From a virus: a stretch of DNA of 64,000 nt. Position numbers and translations under genes: made by a program. Positions 1 to 64,000 of this stretch are shown piece by piece. How positions within the stretch are numbered: the first letter of the stretch is position 1; every line of letters begins with the position of its first letter. The stretch covers positions 1-64,000 of IMG/VR virus record IMGVR_UViG_3300036790_000178; one strand, written 5' to 3'. The notes under the pieces are model-generated. The model saw only the letters and a list, made by a program, of their open reading frames with translations. It searched no databases and was not told where the DNA came from.

Positions 1-750
1 GAGGTGTTGCCCTGGCGGGCGCTGCCCATCACGTATCTCGGAGCCTTCGCCTCCCTGACCGTCGTACTGCTTTGGCAACGCCAGCGCGACGTGCAGGGCC
101 GCTACCTCGACTACCGCGCGCTCGCCGAGGGTCTACGGGTTCAGTTCTACTGGCGACTGGCCGGGCTTCCCGACATCGCCGCCTCTTCCTACCTGCGCAA
201 GCAGCTCGATGAGCTGCGCTGGATCCGGGAGGCGCTGCGAGCCGCAGCCGCACTGCCACCGCCGCGGACCGCGCATCCCGAGCTCGCGGTACAGCACTGG
301 GTTGGCGGCCAGGCCACCTATTACGCCGATCGCACCCATTCGCAGCGCAAACGGCTGCACCTCTTCGAGAAGGGCTCGCAATTCTTCCTCATAGCGGGCC
401 TCCTCGCCACCATCACCCTGGTCGTGGCCTGGACTCGCCTGGAGACGCTGCCGATCTGGCACCGCTGGCTGGTCGTGCTGATGGGCTTTGCGCCGATCGG
501 GGCCGCTCTGTGGGAAACCTATGCCGAGCGCCTGGGTCTGCGGGCTCAGGTCAACCAGTACGCGCGCTTCGCCGGCATCTTCCGCCGCGCCAGGCGCTTC
601 GCGGAGCAACTCGAGCGCGGTGAGATGCGGCATGACAAGCGCCACGCGCTGAACGCTCTGCTGCGCGAGCTGGGTCGCGAGGCGTTGATGGAGAACGGCG
701 ACTGGGTCCTGCTGCTGCGCGAGCGGCCGATCGTCCTGCCGAAGGGATGA
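1..750 (+). CDS. Host membrane protein, C-terminal part (partial)
   Basis: The reading frame is open at the left edge, so this is the 3' part of a larger host gene rather than a gene starting at the GTG at base 4. Three hydrophobic stretches are visible: near residues 8-23, near 127-143 (ending TLVVAW) and near 152-168 (LVVLMGFAPIGAALWE). Between them lie soluble segments rich in Arg and Leu, including YLDYRALAEGLRVQFYWRLA. The pattern suggests a multi-pass inner-membrane protein with cytoplasmic helices, loosely like DUF4231/SLATT-type proteins, but the family is not certain. It ends 59 bases before the tRNA fragment that marks the prophage boundary, so it is chromosomal and not phage. Function not assigned. 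Confidence 0.65.
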   Translation, partial: EVLPWRALPITYLGAFASLTVVLLWQRQRDVQGRYLDYRALAEGLRVQFYWRLAGLPDIAASSYLRKQLDELRWIREALRAAAALPPPRTAHPELAVQHWVGGQATYYADRTHSQRKRLHLFEKGSQFFLIAGLLATITLVVAWTRLETLPIWHRWLVVLMGFAPIGAALWETYAERLGLRAQVNQYARFAGIFRRARRFAEQLERGEMRHDKRHALNALLRELGREALMENGDWVLLLRERPIVLPKG

Positions 751-808
751 AGCCAGGCCGCTCGACCTGGAACGCCAAGCTGCCGCGATGCCCGGGGAAG
801 GGAAGGAG

Positions 809-854
809 TGGTGGAGCCAGGCGGGATCGAACCGCCGACCTCTTGCATGCCATG
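809..854 (-). other. Prophage attachment site: 3' half of tRNA-Ala(GGC)
   Basis: Read on the minus strand, these 46 bases match the 3' part of a tRNA-Ala: an anticodon loop with GGC, the GCAAG anticodon-stem arm, the variable loop, the T arm with GGTTCGATCC, the acceptor strand GGCTCC and an encoded ACCA. The segment closely resembles E. coli alaW from memory. The 5' half (acceptor, D arm, most of the anticodon stem) is missing: upstream of the GC before the loop the sequence changes abruptly. This is what remains when a phage integrates in a tRNA gene and rebuilds the intact gene at its other end. Host DNA lies left and phage DNA right. It is not a functional tRNA. Confidence 0.85.
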
Positions 855-939
855 CGACAAGTCCTTTTCACCTAACGCGCTGATTCGCCGGAAAAAACCA
901 TACCTCGAAACGTCCAGAATCAAGGTTATATTGGGGCCG

Positions 940-1173
940 CTAACGCGTTGTTCGGCCAAGGACCGGTACCTGAATTCTGGACGCCGCTTCCGCCACCCGA
1001 TCGAGCTTCCGCGCCAGCTCGTCGTAGGTCATCACCGAGTCCTCGAAAAGTCTCCGGCAAGACTCGAACGTCGGATCCTTCGCCTGCGCCTCGGCCTGGC
1101 GGGCGAGCAGCCGCACGCCCGTCGCGGCGTAGGCCAGCTCTTTGGCGGTGAGCGACAGGCGAGGATCGGGCAT
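940..1173 (-). CDS. Small helical phage protein, 77 aa
   Basis: A short, charged, mostly helical protein (KELAYAATGVRLLARQAEAQ near residues 11-30; YDELARKLDRVAEAASRI near 50-67) with no membrane segment. The ATG at 1173 was chosen because the upstream extension in the same frame is low-complexity Arg/Gly sequence without coding character. No strong ribosome binding site is visible. It is the first phage gene inside the attachment site and is read toward it, divergent from the radC promoter. Similar short proteins occur in tailed phages, but I cannot assign a role. Confidence 0.5.
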   Translation of the reverse strand: MPDPRLSLTAKELAYAATGVRLLARQAEAQAKDPTFESCRRLFEDSVMTYDELARKLDRVAEAASRIQVPVLGRTTR

Positions 1174-1374
1174 GGACGCGAATCTACCGCCGCGCCCCGC
1201 CCCACCAGCAAGCCCGATTGCGGCGCCCTGGATACGGCACAGCGGGTGCTTCCGCTCATCCCATGGCCGTCCCGGACATCCAGGCGATCTTCCGCGCCCA
1301 CCTCGGTCGCGACCTTTCCGGCCAACCCACCGAAACCGGCTGATCCGTCGTGCTATTTTTATCGCACTTTTCGC

Positions 1375-1403
1375 TTGAAACAGGACCATATTTCCGCTAT
1401 TAT
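1375..1403 (+). promoter_or_regulatory. Sigma70 promoter for the radC cassette
   Basis: TTGAAA at 1375-1380, a 17-base spacer, and TATTAT at 1398-1403. Each hexamer is one base from consensus and the local sequence is AT-rich in a GC-rich region. Transcription would start near 1410 and run into radC at 1460. No copy of the phage GGGGAA-N4-TTCCCC operator overlaps it, so this promoter may stay active in the lysogen. Confidence 0.7.
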
Positions 1404-1459
1404 TCTTCCCATGCCAGCCGAATATCCGGCGCGGCGCAGCCAGCAGAAAGCGAGGCACT

Positions 1460-1945
1460 ATGCAGACGATGTATGTAAAGAGCGGGGAGGCCTTCCGGGT
1501 CGCTACTGAGGCGGAGGTTGCCGAGGTCGCCGGCCACTACGCGTTGGAGTCCTTCAACCGCGAGCGCCCGATGCTCGATTCCCCGACGAATGCGGTGCGG
1601 GCACTCCAGCGGGTTTTCTCGGGCCGCGACTACGAGGCCTTCACCGTCCTCTTCCTGACGAGCCGCCACCAGTTGATCGAGTGCGTGGAGATGTTTCGCG
1701 GCACGATCGATGCCGCCTCGATCCACCCGCGCGAGGTTGTGAAGGAAGTGCTCTGGCGCGGCGCGGCCAACATCATCATCGCCCACAATCATCCGAGCGG
1801 TTCGAGCGACCCGAGCGCGGCGGATATCCAGATCACGCACCGCCTCGTCGAGGCCCTGGCGCTGATCGATGTCACCGTGGTGGATCATCTGATTATCGGA
1901 GGTACTGGCACATGGTCATCCCTGAGAAACGACGGCCTGATGTGA
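1460..1945 (+). CDS. radC: RadC/JAMM-domain protein
   Basis: A 161-residue single-domain protein of the RadC (DUF2466, JAB/MPN) family. The metal-binding JAMM signature is complete: H109-N-H-P-S-G followed by D122, with an upstream acidic residue in the segment around residues 74-78. The N-terminal helix-hairpin-helix domain of chromosomal RadC is absent, as in the short versions carried by mobile elements. RadC proteins are predicted metal-dependent hydrolases; their molecular role is unproven, and the phage and plasmid versions are often placed with anti-restriction genes. GCGAGG lies upstream of the ATG, 57 bases after the -10 hexamer. The next gene begins inside its 3' end. Confidence 0.85.
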   Translation: MQTMYVKSGEAFRVATEAEVAEVAGHYALESFNRERPMLDSPTNAVRALQRVFSGRDYEAFTVLFLTSRHQLIECVEMFRGTIDAASIHPREVVKEVLWRGAANIIIAHNHPSGSSDPSAADIQITHRLVEALALIDVTVVDHLIIGGTGTWSSLRNDGLM

Positions 1946-2217
1946 CCCGGGACGCGGACGCCAAGGAAGGCGTCTCCCGTCCGGCACGCAAAGAGGTTTC
2001 CTACTCCAACCCCAGCCCAGCGGATCGCGCGCGCGAACTGATACTTCGAACTGGATTGAGCCAGCGCGCGGTTGCGCGCGAGCTCGAGGTGGACGATCGG
2101 ACGCTGCGCTATTGGTGCTCCGGCGCCAAGCCGGTCCCGAGAATTGCCATTCTCGCGCTCGAGCGACTGGTGGAGCTGAAGCGGACGGTAACTGACAATG
2201 GATTCGAGCCACGATAA
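1912..2217 (+). CDS. Helix-turn-helix DNA-binding protein
   Basis: A 101-residue protein with a C-terminal XRE/YdaS-like helix-turn-helix: ARELILRTGLSQRAVAREL, then a recognition segment with DDRTLRYWCSGAKPVPR and a final helix. It overlaps the 3' end of radC by 34 bases in another frame, so translation is probably coupled. The likely role is a small transcriptional regulator of this cassette or an immunity-type accessory protein. The N-terminal 40 residues are charged and probably disordered. Confidence 0.7.
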   Translation: MVIPEKRRPDVTRDADAKEGVSRPARKEVSYSNPSPADRARELILRTGLSQRAVARELEVDDRTLRYWCSGAKPVPRIAILALERLVELKRTVTDNGFEPR

Positions 2218-2368
2218 GCCCATTCCGCATCGTGATGACTGCAAGTGTCGTCCGTGTCTGTATGCGCGAATCGAGCGGCTGCGCGCGGAGATCCTGCGAG
2301 CCCGGCGCAACGGCAGACCTCCTGAAGCGTATTGGCTCTCGGACAGCGCAAACGATGGACACACTTGA
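2198..2368 (+). CDS. Small Cys-containing protein, 56 aa
   Basis: ATG at 2198 inside the end of the HTH gene, with a stop at 2366-2368. The protein starts MDSSHDKPIPHRDDCKC and has a C-x-C-x2-C cluster followed by a basic helix (RIERLRAEILRARR). This resembles tiny zinc-binding phage proteins. It overlaps both neighbours (20 bases upstream, 14 downstream), an arrangement typical of the tightly packed cassette it sits in. Function unknown. Confidence 0.55.
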   Translation: MDSSHDKPIPHRDDCKCRPCLYARIERLRAEILRARRNGRPPEAYWLSDSANDGHT

Positions 2369-2516
2369 ATTGATCCGGAAAGGCTTAGCTTGTCCCCACT
2401 GCGGTGCAACGTGGGTACATCGCCATTTCCACCTACGCGCCCCGGCTGACGAAAAGCAAGCGATCGCGGGCCGGGACTTCTGGACTTGGAGGCCAAAGGA
2501 GCCTAACGATGAATGA
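2355..2516 (+). CDS. Zinc-ribbon microprotein, 53 aa
   Basis: Starts at ATG 2355, overlapping the previous gene by 14 bases and the next by 8. The CPHCGATW motif gives one half of a zinc ribbon, followed by an HRHFHL stretch that could complete the metal site. The C-terminal half is polar (GRDFWTWRPKEPNDE). The length and overlaps fit a real small phage gene, but no function can be assigned. Confidence 0.5.
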   Translation: MDTLELIRKGLACPHCGATWVHRHFHLRAPADEKQAIAGRDFWTWRPKEPNDE

Positions 2517-2862
2517 ATGCAATGGTGACAAGAACGTGAATTATGCCGGTCGGCTACGCTCAACGAAGCCCACCATCGAGGAACTGCAAAGGCTGCTCGA
2601 TAGGGAAGCGGGCGCGCCGATCGAGATCACGCCGGCTGGCGAGGTCGTGCCGGGAGGGTTGACGGAGAAGATCCGCGCCGCGCTCAATAGCGTCAGCGCA
2701 GAGAACGGCAGCAATACCCCTGACTTCCTACTGGCCGAGTATTTGATCTCCTGCCTAGCGGCCTACGAACGTGCTGTGAACGCGCGGGAGCGCTGGTACG
2801 GGCGCGATGTCGGGCAACAGTGCATGCAGGCGGCTCCGCCAGCGGGAATCGTTGTGGAGTAA
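2509..2862 (+). CDS. Phage hypothetical protein, 117 aa
   Basis: Starts at ATG 2509 within the end of the previous gene. The N-terminal half has a segment of the type seen in many phages (KPTIEELQRLLDREAGAPIE, then ITPAGEV). The C-terminal half is helical (LLAEYLISCLAAYERAVNAR) and ends in an acidic-aromatic region. No catalytic motif or membrane segment. The family is recognisable as a recurring phage protein of unknown role, usually in early or accessory operons. Confidence 0.65.
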   Translation: MNECNGDKNVNYAGRLRSTKPTIEELQRLLDREAGAPIEITPAGEVVPGGLTEKIRAALNSVSAENGSNTPDFLLAEYLISCLAAYERAVNARERWYGRDVGQQCMQAAPPAGIVVE

Positions 2863-2881
2863 CCGTGACAGGTGACCAAAC

Positions 2882-3076
2882 ATGAAATGCAGCGCAGGCT
2901 TCGACGGGTGTAGTTTTCAAGGTGAGCATCGCCACCTCATTGAGGCGGGGGGTACAACCTGGGAGGTATGTCCGGGATGCGGAGGCGCTTTGCACGGGCT
3001 ACACGCCTGCGGAATCATATTCCGAGATGAAGAAGGCAATTTCTTCAGGGGCGAAGAACAGCCGGATCAACCGTGA
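2882..3076 (+). CDS. Cys-rich small protein, 64 aa
   Basis: Begins 19 bases after the previous gene. Four or more cysteines are arranged as C3, C11 and a CPGCGG knuckle around residue 30, with nearby histidines, suggesting a zinc-binding fold. The remainder is acidic. No SD better than GGTGACC is visible. Function unknown; a genuine but minor cassette gene is likely. Confidence 0.5.
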   Translation: MKCSAGFDGCSFQGEHRHLIEAGGTTWEVCPGCGGALHGLHACGIIFRDEEGNFFRGEEQPDQP

Positions 3077-3227
3077 ACGCTGAGCCGTCGCGCGGATAAC
3101 TCAGACGCTGGGCGAATATTTGCCAAGCTGAGCCGGAAGTAGGATAGTTACCCCCAAGCGGTAGAGACCGCAAGGGTGGAAGAAGTCAAATAAATTGAGC
3201 GAGTCTCGCTCAGAGGGTTGGAGAAAA

Positions 3228-3443
3228 ATGAACAGATTCTCAGTCGGTGATCGCGTCGTGCTGAACAACGCTCCCGAAGATGCGCCAGCCGCGACCGTCA
3301 CAGAAATAACCGAGTCTGGATTTAAGTACCGCCTAGACCGGCCGGTGCCTTTCTACCGCGGTACGACCCAAGAAGGCGAGGCTACCGATCTCTCGCAGTG
3401 GCGGCTGGAAAGCCATGTCAGCGCACAAGCACAAAAGGCTTGA
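3228..3443 (+). CDS. Small beta-rich protein, 71 aa
   Basis: The ATG at 3228 has a good ribosome binding site (TTGGAG, five bases before it), so it is preferred to the in-frame ATG at 3195. The sequence (RFSVGDRVVLNN, then ATVTEI and YRLDRPV) looks like a short SH3-like or KOW-like barrel, a fold common in small phage and plasmid proteins. It overlaps the start of the acyltransferase gene by 29 bases, so it may help couple that gene's translation. Function unknown. Confidence 0.55.
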   Translation: MNRFSVGDRVVLNNAPEDAPAATVTEITESGFKYRLDRPVPFYRGTTQEGEATDLSQWRLESHVSAQAQKA

Positions 3444-4500
3444 TTCGCTCCGTGGCGTAGCTGCATTTTCGGTTGGGGTTGGGCACGCCTTCCTCTGCGT
3501 GCAGTTCGTGAGCGGATCGGCATGGCGGTACACGGTCTTGGGTGTATTCAACGCCAACTATGCCGTTGACATGTTCTTCGTGTTGAGCGGCTTCGTGCTC
3601 ACGAACATGATCAGCGGGTTTTCGGTAGCCGATTATTCCGCCTACCTGGGACGGCGGCTGATCCGACTCTACCCGATGCTGTGGGCAGCGCTGCTCCTTG
3701 GACTGGTCGCATTCGAGGCAGTGTCATCGCCGTGCAGCATCTCCCCGTGGGTCTGTCACTTCATCAAAGGGCCGTCGTCGGCTCTCGATTTTGTGCGAGA
3801 TGCGATACCCGGGGGAAACTACGGGCCGGACCCGGTGATGTGGACTATCCGGATCGAGGTCGCGGCGTCGATTGCGTACCCCATCATGCTTTTCCTCTGG
3901 AGGTACGCGAACGGGGTCGGCAAGATCGCACTTTCGGTCGCGGCGCTGGCGCTGCCCTTCGTCTCCCCGAACGGCTTCTCACACTACGCGTTCCTTTTCC
4001 TCGCCGGGATCGCCTTGAACGATATCCGGACGCTGTGGCGCCCGTGGGTGCTGCTATCAGCCGGCGTGGCGCTGATGCTCGTTTCAGGCTTTCTCGTCCG
4101 CGGTCACTCAGCCCCTGCCGACTTGGTGGCCGGCGCCAGTGCCGCAATGCTGATTGCGGTGGTCGTCTACGCCTGCCCGCAATGGATCGGGACAGCATTG
4201 GACAATCGGGGTGCGTTGAAGCTCGGCGAGCTTTCCTACTCGTACTACCTGCTGAATCCGATAGTCCTGTGGGTGATCGCGCGCGTGGCCGACAGACCGC
4301 TCTCGGCGTTCCTGGCTGGCGGTGGGGACGGACGGGCTGCGCTGGTCGCTACAGGGCTCATGCTGAGCGCTGCGGCCCTTGGCGTGGCTCTCGCGCAGGC
4401 AGCGAACCTCGCAGTCGAGAAACCGTCGATCAGATTGAGCCGGCGGGCGGAAAAGTGGATCTTGCAGGCTTTGGGACGCCGTGAGGCGCAGCCGGCGTAA
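3415..4500 (+). CDS. Acyltransferase-3 family membrane O-acetyltransferase
   Basis: A 361-residue polytopic inner-membrane protein of the acyltransferase_3 (OafA/NodX/WecH) family. Family marks are the N-terminal [13 protein letters not shown] with conserved R13 and H24, [10 protein letters not shown] near residue 55, [12 protein letters not shown] near 80, and about ten hydrophobic helices, the last ending near residue 340. These enzymes transfer acyl groups, usually acetyl, onto extracytoplasmic glycans such as O-antigen. In temperate phages they alter the receptor and cause serotype conversion. No SGNH domain is fused. It sits beside a second acetyltransferase and next to the phage's receptor-binding genes, which supports a lysogenic-conversion role. 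The exact acceptor glycan is not known. Confidence 0.85.
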
Positions 4501-4531
4501 AGGGCGAGAATACGCCCGAAGGGTGGGTCAG

Positions 4532-5044
4532 ATGGGTATTGCGCAATGGCACGACTTCGTCGAAGTCCCCGGACTTGATCGGGAGAGAAAGCGGCGCTTC
4601 GAATGGGCGCCTTCACGCTCTCTGCTGGCCGCCATACGGTCCTACCAGCGACACCGCGCCAGACGAAACCCCGTGAGCCTCATCGCCTCAAAGCTCGCGG
4701 TATTGCGTCACCGGTTCTGGTCCGTCGTGACAGGTGCCGACATCCCGCTCAATTCGCACATCGGCGCCGGGTTACTGCTCCCGCACCCGAACGGCATCGT
4801 GATTCACGATCTCGCCGTGATCGGTGCGAACTGCCTCATCTTCCAGCAGGTGACCATCGGAACGGCATCGGGTCCCGGATGTCCGGTGATCGGCGATCAC
4901 GTCGATATCGGAGCGGGAGCCAAGATCCTGGGCGGGGTGAAAATCGGCGCCTACGCCAAGATCGGCGCGAATGCGGTCGTCATATCGGATGTGCCGGCTT
5001 ACGCGACTGCGGTGGGAATTCCGGCGCGGATCGTCAGAAGTTGA
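4532..5044 (+). CDS. Hexapeptide-repeat acetyltransferase, serine-acetyltransferase-like
   Basis: A 170-residue left-handed beta-helix transferase. Imperfect hexapeptides run from about residue 70 ([18 protein letters not shown]) to the end, with [15 protein letters not shown] and [20 protein letters not shown]. The region around HPNG/IVIHD matches the serine O-acetyltransferase group of phage and polysaccharide clusters. It probably transfers acetyl from acetyl-CoA to a sugar or small acceptor in the cytoplasm. A GTG at 4481 could extend it by 17 residues and would overlap the previous gene by 20 bases; ATG 4532 is chosen because the added part is basic and uncharacteristic. Its 3' end overlaps the convergent gene by 11 bases. 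Confidence 0.8.
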
Positions 5045-7259
5045 CGTAGTTGTAGACGCCGAGCGCCTTGCCTGGAGCCGTAATAGCAGGAGCTGTCGGC
5101 TGCCAGACGTTCTCATACTGACCTGAATCGCCAAACAGCGCCCACTGGCTGTTGTTCGTCGCAGTCTCGATATCATTGAAGAGGTTGGGCGTGACGCCAG
5201 AACTCGCGATGTCATCCAAGTAGCCGGGATTCGATGAGAGGACGTGACCCGGATCGTGGTATAGGTACTGCATCCGAGGATCGTGGTAGGAGTTCTCGAG
5301 CATCTGAATTTCAGGCGTCGAGAGCGCGAATCCCCAATTGGACGTGGCTGTAACGGTATCCTCGCCCATCTCATAGGCTTGAATCGTGACGGTCGGCCCC
5401 CACGCGAAGCCGTTCCCTCGGATGTCGGCAATGATGGTTTGCAGGTTCGCAATGCTCGTGACGGTGCCGCGGACATAGCCGATAGTCGGCAGGCTCGTGT
5501 AGGTATTGCCGCTCACTCCCACGTTGGAGTATGAGAGGCTGAAGGTCTCCCCTACCGGATCAGCAAGAGCCGCAATCGTGCCGATATCAGTCTGATACTG
5601 TGCCGTCGTCGCGGCGCTCGCCTTGGAAAGAAGCTGCATGTACGGGGCGACATGGCAGTCCGTCACGTGATGGGTATAGGCGCGGCTCGTCCAGTCCAGA
5701 GTGTTCATCGACGCCGCAAGATATGCCGGACCGTTGCCGGTCACTGTTTGCGTGCCCATCGAGATCCGGATCCGGCTCGACATCGCTGAGCCAAAGGCCG
5801 AGGCGAAGGCGTCACCTATCCCGGCCACCCAGATCCCGTACTGCTCCATGGTGGCGAAGAACTGGTTGTAATTCCCTCCCGGCAGACCTATCCACTGCTG
5901 GCCCACCATCTCGGCGAAGCCTGATTGTCCATACCCGAAGGTGCCGAAGTTCCACACCTCGTTCCCGAGCTCCGGCCATGCCTTCTTCGCTGACGAGAGT
6001 CCGGGAAAGACGGTCACCGGCCCCGCGAGCGATGCCCCGGTACCATCGCGCACCAGGGCCGCCAGGCTCGGCGTAAAGGTCGGGTCGCAGTAGTTGGCTC
6101 CGACCGGGATGTTGAGCCATGCATCCGTTCGCAACTGGTTGCAGAGTAAAATCTGGACCTCGTACGGCACCCCCGGCTTGCTGCAAGTCTTGCCGGCGAG
6201 TCCCCACGAGAAATTGGACATCTGCGGCCGGCTCGCCCAGGTCGGGCATTTCACCCAGGAAGCCATCCAGCCGATGATGCTGGTTGCTGAAATGGCCGAG
6301 GTGAGAGCGTCCCCTACGGCCCAATTCGCCGCGGTCGAGTTATACGTGAGAGACACCGACGGGACGATCTGGCCGTTCGCGAAGACGAAAGTATAGGTGC
6401 CGGTGGGTCTCGTCCAAGCGGTGGCGAGAGTCCCGCTGGTCGCTCCATTCGCGAGAGTGGCCGAGAAATTAAGCCCATACTCCTGGAAGTTCGTCGCCAT
6501 CCAGTCCATGAACCGCAGGCGCGAATAGGGGGTGAGCTTGGCCAGGAACTGGGGATGGAAAATCTGCCCTGCGTCGTAGAGCGCGGTATATGCCGTGGGC
6601 ACCAGCGACAGATTCCGGATATAGTTGACGCCATCGTTCGGGAGCGACGTGACGCCCCAGGAGATACCGGCAGAGGTGGCCGAGGTGACCTGGACGGTGA
6701 TCGAGGCGGTCTGGCTATTGGTCAACGTGCTCGTGACCGAATTGCCGCTTATCGTCACCCCGGTAGGCGGAGTCTGTGCCGGGATCGTGCAGTCGAAACC
6801 GACGAAGAACGTTCCGGGCCCTGAGAACTGAAGGCGAAACGTACCAGTCTGGTAAAGCTGCGAGCAGTTGGGCGGCAGCGTCCCGCCGTTCACCGCGTTA
6901 TTGATGAAGCAGAAAATCTGAGTGTTGGTCGTTCCCTGGCTGTCGACCATGGAGGTGACGTAGCCATCGGAATCGAGCAGCAGGAACGGGCTATAGGAGG
7001 TTCCCTGGATGAACCAGTAGTCCTCCCCGCTATTGGCCGATGCTGACTTGAAGAGGTTGAGGAAGGGCTGCTCCGGCGTCCAGTACTTGAGCCCAGATAG
7101 ATTGACGCCGATGTATTTGCGTGCGGGCGCGAGAATGCCGCCGCTCGATATCACCCCGCCTCCGCCCACGACCACCTGTTGAGCCAGGGAGGTGCCGAGA
7201 GTGCCCACCGCGGCAAGCGATGCCCCGGCGCTCAATAGGAATTTCCGGCGGTTCGGCAT
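5034..7259 (-). CDS. Tat-signal exported protein, glycoside-hydrolase-like spike candidate
   Basis: A 741-residue protein starting at ATG 7259 (TAATG overlap with the upstream gene). The N-terminus [19 protein letters not shown] is a twin-arginine-type signal ending near LAQQ, followed by a Gly-rich linker. The middle region resembles glycan-cleaving TIM-barrel enzymes: VNLSGLKYW near residue 53 and [12 protein letters not shown], in which the Glu of NEVWN would be the acid/base. Other aromatic-rich segments fit a sugar-binding cleft. It is the last gene of the leftward late transcript, after other fibre-like genes, so a tailspike or capsule-depolymerising role is plausible. A secretion signal on a virion protein is odd. 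The alternative is an exported lysogenic-conversion enzyme. Confidence 0.6.
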
Positions 7260-7600
7260 TAGTCCTTCACTCCTCTGAAGTGCCCGCTCCCGCCGTCCTG
7301 TGACCACGCTACCTTGCCGGTAGAGAAGTCGATCCCCCACCAGCTATCGCGCTTGCCGGCATACCGGGTAGAGGACCAGTACCAGTTGTTTCGGCAGAGC
7401 GAGAATTCAGAATGGATCGCAGGCTCTACGCGGCACCGGTCTACCAGCGTGAAAAGCTCCTCGATGGTCGGTAGCCTCAAGCCTGCCCGCCGGCAAAGGA
7501 GTGCGGCGATGGCGTGTTCGACCCAGTCGCTTTCGCCCAGAGCCCATATGAGATTCGTCTGCGTGTCGAGCAGCATGTCCCCGCGCGGCTCGAATCTCAC
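7259..7600 (-). CDS. DUF1566 (Lcl C-terminal domain) protein
   Basis: A 113-residue single-domain protein. The DUF1566 pattern is clear: FEPRGDMLLDTQTNLIWA near the start, GLRLPTIEELFTLVDR in the middle, then NWYWSSTRYAG and WWGIDFSTGKV. The domain has a lectin-like fold and is common in surface and adhesion proteins. It overlaps the upstream spike-like gene by 4 bases and the downstream gene by 1, so all three are co-translated. No signal peptide of its own. A small receptor-binding subunit or chaperone-like partner of the neighbouring spikes is possible. No reverse transcriptase or template repeat was seen that would suggest diversification. Confidence 0.75.
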   Translation of the reverse strand: MRFEPRGDMLLDTQTNLIWALGESDWVEHAIAALLCRRAGLRLPTIEELFTLVDRCRVEPAIHSEFSLCRNNWYWSSTRYAGKRDSWWGIDFSTGKVAWSQDGGSGHFRGVKD

Positions 7601-9639
7601 GCGAAGGCCCCTACTTGAACCACCGACTGACCGGCGCGCGGCACCGGATTCAGCATGTAGTCATAGGCAAAAATGATCGGCAAACCGGAATTTGATCCAG
7701 CGCCTAGGCATGGCGAGGAACTGGTCAGCTCAAAGTCCGTCCAGTCCGTCACGATGAGTGGATCGCCGTAACTGTTTCCGGTCCCAGAAAGCGGGCTGGT
7801 CTGATGCCCTTCCGGGTCGTAGCACCGGTTGTAATTCTGTGTGAATGTACCGCCCGCCCCCTGATCCCAAAACGGCGTTGAAGAGTTGACGCGCCCGGCT
7901 CCCAAGACGAGCAGATTATTCTGCACCACCATCAGCGAGCCAGTCCCCGGAGTGGAATTGTTGTACATCATCCCGTAAACGCTATTGGTTGCGTAAAGGG
8001 TATTGTTGTAGTTGTAGCAGTATGCTTTCTCTTCCGTGTTCCAGCCGAAGTTTGCGACTCCAGCATTGGCCAAGAGATTGTACGCAGCGACGTTCTCTGC
8101 CCCTACCGCGCCACCCGTCGCGTCGCTCCAGTAGATGCCGTACTTGTTCGTAGTATCGGCAGGTTTTCCGTCAATGCACATGTGATGCACGACGATGGCA
8201 CCGTTGCTCGTGTGTCCCTGAAGATCGGGACCTGAGCCGCCGTATCCTGCCGCGTAGGACTGGAACGATGAACCACCGAAGCAGTTGTACACGAACCCGA
8301 AGGCTACCTCCCAGTCCCAGCAGTACCCGGCCTCAGCATCGGCGTAGAAGCCATGCGTCATCGACGCGCCGCCGATATCGTGGATGTACGGCAGGAAGAT
8401 CCGCACGCCCACACCATCCCCAGCCGCGCCTCCTGCCCGCATGTCCGCCGTGAATGGCCACGTGCTCTCGCAATTGAATGACCTGAAATAGTGAGCGCTG
8501 TTGTCGATGTTGAACAGCCACGAGGCAATCGTATTTGTGCCGGGCGCGACCCTGATGTTGGAGAACTGCATGTAGTGATTCATGCCGGCAGAACCGTCAT
8601 AAGGGTTAGTTATCCCAGCAGACGATCCGCTCTCCCCGGCATCCGCAGAGTCCTGGCCGAAGTAGAAAGCGCTACCCGTGTACTCGGGAAGCTCAGGCGC
8701 ATTTCCGCCAATTGGTCCCGGATATCCGCATATCTTGAGCGATCCGACGTTGACGCCAGCAACACCACCAGGAGCGATGATGGTCGGAGCGCATCCCGTT
8801 ACCCTCTGTCCCTGAACCCATGCGGTCGAATTTGGTCCCGTTGTGGCATGCGCCCATGTGCCGCTATTTCTGACGACGCACATGATGCCGGCCTGAGCGC
8901 CACTACTCTTGCCGCCAGATACCGTGAGGTTGCTGGCTAGAACCCCGAGCATGTTGTTGCCGCTCGCGCCGCTTTGCGCGTACTGCTTAGGCGATGCGAA
9001 CGTGCCGGGATTCGACTCACTTCCGTTGTTCTCGTCTATGTAGACGATGGGCGCCTGAGTCAGGACGATCTGAATCGGATTCCCGCGAAGGTCATTGGTG
9101 TTCGACGCCACGCCATTGACCACGACACTCAGCGCGAGAGGTGTCCCAATGGCGAGCGCTTGCACGGCGGCAGAGCCGATCTGGACGCCCAATATCCAGA
9201 TATCGGGAAACGGCCAGCCCACTGCTCGCGCGGCGACGGCGCAAGGCGCTTGGATGAGGTAGCGATAGTTGGCGATTTCTACGCCGTCGATAAACATGCG
9301 CGCGCCCGCTGGCGTACCCATGTTTGCGACGGATCCGGGATTGGTGAGCGCAACCGCCAGATACCCGCCTGCCCCACCCTCCCCTTCGTAATTGGCCGCC
9401 GTCATCCCGGTCGGAATGAAGCTGCTAGACGGCGCTACACCCGTCGGAACGTCGAGGAAGTCCTGGGCTATGACCAGCGGCGCGCCAGAGCCGCCGCCGG
9501 AAACCTGGATGACCTGGCCGCCCTCAACCAATACCACGCCGCCGGGAGCAACAATCTGACCCCTGGCAGACGGGGGCAGTAAAAGACCCGCAAAGGTCGC
9601 CCCAACGCCAGCAAGAGCTGTTCTGCGCGTGACGATCAT
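7597..9639 (-). CDS. Tat-signal exported right-handed beta-helix protein
   Basis: A 680-residue protein with the twin-arginine-type N-terminus TRRTALAGVGATFAGLLLPP, then a Gly/Val-rich linker (APGGVVLVEGGQVIQVSGGG). From about residue 210 a parallel beta-helix begins with YIDENNGSESNPGTFASP, typical of pectate-lyase-like folds. Repeating N/G/V coils continue (NNTLYATNSVYG, VVQNNLLVLGAG), and the C-terminus VPRAGQSVVQVGAFA closes the helix as in many right-handed beta-helix proteins. Phage tailspikes use the same fold to bind and cleave polysaccharide. The secretion signal is unexpected for a virion part. Probably a spike or an exported polysaccharide-active protein. Confidence 0.65.
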   Translation of the reverse strand: MIVTRRTALAGVGATFAGLLLPPSARGQIVAPGGVVLVEGGQVIQVSGGGSGAPLVIAQDFLDVPTGVAPSSSFIPTGMTAANYEGEGGAGGYLAVALTNPGSVANMGTPAGARMFIDGVEIANYRYLIQAPCAVAARAVGWPFPDIWILGVQIGSAAVQALAIGTPLALSVVVNGVASNTNDLRGNPIQIVLTQAPIVYIDENNGSESNPGTFASPKQYAQSGASGNNMLGVLASNLTVSGGKSSGAQAGIMCVVRNSGTWAHATTGPNSTAWVQGQRVTGCAPTIIAPGGVAGVNVGSLKICGYPGPIGGNAPELPEYTGSAFYFGQDSADAGESGSSAGITNPYDGSAGMNHYMQFSNIRVAPGTNTIASWLFNIDNSAHYFRSFNCESTWPFTADMRAGGAAGDGVGVRIFLPYIHDIGGASMTHGFYADAEAGYCWDWEVAFGFVYNCFGGSSFQSYAAGYGGSGPDLQGHTSNGAIVVHHMCIDGKPADTTNKYGIYWSDATGGAVGAENVAAYNLLANAGVANFGWNTEEKAYCYNYNNTLYATNSVYGMMYNNSTPGTGSLMVVQNNLLVLGAGRVNSSTPFWDQGAGGTFTQNYNRCYDPEGHQTSPLSGTGNSYGDPLIVTDWTDFELTSSSPCLGAGSNSGLPIIFAYDYMLNPVPRAGQSVVQVGAFA

Positions 9640-9640
9640 G

Positions 9641-10375
9641 TCAATTCACCGGGTGACCGTTGCTGATGAGTGGATGGCCGTTTGAGAGAACTGACGACAG
9701 GGTCGGAGCGCTCGGGGCTTGAACCGACAGCGCCGCATGGGAGCCAATCAATCCGCCGCTCTCAGTCCAGCCGATCGTCACCGTTGAAGCCCCTGCCGCG
9801 TATTGTCCTGCGCAGTAGATGTTTCCGTTTGTCGAGCTATTCGCGAGCGTGCCAGACGGTGTGTAAACAAAGTCGTAAGGACGGCTCCCGACGAAGTCAA
9901 CTACTAGATCGCCCGTTGCGCTCGTGACAGTGAGAGACGGGTTGACTGCGTTTGTCACTTGGGATGCGAACGTTCCGGTCCGCATGACCTGCGTAGTCGA
10001 GCCGCCCGTCACGCTGATGGAGACACCATTGGCGTAGCTGGCCGACCCGAGCGTGACCAGAACGGTCTGCGCGCCGGTTGCAGGATTCGCCAGCTCGTAG
10101 ACGTACATCACATCGCCGCTGGCGTTCGCTGCACTCTGCCCGTCGAGAGTCATGGTCACGCCGCCGTACTTGACGCTGGTCGGCGCGGCTAGCCCGTAGA
10201 CTCCCACGATGATTCCGGTAGGAGTTCCTACCGGGGTGTTCGTCCAGCTTCCGGTGGTGGCGTTATTGACGATCCCTTCGCCAGAAGCACTGTAAGCGAC
10301 GCTCGCGAACGCCAGAGGACAGGCAAGGAGAGCGGCGCAGAGAAGCGCCGCTATCAGTCTCAGTGATCGGAACAT
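9641..10375 (-). CDS. Sec-signal beta-sandwich protein, fibre module
   Basis: A 244-residue protein. Residues 1-24 (MFRSLRLIAALLCAALLACP) form a classical Sec signal with cleavage expected after AFA. The mature part is Ser/Thr/Gly/Val-rich and alternates hydrophobic residues (GTPTGIIVGVYGLAAP, SLTVTSATGDLVVDFVG), as in extracellular beta-sandwich domains of phage structural proteins. The C-terminus has two short repeats, LSNGHPLI and ISNGHPVN. It lies 3 bases after the long fibre gene and 1 base before the beta-helix gene. Role probably fibre-associated; no enzyme motif seen. Confidence 0.55.
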   Translation of the reverse strand: MFRSLRLIAALLCAALLACPLAFASVAYSASGEGIVNNATTGSWTNTPVGTPTGIIVGVYGLAAPTSVKYGGVTMTLDGQSAANASGDVMYVYELANPATGAQTVLVTLGSASYANGVSISVTGGSTTQVMRTGTFASQVTNAVNPSLTVTSATGDLVVDFVGSRPYDFVYTPSGTLANSSTNGNIYCAGQYAAGASTVTIGWTESGGLIGSHAALSVQAPSAPTLSSVLSNGHPLISNGHPVN

Positions 10376-10378
10376 GCT

Positions 10379-13300
10379 TTAGCTCCCCATGCACGAGAAG
10401 CCGACGACATCTCCCGACGTGATGGTGCCGCCGAGCGTCGCGCTACTCGCCCCCCACGTGGTTTCGCTCACCGTGTTCGCGGGAGTGGTCTTGTCCACGG
10501 CCTTGCAGATCCATGTGCTATTGGGAGCCGTGGGCAGATTCACGACGATGCTGGAAGCGCCCGTCGTCCCGGAGCATACAAAGCTGCCAACCGTGGTTCC
10601 GCCGACCAGGGTTGTCGTCGTGGCGCATGCCCCGCTACCGCTGCTCAGGGTGAACGTCGTGCCCTCATCGAGCAGGTACGTGACCGTCGTGGCCGCCGTG
10701 AGCTGACCGCTGGAGTTGGTCGAGACCACAGCCGCACTCGTCGGCACCGCCCCGCCGTTCACCTTGACCACCGTAGTAGCCACGGTCCCGGATGTGGTGG
10801 TGACGTCGCCGGTGAGCGCCGGCATCTGAGCCGCCGCCAGAGTCCCGCTATTGACCTCCGTGGCGGCGATCGACTTATTCGTCAGGGTCTGGGTTGCGGC
10901 GAGCTCCACCACCGTGTCGGTCGCGGCCGGGAATGTGGCCGTGAAGTTCGACGTGCTGGCATTCGCGGTGGCAAGAGCGGTCGTCCCGGTCGAGGAGCCC
11001 TTGATGAGAATGTCGCTAGCGGGGAAGGTCTGCGCGGCCGACCAGGTATTCGGCACCGCAAGCGCCGCGAGAGACGCCGATGCCGGTATCGTGGTCCCGT
11101 TGACGCTGGTCACATTCGGGAGCGACGTCAGGCTCGACGCGACGGCATTGGCGGTGATCGTGCCCGTTCCCGTCGTCCCAAGGGTGGCTCCCGTCCCGAC
11201 CAGCATGGCGGCCGTCGTATTGGTCGCAGAGGTCAGCGCCGAGAACGCTGTAGCGCCAGTGCTGCTCGCCGTGATCGTGACACCGCTGCCAGAGTTCGCG
11301 AGCGTAATGTTCGTGCCGGCGATGAGATTGAGCGCGGTCTGGCTGGCATTGTTCGTGCCGTTGGTCTGAAGCGTGATCCCACCACCGCAATCAGCCCCGA
11401 AGCCCGATACCACTCCCGAGGTGCTGACGTGCAAGCACTGGGTCGAGCCGGTGATCCCGGAGAGAGTCAGGCCCGAGAGCGTCTGAGTCGCGCTGAAGGT
11501 CTGCGCGAGATTCAGTTCTGCCACCGTGCCGGTGTTCGCCGGGAACGTCCCGGTGAAATTGCTGGCTCCGGAATCCGAAGTGGTCAGCGTCACGAAGCCG
11601 GTCGAGGAGCCGAGGAGATCAAGATTCCCAGTCGTCGTGAGGCTCGCCCCGCTCCCAACCACCATCGCCGCCGATGTGTTCGTGGCCCCTGAGATCGCGC
11701 TGAACGCAAGAGTCCCAGTCGTGGTGCAGCCGATCAATTGTCCCGAGCTGTTGCTCGCGAGACAAGTCTGGCTGGCGGGCACGGTGGCGCCGTTCACCTC
11801 ATTCGAGTTGAGCGTGCCGGTGCCCGTGGGTCCCAAGCTCGCCCCGCTCCCGACAAGCATTGCGGCTGCGGTATTGGTGCCACCGGTGAGAGCGCTAAAT
11901 GCGGAACTGCCCCCGCCGCCGCATCCCGTGCAGCTCGCGACCGTGAGGTTTCCCGACGCATCGAGGGATGCGACGGAGGCGCCCCCGTTGACGTGGAAGT
12001 CAAGGAAATATCCCGCGAAGCCGCTGTTGCCGTTGAACCCCATGAAGGTCCCAGCCGTGTTCCACGTCGTGACATTGGTCCCCGCCGAGAACATGAAGAG
12101 GGGAACCGTGGTCGTGCCGGTGCCACCTGAGAAAGGCGTGCCGAGGAACGCCGTTGCCGTCGAGTTCGACGCGCCGTTCTTGGTATTGTTGAAGCCCTGC
12201 GAGAAGACCTGGCCGGCGCTGAACGTCTGCCCCAGATTGAGCTCGGCGATGGTGCCCGTGTTCGCCGGCAGGCTGGCCGTCACGGAACCAAGCGCACCGG
12301 TGACCGGCGCAATGGTCACCGTGCCCGAAGTCGCATTGCCGAGCGCAACCGAACCCGCGGTACCCGAGGCGCCGAGCGACAGCGCGCCCGCGGTGATCGA
12401 TGCATTCGTGGTGCCGGAGACCGCGGTGCCCGTGGAGCCGTAGAAGGCGAGCTGGCCCAGCGTGCCGGAGTTGACCGTGCCGGAGCCGGTAGTCGGTGTC
12501 TGCCAGGTCGCGGCCGTGGTGCTCGTGGCCGTGAGAACCTGGCCAGTCGTCGGGGCCGTGGCGGAGCTGACTGCAACCGTCGTCGTGGCGGATTTCAGCC
12601 CGTTCGCAACTGTGGCAGTGCCAGCGGTTAGGCTGGCGGCAGTGCCGGTGAGGTTCGTCGCAACGCCTGAGGCGGGCGTGCCGAGCGCGCCGCCATTCAC
12701 GGCGAATGAACCCGCAGTGCCTACGTTGACGGCGAGCGCCGTCGCGACACTCGTTCCAAGCCCACTGAGTCCTGAAAGCGGAGCGCTGGTGGCCGCGATG
12801 GTTCCAGAACCTGTGGCACCGAGGCTCGAGCCCGTGCCGACAAGCATCGCCGCAGTCGTGTTCGTTCCGCTCGTGAGAGCAGAAAATGCGCTGCTGCCGC
12901 CACCACTACAGGCGCCCCATGTTCCCAAGCCGGCCGTCGTCGTCGAGAGTTCGCACTGGCCGGCAGTCGTGGTCGTCGGGGAGGTCAGGATCGGCTGACC
13001 ATTCGCCTGCGTGTTCGCAGCCGAGCCGGCGACGATGTTCGTGACGCTCCCTGAATTCGTGCTGCCGTAGGTGGCGCTGACGGCCGCAGCCGAGGTCGTT
13101 CCTGTTACATGCTCGAACGTCGCGGCACTGGCACTTCCGCCGATCTGCCGATATGAATTGCCGTTGCGATCATCGCGACAGTCAAAGGGAAGCGAGAAAG
13201 ACGACCAGCCCGTGCAATGCGGCGGCGCGCCATCACTGGCGGCGGCCGTGCTCGTCGAGAAGAGGTTGTCCTCGTAGACGCCGCTCGTGAAACTGCTGGG

Positions 13301-14941
13301 GCCATGGAACTGCCAAACATACGAATTGGCGTTGGCCGTGGTCGCGGTGAAGCTCGCTCCAGCGCAGTCATCCGAGTCGGTGCAACTGAAATCGAAGTCG
13401 TTGTCGTTTTGGATGTAGGTCTGGACGGCCGACAGAAATTCGATTTGGCACGCCACATAGCCAGGGAAGCCCGCGACTCCGCAAGTGCCGGGATCGCTCG
13501 CGTCGCGCTGTACCTGTAGCCAATCCGTGGGGTTCGCTAAGGAATCATCCAGCATCGCTCCATGCAATGTGGTGACGCCGCTCGTGGTGGTGCTATAGAG
13601 CTTCCAGTTCTTCTGATTGGCTGCTGCGGAAGGGTCCGACAGCGAGAACGGCAAATCGACACCGATCACGGGATTGCCGGAGATCGCATTCGCCGTGACG
13701 GTGCCCGTGCCCGTGGGGCCGAGACTTGCCCCGGTACCGACAAGCATCGCGGCGGTGGTGTTTGTCGCTCCCGTGAGCGCGCTAAACGCGGTCGCGCCCG
13801 TCGAGCTCGCCGTGATCGTCTGATTCGGCCATGTCCCTGTGATCGTGACGTTCGTGCCGGCGACGAGGCCTGCGCCGGTTACCGCAGCTCCCAGGTTCGT
13901 GGCGGAGGGCGTTCCCAGGAAGGTGGCCACTCCGGTGCCCAGTCCGGACAAGCCACCCACCGGAAGGCCGGTGGCGTTGGTGAGTGTGCCGGAGGCGGGA
14001 GTGCCGAGCGCGATGCCGGACGAAAGAGCGTTGGCGGTAATCGTGCCGCTACCAGTCGGGCCGAGACTTGCGCCAGTGCCCACGAGCATGGCCGCTGTGG
14101 TGTTCGTGCTGCTCGTCAACGCGCTGAAGGCGGAACTGCCACCCGCGCCGCAGCCGGCTCCGGAGTCGACGAGATTCCCGGTCGTGGTGCTCCACTGCGC
14201 GCAGTGACCTGAGACGAGTGAGCCGCTGAAAGTCGTGAGAGTCGACGGCAGGTCGGACAGGGTGAGCGAGAGCGGCGCAAGGGTTCCGGCCGTACCAGTT
14301 CCGATGACCTGGTGGGCGGTGAGTCCCGTGGCGCCGGCGAGCGTGAGGGTGCCTGAGCTCGTGACCGGGGAGCCAGAGACGGTGAGCCAGGAGGGAGCCG
14401 AGAGGCCGACACTCGTGACCGAGCCGCCGCCGCTCAGGGAATGGCAGGCACCATCAGAGCCCAAGAGGATCGTATTGCCGCTGCAGCCGGAGAAGAGCGC
14501 GCCGATATCGCTCGCGGCCGCGGTGGTCAATCCCGAGCCGGTACCCTTGATGACGCCCGAGAGAGTCGTCGAAACGGTGAGCGCGCCGCTACTCGTGACA
14601 GGCGAGCCCGCAACCGTGAAGCCCGCCGGCATGACGAGGCCGACACTCGTGACGGTGCCAGCGCTCGAGCACGCCTGCCAGACGAGCGCGGTCCCGTTGT
14701 TCGCGAGGCAGTAGCCGTTGACGAGCGGTGAAGGCAGAAGCGAGAGGACCGCGTCCGAATCCACGAAGTACGTGACGATCTGCGCCGGCAGGATGTCGAC
14801 CGTGATGCCGCTCTGATCGGAGAGCATCCGCTCGCTGCCGGTCAGTGGAGATGCGGTCGGGTAGCCGCCCACTTCTTGGGTCGCGGCTCCCGCGGTCGAG
14901 AAGACGGCGACGAGCGCGAGGATCGCGAGGAGTCTTTTCAT
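10379..14941 (-). CDS. Giant repetitive tail-fibre-like protein with Sec signal
   Basis: A 1520-residue Gly/Thr/Ser-rich protein, the largest in the window. The N-terminus MKRLLAILALVAVFSTAGAA is a standard Sec signal. The body is typical of phage fibre shafts: blocks like GTVTSVGLVMPAGFTVAGSP, and at least six copies of a segment of the form SAFSALTSGTNTTAAMLVG followed by (T/S)G(A/S)SLGxTGxGT. Two copies of NTGTIAELNLGQTF-type segments also occur. The C-terminal 130 residues are less repetitive and could be the tip. Its position after the lysis and baseplate genes and before the spike genes suits a long side-fibre. The signal peptide is unusual and is discussed in the findings. Confidence 0.7.
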   Translation of the reverse strand: MKRLLAILALVAVFSTAGAATQEVGGYPTASPLTGSERMLSDQSGITVDILPAQIVTYFVDSDAVLSLLPSPLVNGYCLANNGTALVWQACSSAGTVTSVGLVMPAGFTVAGSPVTSSGALTVSTTLSGVIKGTGSGLTTAAASDIGALFSGCSGNTILLGSDGACHSLSGGGSVTSVGLSAPSWLTVSGSPVTSSGTLTLAGATGLTAHQVIGTGTAGTLAPLSLTLSDLPSTLTTFSGSLVSGHCAQWSTTTGNLVDSGAGCGAGGSSAFSALTSSTNTTAAMLVGTGASLGPTGSGTITANALSSGIALGTPASGTLTNATGLPVGGLSGLGTGVATFLGTPSATNLGAAVTGAGLVAGTNVTITGTWPNQTITASSTGATAFSALTGATNTTAAMLVGTGASLGPTGTGTVTANAISGNPVIGVDLPFSLSDPSAAANQKNWKLYSTTTSGVTTLHGAMLDDSLANPTDWLQVQRDASDPGTCGVAGFPGYVACQIEFLSAVQTYIQNDNDFDFSCTDSDDCAGASFTATTANANSYVWQFHGPSSFTSGVYEDNLFSTSTAAASDGAPPHCTGWSSFSLPFDCRDDRNGNSYRQIGGSASAATFEHVTGTTSAAAVSATYGSTNSGSVTNIVAGSAANTQANGQPILTSPTTTTAGQCELSTTTAGLGTWGACSGGGSSAFSALTSGTNTTAAMLVGTGSSLGATGSGTIAATSAPLSGLSGLGTSVATALAVNVGTAGSFAVNGGALGTPASGVATNLTGTAASLTAGTATVANGLKSATTTVAVSSATAPTTGQVLTATSTTAATWQTPTTGSGTVNSGTLGQLAFYGSTGTAVSGTTNASITAGALSLGASGTAGSVALGNATSGTVTIAPVTGALGSVTASLPANTGTIAELNLGQTFSAGQVFSQGFNNTKNGASNSTATAFLGTPFSGGTGTTTVPLFMFSAGTNVTTWNTAGTFMGFNGNSGFAGYFLDFHVNGGASVASLDASGNLTVASCTGCGGGGSSAFSALTGGTNTAAAMLVGSGASLGPTGTGTLNSNEVNGATVPASQTCLASNSSGQLIGCTTTGTLAFSAISGATNTSAAMVVGSGASLTTTGNLDLLGSSTGFVTLTTSDSGASNFTGTFPANTGTVAELNLAQTFSATQTLSGLTLSGITGSTQCLHVSTSGVVSGFGADCGGGITLQTNGTNNASQTALNLIAGTNITLANSGSGVTITASSTGATAFSALTSATNTTAAMLVGTGATLGTTGTGTITANAVASSLTSLPNVTSVNGTTIPASASLAALAVPNTWSAAQTFPASDILIKGSSTGTTALATANASTSNFTATFPAATDTVVELAATQTLTNKSIAATEVNSGTLAAAQMPALTGDVTTTSGTVATTVVKVNGGAVPTSAAVVSTNSSGQLTAATTVTYLLDEGTTFTLSSGSGACATTTTLVGGTTVGSFVCSGTTGASSIVVNLPTAPNSTWICKAVDKTTPANTVSETTWGASSATLGGTITSGDVVGFSCMGS

Positions 14942-15082
14942 TTCAGGCTACCTGCATGAAGGCAAAGGGAATCCCTGCGGCTTGGCGCCGCATGTCTGAT
15001 TCGCGCGAGGGAATGGGTTTGCTAACCGCTCGGCATTAAGCCGCAGTTAGCAATTGACAATCTGAAGGACGTTAAAAGGTCG
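14942..15082. other. Intergenic gap between fibre gene and HNH gene
   Basis: About 140 bases with no convincing gene. It separates the fibre/spike block from the HNH endonuclease gene in an otherwise tightly packed transcript. Short AT-rich stretches are present, but I see no clear promoter or T-tailed hairpin. Confidence 0.5.
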
Positions 15083-15691
15083 CTATGACGCGGACGCTCT
15101 GTATTCGCGGGCGCGGCTCGCATTGCTGTATCTGCAAAGAGCGCATCGACATCCTTGGTCATAACGTCTGCGCGTGCCGCATGGCGCTGGGCCCTTAGTT
15201 CCTTTCCTTGCTCTGTTCATCGCCGCGCTCACTGTCGGACGCTGATCTGGCGCCAGCAGCGCTGACTTGGCATCCATTCCCTTTTTCATGCGCCTAAATA
15301 CGGTAGACGTGTTCAGCTGCAAAACTCGGATCCATTCGGTGATCGGCCGAGAGACGCCATCAATCTCGACACGGCGTGATGTTTGTTTATTATTGCTCTG
15401 CTCTTTTTTCGTTGCCCAGCGGCAGTTCTCCGGCTCGTAGTCACCGTCGTTGTCCTTTCGGTCCAGCGACATTCCCGGCGGCGGCTGTCCCATGTCCGCG
15501 AGGAAGTTAGCAAAGTCCCCCCATCGAGCGCAGACGCGGATGCCGCGGCCGCCGTATTGGGCGTACCGGTCGATCTTTGGATCAGTACAACGGCGCCACA
15601 TATTGTTCCAAACTAGATAGGCTCGAGTTCCAGCGCCGCCGTGTCGCCAGTTACCGTTTAGCTCTCCCATCCCAGAGGTGCTGCTGCGCAT
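15083..15691 (-). CDS. HNH homing endonuclease-like protein
   Basis: A 202-residue protein with the phage HNH signature: YGGRGIRVCARWGDFANFLA, then GMSLDRKDNDGDYEPENCRW and ATKKEQSNN. The C-terminal part adds a helix-turn-helix-like NUMOD region (SRPITEWIRVLQLNTSTVFRR) and a Cys cluster (CGTRRR...CRCALCRYS) that may bind zinc or DNA. Free-standing HNH genes of this kind are selfish intergenic elements or nicking enzymes. ATG 15691 is used; ATG 15670 (MGELNGNW) is an alternative. It interrupts the late transcript between the papain-fold genes and the fibre block. Confidence 0.8.
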   Translation of the reverse strand: MRSSTSGMGELNGNWRHGGAGTRAYLVWNNMWRRCTDPKIDRYAQYGGRGIRVCARWGDFANFLADMGQPPPGMSLDRKDNDGDYEPENCRWATKKEQSNNKQTSRRVEIDGVSRPITEWIRVLQLNTSTVFRRMKKGMDAKSALLAPDQRPTVSAAMNRARKGTKGPAPCGTRRRYDQGCRCALCRYSNASRAREYRASAS

Positions 15692-15712
15692 GACGGCAAA
15701 TTATCGATCAAA

Positions 15713-16249
15713 TTACCCGCGACTGGCCACCAATTTGGCGCCTGCTCCGAGCCACAGATTGAGTGCCGCGCCGGGGGTCTGCCGGTATGGCAGGAAGTTT
15801 TCCGGCAACTTCAGGTACCCACAGCCGCGCCACGCCATGAACAGGGATAGCTCATCGCAGAACCATGCTTTGCTCTTGGCCGGATTCTGGGGCGCGTACT
15901 CGCGATCCTTGAAGCTGCCGCTGAGAAGCCCGCTGACGAAGCCCATGATTCCGCGGCTATCGTAGGGCTTCCCTATCTGCCCCAGGCCGGCCTGGAGCCA
16001 CGGCTCATACATCTCAGGCGTCCCGAACTCGAAAACCGCCCAGCGGGGCTGAGAATCGAGGTAATGGGCAGGACGGAGTTGGACGCCAGGAGAATATTTC
16101 TTGCCCTGGTAGGTCACATGATCGAAGCGCGCATCCAGCGCCGTCCCATCGTCCAGCAGATTCGCCATGTGCGACCATTGGCCGAAGTCTTCAATGAGAC
16201 GGGAACTCCAAGAGCTCGCGCCCACCACCATGATGCGTGGAAGTGTCAT
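15713..16249 (-). CDS. Permuted papain-like amidase/peptidase (YiiX/C92-like)
   Basis: A 178-residue protein with the permuted NlpC/P60 (C92) layout. The His comes first in SSWSSRLIEDFGQWSHMANL (H about residue 27), and the nucleophile Cys later in KAWFCDELSLFMAW (about residue 130). GKPYDSRGIMGFVSG lies between them. Enzymes of this fold cleave amide or ester bonds in peptidoglycan peptides, lipids or proteins. It lacks a signal peptide and lies downstream of the endolysin and holin candidates, beside another papain-like protein, so cell-wall entry, lysis or host-protein processing are all possible. Confidence 0.7.
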   Translation of the reverse strand: MTLPRIMVVGASSWSSRLIEDFGQWSHMANLLDDGTALDARFDHVTYQGKKYSPGVQLRPAHYLDSQPRWAVFEFGTPEMYEPWLQAGLGQIGKPYDSRGIMGFVSGLLSGSFKDREYAPQNPAKSKAWFCDELSLFMAWRGCGYLKLPENFLPYRQTPGAALNLWLGAGAKLVASRG

Positions 16250-16252
16250 GGC

Positions 16253-16576
16253 CTAGTTCCCGAAAACGACCCAGCGAAGCGTGGCGAGGAAGCCGCGCCT
16301 CTTCTTCGGGGCGCGCAACGGGATCGGCTCGCTCGGCGCCGGCTCCGCTACAATCTGCGTCGGAGCCGGTTGATCCGTGCCCCCCGTGGCTAAACCGGCA
16401 GCCGCATGCGGGGGGACTTCGCTCACCTTGAGAGACTCGAGCTGCTCGGAGTTGCTGCGCAGGATCTCGCGCGCTTCGGGTGTCAGCTCCTCCCCGACGA
16501 CGAGGCTCACGCCCTCTTCCGCCGGCCTCGCGACCTTGGGCCGCCGCGGCTTGCTCGACTTGCGTTTGGCGGTCAT
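16253..16576 (-). CDS. Basic protein with C-terminal hydrophobic end, 107 aa
   Basis: ATG 16576 overlaps the stop of the upstream gene by 4 bases, so it is preferred to the earlier in-frame ATG. The N-terminus is very basic (MTAKRKSSKPRRPKVARP), the middle acidic and Ala/Pro-rich, and the end KKRRGFLATLRWVVFGN hydrophobic and possibly membrane-associated. No family recognised. The short C-terminal anchor next to lysis genes could indicate an accessory lysis or membrane-attachment role, but this is only inference. Confidence 0.55.
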   Translation of the reverse strand: MTAKRKSSKPRRPKVARPAEEGVSLVVGEELTPEAREILRSNSEQLESLKVSEVPPHAAAGLATGGTDQPAPTQIVAEPAPSEPIPLRAPKKRRGFLATLRWVVFGN

Positions 16577-17355
16577 GCGGCCTCCTGCACTTCGATCTGC
16601 TGTGCCGCGGCGAGGAGGCCCTGCAGGTCGAAGCCGTTCGGCGCCGTGCCGCCGGCGCGCACGAAGTCTGGCCACGCCTCGCAGTGAGCCTCCTGGAGGA
16701 AGTCGCTATTGCCGATGAGGGACCAGGAGACCGGCTGCAGCTTTCCCCAGGTCACGACGTACGCGAAGTCGGCGTCGTACTTGACGATCGGGACGTCGTG
16801 GCCGCCCTCGACGTTGCCAGCGACGCTCGTCCAGGGCTGGCCGGCGCCGAAGGTCTGCATCATCTGGTCCGTAACGACGATGCCGAGCCGGCATGACCCG
16901 AAGAGCTGCACCGCCCACTTGAGATGCGCGAGGTTGGTCGGGTCTACGGGGCCGCTGGCTGCTGACTTCTGGCCGCACAGTCCCGTAGTAGTGAGGTACT
17001 GGCACATGCCGGTCTCATCGCATCCCTGGTCCGTCGATGAGTTGCCGGGCACGTAGCCGCCCACCGCTTCATAGAGCGCGAGGATGTCCTGCTGCGTCGG
17101 GATGAGGATCGCGCCGGCGTTGGCCGTGCGCAGCATGAGGCCGTGCCCACTGTCCTCGCAGACGCAGTCCCCGAGCTGATCGTTCAGCCAGCAGATCCAG
17201 CCCGCGGCGCTCTGCTTCATCACTGCCGACACATAGTCGTCGCTCGCGGCGGGCGGGGCGCCGAGCGTGGCGAGCGCCTGATGCATGGCGATGCCGAGGC
17301 GCATCGTGCGCCGGGTATGGACCGCCGGCCGGCGGCCGGTGCGCAGCGCCATCAT
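16573..17355 (-). CDS. Papain-like (C1-type) cysteine peptidase-like protein
   Basis: A 260-residue soluble protein. ICWLNDQLGDCVCEDSGHGL near residue 55 has the Q-x-G-D-C arrangement of papain-like enzymes (oxyanion Gln, nucleophile Cys). GGHDVPIVKYDADFAYVVTW near 180 supplies the His with the usual following beta strands, and IGNSDF a possible Asn. No propeptide or signal. It resembles C1-like domains seen in some phage genomes, where substrates are unknown. It overlaps the lipoprotein gene upstream (ATGA) and the basic protein gene downstream (4 bases). Catalytic activity is inferred from motif layout only. Confidence 0.6.
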   Translation of the reverse strand: MMALRTGRRPAVHTRRTMRLGIAMHQALATLGAPPAASDDYVSAVMKQSAAGWICWLNDQLGDCVCEDSGHGLMLRTANAGAILIPTQQDILALYEAVGGYVPGNSSTDQGCDETGMCQYLTTTGLCGQKSAASGPVDPTNLAHLKWAVQLFGSCRLGIVVTDQMMQTFGAGQPWTSVAGNVEGGHDVPIVKYDADFAYVVTWGKLQPVSWSLIGNSDFLQEAHCEAWPDFVRAGGTAPNGFDLQGLLAAAQQIEVQEAA

Positions 17356-17576
17356 TTGCGCTTCCCGTGATCATGCCCATCACCCTGGACGCACTCCCCG
17401 CCGCCACCAGTGGGGTTGCCCTGCGCGTCGTATGTGGTGACGGACTTCCAGTGTCCGCCGCCTGACTCGCACTGCTCCTGCGGTGTGGGCGCCGGGATGG
17501 CGTCGAGGATCGCGCCGACGGTCGCGCACGCGCTCAGCAACGCTGCGGCCGCCACACAGGCAAGTCTTGCTTTCAT
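17352..17576 (-). CDS. Small lipoprotein, 74 aa
   Basis: Starts at ATG 17576. MKARLACVAAAALLSACATV is a lipoprotein signal with lipobox LLSAC, so the mature protein would begin at Cys17, with Ala next, favouring outer-membrane sorting. The remainder has two Cys (QEQCESGGGHW and GGECVQG) and ends in a His/Lys-rich tail (GHDHGKRK). The size and anchor could suit an outer-membrane spanin, but it lacks the Pro-rich stretch of Rz1 proteins. A lysogenic surface lipoprotein is equally possible. Confidence 0.65.
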   Translation of the reverse strand: MKARLACVAAAALLSACATVGAILDAIPAPTPQEQCESGGGHWKSVTTYDAQGNPTGGGGECVQGDGHDHGKRK

Positions 17577-17645
17577 GGACGCTCCAAATGCAGCGCGCCC
17601 CGCCAAAGGCGCGGGGCGCGGCATATCCGGGACGGTGGGGACGGG

Positions 17646-18038
17646 TTACTTCTGGGCGGCAGCCTTCTTCGCCGCGCCGCTCGTCAGGTAGGCGCCCGCC
17701 GAGGACGCCATTCCGCTTCCGACGTCAGCGAGTGCCTGCTGAAGCGAGCCGCCGAGCACGGGCGTGTTCTCCACGACATTGAGTTCGACCTGAAGATACG
17801 GCTGGCCGGTCGACCAGAGATCCTCGGCAACCTTCTGCAGGCCCGGATCCTTGATGCCGGCGATCGCCGAGGCGACCTGCGCGTTCGCCCCGGTGATATC
17901 ACCCTTGCCGGCGGCGCTGAAGAAGGCCGCGACCTGCGAGGCCGTGGTGGCGCGGGCCTGCTTGTCCGCATCGGACGAACCCTGGCTGATGACGGCCGCG
18001 GTGACAGCTTCGGCGGCGAGGTAGGGAATGGAGCTCAT
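17646..18038 (-). CDS. Ala-rich phage hypothetical protein, 130 aa
   Basis: A 130-residue Ala/Ser/Gly-rich helical protein (AAEAVTAAVISQGSSDADKQ, ATTASQVAAFFSAAGKGD) without a signal peptide or clear membrane segment. It overlaps the upstream holin-like gene by 4 bases. No recognised motif. Its place among the lysis genes is the only hint of function. Confidence 0.6.
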   Translation of the reverse strand: MSSIPYLAAEAVTAAVISQGSSDADKQARATTASQVAAFFSAAGKGDITGANAQVASAIAGIKDPGLQKVAEDLWSTGQPYLQVELNVVENTPVLGGSLQQALADVGSGMASSAGAYLTSGAAKKAAAQK

Positions 18039-18265
18039 GGTTTCACCTGTTGCGCCGGGGTGGCCGGCTGGGTAGGGTTTACGGGGCTGGGGATGTGGAA
18101 CACGGAAGTGACGACGTGCATCAGGATGGTCCCCAAGCCGCCCAACACCATCTCGATGATGGCGCGGGCATCCTGGGAGAGCGTCACGGGATGCAGGATG
18201 AGGAGGTAGATGAGGCCGCCCATCACCGCCGTCAGGAAAAAGCAGTACGCGACACGGGCGTTCAT
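18035..18265 (-). CDS. Putative holin
   Basis: A 76-residue protein with two hydrophobic segments, VAYCFFLTAVMGGLIYLLIL (residues about 5-24) and MVLGGLGTILMHVVTSVFHI (about 39-58), and a short Pro-rich polar tail (SPVNPTQPATPAQQVKP). The size and topology match class II holins, which open lesions in the inner membrane and release the endolysin. It is three genes upstream of nothing else membrane-like and lies about 800 bases downstream of the endolysin gene in the same transcript. Overlaps of 4 bases link it to both neighbours. The assignment rests on topology and context. Confidence 0.6.
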   Translation of the reverse strand: MNARVAYCFFLTAVMGGLIYLLILHPVTLSQDARAIIEMVLGGLGTILMHVVTSVFHIPSPVNPTQPATPAQQVKP

Positions 18266-18639
18266 AGGTTCACCTTGAGAGTGAGGTTCGTGGGCGCGCC
18301 CGGAACTTCCGAGAAGGTCCCGCAGGCTTCCGGCGAATGAGGCGATTCGAATCCGTTGACGACAGACGTCACGAAGCCGCAGACGGTCTCGCCCGCGGTG
18401 TATCCAGAGGTGATTGCGCTCGTGAAGCGGATCCCGGTCTGTACTGGCGCCGCGGCCTCACTTCCCGGGCCGGCAGTGCCGACGTACAGGTTGTAGGTGA
18501 TCGTCGCGGTGCTTGGGATAGCTGTACCGTCGGTGAACTGTGTCGGCGCGCTGTAGGCCCAATTGACCGTTCCGCTGGTCTGTGCGGAAGCGACGCCCAC
18601 GACGAGCATCGCGGCGAGCGCGATGAGATAGCGAATCAT
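18262..18639 (-). CDS. Sec-signal fibronectin-like protein, 125 aa
   Basis: ATG 18639 follows GGACCTTCCCC; the reading frame upstream is not coding-like. MIRYLIALAAMLVVGVASAQ is a clean Sec signal ending ASA. The mature part (GTVNWAYSAPTQFTDGTAIP, ITYNLYVG, then SFVN/GFES and EVPGAPTNLTLKVNL) has the strand order of a fibronectin type III domain, ending in a motif common to such domains. Probably a periplasmic or surface binding module. Its presence within the lysis block is unexplained. Confidence 0.65.
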   Translation of the reverse strand: MIRYLIALAAMLVVGVASAQTSGTVNWAYSAPTQFTDGTAIPSTATITYNLYVGTAGPGSEAAAPVQTGIRFTSAITSGYTAGETVCGFVTSVVNGFESPHSPEACGTFSEVPGAPTNLTLKVNL

Positions 18640-18719
18640 GGGGAAGGTCCTCTTCGGGAAATTATGGCGACCGGTTGGCATGATCCCGGCTCCGCTGCTG
18701 GCGCGGCGAGCGAGCTGCA

Positions 18720-19076
18720 TCAGAATGGCTCCAGCTGCACGGTCTTGCCCGTGAGTTGGTGAGTGCAGTCGGAAAGGAACTGAATCTGGCCGCCGGTCAC
18801 GAATGAATGGCAGCGAGTGTCGGCCGCAGGAAACGTAGGCGCCGGCTTCGGGCAACCTTCCGCGTGCCACGCATCGAACTGGCGCCTACCGTCTTCGGTG
18901 AAATCGCGCCCGGTGACAAGCACGCTCGGCGTGAAGCTCGGTCGGTCATAGTCGCCATTGAAGCCCCACGGCTCGGGAGCGGGCGCCACGCGCACGGCAT
19001 GCATCTGCCTGCAGCCCGGGCACCAGAAACCCAGCTTGCCGCCCTCGATGGTTCGGAGGACGCCGCGCGCGCTCAC
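18720..19076 (-). CDS. DUF6527-like phage protein
   Basis: A 118-residue protein with a conserved phage pattern: LGFWCPGCRQMHAVRV near residue 15, WGFNGDYDRPSFTPSVLVTG near 37, and the end CHSFVTGGQIQFLSDCTHQL. This Cys/His set suggests a zinc-binding fold. The family recurs between endolysin and tail genes of many tailed phages, but its job is unknown. It overlaps the endolysin stop by 4 bases. Confidence 0.75.
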   Translation of the reverse strand: MSARGVLRTIEGGKLGFWCPGCRQMHAVRVAPAPEPWGFNGDYDRPSFTPSVLVTGRDFTEDGRRQFDAWHAEGCPKPAPTFPAADTRCHSFVTGGQIQFLSDCTHQLTGKTVQLEPF

Positions 19077-19561
19077 GACAGCGCCGCGAGCGACGCGGCC
19101 ATCTGCCGCCGCTCCCAGCCGGTGCCGTCACGCGACCAGGTTGCGGACTGATGGAGCCGATCCATGCAGGCTCCGAAGTACCACTCGAGGAGCGCTGCCG
19201 GCGTGGGGAGCGTCGCGGCATGAATGGTCTGCGGCCCGATGCCGCCATCGACGTGCACGCCGAGCGCGCGCTGTAGCGCCATCACCGCCTGCACTGGCCC
19301 GTCGAGCACGGAGAACGCGAGCAATGGCATGGCGAGATAGGACGGCAGATCCGACGCCCCCTTCGGCCAGTACTGTTCCGCGAGCATCTGAGCGGCTGCG
19401 GCCTGCGTGAGCGCCTGTAGCTTCCCGGCAAGCTCGGGGTGATAGCGCACAGCCAGACCCCATGCGGTCTCCCCGCCCGGATCCTTGGGATCGAAGTGGT
19501 ACGGCCCCTCACGGCCCGTCACCCAAAGCGAGGCCTCCTGGAGAGCGTCTGCTGAGATCAT
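19073..19561 (-). CDS. Endolysin, glycoside hydrolase family 108-like
   Basis: A 162-residue soluble lysozyme-type enzyme of the secretion-activator/GH108 group. The catalytic Glu is E18 in TGREGPY, followed by the invariant DPKDPGGETAWGLA (about residues 24-37). The C-terminal region from about residue 100 (LGVHVDGGIGPQTIHA) resembles the peptidoglycan-binding part of this family. It cuts the glycan strands of peptidoglycan at the end of infection. It has no signal peptide, so release needs a holin. It overlaps both neighbours by 4 bases. Confidence 0.85.
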   Translation of the reverse strand: MISADALQEASLWVTGREGPYHFDPKDPGGETAWGLAVRYHPELAGKLQALTQAAAAQMLAEQYWPKGASDLPSYLAMPLLAFSVLDGPVQAVMALQRALGVHVDGGIGPQTIHAATLPTPAALLEWYFGACMDRLHQSATWSRDGTGWERRQMAASLAALS

Positions 19562-19986
19562 TGGGGCGAGCGCTCCTGCCCGCAGTTGATCGCCTGCGGA
19601 TACGGATGGCCCGCCGTGTTCTCGTAGCGCTCGAGCAGCTGCGAGAGCGACGCCTCGTAGAGACCGCGGGACTCGGAGTTCTGCGTCTCGCTACAGCGGC
19701 CGGCGTCCTGCAGGATCTGGGAGCTCAAGTCCTCGAGGTAGTGGCGGCCCTCGTTCTTCTCATCAGCTCGCATCTGCGCCGTGATCGGCGCCACGGCCGC
19801 TATGATCGAGGGGCCCATCTGGGCCTTGAGGGCCTGCACATCGCTTTCCTTCGCGAAGTTGTGCGTGCTGTAGTAGATCCAGCCCGTGAGTCCCATGAGA
19901 GCCGTGCAGGAGACGATGCGCACGCGGTATCGCTCCGGAAGGAGCTTGTCCAGCTGCGCGAAAATCACGCCAAGCATGTCGCTCAT
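19558..19986 (-). CDS. Single-span membrane protein, holin or inner spanin candidate
   Basis: A 142-residue protein from ATG 19986. One transmembrane segment near residues 23-42 (VRIVSCTALMGLTGWIYYST) is followed by a long helical periplasmic part (SDVQALKAQMGPSIIAAVAP, SLSQLLERYEN) and ends beside the endolysin start. That topology suits an Rz-type inner-membrane spanin, or a class III holin. It sits immediately upstream of the endolysin gene, overlapping it by 4 bases, which supports a lysis role whichever is right. Confidence 0.5.
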   Translation of the reverse strand: MSDMLGVIFAQLDKLLPERYRVRIVSCTALMGLTGWIYYSTHNFAKESDVQALKAQMGPSIIAAVAPITAQMRADEKNEGRHYLEDLSSQILQDAGRCSETQNSESRGLYEASLSQLLERYENTAGHPYPQAINCGQERSPQ

Positions 19987-21068
19987 GCCGTCCTCCGCCA
20001 CATCCGCACGACCCGATAGGGCTGCAAGTTGTTGTGAGGCGTAGCGGGTTCAGTCCCAGTGAGCCCTTCCCCGCTAAGCGTCGTCTTGTTCGCGTAGAGG
20101 CAGGCATCATTGTCGTTGTCGGTGGTGTTCGATCCGACGTTGTTATTGAGTGCTCCGATCCCTACGTACTGGGTCGCGCCACGCTGCGCCAAGATGCTGG
20201 ACTTCTCTGGATAGTAGAAATCCTGATAGTTGAGCGGCGGCACCTCGGCCGCGACGAGCTGGTGCGTATCCTCGCCTCCGGTCTGCCCGGTAGACTCGAA
20301 GTTCGGATCGCTCGGCAGCCGGCCGACGAGCACGACGCCTTGAACTTCGACCCAGGTCTGCCAAGTGAACACGGCCCCGGGGCTCGTCGTGTCGGTCTCC
20401 CACAGCACATACGCGCCGATGGGATAGATGAGATTGGTGAGCGCCTGCTCGATCCCGGTGATGTTCGTCGGCAGTTCCGTGATCTGAAATTCGGTGCCGT
20501 CCCAGACGAATGCAGCGATGCCACCGGCGAGAAGCGCCCCCACCGCAGGTGCAGCGCCGCCAGGCAGGACTGCCGATGCCGCGCCGGCACCATCATTGAA
20601 CGTGACGGTGCCTGAAGTATTGGTATGCGCGATCTTGACGCGAAGCGGCGCTCCGACCTTGTGCGCGGTCAGCGCGGGCGTGAAGTTCGCGACATAGGCA
20701 TTCGCCGAGCCGGTATCAGCGGCATAGTTGCCAGCCTGCGCCTGCACATCGTCCGCTTGCGCCGCGGCACCGAGATCAGCCGCGGTCGGCAGGAGGTTGA
20801 GAAAGTCCCCCGCCGCCCATGCCAACGCGCTCGTTCCCTCCTGAGCGCGCGTGATGGTCATCGTATCCGTCGAGCGCGCGGTAACGAGCACGACCTCTCG
20901 AATATTCGAATTCGAGGCCGCCTGGAACGTTGCCGTGAACGTCTGGACCCCGGTGAGCGTCGGGAATAGCGCGCCCTCGCCCGCATTCACCGAAACGCTG
21001 GTTGCGCTATTGCTGATCGATGCCGCGAGAGTTGCGGTCGCGTTGTTCGAATACTGGCGTACAGCCAT
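19983..21068 (-). CDS. Tail fibre protein with gp10-type tip domain
   Basis: A 361-residue protein. Residues 1-110 look like the N-terminal attachment region of fibre proteins (TLTGVQTFTATFQAAS, MTITRAQEGTSALAWAAGD), the middle is beta-rich, and from about residue 218 the C-terminus matches the short-fibre tip: IYPIGAYVLWETDTTSPG, TWQTWVEVQGVVLVGRLPSD, then HQLVAAEVPPLNY. The last part is found in T4 gp10-like and collar domains. It follows the baseplate genes in order, so it probably attaches to the baseplate and contacts the host. Confidence 0.8.
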   Translation of the reverse strand: MAVRQYSNNATATLAASISNSATSVSVNAGEGALFPTLTGVQTFTATFQAASNSNIREVVLVTARSTDTMTITRAQEGTSALAWAAGDFLNLLPTAADLGAAAQADDVQAQAGNYAADTGSANAYVANFTPALTAHKVGAPLRVKIAHTNTSGTVTFNDGAGAASAVLPGGAAPAVGALLAGGIAAFVWDGTEFQITELPTNITGIEQALTNLIYPIGAYVLWETDTTSPGAVFTWQTWVEVQGVVLVGRLPSDPNFESTGQTGGEDTHQLVAAEVPPLNYQDFYYPEKSSILAQRGATQYVGIGALNNNVGSNTTDNDNDACLYANKTTLSGEGLTGTEPATPHNNLQPYRVVRMWRRTA

Positions 21069-21071
21069 TGC

Positions 21072-21404
21072 CTACTCCGGTCTCCAAGTGAGCAATTCCC
21101 GCCAATCGGCAGGGCGCACGTACATGCGATTGAAAATCACGGTGTTATCTTCCATGGCGGTGATGCGGTGCGGCAGAAGACTATTGAACTCGGGCTCTTC
21201 CGCTTGCGAGTTAGCATCGAGAATCAGCCACTGCGGCTCCTGCTCGCCTGCCGGGCAGATCTCGACCAGGACTTGTCCTTTCAGGCAGAGACAGGCGTGG
21301 CGACGCTCGATCGAATGCGCGTGCACGCCGAACCCCTCGCCTGCTTTCTCCAGCACGTACTCGCAGCCGAACTCGCCTTCGAGCTCGGTGTATCGTTCGC
21401 GCAT
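21072..21404 (-). CDS. Cupin-like small protein in the baseplate block
   Basis: A 110-residue protein with a jelly-roll pattern: FGVHAHSIERRHACLCLKGQ (His-x-His, then a Gly turn) and WLILDANSQAEEPEF. This is the spacing of cupin motif 1, but motif 2 is weak, so metal binding is uncertain. It lies between the fibre gene (3 bases away) and the Ig-repeat baseplate gene. A chaperone or trimerisation helper for the adjacent fibre is the most likely role, by position. Confidence 0.5.
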   Translation of the reverse strand: MRERYTELEGEFGCEYVLEKAGEGFGVHAHSIERRHACLCLKGQVLVEICPAGEQEPQWLILDANSQAEEPEFNSLLPHRITAMEDNTVIFNRMYVRPADWRELLTWRPE

Positions 21405-23551
21405 CAGGTGAAGCGGATCGAGACGAGGCCTGCGCCGCCGTTCTGGCCGGGCTGGCTCCCCTGGAAGCCGGCCTCACCGCCGTACCCGTTCGCGTTGCCG
21501 CCCGTGTTGGAGTAGACGCCGTGCTGAGTGACTCCACCCGCGCCGGTGGTGCGAAATGGCGCTCCCGTGCCACCAGTGACGTTGGCTTGGTTGCCGCCCG
21601 AGGCCGTGCCGCCAGTACCGCCCGCCGAGTTGTTCCCCGGCTGGCCGCCGTTCGCCGTGAGCGTGACGCCGGCGACGACTACGACCGTGGCGGTGCCCGC
21701 CGTACCGACGCCACCATTGCCGAAGCCTTCCGCTCCGGCCGCGCCCACCGCGCTGATGGTGATGGACTCGCCACCGGTCACGGCGACCTGGTGCCTGACA
21801 TAGCCGGCACCGCCGCCGCCGGCCCCTGGCTGGGCGGTGCAGAGTGAGCCCGTACCGCCCTGGCCACCGCCGCCCCCGCCCCACTCCTCGATGACGGCGT
21901 TCGAATATCCGTTCGGGACGGTGACGGTCTGTGCCGTGGCGTAAGTGAAGGTCTCAGGCGGCAGGTAGGTAAAGGAAACGCTGACGGTGACCTGGGCCTG
22001 CTGCCCCAAGGCATCGGTAACGGTGCACTGCGCGTTGCCGGTATCGGTGTTCCCGGCCGTCATGCCGGAGGCGGTGAGGTTCGTCGTGGCCGAGGTCGGC
22101 GATCCGATGGCGTAGCTGGCGCCATCCGTGTGCGAGGTCCAGGTGAACGTCCAGTTGTAGGTATACGGGGCCTCCCCGCCCGAGACGGTGACCGTCGTCG
22201 ATGCGGTGGTCATCGGGATCGTGCTCGAGGAGACCGGAAGCGACATCGGGCTTGCCGAGGCGCTTGGCGCCGTCGCGCGCGCCACCGATACCGCGCAAGT
22301 TGCCGTGGCCTGCTGACCGAAGGAATCCGTGACGGTGCAGAGGAGTGTCCCGGATTCCGTGGCGCCCGGTGAGAGTCCAGAACCCGTGATTGTGGTCGAA
22401 GAGCCGGCGGGCGAATTGATCGTAAGCCCCGTACCGCCCGACTGCCACGTATTGGCGTAGATGAAGGGTCCGGCACCGCCCGTCACGGTGGCCGTGGTCG
22501 CGCCCGTCGTCTCGGTCGCAGTCGATCCCGTCACCGAGAGCGTGGTCGGGGAAAGCGCGACGCTCGGCGCCGAGACGTTGCTGATGGTCACGATGACAAA
22601 GGCGTACGCGGTATGCGTGCCGTCGGAAACCGTGCATTTCGCCGTGCCGGTAAGCGTGGTGCCGCGCGTCATCCCGGTCGCGGTGAAGGCCGTATCGGCC
22701 GCGGAAGGCGAGTCGATCGTGATCCCGGTGCCGCCTGAATCCCACGTCCAGGTGTAAGTGAGAGCACCTGAACCACCTACGGCCGAGACGCTCGCCGTGC
22801 CGGTCGAGAGGGTCGTCGCGATGCCCGTAACCGATTCGGTCGGCGGGCTCGCGGTCGCGACCAGCATCGTCACGATGTTGAACGCGTAGGTGTACTGGAC
22901 CGGAAGATCAAGCACCCCGCCCAAGAAGGCGGACTGCAGGATCGGCAGTATGTTCGGTGCCAACTGCACGAGCGAAGAAATGGCGGCGCCGTTGACCGTC
23001 ACGGTGAGGACGTCACTTGATACGGTGACACTCACCGCCTGGGTGTTCTCAGGGCCTATGACGAAGTCTGGCGAGAGCGGATTGGGATCGAGGCCGTCCG
23101 TTCCGATGAGGAAGCGCATGATCCTTCGCTTCAGCCACTTCATGCAGAAGCGCTTGCCGTCACCCTTGTAGTAATTCCAGGTGAGGATGCGCTTCAGCAC
23201 ATCATCGGATATCGAGTAGTACGTGACCGACGGGGCGACGAAAGAGTTGAGCGTTGCGGTGTTCAGCTCCTGCGTATTGAGCGGGCCCGCCGCAGCGCTC
23301 GCCGACTGCACCAAGCTCGTCCGCTGCGTGCCGTAAAGACCGTTCAGCACCCAATCAAGGAGCGGTCCGGAAAGGCCGGGATAGAACGGCAGATTGGCCG
23401 AGTTGAACCAATCTACATACGTCTGCGTCGCTGCGTTATAGGCGGCGAAGAACGCCTGAATATCATCATCGTCGGCGTACTGTTTGTAGGGATATGCCGG
23501 GATCGTCGCAGTCAGGGTCGGCTGCGGCGAAAGAAGCTGAGAATCGCTCAT
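21404..23551 (-). CDS. Baseplate-associated protein with Ig-like repeats and Gly-rich tip
   Basis: A 715-residue modular protein. Residues 1-210 form a structural domain (DDDIQAFFAAYNAATQTYVD, LLDWVLNGLYGTQRTS) found directly after baseplate J in related phages. From about 235 to 535 come three Ig/PKD-like repeats of roughly 95 residues, each with GGSGALTYTWTW- or GGAGPFIYANTW-type strands and a CTVSDG/CTVTDS closing strand. The C-terminal 180 residues are Gly-rich (EEWGGGGGGQGGTG, GGGGAGYVRHQV) like the tips of adhesive fibres. Ig-like domains on virions often bind host glycans weakly. Overlaps J by 4 bases. Confidence 0.75.
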   Translation of the reverse strand: MSDSQLLSPQPTLTATIPAYPYKQYADDDDIQAFFAAYNAATQTYVDWFNSANLPFYPGLSGPLLDWVLNGLYGTQRTSLVQSASAAAGPLNTQELNTATLNSFVAPSVTYYSISDDVLKRILTWNYYKGDGKRFCMKWLKRRIMRFLIGTDGLDPNPLSPDFVIGPENTQAVSVTVSSDVLTVTVNGAAISSLVQLAPNILPILQSAFLGGVLDLPVQYTYAFNIVTMLVATASPPTESVTGIATTLSTGTASVSAVGGSGALTYTWTWDSGGTGITIDSPSAADTAFTATGMTRGTTLTGTAKCTVSDGTHTAYAFVIVTISNVSAPSVALSPTTLSVTGSTATETTGATTATVTGGAGPFIYANTWQSGGTGLTINSPAGSSTTITGSGLSPGATESGTLLCTVTDSFGQQATATCAVSVARATAPSASASPMSLPVSSSTIPMTTASTTVTVSGGEAPYTYNWTFTWTSHTDGASYAIGSPTSATTNLTASGMTAGNTDTGNAQCTVTDALGQQAQVTVSVSFTYLPPETFTYATAQTVTVPNGYSNAVIEEWGGGGGGQGGTGSLCTAQPGAGGGGAGYVRHQVAVTGGESITISAVGAAGAEGFGNGGVGTAGTATVVVVAGVTLTANGGQPGNNSAGGTGGTASGGNQANVTGGTGAPFRTTGAGGVTQHGVYSNTGGNANGYGGEAGFQGSQPGQNGGAGLVSIRFT

Positions 23552-24768
23552 CCCTGCGTGACCGTGATCCCACTTGCGACACAGGTAAAGTAGCTCTCGG
23601 AATCACCCGGGATGTCCTGGTAGCCGGTGGGCGGGCTCACCCCTGAGCCATTGATCGACACCGTGAACACGAGGCGCGTCAGCAGGTTCGGGTCGAGCGT
23701 GCTCGCAATCGCCGACTGCACGATGTTCGTCATCTCGAGCAGGTTGATCGGCTGCCCGACGATGAGCTGGTTGATGTATGCCGCGATGACCGGCTGAATC
23801 AGCGACGGGAATGCCGCACCGCCCGTGAAGCTCGAAAGCGAGGTGTTCCAGGTGATCGTCATCGTCACGGTCTGAACGCCGGGCGACACGTAGACCACGG
23901 TGTAGGGATCGGGATAGTCGTTCAGGCTCACCGTGACGTTCGTGCCGCCACCGGACTTGCCGATGAGGTCGCTCGGGTCGCCCACGGACTGAAGGATGGC
24001 GTTGGCGATCTGGTACGGATCACCGGAGCCGCCGACTAGGACCTTGATCCCGGGCGAACCCTGCTGCACGCCGATGAGGCGCCGCACCACGCCGAGCGGT
24101 ACCAACTGCCCGACCAGCGTCTTGATGAACCGTGCGGTGCCGACTGAGGCCGCGAGGTTCGCTTGCAGCACCGCGACACGATAGGACTCGAAGCTCTCCG
24201 GCGCCTGCGCCGGCGTGCCGGCCGACGGATTCGTGACGTTGAGCGCGATACCAGGCGGAATCGAGGTCCTGCTCTGCGTCACCGTATTCGCCGCAGGAGC
24301 CACTGTCTGTGCGGTATTGAGAGCGATCGCCGTCCCAAATCCGGTACCGTCGGTCGCGATCGCAATGGTGGACTGCAGCGCGTAGGAGTTCGTACCGTCT
24401 GAGAAGATCCAGCCTTGTGATACGAGGAAGCCCGCGGTGGATCCCGAGAACGCCAGCGCGACACTCACTGCGCTCGCGCCCCCCTGTGGAACGCCGACGA
24501 CCTGGCCGATCTGAATGAGGAGCGGCTCGTTCGCGCCGTTCGGCGTCAAGGAATTGACGAGGTCGACCTTGGCCTGGTCGCAGAGCGCGATCGCCCCGAC
24601 ATCGGTGCTGGCGACATCTTCGATCAGCGAGCCAGGAAGATTGTTGGTGTATCCGGGATTCGTCAGTGCCACGTTGCTCGTCAACTGCGAGAGCAGGCTT
24701 GCTGGCGTCTGCGGCTGAAGTCCCTGCGCCGTGATGATGACGGGAAAGTTGTACGAATACGTGGCCAT
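23548..24768 (-). CDS. Baseplate J-like wedge protein
   Basis: A 406-residue protein of the baseplate J family (related to P2 gpJ, Mu gp47 and T4 gp6). Indicators are TPASLLSQLTSNVALTNPGY near the start, DLVNSLTPNGANEPLLIQIG, and PESFESYRVAVLQANLAAS near residue 190, followed by GTARFIKTLVGQLVPLGVV. It forms the dimer ring that joins the baseplate wedges and triggers sheath contraction. Order after the spike and gp25-like gene is the standard myovirus baseplate order. Starts one base after the end of its upstream gene. Confidence 0.85.
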   Translation of the reverse strand: MATYSYNFPVIITAQGLQPQTPASLLSQLTSNVALTNPGYTNNLPGSLIEDVASTDVGAIALCDQAKVDLVNSLTPNGANEPLLIQIGQVVGVPQGGASAVSVALAFSGSTAGFLVSQGWIFSDGTNSYALQSTIAIATDGTGFGTAIALNTAQTVAPAANTVTQSRTSIPPGIALNVTNPSAGTPAQAPESFESYRVAVLQANLAASVGTARFIKTLVGQLVPLGVVRRLIGVQQGSPGIKVLVGGSGDPYQIANAILQSVGDPSDLIGKSGGGTNVTVSLNDYPDPYTVVYVSPGVQTVTMTITWNTSLSSFTGGAAFPSLIQPVIAAYINQLIVGQPINLLEMTNIVQSAIASTLDPNLLTRLVFTVSINGSGVSPPTGYQDIPGDSESYFTCVASGITVTQG

Positions 24769-25113
24769 TTAAGTTGCGACCTGAGCGCCGAGGACAACGC
24801 CTGAATTGGTAATGACGTTCACGGCGTAGGTTGGTGGCGAAGGCGTGGTTTTCGTGATGGTGAGAGAGGCGAAGAACGGCGCGAAGCTCTGCTGCGTGAC
24901 TGACATGTCGTAGTCGGGGGCGACCTGCTGCACGATGGATTGTCGTGAGGACAAGCCAGACGAAGCGTAGAAAGGGCTCTCGTTCTTGGAGAGTTGAAGC
25001 GTCTGGCACAAAGTCGTCAGCATTACTAGACTGTTGTCGCCTGACGATGATGTTTGCACCACAACCCATGTGCGTGAGCCGTCTGGGTTGGTGATCCTGC
25101 CGAAGGTCCTGAT
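24769..25113 (-). CDS. Baseplate wedge protein, apparent ATC start
   Basis: A small baseplate protein, 114 aa if started at 25113. Coding character begins right after the upstream TAG: RTFGRITNPDGSRTWVVVQT continues into LVMLTTLCQTLQLSKNESPF. That segment matches the usual start of this family as I recall it. The only codon with a proper Shine-Dalgarno is ATC at 25113, six bases after AGGAG; no ATG, GTG or TTG lies between the stop and 25062. A GTG at 25062 would give 97 aa, but lacks a ribosome binding site and would cut into the conserved domain. It precedes the J gene, as expected. Confidence 0.65.
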   Translation of the reverse strand: MRTFGRITNPDGSRTWVVVQTSSSGDNSLVMLTTLCQTLQLSKNESPFYASSGLSSRQSIVQQVAPDYDMSVTQQSFAPFFASLTITKTTPSPPTYAVNVITNSGVVLGAQVAT

Positions 25114-25122
25114 GACGCTCTC

Positions 25123-25707
25123 CTAAACGACGGTCCCGCTGTCGCCTGTGACTGGCGTCGAGCCGGCCACGTAGGTTCCTGGACCATGATCGTGATTCAG
25201 GAACACGCGCCCATTGATCAGGACCTCGCCTGAAGTATTGATCTGAAAGAGCACGGTCCCGTTGTGCGCCATCGTGATGCCGATATCGGCCACATCGACG
25301 GTGAAATCTCCGTTCGCCGACTCGAGGTGCTGCGATGTCGAGTCGATCTCTGACCAGTCCTTATTTCCGACCGGCACCCACACGAGCGCCGAGAGGTTCC
25401 CGCGCTGCGTGAGGTCGGCCGTTCCGCCGCCCAAGCCCGTGACGCCACCGAGATATGCATCGGCCGTGGTCGCGAAGCCGAGGTCACCGATCTGAATCGG
25501 TGAGCGGCAGTAGCGCGACCCAGCCGCCGCCATGCTCATCTGCTGCAGCGGGACACCGACGTCGAATTGCACCGTGACGATGGGGCCAGAGACGGCGACG
25601 ACGTGGCCAGGAAGTCTTAGACCGAGAAGGCCGATCTGGTCTTGCGCATTCTTCGTCGCGAAAGCTGGCAGCGTGCGCGAGAACGGTGTTTTTTGGGCAT
25701 CCGTCAT
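25123..25707 (-). CDS. Baseplate central spike, Gp138/gpV-like
   Basis: A 194-residue protein. An N-terminal OB-type domain (LPGHVVAVSGPIVTVQFDVG, then SPIQIGDLGFATTADAYLGG) is followed by a beta-helical tip with repeats (HLESANGDFTVDVADIGITM, VLFQINTSGEVLINGRVFLN) and the metal-binding HDHG near residue 173. The H-x-H that binds iron at the apex of P2 gpV and phi92 Gp138 spikes is present. The trimer would pierce the outer membrane when the sheath contracts. Context: after the hub gene and before gp25-like and J genes. Confidence 0.85.
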   Translation of the reverse strand: MTDAQKTPFSRTLPAFATKNAQDQIGLLGLRLPGHVVAVSGPIVTVQFDVGVPLQQMSMAAAGSRYCRSPIQIGDLGFATTADAYLGGVTGLGGGTADLTQRGNLSALVWVPVGNKDWSEIDSTSQHLESANGDFTVDVADIGITMAHNGTVLFQINTSGEVLINGRVFLNHDHGPGTYVAGSTPVTGDSGTVV

Positions 25708-25713
25708 AGCGGC

Positions 25714-26808
25714 TCAACCACTCAGCGTGCTCGGCGCACCGACGAACGTGGTTACCCACGCGTCTGCGGACGGCTGCCTGAACTGACCAAAATGATGAAT
25801 TTCCGTGAGTTTCCAAGTGCCGCCGAAAGCGATGCGACTTGCGGCCGGCGTTCCCGGCAATGATTGGACGCCAGCAGCGTCTGAAATCTGCGCGTACGGA
25901 GGCAATACGCCTTGCGGGAATATGATGTAGCTAGTCAAATCCAGATCCGCGCGCAGCACAGTGGAAAACTGGATCGTCGCTGGAGTGATCCACGTCGGCT
26001 GCCCAACGAGGTCCGAAAACAGTAGCTTCTTCGGGAGAGCTGATCCGACGGTTCCGGGAGCGTCCTCTTGCGCGACAATGGTGTCGCCCGAGAAGAAGAT
26101 ATCTACGCCACGATAACCACTTACGATCTGAGAGCCGACACTGATTGTCAGGCCCTTGAGGTATGCGGCGAATTGATTGATGTTCTCGTAGTAACCGCTC
26201 TCGTCATTCGTCAACACGATATCGGTCGTAATCGAAATCTGCTGCTTGAAGTTCGGGAACACCGCGTTGAACACTTGGGAGAGAGCCGAGTTAAGCGTGG
26301 TGCCGGCTGCCCAGTTGAAGATCACCGGGATGTCAAACTGAAAGTTGATGTTCCCGGCGTTCGCGGCCGAGAACTTCGCTATAGGTCCAGGAGTGATGAC
26401 TAGGTCAAGCGTCTGATTCACGCCCTGCCAGTTTCCGTATGACGTGAGCACCTTTCCCTGTGCAATAAGCCCCGGTGGGGGCGAAGTGTTCGCAAGGGGC
26501 AGGCCATACGACATTCCCGCCTTCAGAGCGAAATTCATCCCGGAAAGGTTCGCGGCTTGACTTATCATCCTCAGGCCGACGCCGAAAACCTTGATGAGCG
26601 GATTCCCCTGCGGCGTAGCCATCGGAATAACCGGCACGTCGATGGTGATATCTAGCGCCCCGGGATCGGGACTCATCCGGCCGGTGAAAGGATTTTTCGC
26701 GAGGCTCGTAAACGTCGGCCCCGATCCTCTCGTAAATCCACCCTTGCCGTCCTGAACGATCGACTGTCCGGTATTAGGATCAGAAATTGTCAGGCTGTAA
26801 TACCGCAT
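25714..26808 (-). CDS. Baseplate hub protein, 364 aa
   Basis: Starts at ATG 26808 within TAATG, coupling it to the upstream gene. MRYYSLTISDPNTGQSIVQD begins a beta-rich structural protein. GALDITIDVPVIPMATPQGN and FGVGLRMISQAANLSGMNFA occur in the first half, and GGTWKLTEIHHFGQFRQPSA near the end. This kind of protein occupies the position of hub proteins (T4 gp27/P2 gpD-like) between the tape measure group and the central spike. The family is not certain but the structural role is well supported by order. Confidence 0.7.
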   Translation of the reverse strand: MRYYSLTISDPNTGQSIVQDGKGGFTRGSGPTFTSLAKNPFTGRMSPDPGALDITIDVPVIPMATPQGNPLIKVFGVGLRMISQAANLSGMNFALKAGMSYGLPLANTSPPPGLIAQGKVLTSYGNWQGVNQTLDLVITPGPIAKFSAANAGNINFQFDIPVIFNWAAGTTLNSALSQVFNAVFPNFKQQISITTDIVLTNDESGYYENINQFAAYLKGLTISVGSQIVSGYRGVDIFFSGDTIVAQEDAPGTVGSALPKKLLFSDLVGQPTWITPATIQFSTVLRADLDLTSYIIFPQGVLPPYAQISDAAGVQSLPGTPAASRIAFGGTWKLTEIHHFGQFRQPSADAWVTTFVGAPSTLSG

Positions 26809-27299
26809 TACGGCGTCACTTCGAACTGACCGGTGCCCGGCCGATAGATCAGCGTCGATGTCTTGAAGTAGCCGCCGACGAGATTGACGTCCTGGCTGAT
26901 GTTCCCGGTCACGCCCGACTGTCCCGGATCGGTCGAGAGCGGGAACGTCAACGTCATCGGATCGACCGCCAGCACCTGCTGCGCGCCGTCGTATGCGAGC
27001 CCGGTATCCGACACATCGACGTTCGCGACAGCGCCGACGGGTATGTTGTGCGGTGACTGTAGAGCCGCCGTCGCGGTCCAATCCGCCCAGGAGAGGACGC
27101 TTTGAATCTTGGCTCCGGAGCCCGTCATCGGCCGGAAGAGCACGAGATTCCCGGAGAGGTCGTAGATGCCGATGTACCAGCGCTGGCCGTACACGTTCCA
27201 TGTCACAGAGACGTTGTACGTAGCCCCATCGAGCTGCGCCTGAAACTGAAATGGCGGCGCCGCCGTCGCGGACGGCGCGAAGGCCGTGACCGTGGTCAT
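26808..27299 (-). CDS. Phage baseplate/tail structural protein, 163 aa
   Basis: ATG 27299 overlaps the upstream gene by 4 bases; the in-frame extension upstream is not coding-like. The sequence (FQFQAQLDGATYNVSVTWNV, YGQRWYIGIYDLSGNLVLFR, then GGYFKTSTLIYRPGTGQFEV) is a beta-barrel-like structural protein found in the same place in phages with a DUF1073/DUF2213/DUF3383 gene set. It probably joins the tail tube end to the hub. No enzymatic motif. Confidence 0.65.
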   Translation of the reverse strand: MTTVTAFAPSATAAPPFQFQAQLDGATYNVSVTWNVYGQRWYIGIYDLSGNLVLFRPMTGSGAKIQSVLSWADWTATAALQSPHNIPVGAVANVDVSDTGLAYDGAQQVLAVDPMTLTFPLSTDPGQSGVTGNISQDVNLVGGYFKTSTLIYRPGTGQFEVTP

Positions 27300-27976
27300 T
27301 GCAGCGGATTCGCGGGAACGAAGGCCGAGAGGAGTGCCGTGGGATTGCCTACCGGCAGTCCTCCCGACCAGGACGGCTGGCCTGCGATCTGCGAGCCATT
27401 GGTCAACTGGCTCATGAGATTGTTCTGCGCCTGCTGCGCCGCGGCGAGTGAGACCAGCGGCTGCACGAAGTCCAAGCGATACGTGTGCTGCTGCTGAGTG
27501 TCGTCCTCGCCCGTGTCCTGCATGACAGTCAGCAGGCAATCGGTGTAGACATACGCGGGCGTGATGATCGAATAGGTACCGCCGGAGAGTGAGTGCTGCT
27601 GCAGCGCCTTGGTGAGCGCCGTCATCGTCGCGAGCTTCACCGCGAAGCCCCAGTTACCCTTGGCCGGAACCCGCATGATCACCGACACCGAAAGCGGCTG
27701 CGCGATGATGGCATTTGCCGCCACGGCCTGATTCGCTAACGGGTACATGCCGACTTCGTTCGCCTGCAACGTGCTGCCGGGCTGCACGATGTAATTGGCG
27801 AAGAGGTTATTGATGTCGGTGGGATTGCCGCCGGAGAGTGCGGTCGCGAGGAAGTTGGCGCCCTCGGTCAACGCGATGATCGGGAGCGCGCCGCCGATGT
27901 TTGAGGCAATGCCGCGCGTGAGGATGATGGGCGAGCCCTGGAGCGAGAGCTGCGACAGGGTTTGACCGACGCTCAC
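27296..27976 (-). CDS. Tail/baseplate structural protein, 226 aa
   Basis: A 226-residue protein with Ala/Gly-rich helices at the start (TRGIASNIGGALPIIALTEG) and a conserved-looking middle (LSVSVIMRVPAKGNWGFAVK, ALTKALQQHSLSGGTYSIIT) that contains strands and turns. It sits between the tape measure gene (4-base overlap) and the hub group. In similar phages the equivalent gene is a DUF-type structural protein at the tail tip. Function assigned by position only. Confidence 0.65.
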   Translation of the reverse strand: MSVGQTLSQLSLQGSPIILTRGIASNIGGALPIIALTEGANFLATALSGGNPTDINNLFANYIVQPGSTLQANEVGMYPLANQAVAANAIIAQPLSVSVIMRVPAKGNWGFAVKLATMTALTKALQQHSLSGGTYSIITPAYVYTDCLLTVMQDTGEDDTQQQHTYRLDFVQPLVSLAAAQQAQNNLMSQLTNGSQIAGQPSWSGGLPVGNPTALLSAFVPANPLQ

Positions 27977-29556
27977 GGGCCGGCTCCGAGGCCCTGCGCG
28001 GCGAGGACAGGGTTCGCGCCGGTCTTGTGCGTGACACGCACGATGACGCCAGAATCTGGCGCTGAGGCGCCCACCACGTAATGCTTCATGCGCCGCGGCA
28101 TGTTGGCCCGAGTCTCGCCGACGTGAACGCCACTGAAGCCGCCGTACGCAGCGAGCGCCGCATCCAGATTGCCGAATTGCGCGCGAAGCTGAGAGAGGTA
28201 CTTCCCCGCATCATTTCCTACGGCGAACACATCGAACGGATCAACGCCGCGAGATTTCGCGGTGGACGGGATATATTGAAATGGTCCGGCGGCACCAGTC
28301 TTTGAGTTGAGCGCGTTGTAATCTCCGCTCGACTCAACCATCATAAGCCGCTCAAGCGTTCCAGTTGGAAGCTTGTACTTGCTGTCAATACCCTCAAGAT
28401 ATCCTGCGTAGGTATTCTTACTAGGACCTGTTAGGTTGAGGGCGAATTCATGGAACGATTCCCCGGCGGCGCGCGGAGATCCGGGTATGGGATTGCCTGT
28501 GACTCCAAGGCCGACATCGCGCATCACGGTCGCCAAAGAATGGAGCCCGCTCGCAATGGTCCCCGTGTCTGATACGAGCGAATCTACAGCCGCTTGGAAT
28601 TTCTTCGAAGTCATTTGCGCCGAGAAGTTGTTCAGCAAGTCCGCCAGATTGTCGATTCCTTCCTTGACCAACGGGCCGGAGAGTAGCTTCGACAGAAAGC
28701 TACCGAAGGCTTGGGAGAGTTTCGCCAGCGGATCGGCTAGGGGAACCAAACCTTTCACGAAGATCGTGAAGATTTGATTCCCGGCAGTCTCCAGTTGCGT
28801 GGTGAATTTCTGCCACTTCAACGCGGTGGCGTCATCCAAGCCGAAGAGAGATTTGCCATTCTGCTCGCCGCTCAGCAGACCGGAGAACTCCTTATTCCCC
28901 ATGGCCTTCAGGATCATGAGCTTTTCGAGGCCGCCGAATGCCCCGAGTTGATAGGCGTCGCTCGTTGTCCCGAGAAGACCACGAGGAGTCTCCTGCGCGA
29001 GCTTACGCATCGCCTTCAGCATGGCGATGGAGACTTGCTCTGTGCTGCCGTGCGGGTCCACGCCCAGCGCGTACAACGGACTCTGAAGCGCGGGATTGCT
29101 GATCGCCTGGTTGATCGCCGAGAGGAATCCTCCGGGATTGCCAAGTCTCTCCATGTTGACATCGAACGACCGCATGGAGCCAATGCTCATACCGAGGCCC
29201 ATGGCGGAGCGGCGGTATCCAGAAACATCGCCAGCCATCCGAGTGATCCCAAAGAGCGAGCCGCCGAGCAGGCCGCTGCCGATGATGGTGCCCCACTTCA
29301 GCAGCTCGCCGGTGATCTTGAGCGTGTTGGAGAGAATCCCGGCACTGAATCCGGCGATCCCTTTCCAGGACTTCTCGACGCCGAAAATGGGCGAGGACGA
29401 TCCCGAGCCGAATACCTTGGACTGCGCCTCTCCGACCTTGCCCCATAGACTAGGGGTGTCCGAGAGGCCCTTTTCGAAGGCCGAGAACTTGGCGGCGAAC
29501 GCGGAGAACTTGGAGTCATCGATGGGGATTTCTAAAATCGGCATTTTCAGGGCCAA
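27973..29556 (-). CDS. Tail tape measure protein with lytic transglycosylase domain
   Basis: A 527-residue protein. The first 330 residues are helical with hydrophobic patches (ITGELLKWGTIIGSGLLGGS near 80-100), as in tape measures. From about residue 385 there is an SLT-type domain: YKLPTGTLERLMMVESSGDY with catalytic Glu in MMVESS, then GAAGPFQYIPSTAKSRGVDP and ALAAYGGF. The enzyme would open the peptidoglycan during injection. Start TTG 29556 is chosen for GAGGAG eight bases upstream; ATG 29544 is an alternative. Placed right after the frameshifted chaperones, as in nearly all long-tailed phages. The length would give a tail of roughly 80 nm at 1.5 angstrom per residue (inference). Confidence 0.85.
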   Translation of the reverse strand: MALKMPILEIPIDDSKFSAFAAKFSAFEKGLSDTPSLWGKVGEAQSKVFGSGSSSPIFGVEKSWKGIAGFSAGILSNTLKITGELLKWGTIIGSGLLGGSLFGITRMAGDVSGYRRSAMGLGMSIGSMRSFDVNMERLGNPGGFLSAINQAISNPALQSPLYALGVDPHGSTEQVSIAMLKAMRKLAQETPRGLLGTTSDAYQLGAFGGLEKLMILKAMGNKEFSGLLSGEQNGKSLFGLDDATALKWQKFTTQLETAGNQIFTIFVKGLVPLADPLAKLSQAFGSFLSKLLSGPLVKEGIDNLADLLNNFSAQMTSKKFQAAVDSLVSDTGTIASGLHSLATVMRDVGLGVTGNPIPGSPRAAGESFHEFALNLTGPSKNTYAGYLEGIDSKYKLPTGTLERLMMVESSGDYNALNSKTGAAGPFQYIPSTAKSRGVDPFDVFAVGNDAGKYLSQLRAQFGNLDAALAAYGGFSGVHVGETRANMPRRMKHYVVGASAPDSGVIVRVTHKTGANPVLAAQGLGAGP

Positions 29557-29568
29557 CTTACGATCTCC

Positions 29569-29877
29569 TCACAAACTCGGTTTCTTGCGAATCGCGTCAA
29601 CTACCCAGCGGGAACGAAACTCCTCCGCCTCGGCCCATTTGGACTTTGGATCAAATAGCTTTAGGACTTCGCCGAATCGGCTGCCGGCGCAGCAGGACTC
29701 GAGAATGTGTCCCACCACGCCGCGACCTTCGCGCCAGAACTCGCGTCTCCGGTCCACGTCGGCAAGGAAGGAAGGAACTCCGCACAGGCCAAGAACGAGA
29801 CGTGCGCACCTATCCGACTGGAGCACATCTGTAGGAATTGCTTCAGATTCTGCCTCGGGAAGTTCCGCGAGGCACAT
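29569..29877 (-). CDS. Tail assembly chaperone extension (gpT-like), reached by -1 shift
   Basis: The -1 frame relative to gpG-like, beginning MCLAELPEAESEAIPTDVLQ and ending IRKKPSL. It overlaps the gpG-like frame by 217 bases. Its ATG at 29877 lies right at the shift site and has no ribosome binding site, so separate initiation is unlikely. The predicted fusion is residues 1-137 of the gpG-like protein, then Tyr and this frame, 240 aa in total. Acidic start and basic end resemble gpT regions that bind the tape measure. The gene lies 12 bases before the tape measure start. Confidence 0.8.
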   Translation of the reverse strand: MCLAELPEAESEAIPTDVLQSDRCARLVLGLCGVPSFLADVDRRREFWREGRGVVGHILESCCAGSRFGEVLKLFDPKSKWAEAEEFRSRWVVDAIRKKPSL

Positions 29878-30290
29878 GTAAAAAAAACTGCCGCGGCCTG
29901 CACCTCTCTGGCCTCCCGAGCCGAGAGGATGTCATGCCCAACACAATCATCCAGCGGCACCATTTCCCACGACTTCGTGGATGGTGCAAACACATTGGTT
30001 AGGCGACGGACCTCGGCGAGCAGCCCGCGCTCTACGCCAATGCGCTTCTCCTTGGGATCGTCTGCCCATAATCCGATGCGTGTGGCTACGTCCTTGAGAA
30101 CTAGGTCGGCATTGCGGATGCCCCCATTTCCGACGAGTCCATCCGCAGACAGTTGCGCGTACGTAATGCTGAGCGGCCGGTGGAAGGCGATGAAGATATC
30201 TTCGTTGATCGGGGTCGAGTGGGCGAAGAGAATAACGCCATCGTCCCGCTCAATGGGCAGGATGAGGTTCAGGTCCTTGTCGATTCTCAT
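29661..30290 (-). CDS. Tail assembly chaperone (gpG-like, unshifted product)
   Basis: A 209-residue protein made without frameshifting. It begins MRIDKDLNLILPIERDDGVI, has a beta-rich N-terminus and a helical middle (ARIGLWADDPKEKR-type segment near residue 75). It lies between tail tube and tape measure genes, the place of lambda gpG/gpT and T4-like equivalents. Codons 135-137 are GTT TTT TTT, the slippery site. Chaperones of this type coat the tape measure and bring tube protein to it. The sequence after the shift site in this frame is also open for 72 codons, giving a longer unshifted tail than usual. Confidence 0.8.
   Translation of the reverse strand: MRIDKDLNLILPIERDDGVILFAHSTPINEDIFIAFHRPLSITYAQLSADGLVGNGGIRNADLVLKDVATRIGLWADDPKEKRIGVERGLLAEVRRLTNVFAPSTKSWEMVPLDDCVGHDILSAREAREVQAAAVFFTCASRNFPRQNLKQFLQMCSSRIGAHVSFLACAEFLPSLPTWTGDASSGAKVAAWWDTFSSPAAPAADSAKS
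29880..29887 (-). promoter_or_regulatory. Programmed -1 frameshift site (T8)
   Basis: Eight consecutive T residues on the coding strand read as GTT TTT TTT ACA in the gpG-like frame. Slippage of T-TTT-TTT by one base back gives TTT TTT TAC ATG and enters the gpT-like frame. The relative frames (413 bases between start positions, remainder 2) require exactly a -1 shift. Position and type match the conserved tail-chaperone frameshift of long-tailed phages. Confidence 0.8.
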
Positions 30291-30293
30291 GTG

Positions 30294-30731
30294 CTAAGGC
30301 CAGAGACTCAGGTTGATGTTATATTGCCCACTCAGCACGACAAACAAATCAGGCTCTTCGCCGTTGAAGGCCATATCGCCCACGCTCTTAATTCCTACCT
30401 GCACAAGATCGAACGGAGACAGAACGGTCGTGTCCGGGCGCACGGTGATCGCGCCGAGGATCGAATTGCTTTCCCACTGCTTTTTGTAGAGGTCGGCTAG
30501 GCCCTGAGACTTGATGAGATTGATGCGCACCTCGGCCATAAGGTACTGCTGCGGAGACTTCACGACGCCGACGGCGACGGGCAGGTCCTTGGTGGCATCG
30601 CCAGAAAGTGCGAGGTGGACCATCTGCTTGCCCAGGTACGGCGGCGTGACGTTGAGCGATGGGAAGGCGGGAATTGTGACGCTGGTATTGAGGAGCTGGA
30701 GAATTCCGGGAGAGATATTGGGGTTAGCCAC
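30294..30731 (-). CDS. Tail tube protein (DUF3277-like)
   Basis: A 145-residue protein beginning MANPNISPGILQLLNTSVTI with beta-strand-rich body (LAEVRINLIKSQGLADLYKK region and FDLVQVGIKSVGDMAFNGEE) and a C-terminus ending VVLSGQYNINLSLWP. It follows the sheath gene by 10 bases and precedes the chaperones, the fixed position of the tube subunit in myoviruses. The fold would polymerise into hexameric rings around the tape measure. The family label is by resemblance and context. Confidence 0.8.
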   Translation of the reverse strand: MANPNISPGILQLLNTSVTIPAFPSLNVTPPYLGKQMVHLALSGDATKDLPVAVGVVKSPQQYLMAEVRINLIKSQGLADLYKKQWESNSILGAITVRPDTTVLSPFDLVQVGIKSVGDMAFNGEEPDLFVVLSGQYNINLSLWP

Positions 30732-30741
30732 GGTCTATACC

Positions 30742-32106
30742 TCAGCCCTGAACCAGAATGTTGATGATGATGTGCTTGAAGAGATGCGGCGCCCAGAATG
30801 CGATGGTCAGACCGCCATAGGTGTCGGCGGCGTACTGGGTCGGGTTCTCCTCGATGTAGTCGACGAACGGCACGGCGTTCACGACGTTCTGGCCGACGTA
30901 GTCGTCCGCGTCCAGATTGTCGATAAAGGCCTGCTGGTCGAGGTTCGCCCGCGCCGGCGTCGCCTGTGTGAGCGCGTACGCACCCATGTTCGAGAGCAGC
31001 TGGAACAGCGCGTCCTGCAGGCGATTGATACCGTCCTGGCTGTACCAGAGAGGATTGACCGAATTGTTCGATCCTTCGATGACCACGTTGGACGTGGTCT
31101 GGTCTGCGTTGATCTGCAGGTAGTCCACCGAGTACCACCAGGACGCGTCCTCACCGTCTTGCATGGCGCCGGAGGAGATCATCGCATTCGAAAGGCCGCC
31201 CTCGGCAGCGGAGGCAACGTAGTTCACGTTGGCAGCGTCGAGCGCGGCGAGCAGTGCAGAGTTCCCGAGCGCCGGGTACACCGTCGCATCGTTGAGAAAC
31301 GTATACGCATGCGGCGTCATGCGATTCACGGACGAAGGCGCGTAGGCCAGGAAGCTCTGGAAGTCCCCCGCTGCATCGAACTCAGTGGTCGAAACGCCAG
31401 GGGCCTCTATCCAGGGTCCGCAAATCGACTTCACGCCCGCGTACTGTTGATAGGTCCCGGTGGTCGTCGTGACGAAGAAGTACGTCATCGACGTATCGGC
31501 CTTGAACGTCTTGGCAAGCGGCAGGAAGGTCGAGGAGCCGTCCCAGTTCTTCGGCACGAGGTAGGCGTAGAACACGCCAGGATTGGCCGTGATGAACGTA
31601 CCGAGCGCGGTGGGCCCGGTGTTGAGGTCCGTTGCCCCGAGCTCGAGCACGTAGACCGCGCGGCGAGTCCCATGCGCGAAGAAATCCGTGATGGCGAGGC
31701 TGAGCATCACCTGCGACGGAGGCGCGTACGTGCCGCGTGCGCTCTCAGAGCCGGGGTTGCCGGCCAGCGGATAGGTGAAGGCGCTCGTTCCCGTCACGGT
31801 CGCGGTAACCGTGCCGTTGTAGCCGATCGGCGTGGCGCCGGCGACGGTGGTGAGGAAGGTGTCGCCCGTGGCGAGACCTGGGATCGGATTGGTCGTGGTT
31901 GCGGTGACGGTACCGCCCGACCAGGCCAAGCTCGAAATGGCGAGCGGGGCGGCGAGGATCGCCGTGAGGTCCGACGACTGCGTGATGAGCGCATAAGACC
32001 CGGCGGCGAGCGTGGTCGCGCCCTGGGAGAGGATGGCGCCTGTCTGCTGGCGCGTATTGGGTTTGGCTCCAATCAGCGTCGAGACGTTCAGTTGGACGAT
32101 GGACAT
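30742..32106 (-). CDS. Contractile tail sheath protein (DUF3383-like)
   Basis: A 454-residue protein from ATG 32106, MSIVQLNVSTLIGAKPNTRQ. It contains a Thr/Gly-rich inserted domain (TVTATTTNPIPGLATGDTFL, about residues 60-115), a central Rossmann-like region with FYAYLVPKNWDGSSTFLPLA, and a C-terminal segment with WWYSVDYLQINADQTTSNVV and NVVNAVPFVDYIEENPTQYA, ending FKHIIINILVQG. This order matches DUF3383 sheath proteins that always precede a DUF3277-like tube gene. It is the main evidence that the virion is a myovirus. Contraction drives the tube through the cell envelope. Confidence 0.85.
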   Translation of the reverse strand: MSIVQLNVSTLIGAKPNTRQQTGAILSQGATTLAAGSYALITQSSDLTAILAAPLAISSLAWSGGTVTATTTNPIPGLATGDTFLTTVAGATPIGYNGTVTATVTGTSAFTYPLAGNPGSESARGTYAPPSQVMLSLAITDFFAHGTRRAVYVLELGATDLNTGPTALGTFITANPGVFYAYLVPKNWDGSSTFLPLAKTFKADTSMTYFFVTTTTGTYQQYAGVKSICGPWIEAPGVSTTEFDAAGDFQSFLAYAPSSVNRMTPHAYTFLNDATVYPALGNSALLAALDAANVNYVASAAEGGLSNAMISSGAMQDGEDASWWYSVDYLQINADQTTSNVVIEGSNNSVNPLWYSQDGINRLQDALFQLLSNMGAYALTQATPARANLDQQAFIDNLDADDYVGQNVVNAVPFVDYIEENPTQYAADTYGGLTIAFWAPHLFKHIIINILVQG

Positions 32107-32152
32107 GAGCGGCTCCGTGAGAGGAAGCGAAGGGCGCTTGATGCGCTCGGGA

Positions 32153-32461
32153 TCAGACGAAGGAAACGGCGAGCGTCTGCCCGGTGCCGGGAACGACGAC
32201 GATGCCGGTGCCGCAGGGCCAGTTGAACTCGTACGTCCCGACGGTGTTCGGGATCGTCCCGAACTGGTTCGTGACGGCGGCGCTGCCCGTGGTGCTGGCA
32301 TCGTTCACAGTGCCGGCAGCACTCCCGGCCACGAGCACGCTCACCTTGCAGCAGATCCCCGGCGCGTTCTTGACGACGATTGCCGCGGTGATGTCGAGCT
32401 CTGCACGGGTCCCCCCGGGAAGTCCCGGCGAGACATCCACCGGGCCGACTGGCGTGGCCAT
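32153..32461 (-). CDS. Small structural protein, 102 aa
   Basis: A 102-residue beta-rich Gly/Val/Ala protein (DITAAIVVKNAPGICCKVSV, TYEFNWPCGTGIVVVPGTGQ). ATG 32461 overlaps the stop of the upstream gene by one base. It resembles minor virion proteins of the head-tail connector or head decoration groups, but no family can be named. Coding character is good and the spacing is tight. Confidence 0.6.
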   Translation of the reverse strand: MATPVGPVDVSPGLPGGTRAELDITAAIVVKNAPGICCKVSVLVAGSAAGTVNDASTTGSAAVTNQFGTIPNTVGTYEFNWPCGTGIVVVPGTGQTLAVSFV

Positions 32462-32898
32462 TACTGGCTCGTCCCGTTGCTGCCGACGTCCTGGAAGGAA
32501 ACGGCGGTGAGGCTTGTGATCTTCACCATGTACTCGCGCCAGCCGTTCTGCGCGACGCTGGTGGCGCCTGTGATCGTGACGCCCGTACCGCCCGCAATCG
32601 TCCAGGCGAAGGCGCCCGTCGACTCATTGATGATGCGCAGCTTGTAGGTGAAGCCCACATAGCGCTGCGCCTGCGGGATCGCCGCAATGATGTTCGCCGC
32701 GGTGTCGGTCGTCGCCGTCGCTCCGGCCGCCAGCACGCCCGTCATCGCGAGATGGACCTCTACGGCACCACCGGTCAGGGCGTTGGGCGCAGAAAGCGCG
32801 GTGTTGCCGGTTGCGGTGCTGGTGTTGTAATCGATGTTCGGCTGAGCCGACTCACGGAGCGCCGCGGGGTTGTTCCAGGGGAAAGCATTCTGGGGCAT
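32461..32898 (-). CDS. Small structural protein, 145 aa
   Basis: A 145-residue beta-rich protein. It opens MPQNAFPWNNPAALRESAQP and has repeated Thr/Ala/Gly strands (ATATTDTAANIIAAIPQAQR, AFAWTIAGGTGVTITGATSV) ending VSFQDVGSNGTSQ. The ITGATSVAQNGWREYMVKIT stretch is typical of head decoration or fibre-base proteins. Order between neck and sheath genes suggests a connector or decoration role; not proven. Confidence 0.6.
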   Translation of the reverse strand: MPQNAFPWNNPAALRESAQPNIDYNTSTATGNTALSAPNALTGGAVEVHLAMTGVLAAGATATTDTAANIIAAIPQAQRYVGFTYKLRIINESTGAFAWTIAGGTGVTITGATSVAQNGWREYMVKITSLTAVSFQDVGSNGTSQ

Positions 32899-32910
32899 GA
32901 CTGCTCCGAT

Positions 32911-33840
32911 TTATGAGTTGACGATCACCGTCGGAATCGCCGACAGGATGAGCTTTTGAGCCACAGTATTGACACGGCTCTGCGTGTAGCTGACGCGGAA
33001 ATCAATCGTTTTCTTCATCGCAATGGCCTGAAGTTCCGTCTGGGTACGCCGCTCGTCCGATATGGTCGGCATCGACATCAGGCCAAAGTTCTGCGTATCG
33101 CGGCTGTACTGAATGATGGCGTTCAAGTAGTCGATCGCCTCATTGCTCTGGAGCCCGTAGAGCACGAGCCGCACACGATCCGCCACCGGCTGCATGCTCG
33201 AGGAGCTCGCATCAAGATACGGAATCGCGGCCAGCGGATCGGTACGGTCGATGATCACGGCCCCGTAGGGCGGCGCCAAATTCGGATCGACGATGTCGGC
33301 CGGGAACAACTCCACCTTCGGCGCGTAGCCGTAAATGGGCTTGTAGGAATTGAGCGCGATCCACAGCGCCAGCGAGTTCGAGGTGACCGCACGCTTCGGG
33401 TCGATTGCTCCTGGGATATCCAGAAGCTGCGACGCCAGTGCCGGATATATCGAGCGGCCGGCATAGTGCCACTGGCCCGCCTCCTCGTATCGTCCATTCT
33501 GCTGCGCGAAGGCGAAGCGAAACTCTCCGATGGTCGCGACAAAGATGGTTTGCGGCGGCGCGTCCGCGAATTCGGTGATGCGCGTCGAGGTGGTGAAGAC
33601 CACGTGCGCGAGCCCCACCGTCTCATCCTCGTTCTGCTCGATGTCCTGAGAGACGTGCAGCGAGCCCGGAACCGGATCCGTCTTTACGGTCGGCTGCCAA
33701 TAGACGTATTTGTCGATGGGCAATACGACGCGCGAGTACGCCTGGAATGCAATCGACTGATCGCCGCTTAGTACCCGGCGCGATTCATTGAGGAGGCCGG
33801 CAATCTGCGAGGCATCTCCAGACTCATCGATGAGACCCAT
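32911..33840 (-). CDS. Neck / tail terminator-like protein, 309 aa
   Basis: A 309-residue protein with AFQAYSRVVLPIDKYVYWQP near residue 32, VVFTTSTRITEFADAPPQTI near 80, then ATIGEFRFAFAQQNGRYEEA and WHYAGRSIYPALASQLLDIP. The same block is found upstream of DUF3383 sheath genes in related phages, where neck and tail-completion proteins lie. It most likely forms the neck or the ring that ends the sheath. No catalytic residues are apparent. Confidence 0.65.
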   Translation of the reverse strand: MGLIDESGDASQIAGLLNESRRVLSGDQSIAFQAYSRVVLPIDKYVYWQPTVKTDPVPGSLHVSQDIEQNEDETVGLAHVVFTTSTRITEFADAPPQTIFVATIGEFRFAFAQQNGRYEEAGQWHYAGRSIYPALASQLLDIPGAIDPKRAVTSNSLALWIALNSYKPIYGYAPKVELFPADIVDPNLAPPYGAVIIDRTDPLAAIPYLDASSSSMQPVADRVRLVLYGLQSNEAIDYLNAIIQYSRDTQNFGLMSMPTISDERRTQTELQAIAMKKTIDFRVSYTQSRVNTVAQKLILSAIPTVIVNS

Positions 33841-33843
33841 CTG

Positions 33844-34383
33844 CTACGACATCCAAGCGGCAAAGCTGTTGGCATAGGTGTGGGAATCGTAGAAGCTCGG
33901 CCGGCGAGGATTAGATTTCGCGTACGGATGCTTGCGGCGATGGTTCACGCCACGCGACGCCGCGCCGGTGGGCGTCCCCGGAATCCCGACCCGCTCGGCC
34001 TCAGAGCTCGAGATGAACTGCTTGAAGCGAGACTGGATCACCTGCATGCCGCGGCCGAAGGGATCCACGCGCCGGCCCATGACAAGCGCCTCGAGGGAGT
34101 TCTGCATGGAGATTCGGATCGAGCTTTCGATCGCGGTCCAGTGAACCCGCGCGAAGACCTGCATGATCCCGTACTCATTCTCGAGCCACTTCGCGACATC
34201 GGCGGTGGTGACGGGGCGGCTCTTCGCATCCTCGGCGCGATAGGGCTGCACGATGACGCCGAGGTTCAGTGTCGGCCTTCGGTTCGTCCCCAACGTCGGG
34301 ACGTTCGGCGGAAAGACCGTGGGAATGTCCGGCGGGAAAACCGTCGGTATGACCCGGCTCGTGTCGTCGAGAATCGGGCTCAT
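33844..34383 (-). CDS. Neck protein, gp10-like, 179 aa
   Basis: A 179-residue protein. The N-terminus contains a short direct repeat (IPTVFPPDIPTVFPPNVPTL), followed by a helical domain (ADVAKWLENEYGIMQVFARV, LEALVMGRRVDPFGRG) and a basic C-terminus (GVNHRRKHPYAKSNPRRPSF). Position and size agree with HK97 gp10-type neck proteins that connect head completion and tail terminator proteins. The repeat in the first 30 residues is a local duplication. It overlaps the upstream gene by 4 bases. Confidence 0.6.
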   Translation of the reverse strand: MSPILDDTSRVIPTVFPPDIPTVFPPNVPTLGTNRRPTLNLGVIVQPYRAEDAKSRPVTTADVAKWLENEYGIMQVFARVHWTAIESSIRISMQNSLEALVMGRRVDPFGRGMQVIQSRFKQFISSSEAERVGIPGTPTGAASRGVNHRRKHPYAKSNPRRPSFYDSHTYANSFAAWMS

Positions 34384-35144
34384 GAGATGCCAAAGAGCGT
34401 CGGCCCATAGGCCTGCGCGATCGAGATATAGGCCCGGCCAAAGGGCGTCTTCATCAGCTGCAGATCGCTCATCGTGAAGGTCTGCATCTGCTGCGGAATC
34501 ACGTACGACCCGGACGTTCCCTGATCCGAGGCGGAATTGACGATCCCGACGTTCAGCGCGACGAGGTCGAACTTCTTGCGCGCATCGGCAAGCAGCGTCT
34601 GTCCGGGAACATCGACACCGAAATTGATGAGCCGATCGGCCGCCAGGTTGTAGACCGCCTTGGTGTAGAGGAGCGGCGATGCCAGATTGATGAGCTCGTT
34701 CACCTCGGCGAGCGCCACGGCCAGGCTCTCAGAGAGGCTCGGCTGCACGATCAAGTACTGATCCCCGGGCGCCGGCGTCAGTCCCTGCGAGTTCCCCGTC
34801 GCCGTGATTTCGTTCCCGCCGGAATCGGTGACGAATGCTCCGGAGCTATCGATGAGCTGGACACCTCCGGAGGCCGTGATGAAGCTCGCGACGGTGAGCG
34901 TGTTCGAGACGACGAGGCCGCCCCAGCGCTGCGTAACATCGAAGAGGACACAGCCAGCCCACTCGTTATCAGGCCATTTCGCGGCCAGGTCCGTGAGCGT
35001 CGCCGTCGTGCCGGCGCTCACCGTTCCCGCCGCATAGGGGAAGGCGGGATATGGATAAGGAGGCGTCGCCGCTGGCAGTACGAGCCCGTACACGAACGTC
35101 CGATAATTGGCTAGGTTCGGGCAGAGCGGATTGACCAGGGCCAA
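34380..35144 (-). CDS. Head completion / connector protein, 254 aa
   Basis: A 254-residue protein. The start is TTG 35144, with GGAGG eight bases upstream (CTGGAGGCTCGCT before TTG), giving MALVNPLCPNLANYRTFVYG. The C-terminal half is helical (YTKAVYNLAADRLINFGVDV, ARKKFDLVALNVGIVNSASD) as in DUF4054-type connector proteins, with QMQTFTMSDLQLMKTPFGRA near the end. The family is conserved between major capsid and sheath genes in phages of this kind. Confidence 0.65.
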   Translation of the reverse strand: MALVNPLCPNLANYRTFVYGLVLPAATPPYPYPAFPYAAGTVSAGTTATLTDLAAKWPDNEWAGCVLFDVTQRWGGLVVSNTLTVASFITASGGVQLIDSSGAFVTDSGGNEITATGNSQGLTPAPGDQYLIVQPSLSESLAVALAEVNELINLASPLLYTKAVYNLAADRLINFGVDVPGQTLLADARKKFDLVALNVGIVNSASDQGTSGSYVIPQQMQTFTMSDLQLMKTPFGRAYISIAQAYGPTLFGIS

Positions 35145-35257
35145 AGCGAGCCTCCAGCGATTGAAGAAATTGACCCCTCACCGGCACGCACGCTGGCTTT
35201 TCAGGAGGAGCCACAGAAGCCGCGGCGCACGCTATCCGCCCCGCCGTAGGTCGCGGG

Positions 35258-35404
35258 TTAGGCGACTCGCTCATCACGCACGGGAAAGACAAGGGTCCGC
35301 ATGCTCAGGGCCGCCAGACGCACCGCAGGGGCAGTCGGGGTTACTTCCGGCCGTGAGGCCGTAACGAGTCCGCCACTGGCCGACTGGGCGGGAGCCACCA
35401 GCAC
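35258..35404 (-). CDS. Possible small head protein, 48 aa
   Basis: A GTG at 35404 lies two bases after the TAG of the upstream gene, and the frame runs 48 codons to TAA at 35258-35260. The translation is regular and Val/Ala/Pro-rich (ASRPEVTPTAPAVRLAALSM, ending RTLVFPVRDERVA), unlike the other frames here. No ribosome binding site precedes it, so translation would depend on coupling. The following 113 bases up to the TTG start of the connector gene hold no gene. Confidence 0.4.
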   Translation of the reverse strand: MLVAPAQSASGGLVTASRPEVTPTAPAVRLAALSMRTLVFPVRDERVA

Positions 35405-35406
35405 CG

Positions 35407-35973
35407 CTAGAGATGAGTTACGCCGCTCTCTCGGCCGCCGCGCGTCGACCGGTTGCGGGGAGTGACGCCCGACTGGACGGCTTCGGAGCCCTTGCCGGCC
35501 ACATCGACGTCCTTCGACCTATCGGCTGCGACCTCGAGCTCGACGCGCTGCGGAATCGGGGTGCCGGCCTCCTGCGCGCGTTCGCTCTGCTTGTCGAGCA
35601 GCGCCGCCGCGGTCGCATCGAGCATCTGGTCGCTGCGCGCCTCGGCCGCGGCCTTGTTCTGTTCGAGAGCATCCTCGATTCGACCGAGCTTGATCGGCTT
35701 GTCGCTCCAGATCATGCCGATGAAGCCGCGGGCGCGCTCGCCGTCGCGACGCGCACCGTAGTGTCCGGCCTGATGCTCGAAAATGTGCTTGAACTGATCG
35801 TCCGTGAATTCCTTGCCGCCGGCGAGTGCGACCTGGCCGCCGGCCGGGATCTTCTCGACGAAGAGCTTCTGGCTCCACATCATGCGCCCGCTCTTCGCAT
35901 TCGCTTCCTCGGGCAGGCGATAGTTGAGCAGCGCGTTCTGTACGGTGGTGTTGGCGACGTAGATCTTGGGCAT
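35407..35973 (-). CDS. Head-associated hypothetical protein, 188 aa
   Basis: A 188-residue protein beginning MPKIYVANTTVQNALLNYRL, with a compact domain to about residue 105 (GKEFTDDQFKHIFEHQAGHY, GFIGMIWSDKPIKLGRIEDA), then a long charged helix (AAAEARSDQMLDATAAALLD) and a disordered basic end. It follows the major capsid gene by 80 bases. Not recognised; its place suggests a minor head protein or a capsid accessory. Confidence 0.6.
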   Translation of the reverse strand: MPKIYVANTTVQNALLNYRLPEEANAKSGRMMWSQKLFVEKIPAGGQVALAGGKEFTDDQFKHIFEHQAGHYGARRDGERARGFIGMIWSDKPIKLGRIEDALEQNKAAAEARSDQMLDATAAALLDKQSERAQEAGTPIPQRVELEVAADRSKDVDVAGKGSEAVQSGVTPRNRSTRGGRESGVTHL

Positions 35974-36052
35974 TTCAGACTCCTCAGTGCTGAGGCGGCC
36001 CGCGCCACAATGGGCGGGCCGCCAGCACGATTTGACTCAGTGAGAGATCGAC

Positions 36053-37072
36053 TCAGTGAGGCATCGACAGCAGGAACACGGTCTCCGGACGGACCGGCCA
36101 GCCGCAGGTCGCACGGATCTCGTAGAGCGTATCCACGGCGCCCAGCGCGAGGGGTACCGTGATCTCGAGGGGCGCCGCCATGTCGGCGTACTGGAAGGAG
36201 CAGCCCGCGAGATTCGGTTGCAGCTTCGCGAAAGCGTTGGTGTCCCACTCCGGCCCGTTCGGCTGCTCCACTTCCGGCATGTGGAGGATCACCATGTCCG
36301 CCCCGCCAGCACCCTGACCGATCAGGGTGTCGTCATAGCAGAACTCGATGACGTCACCCTCGCAGGTCTTCGCCACTTCCTGCACGACCTGCGCTGTAGT
36401 GGCGCTGCCAGCGCCGATGCGCTGGTAGGAAGTGACTTGCACGATGTTGACGAGCTCGAGCTGGCCGAGGATCCGCTGAGGTCCGAGGAAGACGAGCCGA
36501 TGCGGCTTGCCCAACTGGTATGTCGCAGTCTTGAGGTTCAGGATCTGCTGCAGCAGCCATATCGACATCTGGCCGTTGTCGTAGTTCGAAACGGTGGTTG
36601 CCCCGAACGTATCTGGCGGCAGCGTCACGGCCGTCCCGCCACCATTCAGAAACCCCTCGCCGTTGCCGGCATTGACGCCGTAGAGCTCGAGATTGCGCAG
36701 CGTCTGGAATATGCCCTCATGGTTCGCGAGGCGGTAGCCTTCCGCGATGTTGACGCCCCAGCGGCTCATGTTCGCCGCGTCGTGATGATCCCACTCCGCA
36801 TGCGAGCGGATCCGGTAAGTCGGCGTCGAGATGTATTTCGGGACGAGCGTGGCGCCCGGGAGCAGGTTGCCCGCGCCCTGGTTCACGTTCGTGCGGGCTC
36901 GGAAGCCGAGTGTGCGCATGTAGACGTACAGGTCCTCCGGATCCAGCATGATCCGCGGCTTGCCGTCCGCGACCAACCGCAGCGCCTGGGACGCCTGGTT
37001 GATCTGCATGAGCACCCCGGGCTCGATGCGCGAGGGGTGGACCTGTGCCCAGGAAGTACCGAGAGTTGCCAT
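36053..37072 (-). CDS. Major capsid protein (DUF2184-like)
   Basis: A 339-residue protein of the DUF2184 group of HK97-fold capsid proteins. Characteristic parts are LRLVADGKPRIMLDPEDLYV near residue 31, a GNLLPGATLVPKYISTPTYR stretch near 67, WDHHDAANMSRWGVNIAEGY near 94, and the C-terminus ending GWPVRPETVFLLSMPH. The gene follows the DUF2213 and coiled-coil genes, the usual order in this head module. No N-terminal scaffold domain or cleavable leader is evident. Confidence 0.85.
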   Translation of the reverse strand: MATLGTSWAQVHPSRIEPGVLMQINQASQALRLVADGKPRIMLDPEDLYVYMRTLGFRARTNVNQGAGNLLPGATLVPKYISTPTYRIRSHAEWDHHDAANMSRWGVNIAEGYRLANHEGIFQTLRNLELYGVNAGNGEGFLNGGGTAVTLPPDTFGATTVSNYDNGQMSIWLLQQILNLKTATYQLGKPHRLVFLGPQRILGQLELVNIVQVTSYQRIGAGSATTAQVVQEVAKTCEGDVIEFCYDDTLIGQGAGGADMVILHMPEVEQPNGPEWDTNAFAKLQPNLAGCSFQYADMAAPLEITVPLALGAVDTLYEIRATCGWPVRPETVFLLSMPH

Positions 37073-37090
37073 GTTGCTGTAGCTCCGAAA

Positions 37091-37723
37091 TTAGATCTGA
37101 AGGACCACGACGGAGCCGGCCTGATTCCAGGTGGCTTGTCCTGCCCCGGGGTTGTTCGGCACCACAATCCAGGAGTTGCCGATCTGCACGTCGATGATCT
37201 TCGCGTTGCCGTTGCTGGGACCGGGGATCGCGCCCGCATTGGCGCCCGAGTTGGTGAAGGGGATCACCACCTGGTTGGTGTAGTCCCAGGACAACTGCAC
37301 GTTGTCGAGGCCGTTGAGCAGCGCGGCGGCATTGGCAGAGGAGATCGGAAGGGCGATGCAGGCCCCGGAGCCGAACTCGTAGAAGCTCATCCCCATGCCG
37401 GGCGAGGCCAGCGGGACGGGCGACTGCGGGGTCTGCACGGGGGCGGCCGACTGGTCCCACACGGCGAAACCGGTGAGATTCGCAATGGCCGTTGCGATCG
37501 CGAGCTGCGGGCCGAGCATCGGCGAGGCTGCCGCCTGCACGCTCGCGCTGACGCCGATGCCGCCGTAGACGAGGCCGGTGACGGCCGCGGCGATGAAGCC
37601 TGCGCGCAGCTTGTAGCGGGAGGCGGGATCGGGGTACGCGGCGCCCGCGATGTAGCCGTCGGTCGAGACGCCGAAAGTCCCGCTGGCGAAAGTGGTCGGC
37701 AGCGGGTTCAAGGTGATGGACAT
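37091..37723 (-). CDS. Head decoration-type structural protein, 210 aa
   Basis: A 210-residue Gly/Ala/Val-rich protein (MSITLNPLPTTFASGTFGVS; RAGFIAAAVTGLVYGGIGVS; NSWIVVPNNPGAGQATWNQA). In phages with DUF2184 capsids, a protein of this size and character sits immediately upstream of the capsid gene and decorates or completes the shell. Separated from capsid by 18 bases and from the coiled-coil gene by 30. Role by context. Confidence 0.6.
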   Translation of the reverse strand: MSITLNPLPTTFASGTFGVSTDGYIAGAAYPDPASRYKLRAGFIAAAVTGLVYGGIGVSASVQAAASPMLGPQLAIATAIANLTGFAVWDQSAAPVQTPQSPVPLASPGMGMSFYEFGSGACIALPISSANAAALLNGLDNVQLSWDYTNQVVIPFTNSGANAGAIPGPSNGNAKIIDVQIGNSWIVVPNNPGAGQATWNQAGSVVVLQI

Positions 37724-37753
37724 GTGATTCTGGCTCCTGGGGTGGGGGTGAGA

Positions 37754-38536
37754 TCAGTGCGAGCGGAAGTCGCGGTTGATCTTCCCAAACTTGGTTGCGC
37801 CGCCCATAAACCGGCTCCACGTGACGGCCGGATCGCCGAACCATTTGGTAATGGTGTGACCGGACTCACTTCGCGTGACCTGCTTGCGAAGCGGGCCGCC
37901 GACCGTGATGTTGGCGCTCGAGGCCTCGACCGCATCGTTGACGATCGTCTCCTCGATGACCGAGAACGCCGCGGAGTCGTTGACCAACACGCCCAGGTTC
38001 GATTCCTTGTAGACCTTGCTGTGCGGCTTGATCTTGCCGAGCAGGCGCACGCGGTAGTCGCTCAGCGTCTCCCCATTCAGTGCGTGCGGCGCCGGCCCGT
38101 AGTTCCAGGCGTGATACGCCGCATCGGCTCGCATCTGCACCTCGGCGAAGCGGCCCTTGTCCTCATCCGACAAAGAGGCGGGACGGGTGCGCTCGAGCTC
38201 GGAGATGCGCTGCAGTACCTCGGCGGGAATGGCGCGGGAAGCAGCATCGGCCTTCTCCTTCTCCTTGCGCGCCTCCTCTTCGGCATCCGCGCGAGCCTTG
38301 TCCGCTTTCTCCTTCTCGGCCTTCTCCGACGCCTCGGCATCGGCGCGGGCCTTGTCGGCCCGATCCTTCTCCTCCTTCTCCTTGCGCTCATCCGCATCTT
38401 TGCGGACGGAGTCAACGCACGCCTTCATGTCGGCGGCGTCGGCGCGATCCTTCTTGTGCTCGGTCTCGATCGAATCGATGCGAGCGTTGATGCTATCGAG
38501 CTTCGTCAGGACCTTGTCCAGCTTGTCTTCGTCCAC
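37754..38536 (-). CDS. Coiled-coil head protein, scaffold candidate
   Basis: A 260-residue protein. Residues 1-35 form a heptad-like helix (KLDKVLTKLDSINARIDSIE), and 40-100 are extremely rich in Lys, Glu, Ala and Asp with repeats of the form EKADKARADAE, a long solvent-exposed coiled coil. From about residue 110 the protein is globular (IPAEVLQRISELERTRPASL; AAYHAWNYGPAPHALNGETL) and ends KFGKINRDFRSH. The highly charged helix next to the capsid gene suggests scaffolding or a head-internal protein. No protease site is obvious. Confidence 0.55.
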   Translation of the reverse strand: MDEDKLDKVLTKLDSINARIDSIETEHKKDRADAADMKACVDSVRKDADERKEKEEKDRADKARADAEASEKAEKEKADKARADAEEEARKEKEKADAASRAIPAEVLQRISELERTRPASLSDEDKGRFAEVQMRADAAYHAWNYGPAPHALNGETLSDYRVRLLGKIKPHSKVYKESNLGVLVNDSAAFSVIEETIVNDAVEASSANITVGGPLRKQVTRSESGHTITKWFGDPAVTWSRFMGGATKFGKINRDFRSH

Positions 38537-38623
38537 AGGTTGTTACCTTTGGGTGATACGCGGCAATGCCGCACCGATGGCGCACGCCGCGCGGTGTGCG
38601 TCAGAATTGGGAGGAGAGAGAAT

Positions 38624-39787
38624 TTAAGCGCAGCGCGCGTTGATTTCGCGCGTGTAGAGTCTGTCGAGAATGACATCGAGCGGGTCGAGTTGCTGAGAGT
38701 CGATCACGGCATCGACGCCGTAGGGCTCGAGCCCCTTATCCCATACGCCCGCCCCTCCCGGGGGGATCAGGGCAATGTGATCCAACAGCCGCGGCTTCCC
38801 CTCGATGAGAAGATGCGAGCCATCGTCGAGCTTCTTCGAGATGCTGGTATGGAGCCGCACGCCGGGCGAAGTCGACCAGAGCTTGTCATTCGCCAAAGAC
38901 TCCGCCGTTTCCTGATCGTAGATCTTGGCGACGCCCCAGACCTCGTCATCCCTGATGAACGGCAGCATCACGCTGCCCACCGTGCGGCTGCTGAACTCCT
39001 TGGAGTTGAGCATCCGACCTTTCGGGTGCTCCCAGATCACGATGAGACCCTGGCAGCGCTGCAGGAACTCATCGTTCAAATAAATCGAGGCATCGCGCCA
39101 GACGTACTCGTCGAGTCCGGACCGATAGGCCGCGCCGGTGCCGGTGATCCGGATCGCGACGAGCAGCACGTTGTCGTACTGCTGCGGGCTCACGAGATCG
39201 CCGGTCACGATCGCCTTGGCGATGCCGAGCTCGTCCATGGCGAAACGCTTCAGCGCCACAGCTGCGCCGGGATGCAACGGCAGGCTCGAGAGCGCGACGG
39301 TGATCGGCGCCCAGGTGAAAAGGTCGTGCTCGGCGTTGAGCTTCGGAATGAACTTCTCCGCCCGCGCGACGAAGTTGGTGAAGTCGACGCCGTCTTTGAT
39401 GCGGCGCGTCCATACCGTCAGAGGCCCGCTGTAGTCCATCGCGGTCTCTTCGATCGTCTCGCGACGCGCGCACTCCTCGGCCGACTCGTCTCCCTCGAGG
39501 CCGCCGCCTGGGAAGGCCCACTCGCCGGCATGGTCTCGTCCGGTGCGGCGCATCAGCAGGACCTGGCCGTCCTCAGCGACGAAGAGAATCCCCGCGGCGC
39601 GCAGCGGCTCACCATCCGCCGGCGGCGCCGAAGGCGAGAGGTCGCCAGGCTGACCGGCATCGGTCTCGTCCCCGCGTTGCTTCGCGTACGCGATCGCGAC
39701 TGCCTGCTCCTGCGGCTTGCCGGCCTCGATCTCGGTTTTCACGTTCTGCTCAAACGCGGCGCGCGATTTCCCAGACTCAAGCGGCAT
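38624..39787 (-). CDS. Nudix-DUF2213 fusion head protein
   Basis: A 387-residue three-part protein. Residues 1-40 form a short helical module (KSRAAFEQNVKTEIEAGKPQ) of the kind found at protein ends in phages. Residues about 60-190 are a Nudix hydrolase domain with a nearly complete Nudix box: GGGLEGDESAEECARRE followed by TIEETA, where the metal-binding Glu residues are all present. From about residue 215 (DEYVWRDASIYLNDEFLQRC, GLIVIWEHPKGRMLNSKEFS) the C-terminus is DUF2213, linked to prohead maturation. Fusion to a nucleotide-diphosphate hydrolase is unusual. It overlaps the morphogenesis gene by 11 bases. Confidence 0.8.
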   Translation of the reverse strand: MPLESGKSRAAFEQNVKTEIEAGKPQEQAVAIAYAKQRGDETDAGQPGDLSPSAPPADGEPLRAAGILFVAEDGQVLLMRRTGRDHAGEWAFPGGGLEGDESAEECARRETIEETAMDYSGPLTVWTRRIKDGVDFTNFVARAEKFIPKLNAEHDLFTWAPITVALSSLPLHPGAAVALKRFAMDELGIAKAIVTGDLVSPQQYDNVLLVAIRITGTGAAYRSGLDEYVWRDASIYLNDEFLQRCQGLIVIWEHPKGRMLNSKEFSSRTVGSVMLPFIRDDEVWGVAKIYDQETAESLANDKLWSTSPGVRLHTSISKKLDDGSHLLIEGKPRLLDHIALIPPGGAGVWDKGLEPYGVDAVIDSQQLDPLDVILDRLYTREINARCA

Positions 39788-40622
39788 ACGCCGGGCTCCT
39801 CAAGTGTTTGCGCGCCTCGAGGAGCGCTTCTTTACCTTTCGCAGTGATCATCTCTGCGGGCAGGTCACGCAGCGAATAACCGTATTCGTAGTAGCAGGAG
39901 CAGAACACCGGGCCGCCCGGCGCATCGACCTGGTCGGTGTACTTGTGTCCGGCCAGCTTGATCAGGTCCTTGCGCAGCGCCCAGTTGTCGCGGATCACGA
40001 AGATCTCGCCGTCCATTGCGAGATGTTCCGGACGGGACTGGTAGCCCGCGCTCGGATGGATGTGCCGCCAGGTGCCGACGATGGCGCCGCCGTCGACGGC
40101 GATGATGTCGTTCAAGGAGCTCGCGAGCTTTCCGCCCTGGTCGATCACGACGCGTCGCTCCTCGAACGGAAGGCCGGCGATTGATCGGCGCACCTTCTGC
40201 GCCTCCTCGCCCCTCTTCACGACATCACTGCCGCCCGCGGGGATCGAGGTCGCCCAGCCCGAGAAGCGCTGCAGCGTTCGCTGAATCGAGGCCTCGCGGT
40301 TCAACTTGATCAGGTTCGCCGAGGCGAGGATGCGTCGATCGAGTTCGGCCCGAAGTTTCGGCGTCAGCATCTGCACCGTGAAATTGCTGACGCCTGGCTG
40401 CACCTTGGCGAGCCGGCCCGTGGCGAGTGTGCGGGAATAGGTGCGTTCCAGCACGTCCCGCAGATTTCGCTCCAGCACCGATGCCGGCACCAGGCATTCC
40501 ACCGCCGCGGCGCGCAGCTCGCGCATCCACCGCTCGACGCGCTCCTGGCTGTCGAAGCCGTGCTCAGAGAGGTCGGCGATCGCGGCGGAGATGACCTCGT
40601 AGAAGCGGGCTCGATTAGCCAT
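39777..40622 (-). CDS. Phage head morphogenesis protein (SPP1 gp7/Mu gpF-like)
   Basis: A 281-residue protein with helical N-terminus (FYEVISAAIADLSEHGFDSQ) and the C-terminal Mu-F/SPP1-gp7 hallmarks: GAIVGTWRHIHPSAGYQSRP, HLAMDGEIFVIRDNWALRKD, then a PVFCSCYYEYGYSLRDLP end with two close Cys. Proteins of this family bind the portal and enter the head in few copies. It sits between portal and DUF2213, overlapping both (8 and 11 bases). Confidence 0.85.
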   Translation of the reverse strand: MANRARFYEVISAAIADLSEHGFDSQERVERWMRELRAAAVECLVPASVLERNLRDVLERTYSRTLATGRLAKVQPGVSNFTVQMLTPKLRAELDRRILASANLIKLNREASIQRTLQRFSGWATSIPAGGSDVVKRGEEAQKVRRSIAGLPFEERRVVIDQGGKLASSLNDIIAVDGGAIVGTWRHIHPSAGYQSRPEHLAMDGEIFVIRDNWALRKDLIKLAGHKYTDQVDAPGGPVFCSCYYEYGYSLRDLPAEMITAKGKEALLEARKHLRSPAYAA

Positions 40623-42150
40623 GTGCCGCGGCCGAGAGGAGCGCTACGGCACCGCGCATCCTTTCGCGCGAACGGCCGCCGGCGCTGTCGATCTTGGCCA
40701 TGCGATGCACCTCGCCATTGGCCTCGAAATCCCGGTCCTGATCCGCCTCGTTGCGCGTCGCCCGCTTCTCGAGGTGTGCCTGCAGCTCCTCCGGATCCAC
40801 CGCGAACGAGTACGGGAAGAGCCGCTTGTTCTCGCTGATATTGTCGAGCGCCGCGGTGAGCACGATCATCTGGTTCGCGGGATCCAGCTTGTCGAAAATG
40901 GTTTCGATCAGATAGATCGAGGCCTCGAACTTCACCGAGTCGACCTTGACCTGCTCGCTCTCAGGCTCGACGAGGAGCGACGGCCACTGCGCAGAGAAAG
41001 CGCGGCACCATTCGGTGAAGGCGAGTTCGTGCGACTTCGTGCCGTACTGATCCGGATAGTTCGTCTGGATCAGCTTGTAGAAGTCGGGGCGCATCCAGGC
41101 GCGGTAGCGGACGATGTCGTCGTGCCACTCGTAATCCGGTTGCATCTCGAGCCGGACGCCATCGATGTAATTCGCGATGTTCTTGGCGTCCTCGGTGCCC
41201 TCCGCCATCCCGCCAATCATGGTCTCGTTCTCGAGGAGCTTGGCGGGCATGTCGCCTGCGGTCGCGGCGTTCTTGAGGATGTTGTTCCTGGCGAAGGTGC
41301 CGGCGCCGTCGACGTTCTGCATGTTGAGCGTGGCGACATCCTCGCTCACATCGATCTGCATGACCTGGCCGACACGGGCCGACTTCAAGAGGACCCGCTT
41401 GATGGCCGCAATCGCCGTCATGACCTTGTTGACGACCGAGCCGGGCGACTTCATCTTGGCGACGAGAAGGCCGTTCTTCGTCGCGATCATATCGTCCGCG
41501 ATCATCGTCTTGATGAACGACTTCAGCGGGAAGAGCGCGCGCTGGTACACGGAGCGGCCGGTGAACCCGAAGCCCGAATCGGTGTACGCGATGTAGATCG
41601 GCTCCTCGTTCTGCGCGACGCGGTAACGGGAGCGGTGATAGGTCTTGCCGGCGGCGGTGACCTGCGTGACCTGGTTGAAGTCAGGCGTGTTCGGCACCTG
41701 ATTCATGATCACGGAGCCCGAAATATTCAACGGGTCGAAGACGTTGAAGTAGATCGGCAGATCCCAGAGCTGGCGCATATCGAGCGGCTGGTCGGTCGGC
41801 TTATCCTTGCAGCCCAAGACCAGGGCGGAGACACCGTAGACGCGGGCCAGGCGCTTCAAGTTGAGGATGTTGGTGTCGCATTTGAGCTCGCCCCATACCC
41901 GCAGGAATTCCTGCGCGACCTCGGGAGGTGCGCCCTGCACGGTGATCGTGCGCGGCTTCCACTGCGCCATCCTGATCGGGGCCTCGGCCATCTTGGCGCC
42001 GAGCGGATGATAGAGCAGGATCAGCTTGCAGAGATCGTAGCTCGGATTCGTCCCCGGCACGATGTCATCGGCCATGAGGATCCGCATCAGCGCGGACTTC
42101 GTCGTCTCGTCGTCCGAGGCGCCGAGCTGCTCTATCGTGGCGGTCGCCAT
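40615..42150 (-). CDS. Portal protein (DUF1073-like)
   Basis: A 511-residue portal of the DUF1073 (anti-CBASS Acb1-neighbour, phage_portal) type. It has NPSYDLCKLILLYHPLGAKM near residue 36, a wing region with LWDLPIYFNVFDPLNISGSV near 128, and IATKNGLLVAKMKSPGSVVN near 217 followed by the helical stem/crown (GMAEGTEDAKNIANYIDGVR). It forms the dodecameric ring through which DNA enters and leaves the head. No extra enzyme domain is fused at the C-terminus. Order terL-portal-head is standard. Confidence 0.85.
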   Translation of the reverse strand: MATATIEQLGASDDETTKSALMRILMADDIVPGTNPSYDLCKLILLYHPLGAKMAEAPIRMAQWKPRTITVQGAPPEVAQEFLRVWGELKCDTNILNLKRLARVYGVSALVLGCKDKPTDQPLDMRQLWDLPIYFNVFDPLNISGSVIMNQVPNTPDFNQVTQVTAAGKTYHRSRYRVAQNEEPIYIAYTDSGFGFTGRSVYQRALFPLKSFIKTMIADDMIATKNGLLVAKMKSPGSVVNKVMTAIAAIKRVLLKSARVGQVMQIDVSEDVATLNMQNVDGAGTFARNNILKNAATAGDMPAKLLENETMIGGMAEGTEDAKNIANYIDGVRLEMQPDYEWHDDIVRYRAWMRPDFYKLIQTNYPDQYGTKSHELAFTEWCRAFSAQWPSLLVEPESEQVKVDSVKFEASIYLIETIFDKLDPANQMIVLTAALDNISENKRLFPYSFAVDPEELQAHLEKRATRNEADQDRDFEANGEVHRMAKIDSAGGRSRERMRGAVALLSAAAHG

Positions 42151-42157
42151 GAGGCCT

Positions 42158-42535
42158 TCAGTTCAGTCCCGCGGCCCGAACGATGTCGAATTTCACGCGG
42201 GCGTAAAACACAGCCCCGTTCTGATCCGTCACCTGAAAGAGCGCCTGGTGCGTCTCGGACTGGCGTGACGCATTCACCATGGCGTTCTGAGCGGAGCTCA
42301 CCGTCACGGTATTGACCGCCGCGGGAGTGAGCGAGGTCCACGCAAGGATGTTCTCCAGGCTCTCGATGTCATCGAGCCGGTAGTTCAGGAACTTCGGAAC
42401 ATAGGAATTGCCCGCCGCATCGAACCAGGATGCCTGCAGCATGCACGCCGACTCTTCGGTAAAGGCCTCTTCCGCGGCCTGCGCGCCCGATTGCGAGATC
42501 GCGATGACTTCGGCGTATCCGTATGAGGTGGCCAT
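42158..42535 (-). CDS. Phage hypothetical protein between terminase and portal, 125 aa
   Basis: ATG 42535 is used (MATSYGYAEVIAISQSGAQA); the upstream extension overlaps terL and is not coding-like. The protein is Ala/Ser/Val-rich with a beta pattern (ACMLQASWFDAAGNSYVPKF; HQALFQVTDQNGAVFYARVK). It lies 8 bases after terL and 7 before the portal. Not recognised; a minor structural role is likely from its position. Confidence 0.6.
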   Translation of the reverse strand: MATSYGYAEVIAISQSGAQAAEEAFTEESACMLQASWFDAAGNSYVPKFLNYRLDDIESLENILAWTSLTPAAVNTVTVSSAQNAMVNASRQSETHQALFQVTDQNGAVFYARVKFDIVRAAGLN

Positions 42536-42543
42536 TGCGGAAC

Positions 42544-44121
42544 TCAGAAGCCCTCGGGGTTGCCCAGTGACATCGCGATACCGTAGCTCCAAGCATCCAA
42601 ACAGTCGTCCGCCTTCATGTCCTTGTCGCCTGGGACGAAGGCGAGGATCTGCGACAGCAGGTGGTTACGATTCGAATCCTTGTAGACCACGGTCTTGTCG
42701 TGCGCCTCCTGGCATATCACCACCTGGCCGGCATACACGTAGCTCTCGATCGAGAGGCAGCGCTCCGACTTGCCCATCTGCGTGAGCTTGGATTCGATGG
42801 CATGGGCGTCCCAGTTGCTATTCCTCGCATGCTGCAGCGCGATCGTCCCGGACGCGCGGTCTTCGATGAAGACGCCGATCGATCCCTCGATGGCGCCGCA
42901 TTCTCGAGAGAGTTGCTCCAGCCGCTCGTAAACGCTCGGCAACCACTGCGGCAACATCACGCCCTCCAGCTGCGTTAGATGCCAGTCGAGGATGCAGAGC
43001 GAGACCCCATCCTGCCCGGTGTGCGGCACGAAATGGCGCGTATATCCCCAGTACACAACGGCAAGTCCGTCGTGCTCCTTGCCGGTCTTGTTCGCGGAAT
43101 CGATGGTCGCGAACACGCAGGAGACGTGCTTTGGTCGATCGACGGGCCGTCCCTCGTGGAGCAACATCTCGAGCTTGAAGTGCGCGCCCTCAACGGCGCG
43201 GGGGCGCTGCTGGTAAAGCGAGTTCCACGTCCGTGGGATCCGTTCGTGAGCGCGCCAATGCTCGCGATCGAACCAATCCGCCCAGAGATATTCTCCGAGC
43301 TGCCGCTTCAGCGGATCGGTGGTCGTTTCGCACTTCGCCTGCAGGCAGAGCACTTCCCACTGCCTGCCGTCGCGGCATTCGAAAATTCCGCTGTCGCCGT
43401 TCCAGTCCTCGGGAAGGATTCGCCCGGCGATGTCATCATGCGCCCATCGCGTCATGATGAGCACGAGCCAGCCCCCGGGCACGAGACGCGTCGAGATATC
43501 GTCCGTGTAGGCTTCCCAGGTCGTCAGCTGGACGTTCTCGCTCTGGGCTTCCTTGCGTCCCTTCACCGGGTCATCGATCACGGCACCATCCGCTCGGTAG
43601 CTCGTGACAGATCCCAGGATGCTGGTCGCGAGGTACTCGCCGCCGTTGCTGAGTGAGAACTGCTCCGCGGCGCTTGATTCCTGAGAGAGATCGGCGCCGA
43701 AGATCCGTCGATACCGCGCCTGGCGGATGATGGAGCGCGTCCTTCGTCCCATGCGCTTCGCCGGCAGATCGCCGTAGCTTGCGAGCAGCAACCGCCTACC
43801 AGGTACGGCACCGAGGTAGTGGCTGGGGAACACCACCGAGGCGTAGCTCGTCTTGGCCGAGCCCGGCGGCGCGAAGATCAGTAACCGGCCGTAGCGCCTC
43901 GCCGCAGTGCGGGCCATCGCCTCGAGGATGATGACGTGGTGCGGCGCGAGGTTCGTCTCGACCGGCGCGAATAGTTCGCAATCGGGGTCGTCGGGATCAT
44001 CCGATAGCGGACGGCCCGGGACTTCGATGATCCCGGCATAGGTGACGACGTCAGTTCGGGCCCGCCGGCGGTTTAGCAGGTGCTGGGCGGCCGCCTGCGG
44101 CGATAGCTGCAAGCTCTTCAT
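42544..44121 (-). CDS. terL: Terminase large subunit
   Basis: A 525-residue DNA-packaging motor. The ATPase has a P-loop variant APPGSAKTSY (residues 84-93), Walker B GAVIDDP (179-185), and coupling/arginine region TRWAHDDIAGRI near 224. The C-terminal RNase H-like nuclease begins with ATIDSANKTG near 332, and later acidic positions include FIEDRASG near 408 and KADDCLDAW near 510. It hydrolyses ATP to push DNA into the head and cuts concatemers. It overlaps the terS gene by 71 bases, more than usual but with good coding in both frames. Confidence 0.9.
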   Translation of the reverse strand: MKSLQLSPQAAAQHLLNRRRARTDVVTYAGIIEVPGRPLSDDPDDPDCELFAPVETNLAPHHVIILEAMARTAARRYGRLLIFAPPGSAKTSYASVVFPSHYLGAVPGRRLLLASYGDLPAKRMGRRTRSIIRQARYRRIFGADLSQESSAAEQFSLSNGGEYLATSILGSVTSYRADGAVIDDPVKGRKEAQSENVQLTTWEAYTDDISTRLVPGGWLVLIMTRWAHDDIAGRILPEDWNGDSGIFECRDGRQWEVLCLQAKCETTTDPLKRQLGEYLWADWFDREHWRAHERIPRTWNSLYQQRPRAVEGAHFKLEMLLHEGRPVDRPKHVSCVFATIDSANKTGKEHDGLAVVYWGYTRHFVPHTGQDGVSLCILDWHLTQLEGVMLPQWLPSVYERLEQLSRECGAIEGSIGVFIEDRASGTIALQHARNSNWDAHAIESKLTQMGKSERCLSIESYVYAGQVVICQEAHDKTVVYKDSNRNHLLSQILAFVPGDKDMKADDCLDAWSYGIAMSLGNPEGF

Positions 44122-44560
44122 CAGTGAGATCGTCGACGCCTCGCGGCAGGAGTGGGGTGCCGTTCTTGCCTGTCAGCTCAACCCTCTCCGTACCTACGAC
44201 TCCGCATGCCTTCGCCAGCAGCTCGTTCGCGCGGTTCGCGCCCGCAGAGTCGAATTGATATTCGCCGGTGGGTTTGCCGTCGCGATCGCGCACGGGTTCG
44301 GCGGTCATGCAGCGAAGCTTGATTTCCTTCGCATCGAGGAGGACCTGCAGCCGGGTGATGCCAGCCTCCTCTGCGGTCAGTTGCTCGAGTTCACGGATCG
44401 CCGCGCCCACCTGCGGGATCTGCTTCCATCGCCAGCCCTGCTGTTTCGGGCAGCGCGCGCGGGGCCGCACCAGCCTCACGGCTTCCGCGGCGGTGCGGCC
44501 CTCCGCGATCGCCTCCGCAAAGCGTTTCAGGCGCGCCGGAAGCTTGAGATAGTTCTCCAT
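44051..44560 (-). CDS. terS: Terminase small subunit
   Basis: A 169-residue protein with an N-terminal helix-turn-helix-like region (LKRFAEAIAEGRTAAEAVRL) and a central helical part (IRELEQLTAEEAGITRLQVL; GANRANELLAKACGVVGTER), as in terminase_2-type small subunits. The C-terminal 50 residues (LTDEELAAIAAGG) look disordered and may bind terL. It recognises the packaging site on phage DNA. Upstream of terL in the expected order, with a 71-base overlap. Confidence 0.75.
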   Translation of the reverse strand: MENYLKLPARLKRFAEAIAEGRTAAEAVRLVRPRARCPKQQGWRWKQIPQVGAAIRELEQLTAEEAGITRLQVLLDAKEIKLRCMTAEPVRDRDGKPTGEYQFDSAGANRANELLAKACGVVGTERVELTGKNGTPLLPRGVDDLTDEELAAIAAGGRPAPAKPPAGPN

Positions 44561-44572
44561 CTTGGAGCCAGA

Positions 44573-44752
44573 TCAGCCCGCGTGTCCGAACCGCGGTGTC
44601 CGCACCATGCCGCTCGTCGACTGGCCGGACTGTGACGGCCAGAGCGTGCGGACCTGGTGGCGCATGGCTGCGCGCTGGATGGCTGCCTGCGCGACGGCGC
44701 GCGCATAAGCCGGCGTTTCCCGGTAGGGGACGTTTTCGAGGTCGCGGTACAT
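44573..44752 (-). CDS. Small hypothetical protein, 59 aa
   Basis: Read from ATG 44752 (MYRDLENVPYRETPAYARAV) to just before the terS start, with a helical Ala/Arg/Gln-rich middle. A GTG at 44764 could add four residues. No good ribosome binding site is visible. Its location 12 bases upstream of terS and a regular amino-acid composition make it a plausible phage gene; no function. Confidence 0.4.
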   Translation of the reverse strand: MYRDLENVPYRETPAYARAVAQAAIQRAAMRHQVRTLWPSQSGQSTSGMVRTPRFGHAG

Positions 44753-44841
44753 GGTGGGGGCCACGGCAAAAGGCGCCCGTCGCCCTGGTGGGCGCGAGCG
44801 GAGGTCTGGGTAGAAGGCGTCAACAGACGCGGAAGCGCGGC

Positions 44842-45237
44842 CTACGCGGCACGTACGGCGCTACACCTGAGAATTCTGGTTCTGGGAACGGTGATCTCGA
44901 CGTTCACGCGCGCGACGCTTCTTCGGCCGAGAGAGTCGGTAATTTCACATTGAGCTACGCCAGATGCCCTGCGGGAGTCGAGCATGGCAAATGCTGTTTC
45001 GGCTTCAAATGGAGAAACAATCGCGAGTCCCGATCCGCCGGAAACCCAGGACCACTGGTAGGTGTATGGGTTGAAACCGAACGGCAGTGTTGCTGCCTTC
45101 CGTGTCGGCGGCACAATCACCGGATCGATCAGGCCGCGCCATGGTACGAGTGGCGCTCCGGCTGCGCCGGCAAGCGGGCTAATGAAGCCGCGGCGGTTCA
45201 ATCGTTGCTCCACGTATCGACGTGCCGATGACGGCAC
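44842..45237 (-). CDS. Ig-like single-domain protein with Tat-like N-terminus
   Basis: A 131-residue protein. The N-terminus RLNRRGFISPLAGAAGAPLV has an RR followed by a weakly hydrophobic segment, like a twin-arginine signal, though the hydrophobic part is short. The rest is one Ig/PKD-like domain (NPYTYQWSWVSGGSGLAIVS, then CEITDSLGRRSVARVNVEI), clearly related in pattern to the repeats of the baseplate protein at 21404-23551. It overlaps the upstream gene by 40 bases. It may be exported by the lysogen or represent a stray fibre domain. Confidence 0.5.
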   Translation of the reverse strand: MPSSARRYVEQRLNRRGFISPLAGAAGAPLVPWRGLIDPVIVPPTRKAATLPFGFNPYTYQWSWVSGGSGLAIVSPFEAETAFAMLDSRRASGVAQCEITDSLGRRSVARVNVEITVPRTRILRCSAVRAA

Positions 45238-45449
45238 TCGACGTAGGTGTCTTTGTCGTTGCTGCCGGCGTAGTAGATACGGCCGGCGCTCGTGAGCGGC
45301 ATCATGCCGGCGGCGCCATACTCAAGCTGCATCTGGTGCTGGCAGTCCGCGAGCGACGCATAGACCGGTGGAGGCGGGTCACTCGGTAGGTACGTGCCGG
45401 CCGGTTGGCACTGGCCGTAGACGCACATGAAGATCGCCCAGATGGTCAT
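45198..45449 (-). CDS. Small Cys-containing protein, possible signal, 83 aa
   Basis: ATG 45449 starts MTIWAIFMCVYGQCQPAGTY, a short hydrophobic N-terminus that could be a signal or anchor. The rest contains four Cys in total, in QCQPAG, DCQHQM and ECRHRH, which suggests disulphides outside the cytoplasm. ATG 45449 is preferred to the earlier in-frame ATG because that extension is only Arg-rich. No family recognised. Confidence 0.5.
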   Translation of the reverse strand: MTIWAIFMCVYGQCQPAGTYLPSDPPPPVYASLADCQHQMQLEYGAAGMMPLTSAGRIYYAGSNDKDTYVECRHRHVDTWSND

Positions 45450-45559
45450 CGCGTTTCTTCGACGCACACGTTTCCTACGTAGGTCGCCGAGCTTTATGGG
45501 CCTGGCTGTTCGTATTGTGGGATCGCGGAGCAAAGCTCCCGGTCCATGGGGAGGCGATC

Positions 45560-46258
45560 CTAGGCCGCGTTCTCGCTTTCGTCAACTCCGCCCACCGCCT
45601 CGGCCTCGAGCTCCTCGCGCGTCGAACGCTCGACATAGGCCCTTGCGATGCCCTGCCAGCGCTCGTAACGCGACAGCGCCTCGGTGTAGTAGCGCATCAG
45701 CCGTTCCCGCCAGACATCGTCCGTGACCCCGAGCATGATGCCGTAGAGACCTGGAATCTTGGCGAACATCGGCGCGCACCAGTCGTGCGCCAGGACGACC
45801 TCGCAGAGCTCGTCCCCGAAGAACACTTGCCGGCCGGTGAAGCCGTCGACCTTGAGCGGCCATCTGTCGCGCTCCGCGATCTCCGCCACCGCCTTGCGAA
45901 GTGCACGGCAGAGATCCTCGTACACCTGGTCATCGAGGCCGAAGGAGAACATCGCGGTGAGGTACGGCGCTCCCGTGAGTCCCGAGAGCGCATGTCCCAA
46001 CTCCACGTGCGAATAGAGCTTAGGTTTCGCAACGCGCGTCTGTGTCCCCCGCACGGTCTGCGTGACGGTCTTCGCGCTCTCGAGCATCGTCCCCTTGATT
46101 GCCTTCTCATCGATCGGCCGCCCGCCGGCCAGGCGCTCCATGAGGTTGCGTCGTCGCGGTGATCCCGGGCCGTAGAGCTTGGCGCACTCCCCCGCCGCTT
46201 GGCGAAGGTCGATGCCGTGGGCGGAGGCGCAGGAAAACAGGCGTTCGATGGCTTGCAT
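45560..46258 (-). CDS. Phage hypothetical protein, 232 aa
   Basis: ATG 46258 (MQAIERLFSCASAHGIDLRQ) begins clear coding sequence. The first 60 residues are helical; the rest mixes helices and strands (PYLTAMFSFGLDDQVYEDLC; VFFGDELCEVVLAHDWCAPM) and ends in an acidic helix (STREELEAEAVGG). No catalytic motif is evident. The genomic place, between RusA-type early-late genes and terminase, is shared with many phages' unassigned genes. The spacing to the upstream gene is 4 bases. Confidence 0.6.
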   Translation of the reverse strand: MQAIERLFSCASAHGIDLRQAAGECAKLYGPGSPRRRNLMERLAGGRPIDEKAIKGTMLESAKTVTQTVRGTQTRVAKPKLYSHVELGHALSGLTGAPYLTAMFSFGLDDQVYEDLCRALRKAVAEIAERDRWPLKVDGFTGRQVFFGDELCEVVLAHDWCAPMFAKIPGLYGIMLGVTDDVWRERLMRYYTEALSRYERWQGIARAYVERSTREELEAEAVGGVDESENAA

Positions 46259-46262
46259 GGAT

Positions 46263-46622
46263 TCAAGATCCTTTCGCTGGGCATATCTCGAGCGGGGAGG
46301 TCCATACGTTCCCCTCCCATGAGATGACTGTGATGTCTTTGCCGCAATGCCGACACCGATACTGCAACGTAGTATCGCCAGGGCAAGCGGCGGCGGCCAA
46401 CTCCCACTGATGGAATCGCTGTTTCGACGGCAATGGCGCGGCGCGAAATATCGGCATCGCCTCGACATCGAGAGGTCCCATCACGAATTCCAACTTCAGC
46501 GTCATGCCACTTCCGTCGAAGTGTGTATCGACGGAAATCAGGGCGGCCTTGTCCTTATCAATCAATGCCGCGAGTTCACGCAACCGTTTGGCGTGTTCAG
46601 TCGAAAATTTTATAGTTTGCAT
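46263..46622 (-). CDS. Zinc-ribbon phage protein, 119 aa
   Basis: ATG 46622 (MQTIKFSTEHAKRLRELAAL) overlaps the stop of the upstream gene by one base. The N-terminal helix is followed by strands (VDTHFDGSGMTLKLEFVMGP) and a C-terminal zinc-binding part: YRCRHCGKDI and a later Cys in EICPAKGS. Probably DNA- or protein-binding; function unknown. Confidence 0.55.
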   Translation of the reverse strand: MQTIKFSTEHAKRLRELAALIDKDKAALISVDTHFDGSGMTLKLEFVMGPLDVEAMPIFRAAPLPSKQRFHQWELAAAACPGDTTLQYRCRHCGKDITVISWEGNVWTSPLEICPAKGS

Positions 46623-46867
46623 TACGTTCCTTTGTGCCCGGGGGCGGCGGAGAATTTCCACGTCGGGTCTAGGGCCTTCATGCATTCATCGAGTGCGTTG
46701 CCTTGGGCCTGCAGGGCATCGCGGGCATTCGCGAGTGTGGAACTGTCGGAAGCCAAAGCGCTCATGAGTTGCTGTCTGGTATGCGTGAGCTGCAGATGCT
46801 CCTGCGCGAGGAGTGCGATGAGACAGAGTTGCATCACGACGATGATTATGATCGAAGTAGTTTTCAT
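46622..46867 (-). CDS. Single-pass membrane protein, 81 aa
   Basis: ATG 46867 gives MKTTSIIIIVVMQLCLIALL, a strong N-terminal transmembrane helix, followed by a helical, possibly coiled-coil region (THTRQQLMSALASDSSTLAN; ARDALQAQGNALDECMKALD). The topology resembles short inner-membrane spanins, but it is far from the lysis block. It overlaps its neighbours tightly, supporting a real gene. Confidence 0.5.
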   Translation of the reverse strand: MKTTSIIIIVVMQLCLIALLAQEHLQLTHTRQQLMSALASDSSTLANARDALQAQGNALDECMKALDPTWKFSAAPGHKGT

Positions 46868-46895
46868 TGTGTGTGACCCCGCGTTGGGATTTCTG

Positions 46896-47246
46896 CTAGC
46901 GCATTGTGCTTTCAAATATGCGGCGGACTTCCTCCTCCTCGCGGGCGCGCTCCTGTCTGTACACCAGGACCCCATGCCGCTTCGCCTCAAGCTCACGAAG
47001 CTCATTGGCAGCATCAGATACACCGCGCCAGTCCCCGGTTGCGACCCTTGCCTCCAAGTGCGCGATGAGGCGGCCCCGGATTTCGTCGTACGGCATCGCG
47101 GCAGCTTTCGGCTTCGTCTCGCGCGAGGAGCTAACATGGTGTTGCGGGCCTTCGATGCGCTCGTCGTCCAGGAGCCAGAAGCGAAAGGGTGCCTCGCTGT
47201 TGACGAACACGCAATCGATCCAGGCGTATGGCAGGCGCAAGGTCAT
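46896..47246 (-). CDS. Phage hypothetical protein, 116 aa
   Basis: ATG 47246 overlaps the upstream gene by 4 bases. The sequence begins MTLRLPYAWIDCVFVNSEAP, then a polar linker and a long charged helix (AANELRELEAKRHGVLVYRQ, ERAREEEEVRRIFESTMR) likely to form a coiled coil. No motif; early-to-middle leftward gene of unknown role. Confidence 0.5.
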   Translation of the reverse strand: MTLRLPYAWIDCVFVNSEAPFRFWLLDDERIEGPQHHVSSSRETKPKAAAMPYDEIRGRLIAHLEARVATGDWRGVSDAANELRELEAKRHGVLVYRQERAREEEEVRRIFESTMR

Positions 47247-47425
47247 GTTTTCTGCGCCTTCTGGCGCCGATTCAGATCCTGAACACGTTGCTGCGCGCAC
47301 GGACGGAGGAAGTGTGTACCTTGCTCGCGGCTCGCCCATATCAGGCGCCCGCGCTTCCGCCAGAGATCCCTGGGTGTGTACCGTACTGCCAGCCAGACCT
47401 TGCGGTTGGGATAGTCAAGACTCAT
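47243..47425 (-). CDS. Basic microprotein, 60 aa
   Basis: A 60-residue, strongly basic protein (VWLAVRYTPRDLWRKRGRLI). It overlaps the downstream gene by 4 bases, and its start shares one base with the rusA stop (TGA/ATG region at 47425). The composition suggests nucleic-acid contact but no domain can be named. Confidence 0.5.
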   Translation of the reverse strand: MSLDYPNRKVWLAVRYTPRDLWRKRGRLIWASREQGTHFLRPCAQQRVQDLNRRQKAQKT

Positions 47426-47922
47426 TACGCCGCCCTCCCATCAAACATGTCAGCCGGCGAGCGATGCGCGTTCAACTCCGCAATCGTATCGAGTGACGTG
47501 ATCTCGATCCGCGCTCCTGGCGCCTCGAGCGCTTCCGGGTCTTCGTTCGGAAACACCTTGGCGGCACGCAGGTATTCAACAATTCGAGCATCATCGACGA
47601 TCAAGCCTGCCTCGACCAGGGCGTCCTCTGTGCTGCGGACCAACTTCGAGACGTCGGGCTTTCGCATCGGGAATGTGCGCCGTCGTTTCGGTGCGCTGGC
47701 CGGCTTTGGCACCGTGAAGACCATGCGAACCGCGAGCGGGCCATCGAGTGGCGGCGCACCGGCGCGGACCTTCAGCGCCTCGGCGCGGACATCCTGCCTC
47801 CATGGTTTAACCTTGCTCGACGACTCGACCATGATTCCGCGCCCGGCTTTGGACGTGCCAACAAAGCGTTTACTGCCGGCTGGTGCGGGTGAACCATAAA
47901 CCACGAGACTGATCCTGGTCAT
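47425..47922 (-). CDS. rusA: RusA-type Holliday junction resolvase
   Basis: A 165-residue endonuclease of the RusA family. The N-terminus ISLVVYGSPAPAGSKRF and the catalytic core with KPDVSKLVRSTEDALVEAGL followed by IVDDARIVEYLRAAK show the conserved Asp residues (KPD, DAL and DD) and basic residues used to cut four-way junctions. Phages use it to resolve branched DNA before packaging. The gene starts 4 bases inside the upstream HNH gene. A second, broken copy of the RusA N-terminus lies just upstream of that HNH gene (48383-48430). Confidence 0.85.
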   Translation of the reverse strand: MTRISLVVYGSPAPAGSKRFVGTSKAGRGIMVESSSKVKPWRQDVRAEALKVRAGAPPLDGPLAVRMVFTVPKPASAPKRRRTFPMRKPDVSKLVRSTEDALVEAGLIVDDARIVEYLRAAKVFPNEDPEALEAPGARIEITSLDTIAELNAHRSPADMFDGRAA

Positions 47923-48386
47923 ACGCGTCGCTCCTGGCGCCAACGGCGGCAATATTCGATTTTTTGTTCTCTGCGCGCGGCCTCGTATTCTGCCAAGCAA
48001 ACCGGGCAACGCCGCTGGTGCTTCATCTGCACGAGCACGTGGCCTTTTGCGCATAGCACGGCGCCAGCCGTCGTCAGCGGGGAACGCCTGAGATTTATCA
48101 GCCCCGTGACCGGCTCAAGGTGATCTGGATTGACGCAGTGGCGAACGCGACAGAGGTGATCGAGCTGCAGGTCGCCTGGATCGCTACGAAGCAATGTCCA
48201 GATCAATCGGTGGGCCTGGTACGTCCGATTGTCGAGGCTTGCCCAGCCGTAGCCGTCCGGACTGCGCGATCTTGTCCATAACCAACAGCCATGCTCGCCA
48301 AGGCGGATATTCCTCCGGATGTGCAACGGAAGACCCGGGGGTAAGTTTTGCGCTTGCCACGGCGTCAACGGTTTTGGCGCTGTCAC
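47919..48386 (-). CDS. HNH endonuclease
   Basis: A 155-residue HNH protein from GTG 48386, which overlaps the stop of the mini-frame before it. The core is complete: GCWLWTRSRSPDGYGWASLD, QAHRLIWTLLRSDPGDLQLD, HLCRVRHCVNPDHLEPVTGL and the following NLRRS. C-terminal Cys pairs (CAKGH, CPVCLAEYE) likely form a zinc site, as in HNH_3-type homing enzymes. It lies between the rusA start and the remnant of an earlier rusA start, suggesting insertion into that gene's beginning. Confidence 0.8.
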   Translation of the reverse strand: MTAPKPLTPWQAQNLPPGLPLHIRRNIRLGEHGCWLWTRSRSPDGYGWASLDNRTYQAHRLIWTLLRSDPGDLQLDHLCRVRHCVNPDHLEPVTGLINLRRSPLTTAGAVLCAKGHVLVQMKHQRRCPVCLAEYEAARREQKIEYCRRWRQERRV

Positions 48387-48430
48387 GATGCGATCTCCAA
48401 CGGCGAGCCGTAGACGACGAGCTTGATCAT
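48383..48430 (-). pseudogene. Remnant of a second rusA start (15 codons)
   Basis: ATG 48430 overlaps the upstream stop in ATGA style, then encodes MIKLVVYGSPLEIAS and stops. LVVYGSP is identical to residues 5-11 of the intact RusA next door, but the DNA differs at six of the seven codons by silent third-position changes, so it is not a recent copy. The rest of RusA is absent and the HNH gene starts at the stop. It is best read as the broken start of a related rusA gene. Confidence 0.55.
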
Positions 48431-48654
48431 GTCGGAGGCCTCGCGGACGGTTGACGAATCTCGGTGACGGAGGAAACGGCCGGCTCATTGGCCGCGCGAA
48501 GTCGTCCCTCCTCGATCCACTCATCGCGCCGGTAGCCGCAATCCCTGCCTTCCACCAAGAATTGCGTCGAGCCGTGCAGCGACTCCGTGCGCCTGGTCGC
48601 GATTCCTTCGAAGCCTGTGACCGCGTCTTTGACGGACTGGCCGAGCTTGATCAC
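48427..48654 (-). CDS. Phage hypothetical protein, 75 aa
   Basis: A 75-residue protein whose first half (MIKLGQSVKDAVTGFEGIAT, RRTESLHGSTQFLVEG) is a familiar small phage domain of the 'KDxVTGFxGIxT' type with SH3-like strands. The second half (RRDEWIEEGRLRAANEPAVS) is charged. The end overlaps the ATG of the rusA remnant. Often found near recombination and replication genes; function unknown. Confidence 0.65.
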   Translation of the reverse strand: MIKLGQSVKDAVTGFEGIATRRTESLHGSTQFLVEGRDCGYRRDEWIEEGRLRAANEPAVSSVTEIRQPSARPPT

Positions 48655-48655
48655 C

Positions 48656-49456
48656 TCAGTGCGCTCCCCGGTTGCCGTTGCGCTGCCGGTCCTGATGCTT
48701 CACCCGTTCCGAGCGACCATCGAGCGCAGCGCCGCCCTTCTGCGCCTTGAACGCCTCGACCTGCTTGCGGGCTGCCTCCTCGAAACTGCCGGCCTCGGCT
48801 TGTGTCGGATCTGCGCTCGGCTTCGCCGCCTCGCCCATCACCGGCGTATCAGGATGCTCCGCGCGCATCTTGGCGTCGGTCTCGGACGATGGCGTCGACT
48901 GCGTGAAGCCGCCGCTCACCTGACGCTGGCCTTCACCGTTTGCCGGTGCCGGCCCGAACGGCACGAAGTCGAAGTACAACTGCTGCGTCTGCTCGATCAA
49001 CTGCTTGGCCTGCAACACCTCCATGCTGTGCTCGCCGTGCCGTGCCGCGACCCCATCGAACCAGCCGTACTGGTGATCGTGGCGGCGCATCCGGAGCTTC
49101 GGGCGGCCCAGCGTGTCGTATTTGGGCTTCTGCGTCTCCTCATCGATGACGCGATCCAAGTGTTCCAACTCGTGATCTACCAGGGCGTCGCGGGACTCGG
49201 CGCTGAGCGTCAACCAGGTGAAGCGGTCGACCACGATCACGGCATCTGCCATGCCGAGCGCGCGGTCGCGCAGCGGTGAGATTCGGACCACGGCGGCGGC
49301 CGAGTAGCCCTGATGCTTGAGGCACGGCAGCGTGGTCTCGTCATCGAACACGAAGAGCGCGCCGACTCTCACCCTCGAGAGGTCAGGATGGTAGGCGTGC
49401 TGCATGCGTTCGATGGCGGTCTCGAGGTCGGAGCTGGCGTCGGAGTAGGTTTTCAT
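48656..49456 (-). CDS. Putative phage metallopeptidase
   Basis: A 266-residue protein. Residues 1-180 contain a zincin-type motif, VDHELEHLDRVID with HELEH at 95-99, preceded by AVIVVDRFTWLTLSAESRDA. This matches the phage metallopeptidase family seen in early or middle operons. The remaining 85 residues are disordered and charged (ADPTQAEAGSFEEAARKQVE), possibly targeting or binding. The host target is unknown. Overlaps the upstream gene by 4 bases. Confidence 0.75.
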   Translation of the reverse strand: MKTYSDASSDLETAIERMQHAYHPDLSRVRVGALFVFDDETTLPCLKHQGYSAAAVVRISPLRDRALGMADAVIVVDRFTWLTLSAESRDALVDHELEHLDRVIDEETQKPKYDTLGRPKLRMRRHDHQYGWFDGVAARHGEHSMEVLQAKQLIEQTQQLYFDFVPFGPAPANGEGQRQVSGGFTQSTPSSETDAKMRAEHPDTPVMGEAAKPSADPTQAEAGSFEEAARKQVEAFKAQKGGAALDGRSERVKHQDRQRNGNRGAH

Positions 49457-49770
49457 GCCTTGACCTTGCGTTGGTTGTTTGTTTCACGTGGAACGTAAAG
49501 CGGCTCTCCGAAGAGTCGCTCAAAAGCATCCTGGAACGTCTCGGGCTTCGTGCCCAGCTTGCCCGCGATGACGGGCCCGTACCCTTCGCGCAGGATCACG
49601 AAGCGAATCCGATCCTTGAGCGAATCAAACGGCCGATCGACATACAGCGGGCAACTGAGCTGGTGCAGGCGATTCCACATCCAGTCCTCGGCATCCGTGC
49701 GGTCGAAGAGGCCCGGCGCCGGCGTCTGCGGTTGGGGCGTGCCAGGCGGCTCGGGGTTACGCGTCATCAT
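49453..49770 (-). CDS. Phage hypothetical protein, 105 aa
   Basis: A 105-residue protein with a Pro-rich start (PEPPGTPQPQTPAPGLF), then a helical domain (DWMWNRLHQLSCPLYVDRPF; FVILREGYGPVIAGKLGTKP; TFQDAFERLFGEPLY). ATG 49770 and ATG 49767 are adjacent; the first is used. No motif. It sits between the replication genes and the metallopeptidase gene. Confidence 0.55.
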   Translation of the reverse strand: MMTRNPEPPGTPQPQTPAPGLFDRTDAEDWMWNRLHQLSCPLYVDRPFDSLKDRIRFVILREGYGPVIAGKLGTKPETFQDAFERLFGEPLYVPRETNNQRKVKA

Positions 49771-49782
49771 GGTGTAGTTTCG

Positions 49783-50340
49783 TCAGGCTCTGCGCTGCTC
49801 GACCAGGTCGCGACGAGCATCCCGCAGCCTTCGGTCCTCGCGCATAGCCTCGGCGTATTGCGGCGAGTCGAGCCGCTCCGCTGCGAGCAGCCTTCCCCAC
49901 TGCGATATCAGATACTCGATACTCGCAAGCTCGGGATCGGCGGCCTTGAACTCGCACCAATTGCCCCGGTTGACTTCGAACACGCCAGGCAGATGTCCGC
50001 AGCGTCCCGGCTCGAGACGCGCGCTTTCCATCATCGCGAGGTGCGAGGAGCGCGCAGCGCTTGCGCTCAACGCCAACCGGTCCCCCGCATCATCCTTTGG
50101 GCGCAGTTGGAACGGCCGCGGAAACCACTTCCCGCGCTTTAGGTGCGATTCGACGCAGCGCCTGAACATCTCCAGCGGCAGATCGCGCAGCGCGCTCCAG
50201 TAGGCCTCGACGACATCGTCCGGCGGCTTGTCGAGCTTCGTCTTCGTCTGCGGGTCCTTCCAGTCGCCGGGCCCCAGGATGAGCGCGAGGCGATCAAGAA
50301 GCGCGCGGAACTCGGCGAAGTCAGGCTTGTGCACGGTCAT
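49783..50340 (-). CDS. Replicative helicase loader-like protein
   Basis: ATG 50340 (MTVHKPDFAEFRALLDRLAL) overlaps the DUF1376 gene by 20 bases. The region PPDDVVEAYWSALRDLPLEM and FRRCVESHLKRGKWFPRPFQ, then LRPKD, follows the pattern of phage helicase loader/inhibitor proteins (helices before a conserved 'FFPxPxxLR'-type end). The C-terminal half is less typical. It would bring the host replicative helicase to the phage origin together with the upstream initiator. Assignment is by pattern and neighbours. Confidence 0.55.
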   Translation of the reverse strand: MTVHKPDFAEFRALLDRLALILGPGDWKDPQTKTKLDKPPDDVVEAYWSALRDLPLEMFRRCVESHLKRGKWFPRPFQLRPKDDAGDRLALSASAARSSHLAMMESARLEPGRCGHLPGVFEVNRGNWCEFKAADPELASIEYLISQWGRLLAAERLDSPQYAEAMREDRRLRDARRDLVEQRRA

Positions 50341-51238
50341 CCTCCTCGTCGGGCGGTTCCCAGCTGCGCTCGGGCTCGGTCGTCTTGCCATGGCCATTCG
50401 GTGTCGCGAGTCGCGCCGCATCGGCCCGCCGGCCACCGACAATCCCCAGCGCATAGCCGAATCCCTTGCCGCGGCCGACGGCTTCCTTCGCGGCCTGAGC
50501 GAACTCGCCGACCTCAGCGCCCTGCTCGAGGAGCTTGAGCAACGTCGCGTGGCTCGGGTTCACGGCCATGAGCCCTTCGGCTCGCATGGCGATGCAGGCG
50601 GCAGTGGCGCGAGTGGGCCCGGGTGCCGGATCAGGATCGCCGGGCGATTCGCCGGGAGGTCTACTTTCGTCTCGTTCCGCTCTCGCTTTCTCACCCCGTT
50701 CCGGAGGGGTCGCGCCCGCACGCGCGTTCTGAGCGAGTGCGTCTTCGCACGAGTCTGGATCTGGTTTCTGGATCTGGACTCTGGATTCTGGCTCTGGAGC
50801 TGGAGAGCCATTTTTCCCGCTATCATTACCCCATCGTTTTTTGTGGGGTACCCTATGGCCAACCCCATCAGATTCGCCATAGCCGTCGCCATGGCCAGCG
50901 CTATTCTTTCCCCATCGCTTTTCGGCGCCCCTACGCCCTGATTCTGATGCCTCCGCCGAGATCGCCTCCCACTTCGCAATTTCATCATCCGCCCGCGGGT
51001 TGTGCCTGAGGCCGTCCGGCGCGATAGGGAAGAATTCATCTGCAACCGCTGAGACTGCCGCCTGCTCAAGCTTCGATGTCGCCCGGCAGAGCCGCCACAA
51101 CGCCTCCCTGCTCTCAGGCAGCGGCTTTCGACGTGAGTAGTAGTGATCGAGCAGGACCGTGTAAGCGCCATGCTCGGCCAGCGACAGGTGGCTCGTGTCC
51201 CGCTGGTAGTCGCCCATGTAGCGCTTGTAGTAATCCAT
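50321..51238 (-). CDS. DUF1376 replication initiation-type protein
   Basis: A 305-residue protein. The N-terminal DUF1376 domain is clear: MDYYKRYMGDYQRDTSHLSL, AEHGAYTVLLDHYYSRRKPL, with WRLCRATSKLEQAAVSAVAD. Residues about 110-210 are low-complexity and probably a linker. The C-terminal part (ACIAMRAEGLMAVNPSHATL; GEFAQAAKEAVGRGKGFGYA; LGIVGG) resembles the ends of phage replication proteins. DUF1376 proteins accompany helicase loaders and are proposed to act at replication origins. An origin may lie inside this gene, but no repeats were established. Confidence 0.75.
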   Translation of the reverse strand: MDYYKRYMGDYQRDTSHLSLAEHGAYTVLLDHYYSRRKPLPESREALWRLCRATSKLEQAAVSAVADEFFPIAPDGLRHNPRADDEIAKWEAISAEASESGRRGAEKRWGKNSAGHGDGYGESDGVGHRVPHKKRWGNDSGKNGSPAPEPESRVQIQKPDPDSCEDALAQNARAGATPPERGEKARAERDESRPPGESPGDPDPAPGPTRATAACIAMRAEGLMAVNPSHATLLKLLEQGAEVGEFAQAAKEAVGRGKGFGYALGIVGGRRADAARLATPNGHGKTTEPERSWEPPDEEDDRAQA

Positions 51239-51924
51239 CAGCCCCGACTCCCGTCCGTCGCCATCCGCACGATCTCCTCGACGTCCGCGAGCTCCTGCTG
51301 AACCATGGTCACCATTGCGAGCAGCGTCTGAAGCGTCATCGCCTTGGAGCGCTGCAGCTCGACCAGGCGGACGATGAGGTCCGGTGAGAACGTGATGCGC
51401 CGGGGCTCGATGTCTATTTTCGGGACCTCGACTGGAGGTGCCGGCGCTTGGACGGGCACGACGATCGGCGCCGACGGCCCGGTATGCTCCACGCGCTCCC
51501 GACCGCTCCCCACCGGACGACCAGCCCTCGCGACGATGCCCAACTTGGCGCGGGCAGCAGAGAGGTGTTGCGAGACGGAATTCACGGAAGAGCCGAGTCG
51601 TTGCGCGACCTCGGCATGCGTGAGGCCGCTCTTAATCAGCTCGAAAACCTGCGATTCGCGCGGCGTCAGACCGTTACTTACGACGAGTTGGCGGTGTGGT
51701 GTTAATGGTGCCGGCGCCTGCGGGACAGGCTGCCGCAGTGGATGCTCGTGCCCGTTGATCCTCTGGTAGCACCCAAGCTCGAAGCTCACGGCGCCGCGTT
51801 TCAGCAGCATGCTGAGTTCGCCATCGATGCTCGCCGCCTGATCGCCTTTGAGCAGCCCGTAGATCGCGTTTCGTGGTACTGCCTTCTCGCCCAGCGCCTC
51901 TTGGATGCGTTCCTGAAGGGTCAT
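51238..51924 (-). CDS. GerE/LuxR-type helix-turn-helix regulator
   Basis: A 228-residue protein. Residues 85-130 are a LuxR/GerE-type DNA-binding domain: GLTPRESQVFELIKSGLTHA, EVAQRLGSSVNSVSQHLSAA, then RAKLGI. The N-terminal 60 residues look like a winged or helical module (ERIQEALGEKAVPRNAIYGL), and the C-terminus has a helix (DLIVRLVELQRSKAMTLQTL) suited to oligomerisation. No response-regulator receiver or autoinducer domain is present. ATG 51924 overlaps the upstream small gene (ATGA). It may regulate late transcription. Confidence 0.75.
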   Translation of the reverse strand: MTLQERIQEALGEKAVPRNAIYGLLKGDQAASIDGELSMLLKRGAVSFELGCYQRINGHEHPLRQPVPQAPAPLTPHRQLVVSNGLTPRESQVFELIKSGLTHAEVAQRLGSSVNSVSQHLSAARAKLGIVARAGRPVGSGRERVEHTGPSAPIVVPVQAPAPPVEVPKIDIEPRRITFSPDLIVRLVELQRSKAMTLQTLLAMVTMVQQELADVEEIVRMATDGSRG

Positions 51925-52040
51925 CCGTGCTGGTCCAGGTGGGCTGAAATCCAAACCACGCCGACGACCAAGATCGTCATGATCACCGCGCACATCACGC
52001 GCTGGAAGAGCGGCAGATCCGATTCCTTGCGCTCGCTCAT
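51921..52040 (-). CDS. Single-pass membrane microprotein, 39 aa
   Basis: ATG 52040 to TGA at 51921-51923, overlapping both neighbours by 4 bases in ATGA style. The sequence is MSERKESDLPLFQRVMCAVI followed by MTILVVGVVWISAHLDQHG, giving one transmembrane helix. Overlaps at both ends make it a convincing gene despite its size. It could be a small holin-like, exclusion or regulatory membrane peptide. Confidence 0.65.
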   Translation of the reverse strand: MSERKESDLPLFQRVMCAVIMTILVVGVVWISAHLDQHG

Positions 52041-52408
52041 CGCGCCGCCACCGCAATCAGCGCGACAGACATCGCGAGCCCCCAGATGACGACGATGACG
52101 AGCGCAAATAGCGCCGCCGTCAGGACGTCCCAGAAGAGCTCCTGCAGGTGATCGAATAAAATACCCGCGCGCGCCGGAAGTGCGGAATGAGTGCGCTCGG
52201 GGTGCGCCAGGCGCTTACCGTCGGGGGTTGGTGACGGGGCGTCGGATTGGCGCGAAACTGGTTTGGATAGAGAAAGAGCCGAGGCGACTGGCATCGCGCT
52301 CGGCCCTGAAGTCGCAGGCGTAGGGTGAAATGACGCGCCCGCGGGGACAGAGCCGGCAGCAAGCGGCGTGCCGCGTGCCGGGAACACAAGAATATTAGCC
52401 CCACCCAT
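52037..52408 (-). CDS. C-terminally anchored membrane protein, 123 aa
   Basis: The first 80 residues are polar, Pro/Ser/Ala-rich and probably disordered. The C-terminus (FWDVLTAALFALVIVVIWGL, then AMSVALIAVAAR) is one transmembrane helix. It overlaps the next gene by 4 bases. The true start could be a later ATG (MPVASALSLSKPV), since the N-terminal composition is weak. Function unknown; the pair of small membrane proteins here is notable. Confidence 0.5.
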   Translation of the reverse strand: MGGANILVFPARGTPLAAGSVPAGASFHPTPATSGPSAMPVASALSLSKPVSRQSDAPSPTPDGKRLAHPERTHSALPARAGILFDHLQELFWDVLTAALFALVIVVIWGLAMSVALIAVAAR

Positions 52409-52496
52409 CTGCTCACCCTTGCCGGCGTATGCGAAGCCGGAACCGTCTCGCGCTCACCGTCCTGCCAGGGATCGGGGCGCTTCAAAAATAGAATTC

Positions 52497-52901
52497 CTAG
52501 CGGCCTCCCCGCTTGCCCGGCGCGCCGACGCCCGCTGCCGCGAGCTTCCCAGGCAGCGCCGAGAGCATCTGATGGACCTCTGTTAGCGCGTGGTCGCGCA
52601 TCGCGCATTCATCGCCCAGGTACTTGGCGACGAGGTAGTAAATCCAGGTCTTGTCCCCGGTCACCCGCGTGTACTTCTCCGCCTCATCGAGCCCGAACTT
52701 GCGCGTTGGGTCGTCCGAGAGCGCAACCGAGAGATTGCCGGGCGATACGTCGAGGTCGGACGCGATCTTCCCGAGACCTCGCTTATAGACGCCCGCAGCG
52801 ACGCACTCACGCGCCCACCGGTAGACATCCGGCAGGCTCGGATCCAACGCGAGCGTCATCTGTCTGTGAGAATCAGTGAGAAGTCGTGATGACATCTGCA
52901 A
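52497..52901 (-). CDS. CII-like phage regulatory protein
   Basis: A 134-residue protein. The N-terminal helices YRWARECVAAGVYKRGLGKI and ASDLDVSPGNLSVALSDDPT form a helix-turn-helix of the type in phage CII/CP76 regulators; the C-terminal half (VTGDKTWIYYLVAKYLGDEC, AMRDHALTEVHQMLSALPGK) is helical for oligomerisation. It is the first gene after the Cro-like gene on the leftward transcript, the CII position. ATG 52895 is an alternative start. Probably activates or modulates early or repressor promoters. Confidence 0.7.
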   Translation of the reverse strand: MQMSSRLLTDSHRQMTLALDPSLPDVYRWARECVAAGVYKRGLGKIASDLDVSPGNLSVALSDDPTRKFGLDEAEKYTRVTGDKTWIYYLVAKYLGDECAMRDHALTEVHQMLSALPGKLAAAGVGAPGKRGGR

Positions 52902-52957
52902 TCACCGGTTATCGCTGCTTTTCACTGGCCGTCGTGACAATGCGTGCCATGCGAAGC

Positions 52958-53239
52958 TCACGCTCGATCGCGACAGGCGCGCCGTTCCGGCTGACGAGTG
53001 CTCGATTTGAGCGCCGTCAACCTGGCGTGCAAAGCCTGGACGCGACTGACCGCAGGGTCGGGTGTCTTCCCGTCCTCAACATCGCGGACGAATCGCTTCA
53101 GCCATTCATAGGGAACGTCGGGCTCGGAAGCGATGGACCGGACGGAGAGGTCGCCGTTCTTGTCGCGGACGCTCTTGAGCAGTCCAATGGTGTCGTCGAG
53201 GAGGTTCACGTGCCCAATAATGGGGAATCTTTTCCTCAT
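52958..53239 (-). CDS. Cro-like small regulator
   Basis: A reading frame of 93 codons from ATG 53239, divergent from the repressor gene. The segment DLSVRSIASEPDVPYEWLKR (residues 30-49), then FVRDVEDGKTPDPAVSRVQA fits a small helix-turn-helix. However, the best leftward promoter has its -10 at 53217-53222 and would start RNA near 53210, so the first ten codons may not be transcribed from it; GTG 53209 (MNLLDDTIGLL) would then be the start on a nearly leaderless message. Position next to the repressor suggests a Cro role. Confidence 0.6.
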   Translation of the reverse strand: MRKRFPIIGHVNLLDDTIGLLKSVRDKNGDLSVRSIASEPDVPYEWLKRFVRDVEDGKTPDPAVSRVQALHARLTALKSSTRQPERRACRDRA

Positions 53240-53246
53240 TTGTCAA
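53217..53246 (-). promoter_or_regulatory. Leftward early promoter (PL-like)
   Basis: On the minus strand, TTGACA (53246-53241, exact consensus), 18-base spacer and CATTAT (53222-53217). A GGGGAA-N4-TTCC palindrome fills the spacer and touches the -10. This promoter would drive the Cro-like gene and the long leftward transcript. Confidence 0.65.
53222..53237. promoter_or_regulatory. Operator OL1: GGGGAA-N4-TTCCTC
   Basis: Sixteen bases, GGGGAATCTTTTCCTC, with one perfect half-site and one half matching four of six positions. It lies between the -35 and -10 of the leftward promoter. A second degenerate copy ending TTCCCC is at 53245-53260 and overlaps the -35 hexamer. Same geometry as the rightward operators. 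Confidence 0.6.
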
Positions 53247-53272
53247 GGAGCACATTCCCCAAGCGAGTCCGC

Positions 53273-53764
53273 ATGCTCACTCGCATGCCTCGATCGCGCG
53301 AATCAAGCCGACTAGCAAAGCTGCTCGGGATGAATCTCGACAAGCTGATGAGCTATCGCAAGCTATCCGGACACGGCATCGCGACGTCCGCGAAGCGCAT
53401 CGGGCATTCGATTGATCCGAAGACCGTGAACAACGCCCGTAATGCCGCAAAAGAAGGCCACGGCAAGGGCGATCTCACGCTCTCAACGCTCGAAGGCATT
53501 TCGGCTGGCGCGTCCGTCGACGCCTGGCAGCTGCTCGCTCCGCGCTTCGATCCGCAACGCCTGCCGGAGCTACGCAAGCGCTGGGGAGAATCGACGCGAG
53601 CGACACCCAGCGACGGCTATCTCGATGAACTCATCGGCCTCTGGTCGAAGATGAAGCCCGGGCGCCGCGCGACCCTATTGCACCTCGCCCAAGAATGGTC
53701 TTCAGAAAGTGGGGAGGCGGCCGATCCCCCGGACCCTCCACGCGCATCGCAGAGGACCCGCTGA
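53273..53764 (+). CDS. CI-like phage repressor without peptidase domain
   Basis: A 163-residue protein from ATG 53273. The N-terminal half is a helix-turn-helix domain (SRLAKLLGMNLDKLMSYRKL, HSIDPKTVNNARNAAKEG, DLTLSTLEGISAGASVDAWQ). The rest is a short helical region (YLDELIGLWSKMKPGRRATL) rather than the LexA-like S24 peptidase of lambda CI, so RecA-driven self-cleavage is not expected; induction must work another way. It is flanked by operator palindromes on both sides. No strong ribosome binding site is seen before ATG 53273; ATG 53288 is an alternative. Confidence 0.7.
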   Translation: MLTRMPRSRESSRLAKLLGMNLDKLMSYRKLSGHGIATSAKRIGHSIDPKTVNNARNAAKEGHGKGDLTLSTLEGISAGASVDAWQLLAPRFDPQRLPELRKRWGESTRATPSDGYLDELIGLWSKMKPGRRATLLHLAQEWSSESGEAADPPDPPRASQRTR

Positions 53765-53961
53765 CGGATACTGCGGTGCTAAGAATGCTAGAAAAGTTCA
53801 GTAAAAAACAAAACAACAACTGACATGAATCCCGGCGCCAGCGACGATCTGACGCCCCTCCCATGATATTGCCGAGAGCGAACGCGTTGCTCCGGCGGCA
53901 GGCTTCTTTCCCCGTTCCGATTCGGGCCCGATAAGCCTCGATTGCTGCCTTCGTGCGGCGT
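53765..53961. other. Intergenic stretch after the repressor gene
   Basis: About 200 bases before the first rightward operator. It contains an A-rich run (AGTAAAAAACAAAACAACAA near 53800) just downstream of the repressor stop. I see no convincing gene or T-tailed hairpin. A weak TTTCCCC half-site lies near 53908. Confidence 0.5.
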
Positions 53962-53977
53962 GGGGAATATATTCCTT
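53962..53977. promoter_or_regulatory. Operator OR1: GGGGAATATATTCCTT
   Basis: Palindrome with arms GGGGAA and TTCCTT around TATA. It overlaps the first two bases of the -35 of the rightward promoter. Its centre is 33 bases (about three helical turns) from the next operator, so bound dimers would face the same side of the DNA. Confidence 0.65.
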
Positions 53978-54004
53978 GACTTCGCGATCTACGTGGGGAA
54001 TACT
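53976..54004 (+). promoter_or_regulatory. Rightward early promoter (PR-like)
   Basis: TTGACT at 53976-53981, exactly 17 bases, AATACT at 53999-54004. Each hexamer has one or two mismatches to consensus. Both are covered by operators, so the repressor should switch it off. RNA would start near 54011 and the first gene has its GGAGGT site soon after. Confidence 0.7.
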
Positions 54005-54010
54005 TTCCCC
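53995..54010. promoter_or_regulatory. Operator OR2: GGGGAATACTTTCCCC
   Basis: A perfect six-base inverted repeat, GGGGAA and TTCCCC, separated by TACT. It contains the whole -10 hexamer of the rightward promoter. This is the best match to the family consensus found in the window and probably the strongest repressor site. Confidence 0.7.
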
Positions 54011-54028
54011 ATGCACTCGGGAGGTCAC

Positions 54029-54319
54029 ATGCAGTCCCAAGCCGAACAGGCCGCCAGAAGCCCGGCCAGCGTCGATACCGAGACATTCCGTCGCGGCTCG
54101 CAGATCTTCTCGATCTTCGGACAGATCGAAGCGGTGGCCGCTGATCTGATGGTCCAGCGCGGCCTCGGTCAACGGATCGAGGTGAGCGACTTCCCTGATG
54201 CCGCCACCTGCCCCGACGTGCATGTGAATGAGCGCGGCGAGCAGGCGCGCTTCGCCCTTCTGCTGCCACTCCAGCACGTCCAGCAGTTCGAGAACCTGAT
54301 CCGGGAGTTGCGCTCATGA
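54029..54319 (+). CDS. First gene of rightward early operon, 96 aa
   Basis: ATG 54029 is preferred because GGAGGT ends three bases before it; ATG 54011 is too close to the transcription start. The protein is helical at first (MQSQAEQAARSPASVDTETF; SQIFSIFGQIEAVAADLMVQ) and then mixed (CPDVHVNERGEQARFALLLP; LQHVQQFENLIREL). No known family. As the first gene under the rightward promoter it may be an early regulator or anti-host protein. It overlaps the next gene by 4 bases. Confidence 0.6.
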   Translation: MQSQAEQAARSPASVDTETFRRGSQIFSIFGQIEAVAADLMVQRGLGQRIEVSDFPDAATCPDVHVNERGEQARFALLLPLQHVQQFENLIRELRS

Positions 54320-54765
54320 GCAACGCCCACGTCCACCCGATCTTCCAGCCGATTGTCGAAGCGCTCGCGACCGGCCCGATGGAGTCCGAGCCCGTCGCTG
54401 ACTGCTTCTACTGTGCCGGCAACGGAGTAGAGCAGAACGGCGAGCCGTGCCCGCGAGGGTGCTCGGTCCCGAGTGCTCCTCCCCAGGTCGAGTTCAAAGC
54501 CACCGCGAAGATGCCTCGGCGCCTGCTCGTCGATCTGAGCGTCGGCCGCAGGCTCTACGTTCGAGCCTACGCGCCGGGTAAGGCTGTCGTGCCCCTCGCC
54601 TCCGCAGACGCTTGGATGGCCGATGTCACGCTCAGCTATCGCGACTTCGGGCGCTTCCTCCATGTCGGCACCGCGCTCTTCCACCTCACCGAATCCGAAG
54701 CGACCGAGATCGAGCAGGTCTTCGGTCCTCTCGGTCTCAAGGTCCGCCGCGAGGTGCAGTCATGA
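54316..54765 (+). CDS. Cys-containing early protein, 149 aa
   Basis: A 149-residue protein. ADCFYCAGNGVEQNGEPCPR near residues 28-47 carries Cys residues spaced like a zinc knuckle (C-x2-C, then C-x3-C in PCPRGC). The C-terminal half is beta/alpha (RRLLVDLSVGRRLYVRAYAP; SYRDFGRFLHVGTALFHLTE) and ends in a helix. Both ends overlap neighbours by 4 bases (ATGA). Function unknown. Confidence 0.6.
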   Translation: MSNAHVHPIFQPIVEALATGPMESEPVADCFYCAGNGVEQNGEPCPRGCSVPSAPPQVEFKATAKMPRRLLVDLSVGRRLYVRAYAPGKAVVPLASADAWMADVTLSYRDFGRFLHVGTALFHLTESEATEIEQVFGPLGLKVRREVQS

Positions 54766-54893
54766 ACGACTACACCGACGACGACTATCACCCCGAAGTT
54801 GTCGGCGCCTTCGTCGGCGTCGTGCTGCTCGCGGGCGCGCTCGGTGCCGCCATCACCGTCCTCGTGCTCTGCGCGCGGTTCCTCGGAGCCTGA
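54762..54893 (+). CDS. Membrane microprotein, 43 aa
   Basis: ATG 54762 overlaps the stop of the previous gene (ATGA), and the next gene begins one base after its stop. MNDYTDDDYHPEVVGAFVGV is acidic, then VVLLAGALGAAITVLVLCAR forms one transmembrane helix. A small early membrane protein; exclusion or inhibition roles are possible but not shown. Confidence 0.65.
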   Translation: MNDYTDDDYHPEVVGAFVGVVLLAGALGAAITVLVLCARFLGA

Positions 54894-54894
54894 C

Positions 54895-55284
54895 ATGCCA
54901 ACCAGTCCCGAAGCCGGCGCCTATCGGCACATGATCGCCCACATCTGCGACCAGGAGCCTCGCCTCGGTTGGTTGCGCGCCGAGGAGCTGCCCGAACTCA
55001 CCACCGATGACGTCGCGCTGATCTGCCGCATGCGCGAAGACGAGGTCACGGAGTACATGACCGAGCACGTCGGCTTCGAGCGTTCCATCCGCATGACGGG
55101 CGCGACGGGCATGCTCATCGTGCCGTCCGAAGAGGCGCTGCGCTCGATGCTGCGCACGGCCTGCCAGCACGCGATCTTCGATGACGTCCAGACTGAATGT
55201 ACGCGCCGTGACGATCCGGATGATGGCCCGCTCGACTCTCAGGTGGCGTTGCTCGAATGCTGCCCGTCGGGGTTGTTGTCATGA
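54895..55284 (+). CDS. Early phage protein, 129 aa
   Basis: ATG 54895 in TGACATG just after the previous gene. The protein is helical and acidic (MIAHICDQEPRLGWLRAEEL; DVALICRMREDEVTEYMTEH; LRSMLRTACQHAIFDDVQTE). No motif recognised. It overlaps the next gene by 4 bases, so it belongs to the same translationally coupled string. Confidence 0.6.
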   Translation: MPTSPEAGAYRHMIAHICDQEPRLGWLRAEELPELTTDDVALICRMREDEVTEYMTEHVGFERSIRMTGATGMLIVPSEEALRSMLRTACQHAIFDDVQTECTRRDDPDDGPLDSQVALLECCPSGLLS

Positions 55285-55583
55285 GCGCGCCGCATACGCC
55301 GGGGCCGTGGGAGCCAAAGCGGATAGACCGCCATCACTGGGTAATTGGCGATGGGGTCGCGCGTACACAGGTTCCCCCAGAAGGCGGCGAGGAAATGATC
55401 GAGGCCAATGCTCGCCTGATAGCCGCCGCTCCCGACCTTCTGGAACTCGCCCACCAGATGGCGCGGGAATGCTGCGACTGCAATTACGGCGGGGGTGCGA
55501 CGGGCCTCGGCTCTGAAGGCGCGCCGTGCGAATCGTGCGGCCACATCCGCGCGCTCATCGAGAAGGCCGAGGGTCGGGCATGA
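55281..55583 (+). CDS. Widespread phage protein 'HTPGPW...ANARLIAAAPDLL', 100 aa
   Basis: The start HTPGPWEPKRIDRHHWVIGD and the motif EANARLIAAAPDLLELAHQM identify a very common small phage family whose function is unknown. A C-terminal Cys cluster follows (CCDCNYGGG and CESCGHIRALIEKAE), which may bind zinc. ATG 55281 is used because it overlaps the previous stop (ATGA). Usually encoded in early operons of temperate phages. Confidence 0.75.
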   Translation: MSAPHTPGPWEPKRIDRHHWVIGDGVARTQVPPEGGEEMIEANARLIAAAPDLLELAHQMARECCDCNYGGGATGLGSEGAPCESCGHIRALIEKAEGRA

Positions 55584-55762
55584 GACGTTTGCCGCCCGAC
55601 CAGTTGTTTCGAATCGGCCGCGAGGGCCTCGAAGACATCAGCGACGCCACTCTCGAAGTGAGAGTCACGGAAAGCGAGCGAGCTACTTTGCGCCGGCAGG
55701 CCGACGAAGGCTACCAAGCCGCAACTGTCGACGAAATGCTTCAACTTCCGGAGTCCACATGA
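55580..55762 (+). CDS. Small early protein, 60 aa
   Basis: ATG 55580 overlaps the previous stop by 4 bases and the stop overlaps the next ATG. The sequence MRRLPPDQLFRIGREGLEDI, ATLEVRVTESERATLRRQAD suggests a short strand then a helical region, somewhat like ribbon-helix-helix or MetJ/Arc-type repressors. DNA-binding is possible but not established. Confidence 0.55.
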   Translation: MRRLPPDQLFRIGREGLEDISDATLEVRVTESERATLRRQADEGYQAATVDEMLQLPEST

Positions 55763-56343
55763 ACGAGTTCAAAGACGGCTGGATTGAGGACGAGAACGGC
55801 AACCGCTGTTCCGTCGACTATTTTGGCTCCGAGGAGGCGGCGCGCGAGGCGCTGGCATCGCTCAAGAATTGCAAGCGATGTATCAACTGCTCGGGCTGCT
55901 CGGACTGCTCGGACTGCTCGGGCTGCTCGGGCTGCTCGGACTGCTCGGGCTGCTCGCGCTGCTCGCATACCGCCTTTCTCTACGATAAGAAAGACCTGCA
56001 TGCGGACCCGGCGGCGGCCGTCCGCGGCTCGCCGCCCATACCACGCATCGAGAGCATTCACCAGGCGGTATACGCCGCGGTATCACAACCCAACGCGCTG
56101 GACATGGGTTCGTGGCATGTATGCGATACGACGCACTGCCGCGCGGGATGGGTGATCGCACTGGCGGGCGAGGCCGGAAAGGCGCTAGAGGACTTCCACA
56201 ACACTCCTTTGGCGGCGCAACTGATCTATCGAGAGAGCGGCTACGAAATCAACCCGTGCCGGTTCTACGACACGAACGAGGCGGCCATGGAGGATATGCG
56301 GCGCCTGGCGGATGGGAGCGCGATGCCCGAGGCCCAGCCATGA
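55759..56343 (+). CDS. (Cys-x-x)n repeat protein with phage C-terminal domain
   Basis: A 194-residue protein from ATG 55759. Residues 1-35 are acidic. Residues about 37-70 form a run in which every third residue is Cys: CKRCIN, then nine triplets CSG/CSD/CSR/CSH. The DNA is nine near-identical 9-base units (55888-55968). From about residue 95 a conserved-looking domain begins: IESIHQAVYAAVSQPNALDM, GSWHVCDTTHCRAGWVIALA, ALEDFHNTPLAAQLIYRESG. The triplet spacing recalls a tight helical or ladder-like metal- or disulphide-bearing structure. No known family covers the Cys part. Confidence 0.65.
   Translation: MNEFKDGWIEDENGNRCSVDYFGSEEAAREALASLKNCKRCINCSGCSDCSDCSGCSGCSDCSGCSRCSHTAFLYDKKDLHADPAAAVRGSPPIPRIESIHQAVYAAVSQPNALDMGSWHVCDTTHCRAGWVIALAGEAGKALEDFHNTPLAAQLIYRESGYEINPCRFYDTNEAAMEDMRRLADGSAMPEAQP
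55888..55968 (+). repeat. Nine tandem 9-bp units (TGCTCGGRC-type)
   Basis: Nine head-to-tail 9-base units TGCTCGGGC, TGCTCGGAC, TGCTCGCGC or TGCTCGCAT in frame, each coding Cys-Ser-x. The GGGC/GGAC alternation suggests expansion by slippage. Copy number may vary between strains. Confidence 0.85.
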
Positions 56344-56666
56344 CCGAATGCGCCGACTCCTTGAGCAAGCAGCACGACTTCGAGACGCGCCCCGATTGGA
56401 TGGGCGATCCGAGCATCCCCAACGGCACGACGAGCTGGGATGTGAAGCGCTGCCGTCACTGCGGGCACGAGCAGATCCAGTGCGATTGCGGTGCCTGGTT
56501 CGATCCGGTGGGCGATGACGGCGAGGATCTCACGCGCTGTGCCAACTGCGAGCAGAACCGGGCCGAGGCCGAGTATGACCGCCAGCAGGAGGAAGGATTT
56601 CGGGGCGGCGAATGGGCGGCAGCGCAGGCCGCTGAGCAGGATCGGATCCGGAGGGAGCTGAAATGA
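56340..56666 (+). CDS. Zinc-binding early protein, 108 aa
   Basis: ATG 56340 (MTECADSLSKQHDFETRPDW) overlaps the previous stop. It contains two Cys pairs, KRCRHCGHEQIQCDCGAWFD and TRCANCEQN, which fit a two-zinc ribbon, then a charged helix (EAEYDRQQEEGFRGGEWAAA). Likely nucleic-acid or protein binding. Function unknown. Confidence 0.6.
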   Translation: MTECADSLSKQHDFETRPDWMGDPSIPNGTTSWDVKRCRHCGHEQIQCDCGAWFDPVGDDGEDLTRCANCEQNRAEAEYDRQQEEGFRGGEWAAAQAAEQDRIRRELK

Positions 56667-57430
56667 GCCCAGCGCCTGCAAAGTTAGCTGGGCGACGTTT
56701 CAACAAGCTCACGGCAATTGAGTTCGTTGGCCGACGAGAGCCATCGAACGGCAACCGCATCTGGCGCTTTCGATGCGACTGCGGGAAAGAAATAGAAACC
56801 ATAGCGACAAGGGTGGTTAGGGGACTCCGCATATCTTGCGGCTGCGCAAACAACCATGCCCATACCACAGAGCACCGCGCCAACATAAGCCGTGGTCTCA
56901 AAAAATATAATGACAAGCATCCAGAGGCTCCGAATTCGGCGCGGAGAAAGAAGATAAGCGATGCCGTGAAGAAGGCTTACGGTGAAGGGCGACTATCAAA
57001 AGATATTTCGCTCAGGAACCTCTCAAGAGCGCGTCAGAAGCTAAAAGCTAATCCGGAACTTTTGGCATTAGGCGGACAGCGCGGCGGTTCAGCGAAACGC
57101 GGACTCCCGCAGCGCAAGGGATCGCTAAACGAAATGGGGCCGCTCAACCATAACGGAAAACGCTACGGGCTGATCTCTCCGGACGGGGTCAGATATCACG
57201 CGCTCAACTTGAATGACTTTATCCGGACACACCATCACCTGTTTGACCCTCGCGACGTTGACTGGAAGATTCTTCCGAAACATCCCGCGAAGGGGCTGTA
57301 TTGCAGGGCACAAGGTGGGCTGCGGTCGCTGTTTGTGAGCAATCCTGAGAAGCAAAACAGTGCTTGGAAGAATTGGCAAGCGTTTTATGGTCCTAACATC
57401 GTGCGGCGCAAACCGGAGGGCTCGCAATGA
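56663..57430 (+). CDS. Homing-endonuclease-like protein with NUMOD3 module
   Basis: A 255-residue protein. The first 60 residues match a zinc-bearing DNA-binding module (LAGRRFNKLTAIEFVGRREP; WRFRCDCGKEIETIATRVVR; ISCGCANNH). Then come NUMOD3-like basic helices (NISRGLKKYNDKHPEAPN; RRKKISDAVKKAYGEGR), and a C-terminal domain (GVRYHALNLNDFIRTHHHLF; GGLRSLFVSN; SAWKNWQAF). The catalytic GIY-YIG or HNH signature is not obvious, so it may be a stand-alone DNA-binding protein. Lower GC than its neighbours suggests acquisition. Confidence 0.65.
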   Translation: MSPAPAKLAGRRFNKLTAIEFVGRREPSNGNRIWRFRCDCGKEIETIATRVVRGLRISCGCANNHAHTTEHRANISRGLKKYNDKHPEAPNSARRKKISDAVKKAYGEGRLSKDISLRNLSRARQKLKANPELLALGGQRGGSAKRGLPQRKGSLNEMGPLNHNGKRYGLISPDGVRYHALNLNDFIRTHHHLFDPRDVDWKILPKHPAKGLYCRAQGGLRSLFVSNPEKQNSAWKNWQAFYGPNIVRRKPEGSQ

Positions 57431-57669
57431 TTTCGACCTGGTGGGCCAGCCTCTCCTGGTCTCACGCCACATTTGTGCTCGTCGCGATCCTGCTCGCGAT
57501 CGTCGTGCTCTGGTACGCGTTCGCCTCGCTCATCGAGTCGGCGACGAACGACCCGCGGCCGCGCGCGTACCCGCTCGCCGACTACTCCGCCGCATATCAG
57601 CGGCAACGGGACTGGCTCGGTGACAGATGGCTCCTGGCTCGGCCGGTCAACCGGAGGTTGGCGCGATGA
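57427..57669 (+). CDS. Single-pass membrane protein, 80 aa
   Basis: ATG 57427 overlaps the previous stop. MISTWWASLSWSHATFVLVA, ILLAIVVLWYAFASLIESAT give one transmembrane helix near residues 14-36, then a polar tail rich in Arg, Tyr and Leu (YPLADYSAAYQRQRDWLGDR). The ATG of the YqaJ gene overlaps its stop. Function unknown. Confidence 0.6.
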   Translation: MISTWWASLSWSHATFVLVAILLAIVVLWYAFASLIESATNDPRPRAYPLADYSAAYQRQRDWLGDRWLLARPVNRRLAR

Positions 57670-58556
57670 GTCTCACGACAGAACAGGTCGCGGCGCGCGC
57701 CAACGGTATTGGCGGGAGCGACGCCGCCGCCGCCCTCGGCCTCTCCAAGCGCAAGACGGTGCGTCAGCTCTATCACGAGAAGCGGGGGGAAATTCCACCC
57801 GATGTCTTCGACGCCGAAGTTATCTGGTGGGGCAATGCGCTCGAGCCGGTTGTGCGGCAGAAGTACGCCGAGAAAACCGGGCATACCGTGCTGCTGCCGA
57901 AAGAGACGCTCTGGCATCCGGCGCACGCCTTCATGTGTGCGCACATCGACGGCTACGTCGACGCTCCGCGCCGCGGATACGAGGGTAAGACCGCATTCCT
58001 CTCAACCGGCTGGGGCGAGGAAGGCACAGACCAGGTTCCTTCTGACTGTCTGATGCAGGTCCACCATTACATGATCGTCACGGACCTGCCCGTGTTCGAC
58101 GTCGCGTGCCTCATCGGGCGCCGGTTTGCCTATTACGAAGTGCCGGCTGATCCCGAACTCCATCAGATGATCATCGAGGGCGAGCGAGAGTTCGCCCGGC
58201 GCGTGAAGGATGGCGATCCGCCGCCGCTCGATTACGAGCATCCGACCGCGCTCGATGTCATGAAGAGGTTGCACCGCGGCACGAACGGCGTGCGCCTCAT
58301 CGCGTCCGAGGGAGCCTGCGGGTGGCGTCGCAAGATCGAGCGCGCGCAGCGCATCGAGAAAGCGGCGAAGGCCCGCATCGATGCCTACAAGAGCCGGCTC
58401 CTCGAGGAGATGGGAGATGCCGCGCTCCTCGCCTTCCCCGACGGCAAATGTTACCGCCGCCAGGTCACCCCGCGCGCCGCCTACTCCGTCGATGCGACCG
58501 AGTATGTAGACGCCAGGTTCATCAACGATCCGCTGATCAAAGGTAAAAAGCGATGA
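57666..58556 (+). CDS. YqaJ-type phage exonuclease
   Basis: A 296-residue protein of the YqaJ/lambda exonuclease (PD-(D/E)XK) family. The N-terminus IGGSDAAAALGLSKRKTVRQ with WGNALEPVVRQKYAEKTGH and the catalytic region CAHIDGYVDAPRRGYEGKTA (D in HID and E-x-K in EGK) are present, with a Gln/His helix VPSDCLMQVHHYMIVTD after it. It digests one strand of double-stranded DNA to leave 3' overhangs for annealing. It overlaps the next gene by 4 bases, as expected for an exonuclease/annealing pair. Confidence 0.85.
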   Translation: MSLTTEQVAARANGIGGSDAAAALGLSKRKTVRQLYHEKRGEIPPDVFDAEVIWWGNALEPVVRQKYAEKTGHTVLLPKETLWHPAHAFMCAHIDGYVDAPRRGYEGKTAFLSTGWGEEGTDQVPSDCLMQVHHYMIVTDLPVFDVACLIGRRFAYYEVPADPELHQMIIEGEREFARRVKDGDPPPLDYEHPTALDVMKRLHRGTNGVRLIASEGACGWRRKIERAQRIEKAAKARIDAYKSRLLEEMGDAALLAFPDGKCYRRQVTPRAAYSVDATEYVDARFINDPLIKGKKR

Positions 58557-59632
58557 GTACCGTACCCGAGAAGGCTCTCAATCCGTTCGGCAGCGTCGCT
58601 GTCGTCGCCTCGCCAACCGGTGGAGGCGCCTCCGCCGCTGCTCTCGCTTCCCGCGAAGCGCAGGACATCATGATGCAGATGATGTGCGCGAGACAGTTCC
58701 CGCGAGATCCCATCCGTGCGACCGACCGCGCGCTCAATGCCTTCACACGCCCGGAACTCTGCGAGGAGGCGATGTACGCCTACAGTCGCGGCGGGTCTGA
58801 CGTGTCGGGCCTTTCCATCCGTGCGGCGGAAGTGCTGGCACAGTGCTGGGGCAACATTCGCACCGGCGTCGCCGAGTTGGTCCGCGGCGCCGGCCAGTCG
58901 GAGCTGCTTTCCTTTGCCCAGGATCTCGAGACGGGCTTCTCCGATGAGAAGCGCTTCTTCGTGCAGCACTGGCGCGATACGAAGCAGGGCGGCAAGGCGG
59001 TCACCGGGGAGCGCGACGTCTACGAACTCGGCGCCAACATGGGCGCGCGCCGCAAACGTGCCTGCATCCTCGCCGTGATCCCGAAGGACGTACAGGCGGC
59101 GTGCGAGCGGCAGATCGAGATCACCCTGAAGCAAAAGGCCGAAGTCACGCCAGACTCGATCAAGGCATTGCTACAGGCCTTCGAGAAATACGGCGTCACG
59201 AAAGAGCAGATCGAGAAGCGCATTCAGCGCCATATCGACGCAATGCTACCCGCGCAGCTCGTGCAGATGCGCCGCATCTTCGCCTCGCTCAAGGACGGCA
59301 TGAGCAGTGCCGAGGAATGGTTCGAGATGGGCGCCGCTCCGGCGCCTGAGCAGGCATCGACGTCGCAGACCGAGGCGGCGAAGCAGGCGCTCAAGGGCAA
59401 GCAGCCGAAAACTCAAGCATCCAAGGACGAAGGCAACATTCCGCACTTCGACGATGCGACGGCCGAAGCGGAACTCAAGAAACACCAGACCTCGGCAGCG
59501 CACGACAAAGCATGGAACGAGATCCTGAAGGATTACGAGGCCACGAACCGCAAGCTCCCGGATGGTTTGGAGCCGCTCTATAAGGATCGCCTCGAGGCGC
59601 TCAAGGAAAAAGAGAGCAAAAAGGATCTCTGA
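58553..59632 (+). CDS. Probable single-strand annealing protein
   Basis: A 359-residue protein. The N-terminal 200 residues are a domain with REAQDIMMQMMCARQFPRDP, GLSIRAAEVLAQCWGNIRTG, RDVYELGANMGARRKRACIL and AVIPKDVQAACERQ. The C-terminal part is charged, Gln/Ala-rich and probably disordered, ending KEKESKKDL. The adjacent YqaJ exonuclease, the start overlap and the repeated pairing of these two genes in phages suggest an annealing partner, although it is not a clear RecT, Beta or Erf by eye. Structure prediction would settle it. Confidence 0.55.
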   Translation: MSTVPEKALNPFGSVAVVASPTGGGASAAALASREAQDIMMQMMCARQFPRDPIRATDRALNAFTRPELCEEAMYAYSRGGSDVSGLSIRAAEVLAQCWGNIRTGVAELVRGAGQSELLSFAQDLETGFSDEKRFFVQHWRDTKQGGKAVTGERDVYELGANMGARRKRACILAVIPKDVQAACERQIEITLKQKAEVTPDSIKALLQAFEKYGVTKEQIEKRIQRHIDAMLPAQLVQMRRIFASLKDGMSSAEEWFEMGAAPAPEQASTSQTEAAKQALKGKQPKTQASKDEGNIPHFDDATAEAELKKHQTSAAHDKAWNEILKDYEATNRKLPDGLEPLYKDRLEALKEKESKKDL

Positions 59633-59744
59633 CACGAACCGGCGCGCCGGCGCCTGACTGTCCCGATCGGTCCTTTGTAGGGTTGACTAGATCGGGTGAG
59701 GCGTCGGCGGCCTTTCCTCTCCATCTCATCAGGACAAACGCAAA
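59633..59744. other. Intergenic 112 bp with a 12-bp palindrome
   Basis: Between the annealing-protein and ATPase genes. CCGGCGCGCCGG (59639-59650) is a perfect 12-base palindrome right after the stop codon. No T-run follows, so a simple intrinsic terminator is not supported. This is the only sizeable gap in the rightward operon, so an internal promoter or RNA processing point is possible. Confidence 0.45.
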
Positions 59745-61187
59745 ATGACACGCCTGCACGAGCTCGAAGTCGAGGGCTTTAAAAAGATCCGGGTCGTCCG
59801 GTTTCAGCTGCGCAAGGGGATCACCGAAATCTCCGGGCGCAACGGGGCCGGCAAGAGCAGCATCCTCGATTCGATTGCCGTCTGGCTCGACGGCATGAAG
59901 GTCGCCCCCGAGAAGCCGATCCGCACCGGCTGCGAGCGGGCGCGAATCCGCGGCCGACTGGGGGAGATGATCGTCTCTCGCGAGATCCGCCAGGGCAAAA
60001 ACGGCAAGTACACGACCTCGATTACGTTCCAGCCAGTCGAGGGCAAGCCTTATCCGGCCACGCAACGACAGCTCGAGGACCTGATCGGCGCTCACCATCT
60101 CGATCCGCTCGATTTTCTGACGCTCGACAAGAGAGGCAAGTGGGACGCTCTCAAGGCCTTCGTCCCCGGCTTCGACTTCCAGCGCTGCGCGAACGATCAG
60201 GCAGCCGACTTCGCCCGACGCACCGATGTCAATCGCATTGCGAAGGAGGCGCGCGCCGCGGCGAGCCTGATCCTCGTGCCCGAGGGCACGCCCGAAGAGC
60301 CGGTCGACGAGCAGGCCCTGGTTCAGCAGCTGCAGGCCGCCGGCGATGCGAACGCGGAACTCGAGGCACGCAAGGGTCGGCGCGAGCAAGCAGTGCGAGA
60401 CGTCGCGGCGCTCCGCCAGAAGGCGGCGGACGCGCTCAATGAGATTGAGCCGACGGTCGGTCATATCCAGATTCGCACGGCCGACCAGGTCGGAGAGATC
60501 GATCGGCGTATCCGCGAACTCGAACAGCAGATCGCGTCGCTGAGGGAGCGCTCGAATAGTCTCCAGGCCGAGGCGTTGGAGGAGATCAAAGCCGAGGAGC
60601 AGCGGCTTCGGGAGACCTCGGCTGCCCATGCCGCTGCGGCCGACGCGCTGCAGAAGCGGCTGGATGAGGCTCCGGAGCTGCCGGCGCCGGTCGATACCGT
60701 GGCGCTCGCTCAGAGGATCGAGGCCGCGCGCCTGGTCAACCAGGCCGTCACCCGTGCGCAGGAACGCGTAAAGCACGCCGCAACAGCCGAGAAGTACGAG
60801 GCCGAGAGCGAGCAGCTCACCGAGCAGATGAAGGCGCGCGAGGCCGCGAAGCGCAACGCCATCGCGAGCGCGAAGCTCCCGATCCCCGGCATCGACTTCG
60901 GCGACGGGGAGATCCTCTACCAGGGCGAGCCGCTCGAGCAGGCCTCTACCGCGCAGAAATTCCGCGTCGCGATCGCGCGGATCGTCGCGTTGAATCCAGA
61001 GTTGCGACTCGCCTGGATCCGGGACGCGTCGCTTCTCGATGATGAGTCGTATCAGGAGCTCGCGAAGCTCGCCGAGGAATTCGACGTAGACATCCTGCTG
61101 GAGACGGTCAGGCCGATCGGTGGAGATGCCGTAGTCCTTGAGGACGGGCGCATCAAGGCCGAGGGCGCCGCGGAGAGCGCGGCATGA
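59745..61187 (+). CDS. Rad50/SbcC-like SMC-type ATPase
   Basis: A 480-residue ABC ATPase. Walker A is GRNGAGKSS at 31-39 after EVEGFKKIRVVRFQLRKGI. Residues about 195-370 are a coiled coil (ELEARKGRREQAVRDVAALR; IRELEQQIASLRERSNSLQA; EAESEQLTEQMKAREAAKRN), too short to carry the zinc hook of SbcC. A signature-like QASTAQKFRVAIA near 399 and Walker B-like ELRLAWIRDASLLDDESY near 419 follow, the latter with a D-A-S-L-L-D order rather than the usual 'hhhhDE'. It may act with the DEDD exonuclease, overlapping by 4 bases. Confidence 0.75.
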   Translation: MTRLHELEVEGFKKIRVVRFQLRKGITEISGRNGAGKSSILDSIAVWLDGMKVAPEKPIRTGCERARIRGRLGEMIVSREIRQGKNGKYTTSITFQPVEGKPYPATQRQLEDLIGAHHLDPLDFLTLDKRGKWDALKAFVPGFDFQRCANDQAADFARRTDVNRIAKEARAAASLILVPEGTPEEPVDEQALVQQLQAAGDANAELEARKGRREQAVRDVAALRQKAADALNEIEPTVGHIQIRTADQVGEIDRRIRELEQQIASLRERSNSLQAEALEEIKAEEQRLRETSAAHAAAADALQKRLDEAPELPAPVDTVALAQRIEAARLVNQAVTRAQERVKHAATAEKYEAESEQLTEQMKAREAAKRNAIASAKLPIPGIDFGDGEILYQGEPLEQASTAQKFRVAIARIVALNPELRLAWIRDASLLDDESYQELAKLAEEFDVDILLETVRPIGGDAVVLEDGRIKAEGAAESAA

Positions 61188-61936
61188 CTGTGCTCATCCT
61201 TGACACAGAGGCGACCGACAAAGAGCCCGGCCGCGAGCTGATCGAAGCCGCCTGGGTCTCGATACGACCTGTCGAGGATCTCGGCGGCGTCAATCCCGAC
61301 ATCATCGCGGTGCCGATCGTCCTCGACGGCGAGTTCTGCCAGCGCTACAAGCCGCAGCAGCCCTCGAAATTCGGCGCCCTGGCCGTTCATCACATCCTGC
61401 CCGAGGAGTTGGAATACATGCCGCCGGCGAGTTCGTTCGAGCTTCCCGCGGGCGTCACCTACCTGATCGGCCACTCAATCGATTCGGATTGGGAGACGAT
61501 CGGCAAGCCCGACATCAAGCGGATCTGCACGCTCGCAATGGCGCGATCGCTCTGGCCGAAGGCCGACAGCCACTCGCAAAGCGCGATGCTCTACATGTTG
61601 AACGGGGCGACGGTCGAGACGCGCCGCATGTTGAAGGACGCGCACAGCGCCGCGGCGGATGTCCGCAATAACCTGATCCTGCTCGAATACATCCTCGCCG
61701 CGAAGCCTGAGATCCGCACCTGGTCGGCGCTCTGGGCGTTCAGCGAGGAAGCGCGCATCCCGACCGTCATGTTCATGGGGCGCAACAAGGGCGAGCCGAT
61801 ATCGAGCCTCGATAGCGGGGAAGCTCGCTGGTACCTAGAACGTGATTTTATAGACGAGTATCAGCGCAAGGCGCTCACCCGTGAGTTAGATAGAAGGCGC
61901 TCGGAATCATTTGCAGAGGACGTCGACTGTGCGTGA
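61184..61936 (+). CDS. DEDDh-type 3'-5' exonuclease, DnaQ-like
   Basis: A 250-residue exonuclease. ExoI is ILDTEATDKEPGRELIEAAW (D7, E9). ExoII is in VTYLIGHSIDSDWETI, and ExoIII in LKDAHSAAADVRNNLILLEY, giving the H-x4-D pattern of the DEDDh class. KRICTLAMARSLWPKADSHS in the middle is like DnaQ and exonuclease X relatives. The C-terminal 60 residues (MGRNKGEPISSLDSGEARWY) resemble the extra end of phage exonuclease X-type proteins. Coupled to the ATPase gene, and overlapped by the HNH gene at its end. Confidence 0.8.
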   Translation: MTVLILDTEATDKEPGRELIEAAWVSIRPVEDLGGVNPDIIAVPIVLDGEFCQRYKPQQPSKFGALAVHHILPEELEYMPPASSFELPAGVTYLIGHSIDSDWETIGKPDIKRICTLAMARSLWPKADSHSQSAMLYMLNGATVETRRMLKDAHSAAADVRNNLILLEYILAAKPEIRTWSALWAFSEEARIPTVMFMGRNKGEPISSLDSGEARWYLERDFIDEYQRKALTRELDRRRSESFAEDVDCA

Positions 61937-62465
61937 GACCTGGCGGCCGATCATTGGATTTGAAGGGCTCTATGAGGTGTCCGATCTGGGGCGCCTCAGA
62001 AGTCTGGACAAATTCATCAAGAGTTCAAACGGTGGCGTTCAGCTTTGCCGCGGCAGGGTGCTGAAATTGCAGCACAGGGGCAGATATCCGCATATCACCC
62101 TCCACCGTGGGCGCGAGTACAAAAATACCCATGTCCATACCGCGGTGCTGGAGGCGTTTATCGGTCCGCGTCCTCCCGGGATGGAGGCATGCCACGGACC
62201 AGATCCGAACCCGGATAATTGCGCGCTCTCGAACCTCCGCTGGGACACCAAGAGCAACAATCAGAAAGACCGGCTCACGCAAGGAGGCAGAGATTACCGA
62301 GGTTCAAAACATCCCGGTTCGCTGCTGACTGACGTGGACGTGGAACGAATGCGGGACCTGCATCGAACCGGCCTTCGAGCAAAAGCGATCAGCAAGTGGC
62401 TGGGCACGAGAAATTCCAACACGTGGCTGATCATCAAAGGCAAAGCATGGAGGCATGTCCTGTGA
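61929..62465 (+). CDS. HNH homing endonuclease with NUMOD4
   Basis: A 178-residue protein from GTG 61929. It begins with NUMOD4 (TWRPIIGFEGLYEVSDLGRL, RSLDKFIKSS), then an HNH core (VHTAVLEAFIGPRPPGMEAC, HGPDPNPDNCALSNLRWDTK, SNNQKDRLTQGG) and a C-terminal helix-turn-helix (DVDVERMRDLHRTGLRAKAI, SKWLGTRNSNT). This is the classical free-standing phage homing endonuclease. It overlaps the exonuclease end by 8 bases and the next gene by GTGA, so it has fitted itself into the operon without breaking it. Confidence 0.85.
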   Translation: MRETWRPIIGFEGLYEVSDLGRLRSLDKFIKSSNGGVQLCRGRVLKLQHRGRYPHITLHRGREYKNTHVHTAVLEAFIGPRPPGMEACHGPDPNPDNCALSNLRWDTKSNNQKDRLTQGGRDYRGSKHPGSLLTDVDVERMRDLHRTGLRAKAISKWLGTRNSNTWLIIKGKAWRHVL

Positions 62466-62686
62466 ACGCAGTCCTTCGCCGCACCCGAACCGCAGCCGTG
62501 ACGCAACGTCGCATCAACCGGTTCCTGCGCCGCAAATGCTACGGCCATGTGAGCGGCTCTCTCGTGCAGTGCGACTGCTGCCCGAAGTTTGAGCGGATCG
62601 GAGAGTTGTCGGAGCGCGGATGGTGCGGGAAGTGTGAGCGGGAGTTCGGGTGCGTCGTGCGTGCGTTACGAGGTCGCGCAGCATGA
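62462..62686 (+). CDS. Cys-rich zinc-finger protein, 74 aa
   Basis: GTG 62462 overlaps the HNH stop. The protein is basic (MNAVLRRTRTAAVTQRRINR, FLRRKCYGHV) with Cys residues in QCDCCPKFERIG and RGWCGKCEREFGC, arranged as a two-zinc treble clef or ribbon. Likely nucleic-acid binding. ATGA overlap with the helicase gene. Confidence 0.6.
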   Translation: MNAVLRRTRTAAVTQRRINRFLRRKCYGHVSGSLVQCDCCPKFERIGELSERGWCGKCEREFGCVVRALRGRAA

Positions 62687-64000
62687 GCGATTACCTGGCA
62701 TTCCTCGAACGCAAGGTCGCGCTGGCCCAGGCCTTCGGCTTCGAGATCGACCCGGCCGAGGTCAATCCCCTGCTATTCCCGCAGCAGCGCGACGCGGTCG
62801 TATGGGCCGTGGCGGGCGGCCGGCGCGCCCTCTTCGAGAGCTTCGGGCTCGGCAAGACCGTGCAGCAGTCCGAGATCGTGAGGATCGTGCGCGCGCGCGT
62901 CGGCGGCGCTGCGCTGATCTCTCTGCCGCTCGGGGTGCGCCATGAGTTCATCCGGGACGGCGCTCGCCTCGGCATCGACTTCCAGTTCATCCGCTCGCAC
63001 GATGAGATGCGGGCAGGCCACGAGTTCTACCTCACGAACCACGACAGCGTGCGGCTCGGCAAGGTCGATCCGGCGCGCTTCTCTGTGGCGAGCTTGGATG
63101 AGGCCGCGGTGCTGCGCTCCTACGGTTCTGACACGTTCCAGGAGTTCGTGCCGCTCTTTGCCAGCGTGCCGTATCGCTTCGTCGCGACGGCTACGCCTGA
63201 TCCGAACCGGCACAAGGAACTCATCCACTATTCGCACTTCTTGGGCGTGCTCGACTCCGGGCAGGCCCTGACGCGTTTCTTCCAGCGCAACAGCGAGAAA
63301 GCCGGGGATCTCACGCTCTATCCGCATAAGCGGCAAGAGTTCTTCCTGTGGCTCGCCTCTTGGTCGCTCTGGCTGCAGAAGCCGTCCGACCTCGGGTATA
63401 GCGACGAAGGCTATGACCTGCCGCCGCTCGACGTGCAGTTCCATGAGGTGGCCGTCGACCATTCGGCGGCGGCAGCGGATCGCGACGGCCAGGGGCAGAT
63501 GTTTCGCAACGCGGCTCTATCTGCTGCCACGGCGGCGAAGGAGAAGCGCGCGACGCTCGCGGATCGGATCGGGAAGGTCCGCGAGCTGCTCAGTACGATC
63601 GGGCCAGCGGAGCAGGTCGTCATCTGGGCGGACCTCAATGACGAGCAGTCCGCGATCGAGCAGGTCCTGGACGATGCCGGAATCAGCTATTCGTCGCTCT
63701 ACGGCTCGCAGGACATCGATCACCGCGAGAAGCTGCTCACCGACTGGCTCGAACGGCGCACGCGGGCCTTCGTGTCAAAACCCGTCATGTATGGCGCCGG
63801 CGTCAACCTGCAGCAGTGCAGCCGGATGATGTTTGCTGGCGTCACGTATAAGTTCTACGACGCCATCCAGGCGATTCACCGCATCTACCGCTTCCTGCAG
63901 ATGAAGGCCTGCAGGGTGGATTTCGTGCACGCCGAGAGCGAGCGCGAGGTCGTCACCAACTTCCGCGAGAAGTGGACTCAGCACAACGAGCAGACTGCGG
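62683..64000 (+). CDS. SNF2-like (superfamily 2) helicase, cut at window edge
   Basis: ATG 62683 opens a frame that is still open at 64000 (439 codons seen). Helicase motifs are FPQQRDAVVWAV (Q-motif), LFESFGLGKTVQQS (motif I), SVASLDEAAVLRSYG (motif II as DEAA), VPYRFVATATPDP (motif III), and the C-terminal domain with QVVIWADLNDEQSAIEQVLD, KPVMYGAGVNLQQCS and QAIHRIYRF (motif VI-like). It differs from canonical SNF2 (DEGH). In many phages such a helicase is fused to a DNA methylase domain C-terminally, but here that part is out of view. Confidence 0.75.
   Translation, partial: MSDYLAFLERKVALAQAFGFEIDPAEVNPLLFPQQRDAVVWAVAGGRRALFESFGLGKTVQQSEIVRIVRARVGGAALISLPLGVRHEFIRDGARLGIDFQFIRSHDEMRAGHEFYLTNHDSVRLGKVDPARFSVASLDEAAVLRSYGSDTFQEFVPLFASVPYRFVATATPDPNRHKELIHYSHFLGVLDSGQALTRFFQRNSEKAGDLTLYPHKRQEFFLWLASWSLWLQKPSDLGYSDEGYDLPPLDVQFHEVAVDHSAAAADRDGQGQMFRNAALSAATAAKEKRATLADRIGKVRELLSTIGPAEQVVIWADLNDEQSAIEQVLDDAGISYSSLYGSQDIDHREKLLTDWLERRTRAFVSKPVMYGAGVNLQQCSRMMFAGVTYKFYDAIQAIHRIYRFLQMKACRVDFVHAESEREVVTNFREKWTQHNEQTA

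Follow-up and report, generated by a model that had tools for sequence, protein, structure and literature searches.

Does this region of an uncultured virus encode a repressor/Cro switch of the lambda kind, and are the palindromes on its early promoters the operators of that switch? The window that we analysed, a stretch of 64,000 nucleotides, is most of a 72,342-base IMG/VR virus record, and its layout around 53209–53764 resembles that of the lambda immunity region. As in a lambda-type CI/Cro region, a repressor gene and a Cro-like gene diverge with operators in between, and the same operators recur past cI, on the second early promoter. Comparative analysis of the sequence leads us to propose, with high confidence, that the locus is a CI/Cro switch of lambda-like design, belonging to the DicA/Gifsy kind, and that its four sites are the OR and OL operators.

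Gene order, proposed operators and promoters

Leftward from 53209 lie a Cro-like gene (52958–53209, minus strand), a gene for a CII-like regulator (52497–52901, minus strand; 134 aa), a LuxR/sigma-region-4-like gene and a gene for a DUF1376 replication protein; the CII-like product, second in this operon, matched PHROG 101 (E=4.9e-6), and its Pfam match to Phage_CP76 stayed below the cut-off. Rightward, the repressor gene (53285–53764) is followed by a second, PL-type early operon, which begins with a 96-aa gene without a family match (54029–54319, plus strand) and extends to a RecE-like exonuclease (57627–58556) and conserved partners. A tyrosine integrase is encoded near the record's far end (L001:10846–11988), and we therefore consider the phage temperate. 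Two products of these operons are recorded here as separate observations: a 272-aa protein with a sigma-70 region 4 or LuxR-type helix-turn-helix (HTH; Pfam E=1e-9) in the leftward operon (51238–52056), which occupies the place of the lambda replication genes, and an ORF of the early rightward operon (55495–56343) with consecutive Cys-Ser-Gly/Cys-Ser-Asp repeats (CSGCSDCSDCSGCSGCSDCSGCSRCS).

The four palindromes were all found where the preliminary description had placed them. Measured against GGGGAA-N4-TTCCCC, OR1 (53222–53237, GGGGAATCTTTTCCTC) has one mismatch, OR2 (53245–53260, AAGGAGCACATTCCCC) is asymmetric with three, OL2 (53962–53977, GGGGAATATATTCCTT) has two and OL1 (53995–54010, GGGGAATACTTTCCCC) has none; the perfect arms once ascribed to both right-hand sites are thus a property of OL1 but not of OL2, whose right arm reads TTCCTT because it enters the neighbouring −35 element (TTCC-TTGACT). 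OR1 and OR2 are 23 bp apart and the OL sites exactly 33 bp, the latter as first reported, and the difference between the two spacings is one helical turn.

Both promoters also stood as originally drawn: a PR-type promoter running leftward from 53246 to 53217 (minus strand; TTGACA-18-CATTAT), predicted to drive cro, and a PL-type promoter running rightward (53976–54004, plus strand; TTGACT-17-AATACT). The claim that the sites cover the −35 and −10 elements held as well, with OR2 (CTCC-TTGACA) and OL2 each overlapping a −35, OL1 containing the PL −10, and OR1 occupying the PR spacer and touching its −10. A matrix scan of the record gave no OR3 site near the window's cI start, so that OR is not tripartite here, and the best PRM candidates in the window match 6–7 of 12 consensus bases, none of them convincingly.

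Recurrence of the sites in related phages

We scanned OL-type and OR-type DNA patterns separately over 2.9 million viral contigs (IMG/VR). The OL-pair pattern matched nine stretches, eight of them genuine; OR sites, which had played no part in that search, were present beside cro in all eight, and the OR-pair pattern alone returned exactly the same eight contigs. A divergent cI adjoins cro in seven of them. When the OL pattern was run against 84,980 bacterial and archaeal genomes (257 billion bases), 16 matches were obtained, one of which also bears OR: a Gammaproteobacteria MAG whose prophage has the same layout and is the ninth relative. The other 15 matches, together with the viral match L012, lack OR sites and were discarded as chance.

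The layout common to these loci consists of divergent cro and cI, OR1 and OR2 at a distance of exactly 23 bp, and two OL sites spaced at 32–33 bp on the second promoter; the positions of OR1, OL2 and OL1 are kept in all nine relatives, and PR has TTGACA and an 18-bp spacer in all ten loci. OR2 conforms to AAGGA[AG]C[AT]C[AT]TTCC throughout (10/10), so the site at 53245, earlier called degenerate, is a conserved asymmetric OR2. Seven of the nine relatives also have an OR3, their OR sites being 22–23 bp apart; in the MAG prophage OR3 is largely missing, as it is in the window, and the CI proteins of these two are longer than the others. This recurrence in nine further phages and prophages supports the reading of the sites as probable repressor operators on both early promoters, as had been suggested at the outset.

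The MAG host's family yielded one further Cro relative, without operators, no further OR pattern was found among the 369 genomes of its class, and a search of plasmids for Cro relatives returned none. Achromobacter phage CF418P1, a weak tblastn match of CI, was rejected, the motif not being enriched there, as were those named lytic phages in which a distant homologue of Cro occurs, since they have divergent early promoters and no GGGGAA-N4-TTCCCC sites. Distant homologues of the window's Cro were observed in lytic phages of Stenotrophomonas, Pseudomonas, Variovorax, Microcystis, Shewanella and Sphingomonas (L029–L034), where they stand directly before the primase gene wherever it is annotated, with no repressor gene in the annotated stretches.

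Counting the 16-mer over the genome, the check first put forward, bore out the special status of the sites only in part. Its abundance was mildly unusual at ≤3 mismatches (43 vs. 27.6 ± 4.9 expected) and showed no excess at ≤2 mismatches (3 vs. 4 for the reversed control); the four sites, on the other hand, are the four best genome-wide by a weight matrix built solely from the sites of the nine other phages and prophages, with the window left out. By that matrix they take ranks 1–4 among 72,327 record positions (OL1, OL2, OR1 and OR2, in that order), and the score drops from 14.5 to 9.4 bits at the next position. A matrix from the relatives' OR sites alone again gave ranks 1–4, and one from their OL sites alone gave ranks 1, 2, 3 and 5. 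In 200 Markov genomes no 800-bp stretch held as many as two such sites, and 33 of the 34 good sites in eight viral records fell inside the two operator regions (manual count). The significance of the sites thus lies in their quality, clustering and conservation, and raw 16-mer counting is not decisive.

That they are chance palindromes of a GC-rich phage genome would suit the mild over-representation, but the independent-matrix ranks and the Markov genomes speak against it, and positions and spacing identical in nine other loci already refute it, which leaves this explanation practically nil. We also give very little credence to the idea that the inverted repeats, which do lie near start codons, work in RNA as hairpins or terminators instead of as DNA operators: transcription is predicted to start downstream of OR2, OL2 and most of OR1, the arms run into −35/−10 elements, the inter-site spacing is fixed at 23 and 32–33 bp, and a 4-bp spacer would be typical of HTH dimer sites.

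Repressor, Cro-like protein and sister operator classes

Counted from the first base of OR2, cI starts 38–40 bases away in every locus that has the gene, and on this conserved position the window's cI (plus strand) most likely starts at the ATG at 53285, giving a protein of 159 aa in place of the 163 aa first assigned. It is an XRE-type HTH protein with a short C-terminal helical domain. Searched alone, the window's CI gave no significant Pfam or PHROG match; an insertion follows its recognition helix, and it was recognised only through its relatives, seven of the nine family members matching HTH_3 and HTH_31. A profile search with the CI family found XRE structures. The model of the window's CI is all-helical, with the HTH at residues 29–57 and an N-terminal domain of pLDDT about 94, and the fold search returned mostly XRE HTH proteins, none at E ≤ 0.001. 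D-x-K-T is kept without exception in the recognition helix of the nine CI proteins, the window's included.

The view that this CI-like repressor lacks an S24 domain was upheld by the all-helical model and by searches of nine of the family's virus records: S24 was absent from all of them (the same search being positive in 10 of 14 control genomes), as was the M78 peptidase (PF06114; positive in 7 of 14 control genomes). The window accordingly has neither the S24 repressor of a lambda-type region nor the M78 (ImmA/IrrE) protein of ImmR/DdrO-type repressors, and it does have what marks the DicA/Gifsy type, namely a short XRE repressor without a cleavable domain, a divergent Cro and operators on both sides.

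The Cro-like protein (83 aa) is 40–57% identical to the Cro proteins of the nine relatives, and all ten members matched PHROG 9425 ('transcriptional repressor'); a fold search with the 10-sequence alignment (pLDDT 76) gave no usable match. Wherever the gene is present, cro starts 35–39 bases from OR2 on the side opposite cI, which places the window's start at the GTG at 53209. The start codon lies 6–10 nt from the PR −10 across the loci (7 nt in the window), and from this proximity we predict that the cro mRNA is leaderless. Several relatives have an AAGAAT element within OR3 that ends 5 nt upstream of the cI start, and their cI mRNA is likewise predicted from sequence to be leaderless.

Searches based on Cro led to sister classes in which the outer operator bases differ while the AA-N4-TT core and the layout are kept. 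The first returned phages L038–L040, whose corresponding sites are GGTAA-N4-TTACC (L038:2400–2960; L039:2435–2964). The second returned L066, with four AGCAA-N4-TTGCT sites vs. 0.12 expected, at the OR and OL places and with both pairs 23 bp apart; the pattern of this class (TAGCAA-N4-TTGCTA) matched 48 viral stretches (L067–L114). An identical OR2, AAGCAACACTTTGCTA, is found in 20 of the 32 AGC-class loci that have a CI relative, and its core AACACTTT is common to several GGG-class OR2 sites. The recognition helix differs between classes: D-x-K-T in the GGG class (9/9), S/A-x-K-T in the GGT class (two distinct proteins) and x-Q-T/R-T/S/A in the AGC class (25/32 by a simple motif). A Pfam S24 domain was detected in three of the eight AGC-class repressors tested and in none of the other five.

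The AGC class includes a named phage, Bordetella phage vB_BaM-IFTN4 (OM293953, L115). Like the window, it has paired sites beside a divergent XRE gene (3940/3963) and again farther along (7144/7168), and it shares the OR2 core with several GGG-class phages; it differs in the outer operator bases and in the recognition helix, and several repressors of its class carry S24. As a further observation, four AGC-class phages with long, S24-type repressors (L074, L075, L080 and L083) have an extra site, e.g. TAGCAAGACATTGCAC, at the repressor start, 14 bp from OR2 and so closer than the 22–23 bp of GGG-class OR3.

All of these phages may belong to one wide lambda-like family in which the layout, the asymmetric OR2 and AA-N4-TT stay constant, immunity specificity shifts through the outer bases (GGG, GGT, AGC) and a few helix residues, and S24 is gained or lost without a change of operator class; on this broader proposal we are evenly divided.

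The proposed switch and its known counterparts

Under the CI/Cro reading, OR1 and OR2 would control the leftward promoter for cro, the cII-like gene and the replication genes, and OL1 and OL2 the rightward promoter for the recombination operon. In a lysogen, dimers of the 159-aa XRE repressor would sit on GGGGAA-N4-TTCCCC and hold both promoters off; in lytic growth, the Cro-like protein would probably occupy the same sites in competition with CI. Since S24 is missing, induction should proceed by something besides RecA-stimulated self-cleavage, and the forecast that the switch would not respond to RecA in the usual way is retained as a prediction on that ground. By analogy with the Gifsy and DicA repressors, induction would most likely involve an antirepressor.

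The closest known design, on our best reading, is that of DicA/DicC and Gifsy, a switch of the lambda type whose repressor is not cleavable. The DicA/DicC-dicBF locus of the Qin prophage of E. coli encodes a 135-aa repressor without a cleavage site and a divergent Cro-like DicC, has operators both between the repressor and cro genes and at the promoter beyond the repressor gene, is described with three operators resembling the ones at lambda PR and PL, and has been reported to undergo antirepressor induction (PMC10448788). The window resembles it in its short non-cleavable repressor, divergent Cro-like gene and operators on both sides, a likeness of design, and differs in having two operators per promoter vs. 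the three described for that locus. GfoR, GfhR and GtgR are likewise non-cleaved repressors of lambdoid switches, for which antirepressor induction is proven and is LexA-controlled in Gifsy-1 and Gifsy-3 (PMC3121763); here, in contrast, no antirepressor was found among ten further phage proteins, covering part of the early genes, that were scanned with PHROGs.

With lambda itself the window shares the divergence of cI and cro, strong promoters PR and PL, a weak PRM, a cII-like second gene, and replication on one arm with recombination on the other. The three OR sites of the seven relatives also recall lambda, where the sites are about 23–24 bp apart. In contrast to lambda, the window's repressor lacks S24 and OR3 is absent, and cro (in the relatives cI too) is predicted to be leaderless, whereas in lambda only the cI mRNA is. 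Nor does lambda's way of activating PRM, from about −42, suit this arrangement: in the relatives only about 30 bp separate the centre of OR2 from the cI start, so that CI at OR2 would be on the PRM −35, and we therefore do not predict positive autoregulation of the lambda type.

An improbable alternative, though the strongest of those considered, is that the operators serve mainly Cro or a host regulator, that the 159-aa protein is a degenerate repressor and that no stable lysogens form. It draws on the insert beside the recognition helix, the window CI's want of a Pfam match of its own, the loss of OR3 in the window and the example of L005, which shows that sites can outlast cI; yet the window's CI keeps D-x-K-T intact and its N-terminal domain is modelled confidently, the phage encodes an integrase, and the CI helix shifts with the operator across sister phages. 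A host regulator is made unlikely by the near absence of the paired OL pattern from the bacterial and archaeal genomes. L005 itself retains cro, OR1, OR2, OL2 and OL1 (4719–4876) with OR2 and OL2 separated by only 86 bp; no cI was found within its 24.7-kb record, and it is possibly a natural virulent derivative.

In the open-access literature covered, we found no description of the operator sequence, its family distribution or the linked change of operator and helix, and all three appear to be undescribed. On the CI/Cro reading of the locus, comparative genomics defines an operator class among uncultured temperate phages, and the matrix of that class detects the switch in raw sequence. The occurrence of one operator class with and without S24 repressors allows SOS-inducible and non-SOS induction to be compared directly, and the matched operator and helix changes of the sister classes make it testable how a repressor, Cro and several operators shift specificity together while lysogeny is kept. 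If the proposal is true, the family would be a natural series on the evolution of heteroimmunity with the switch kept intact.
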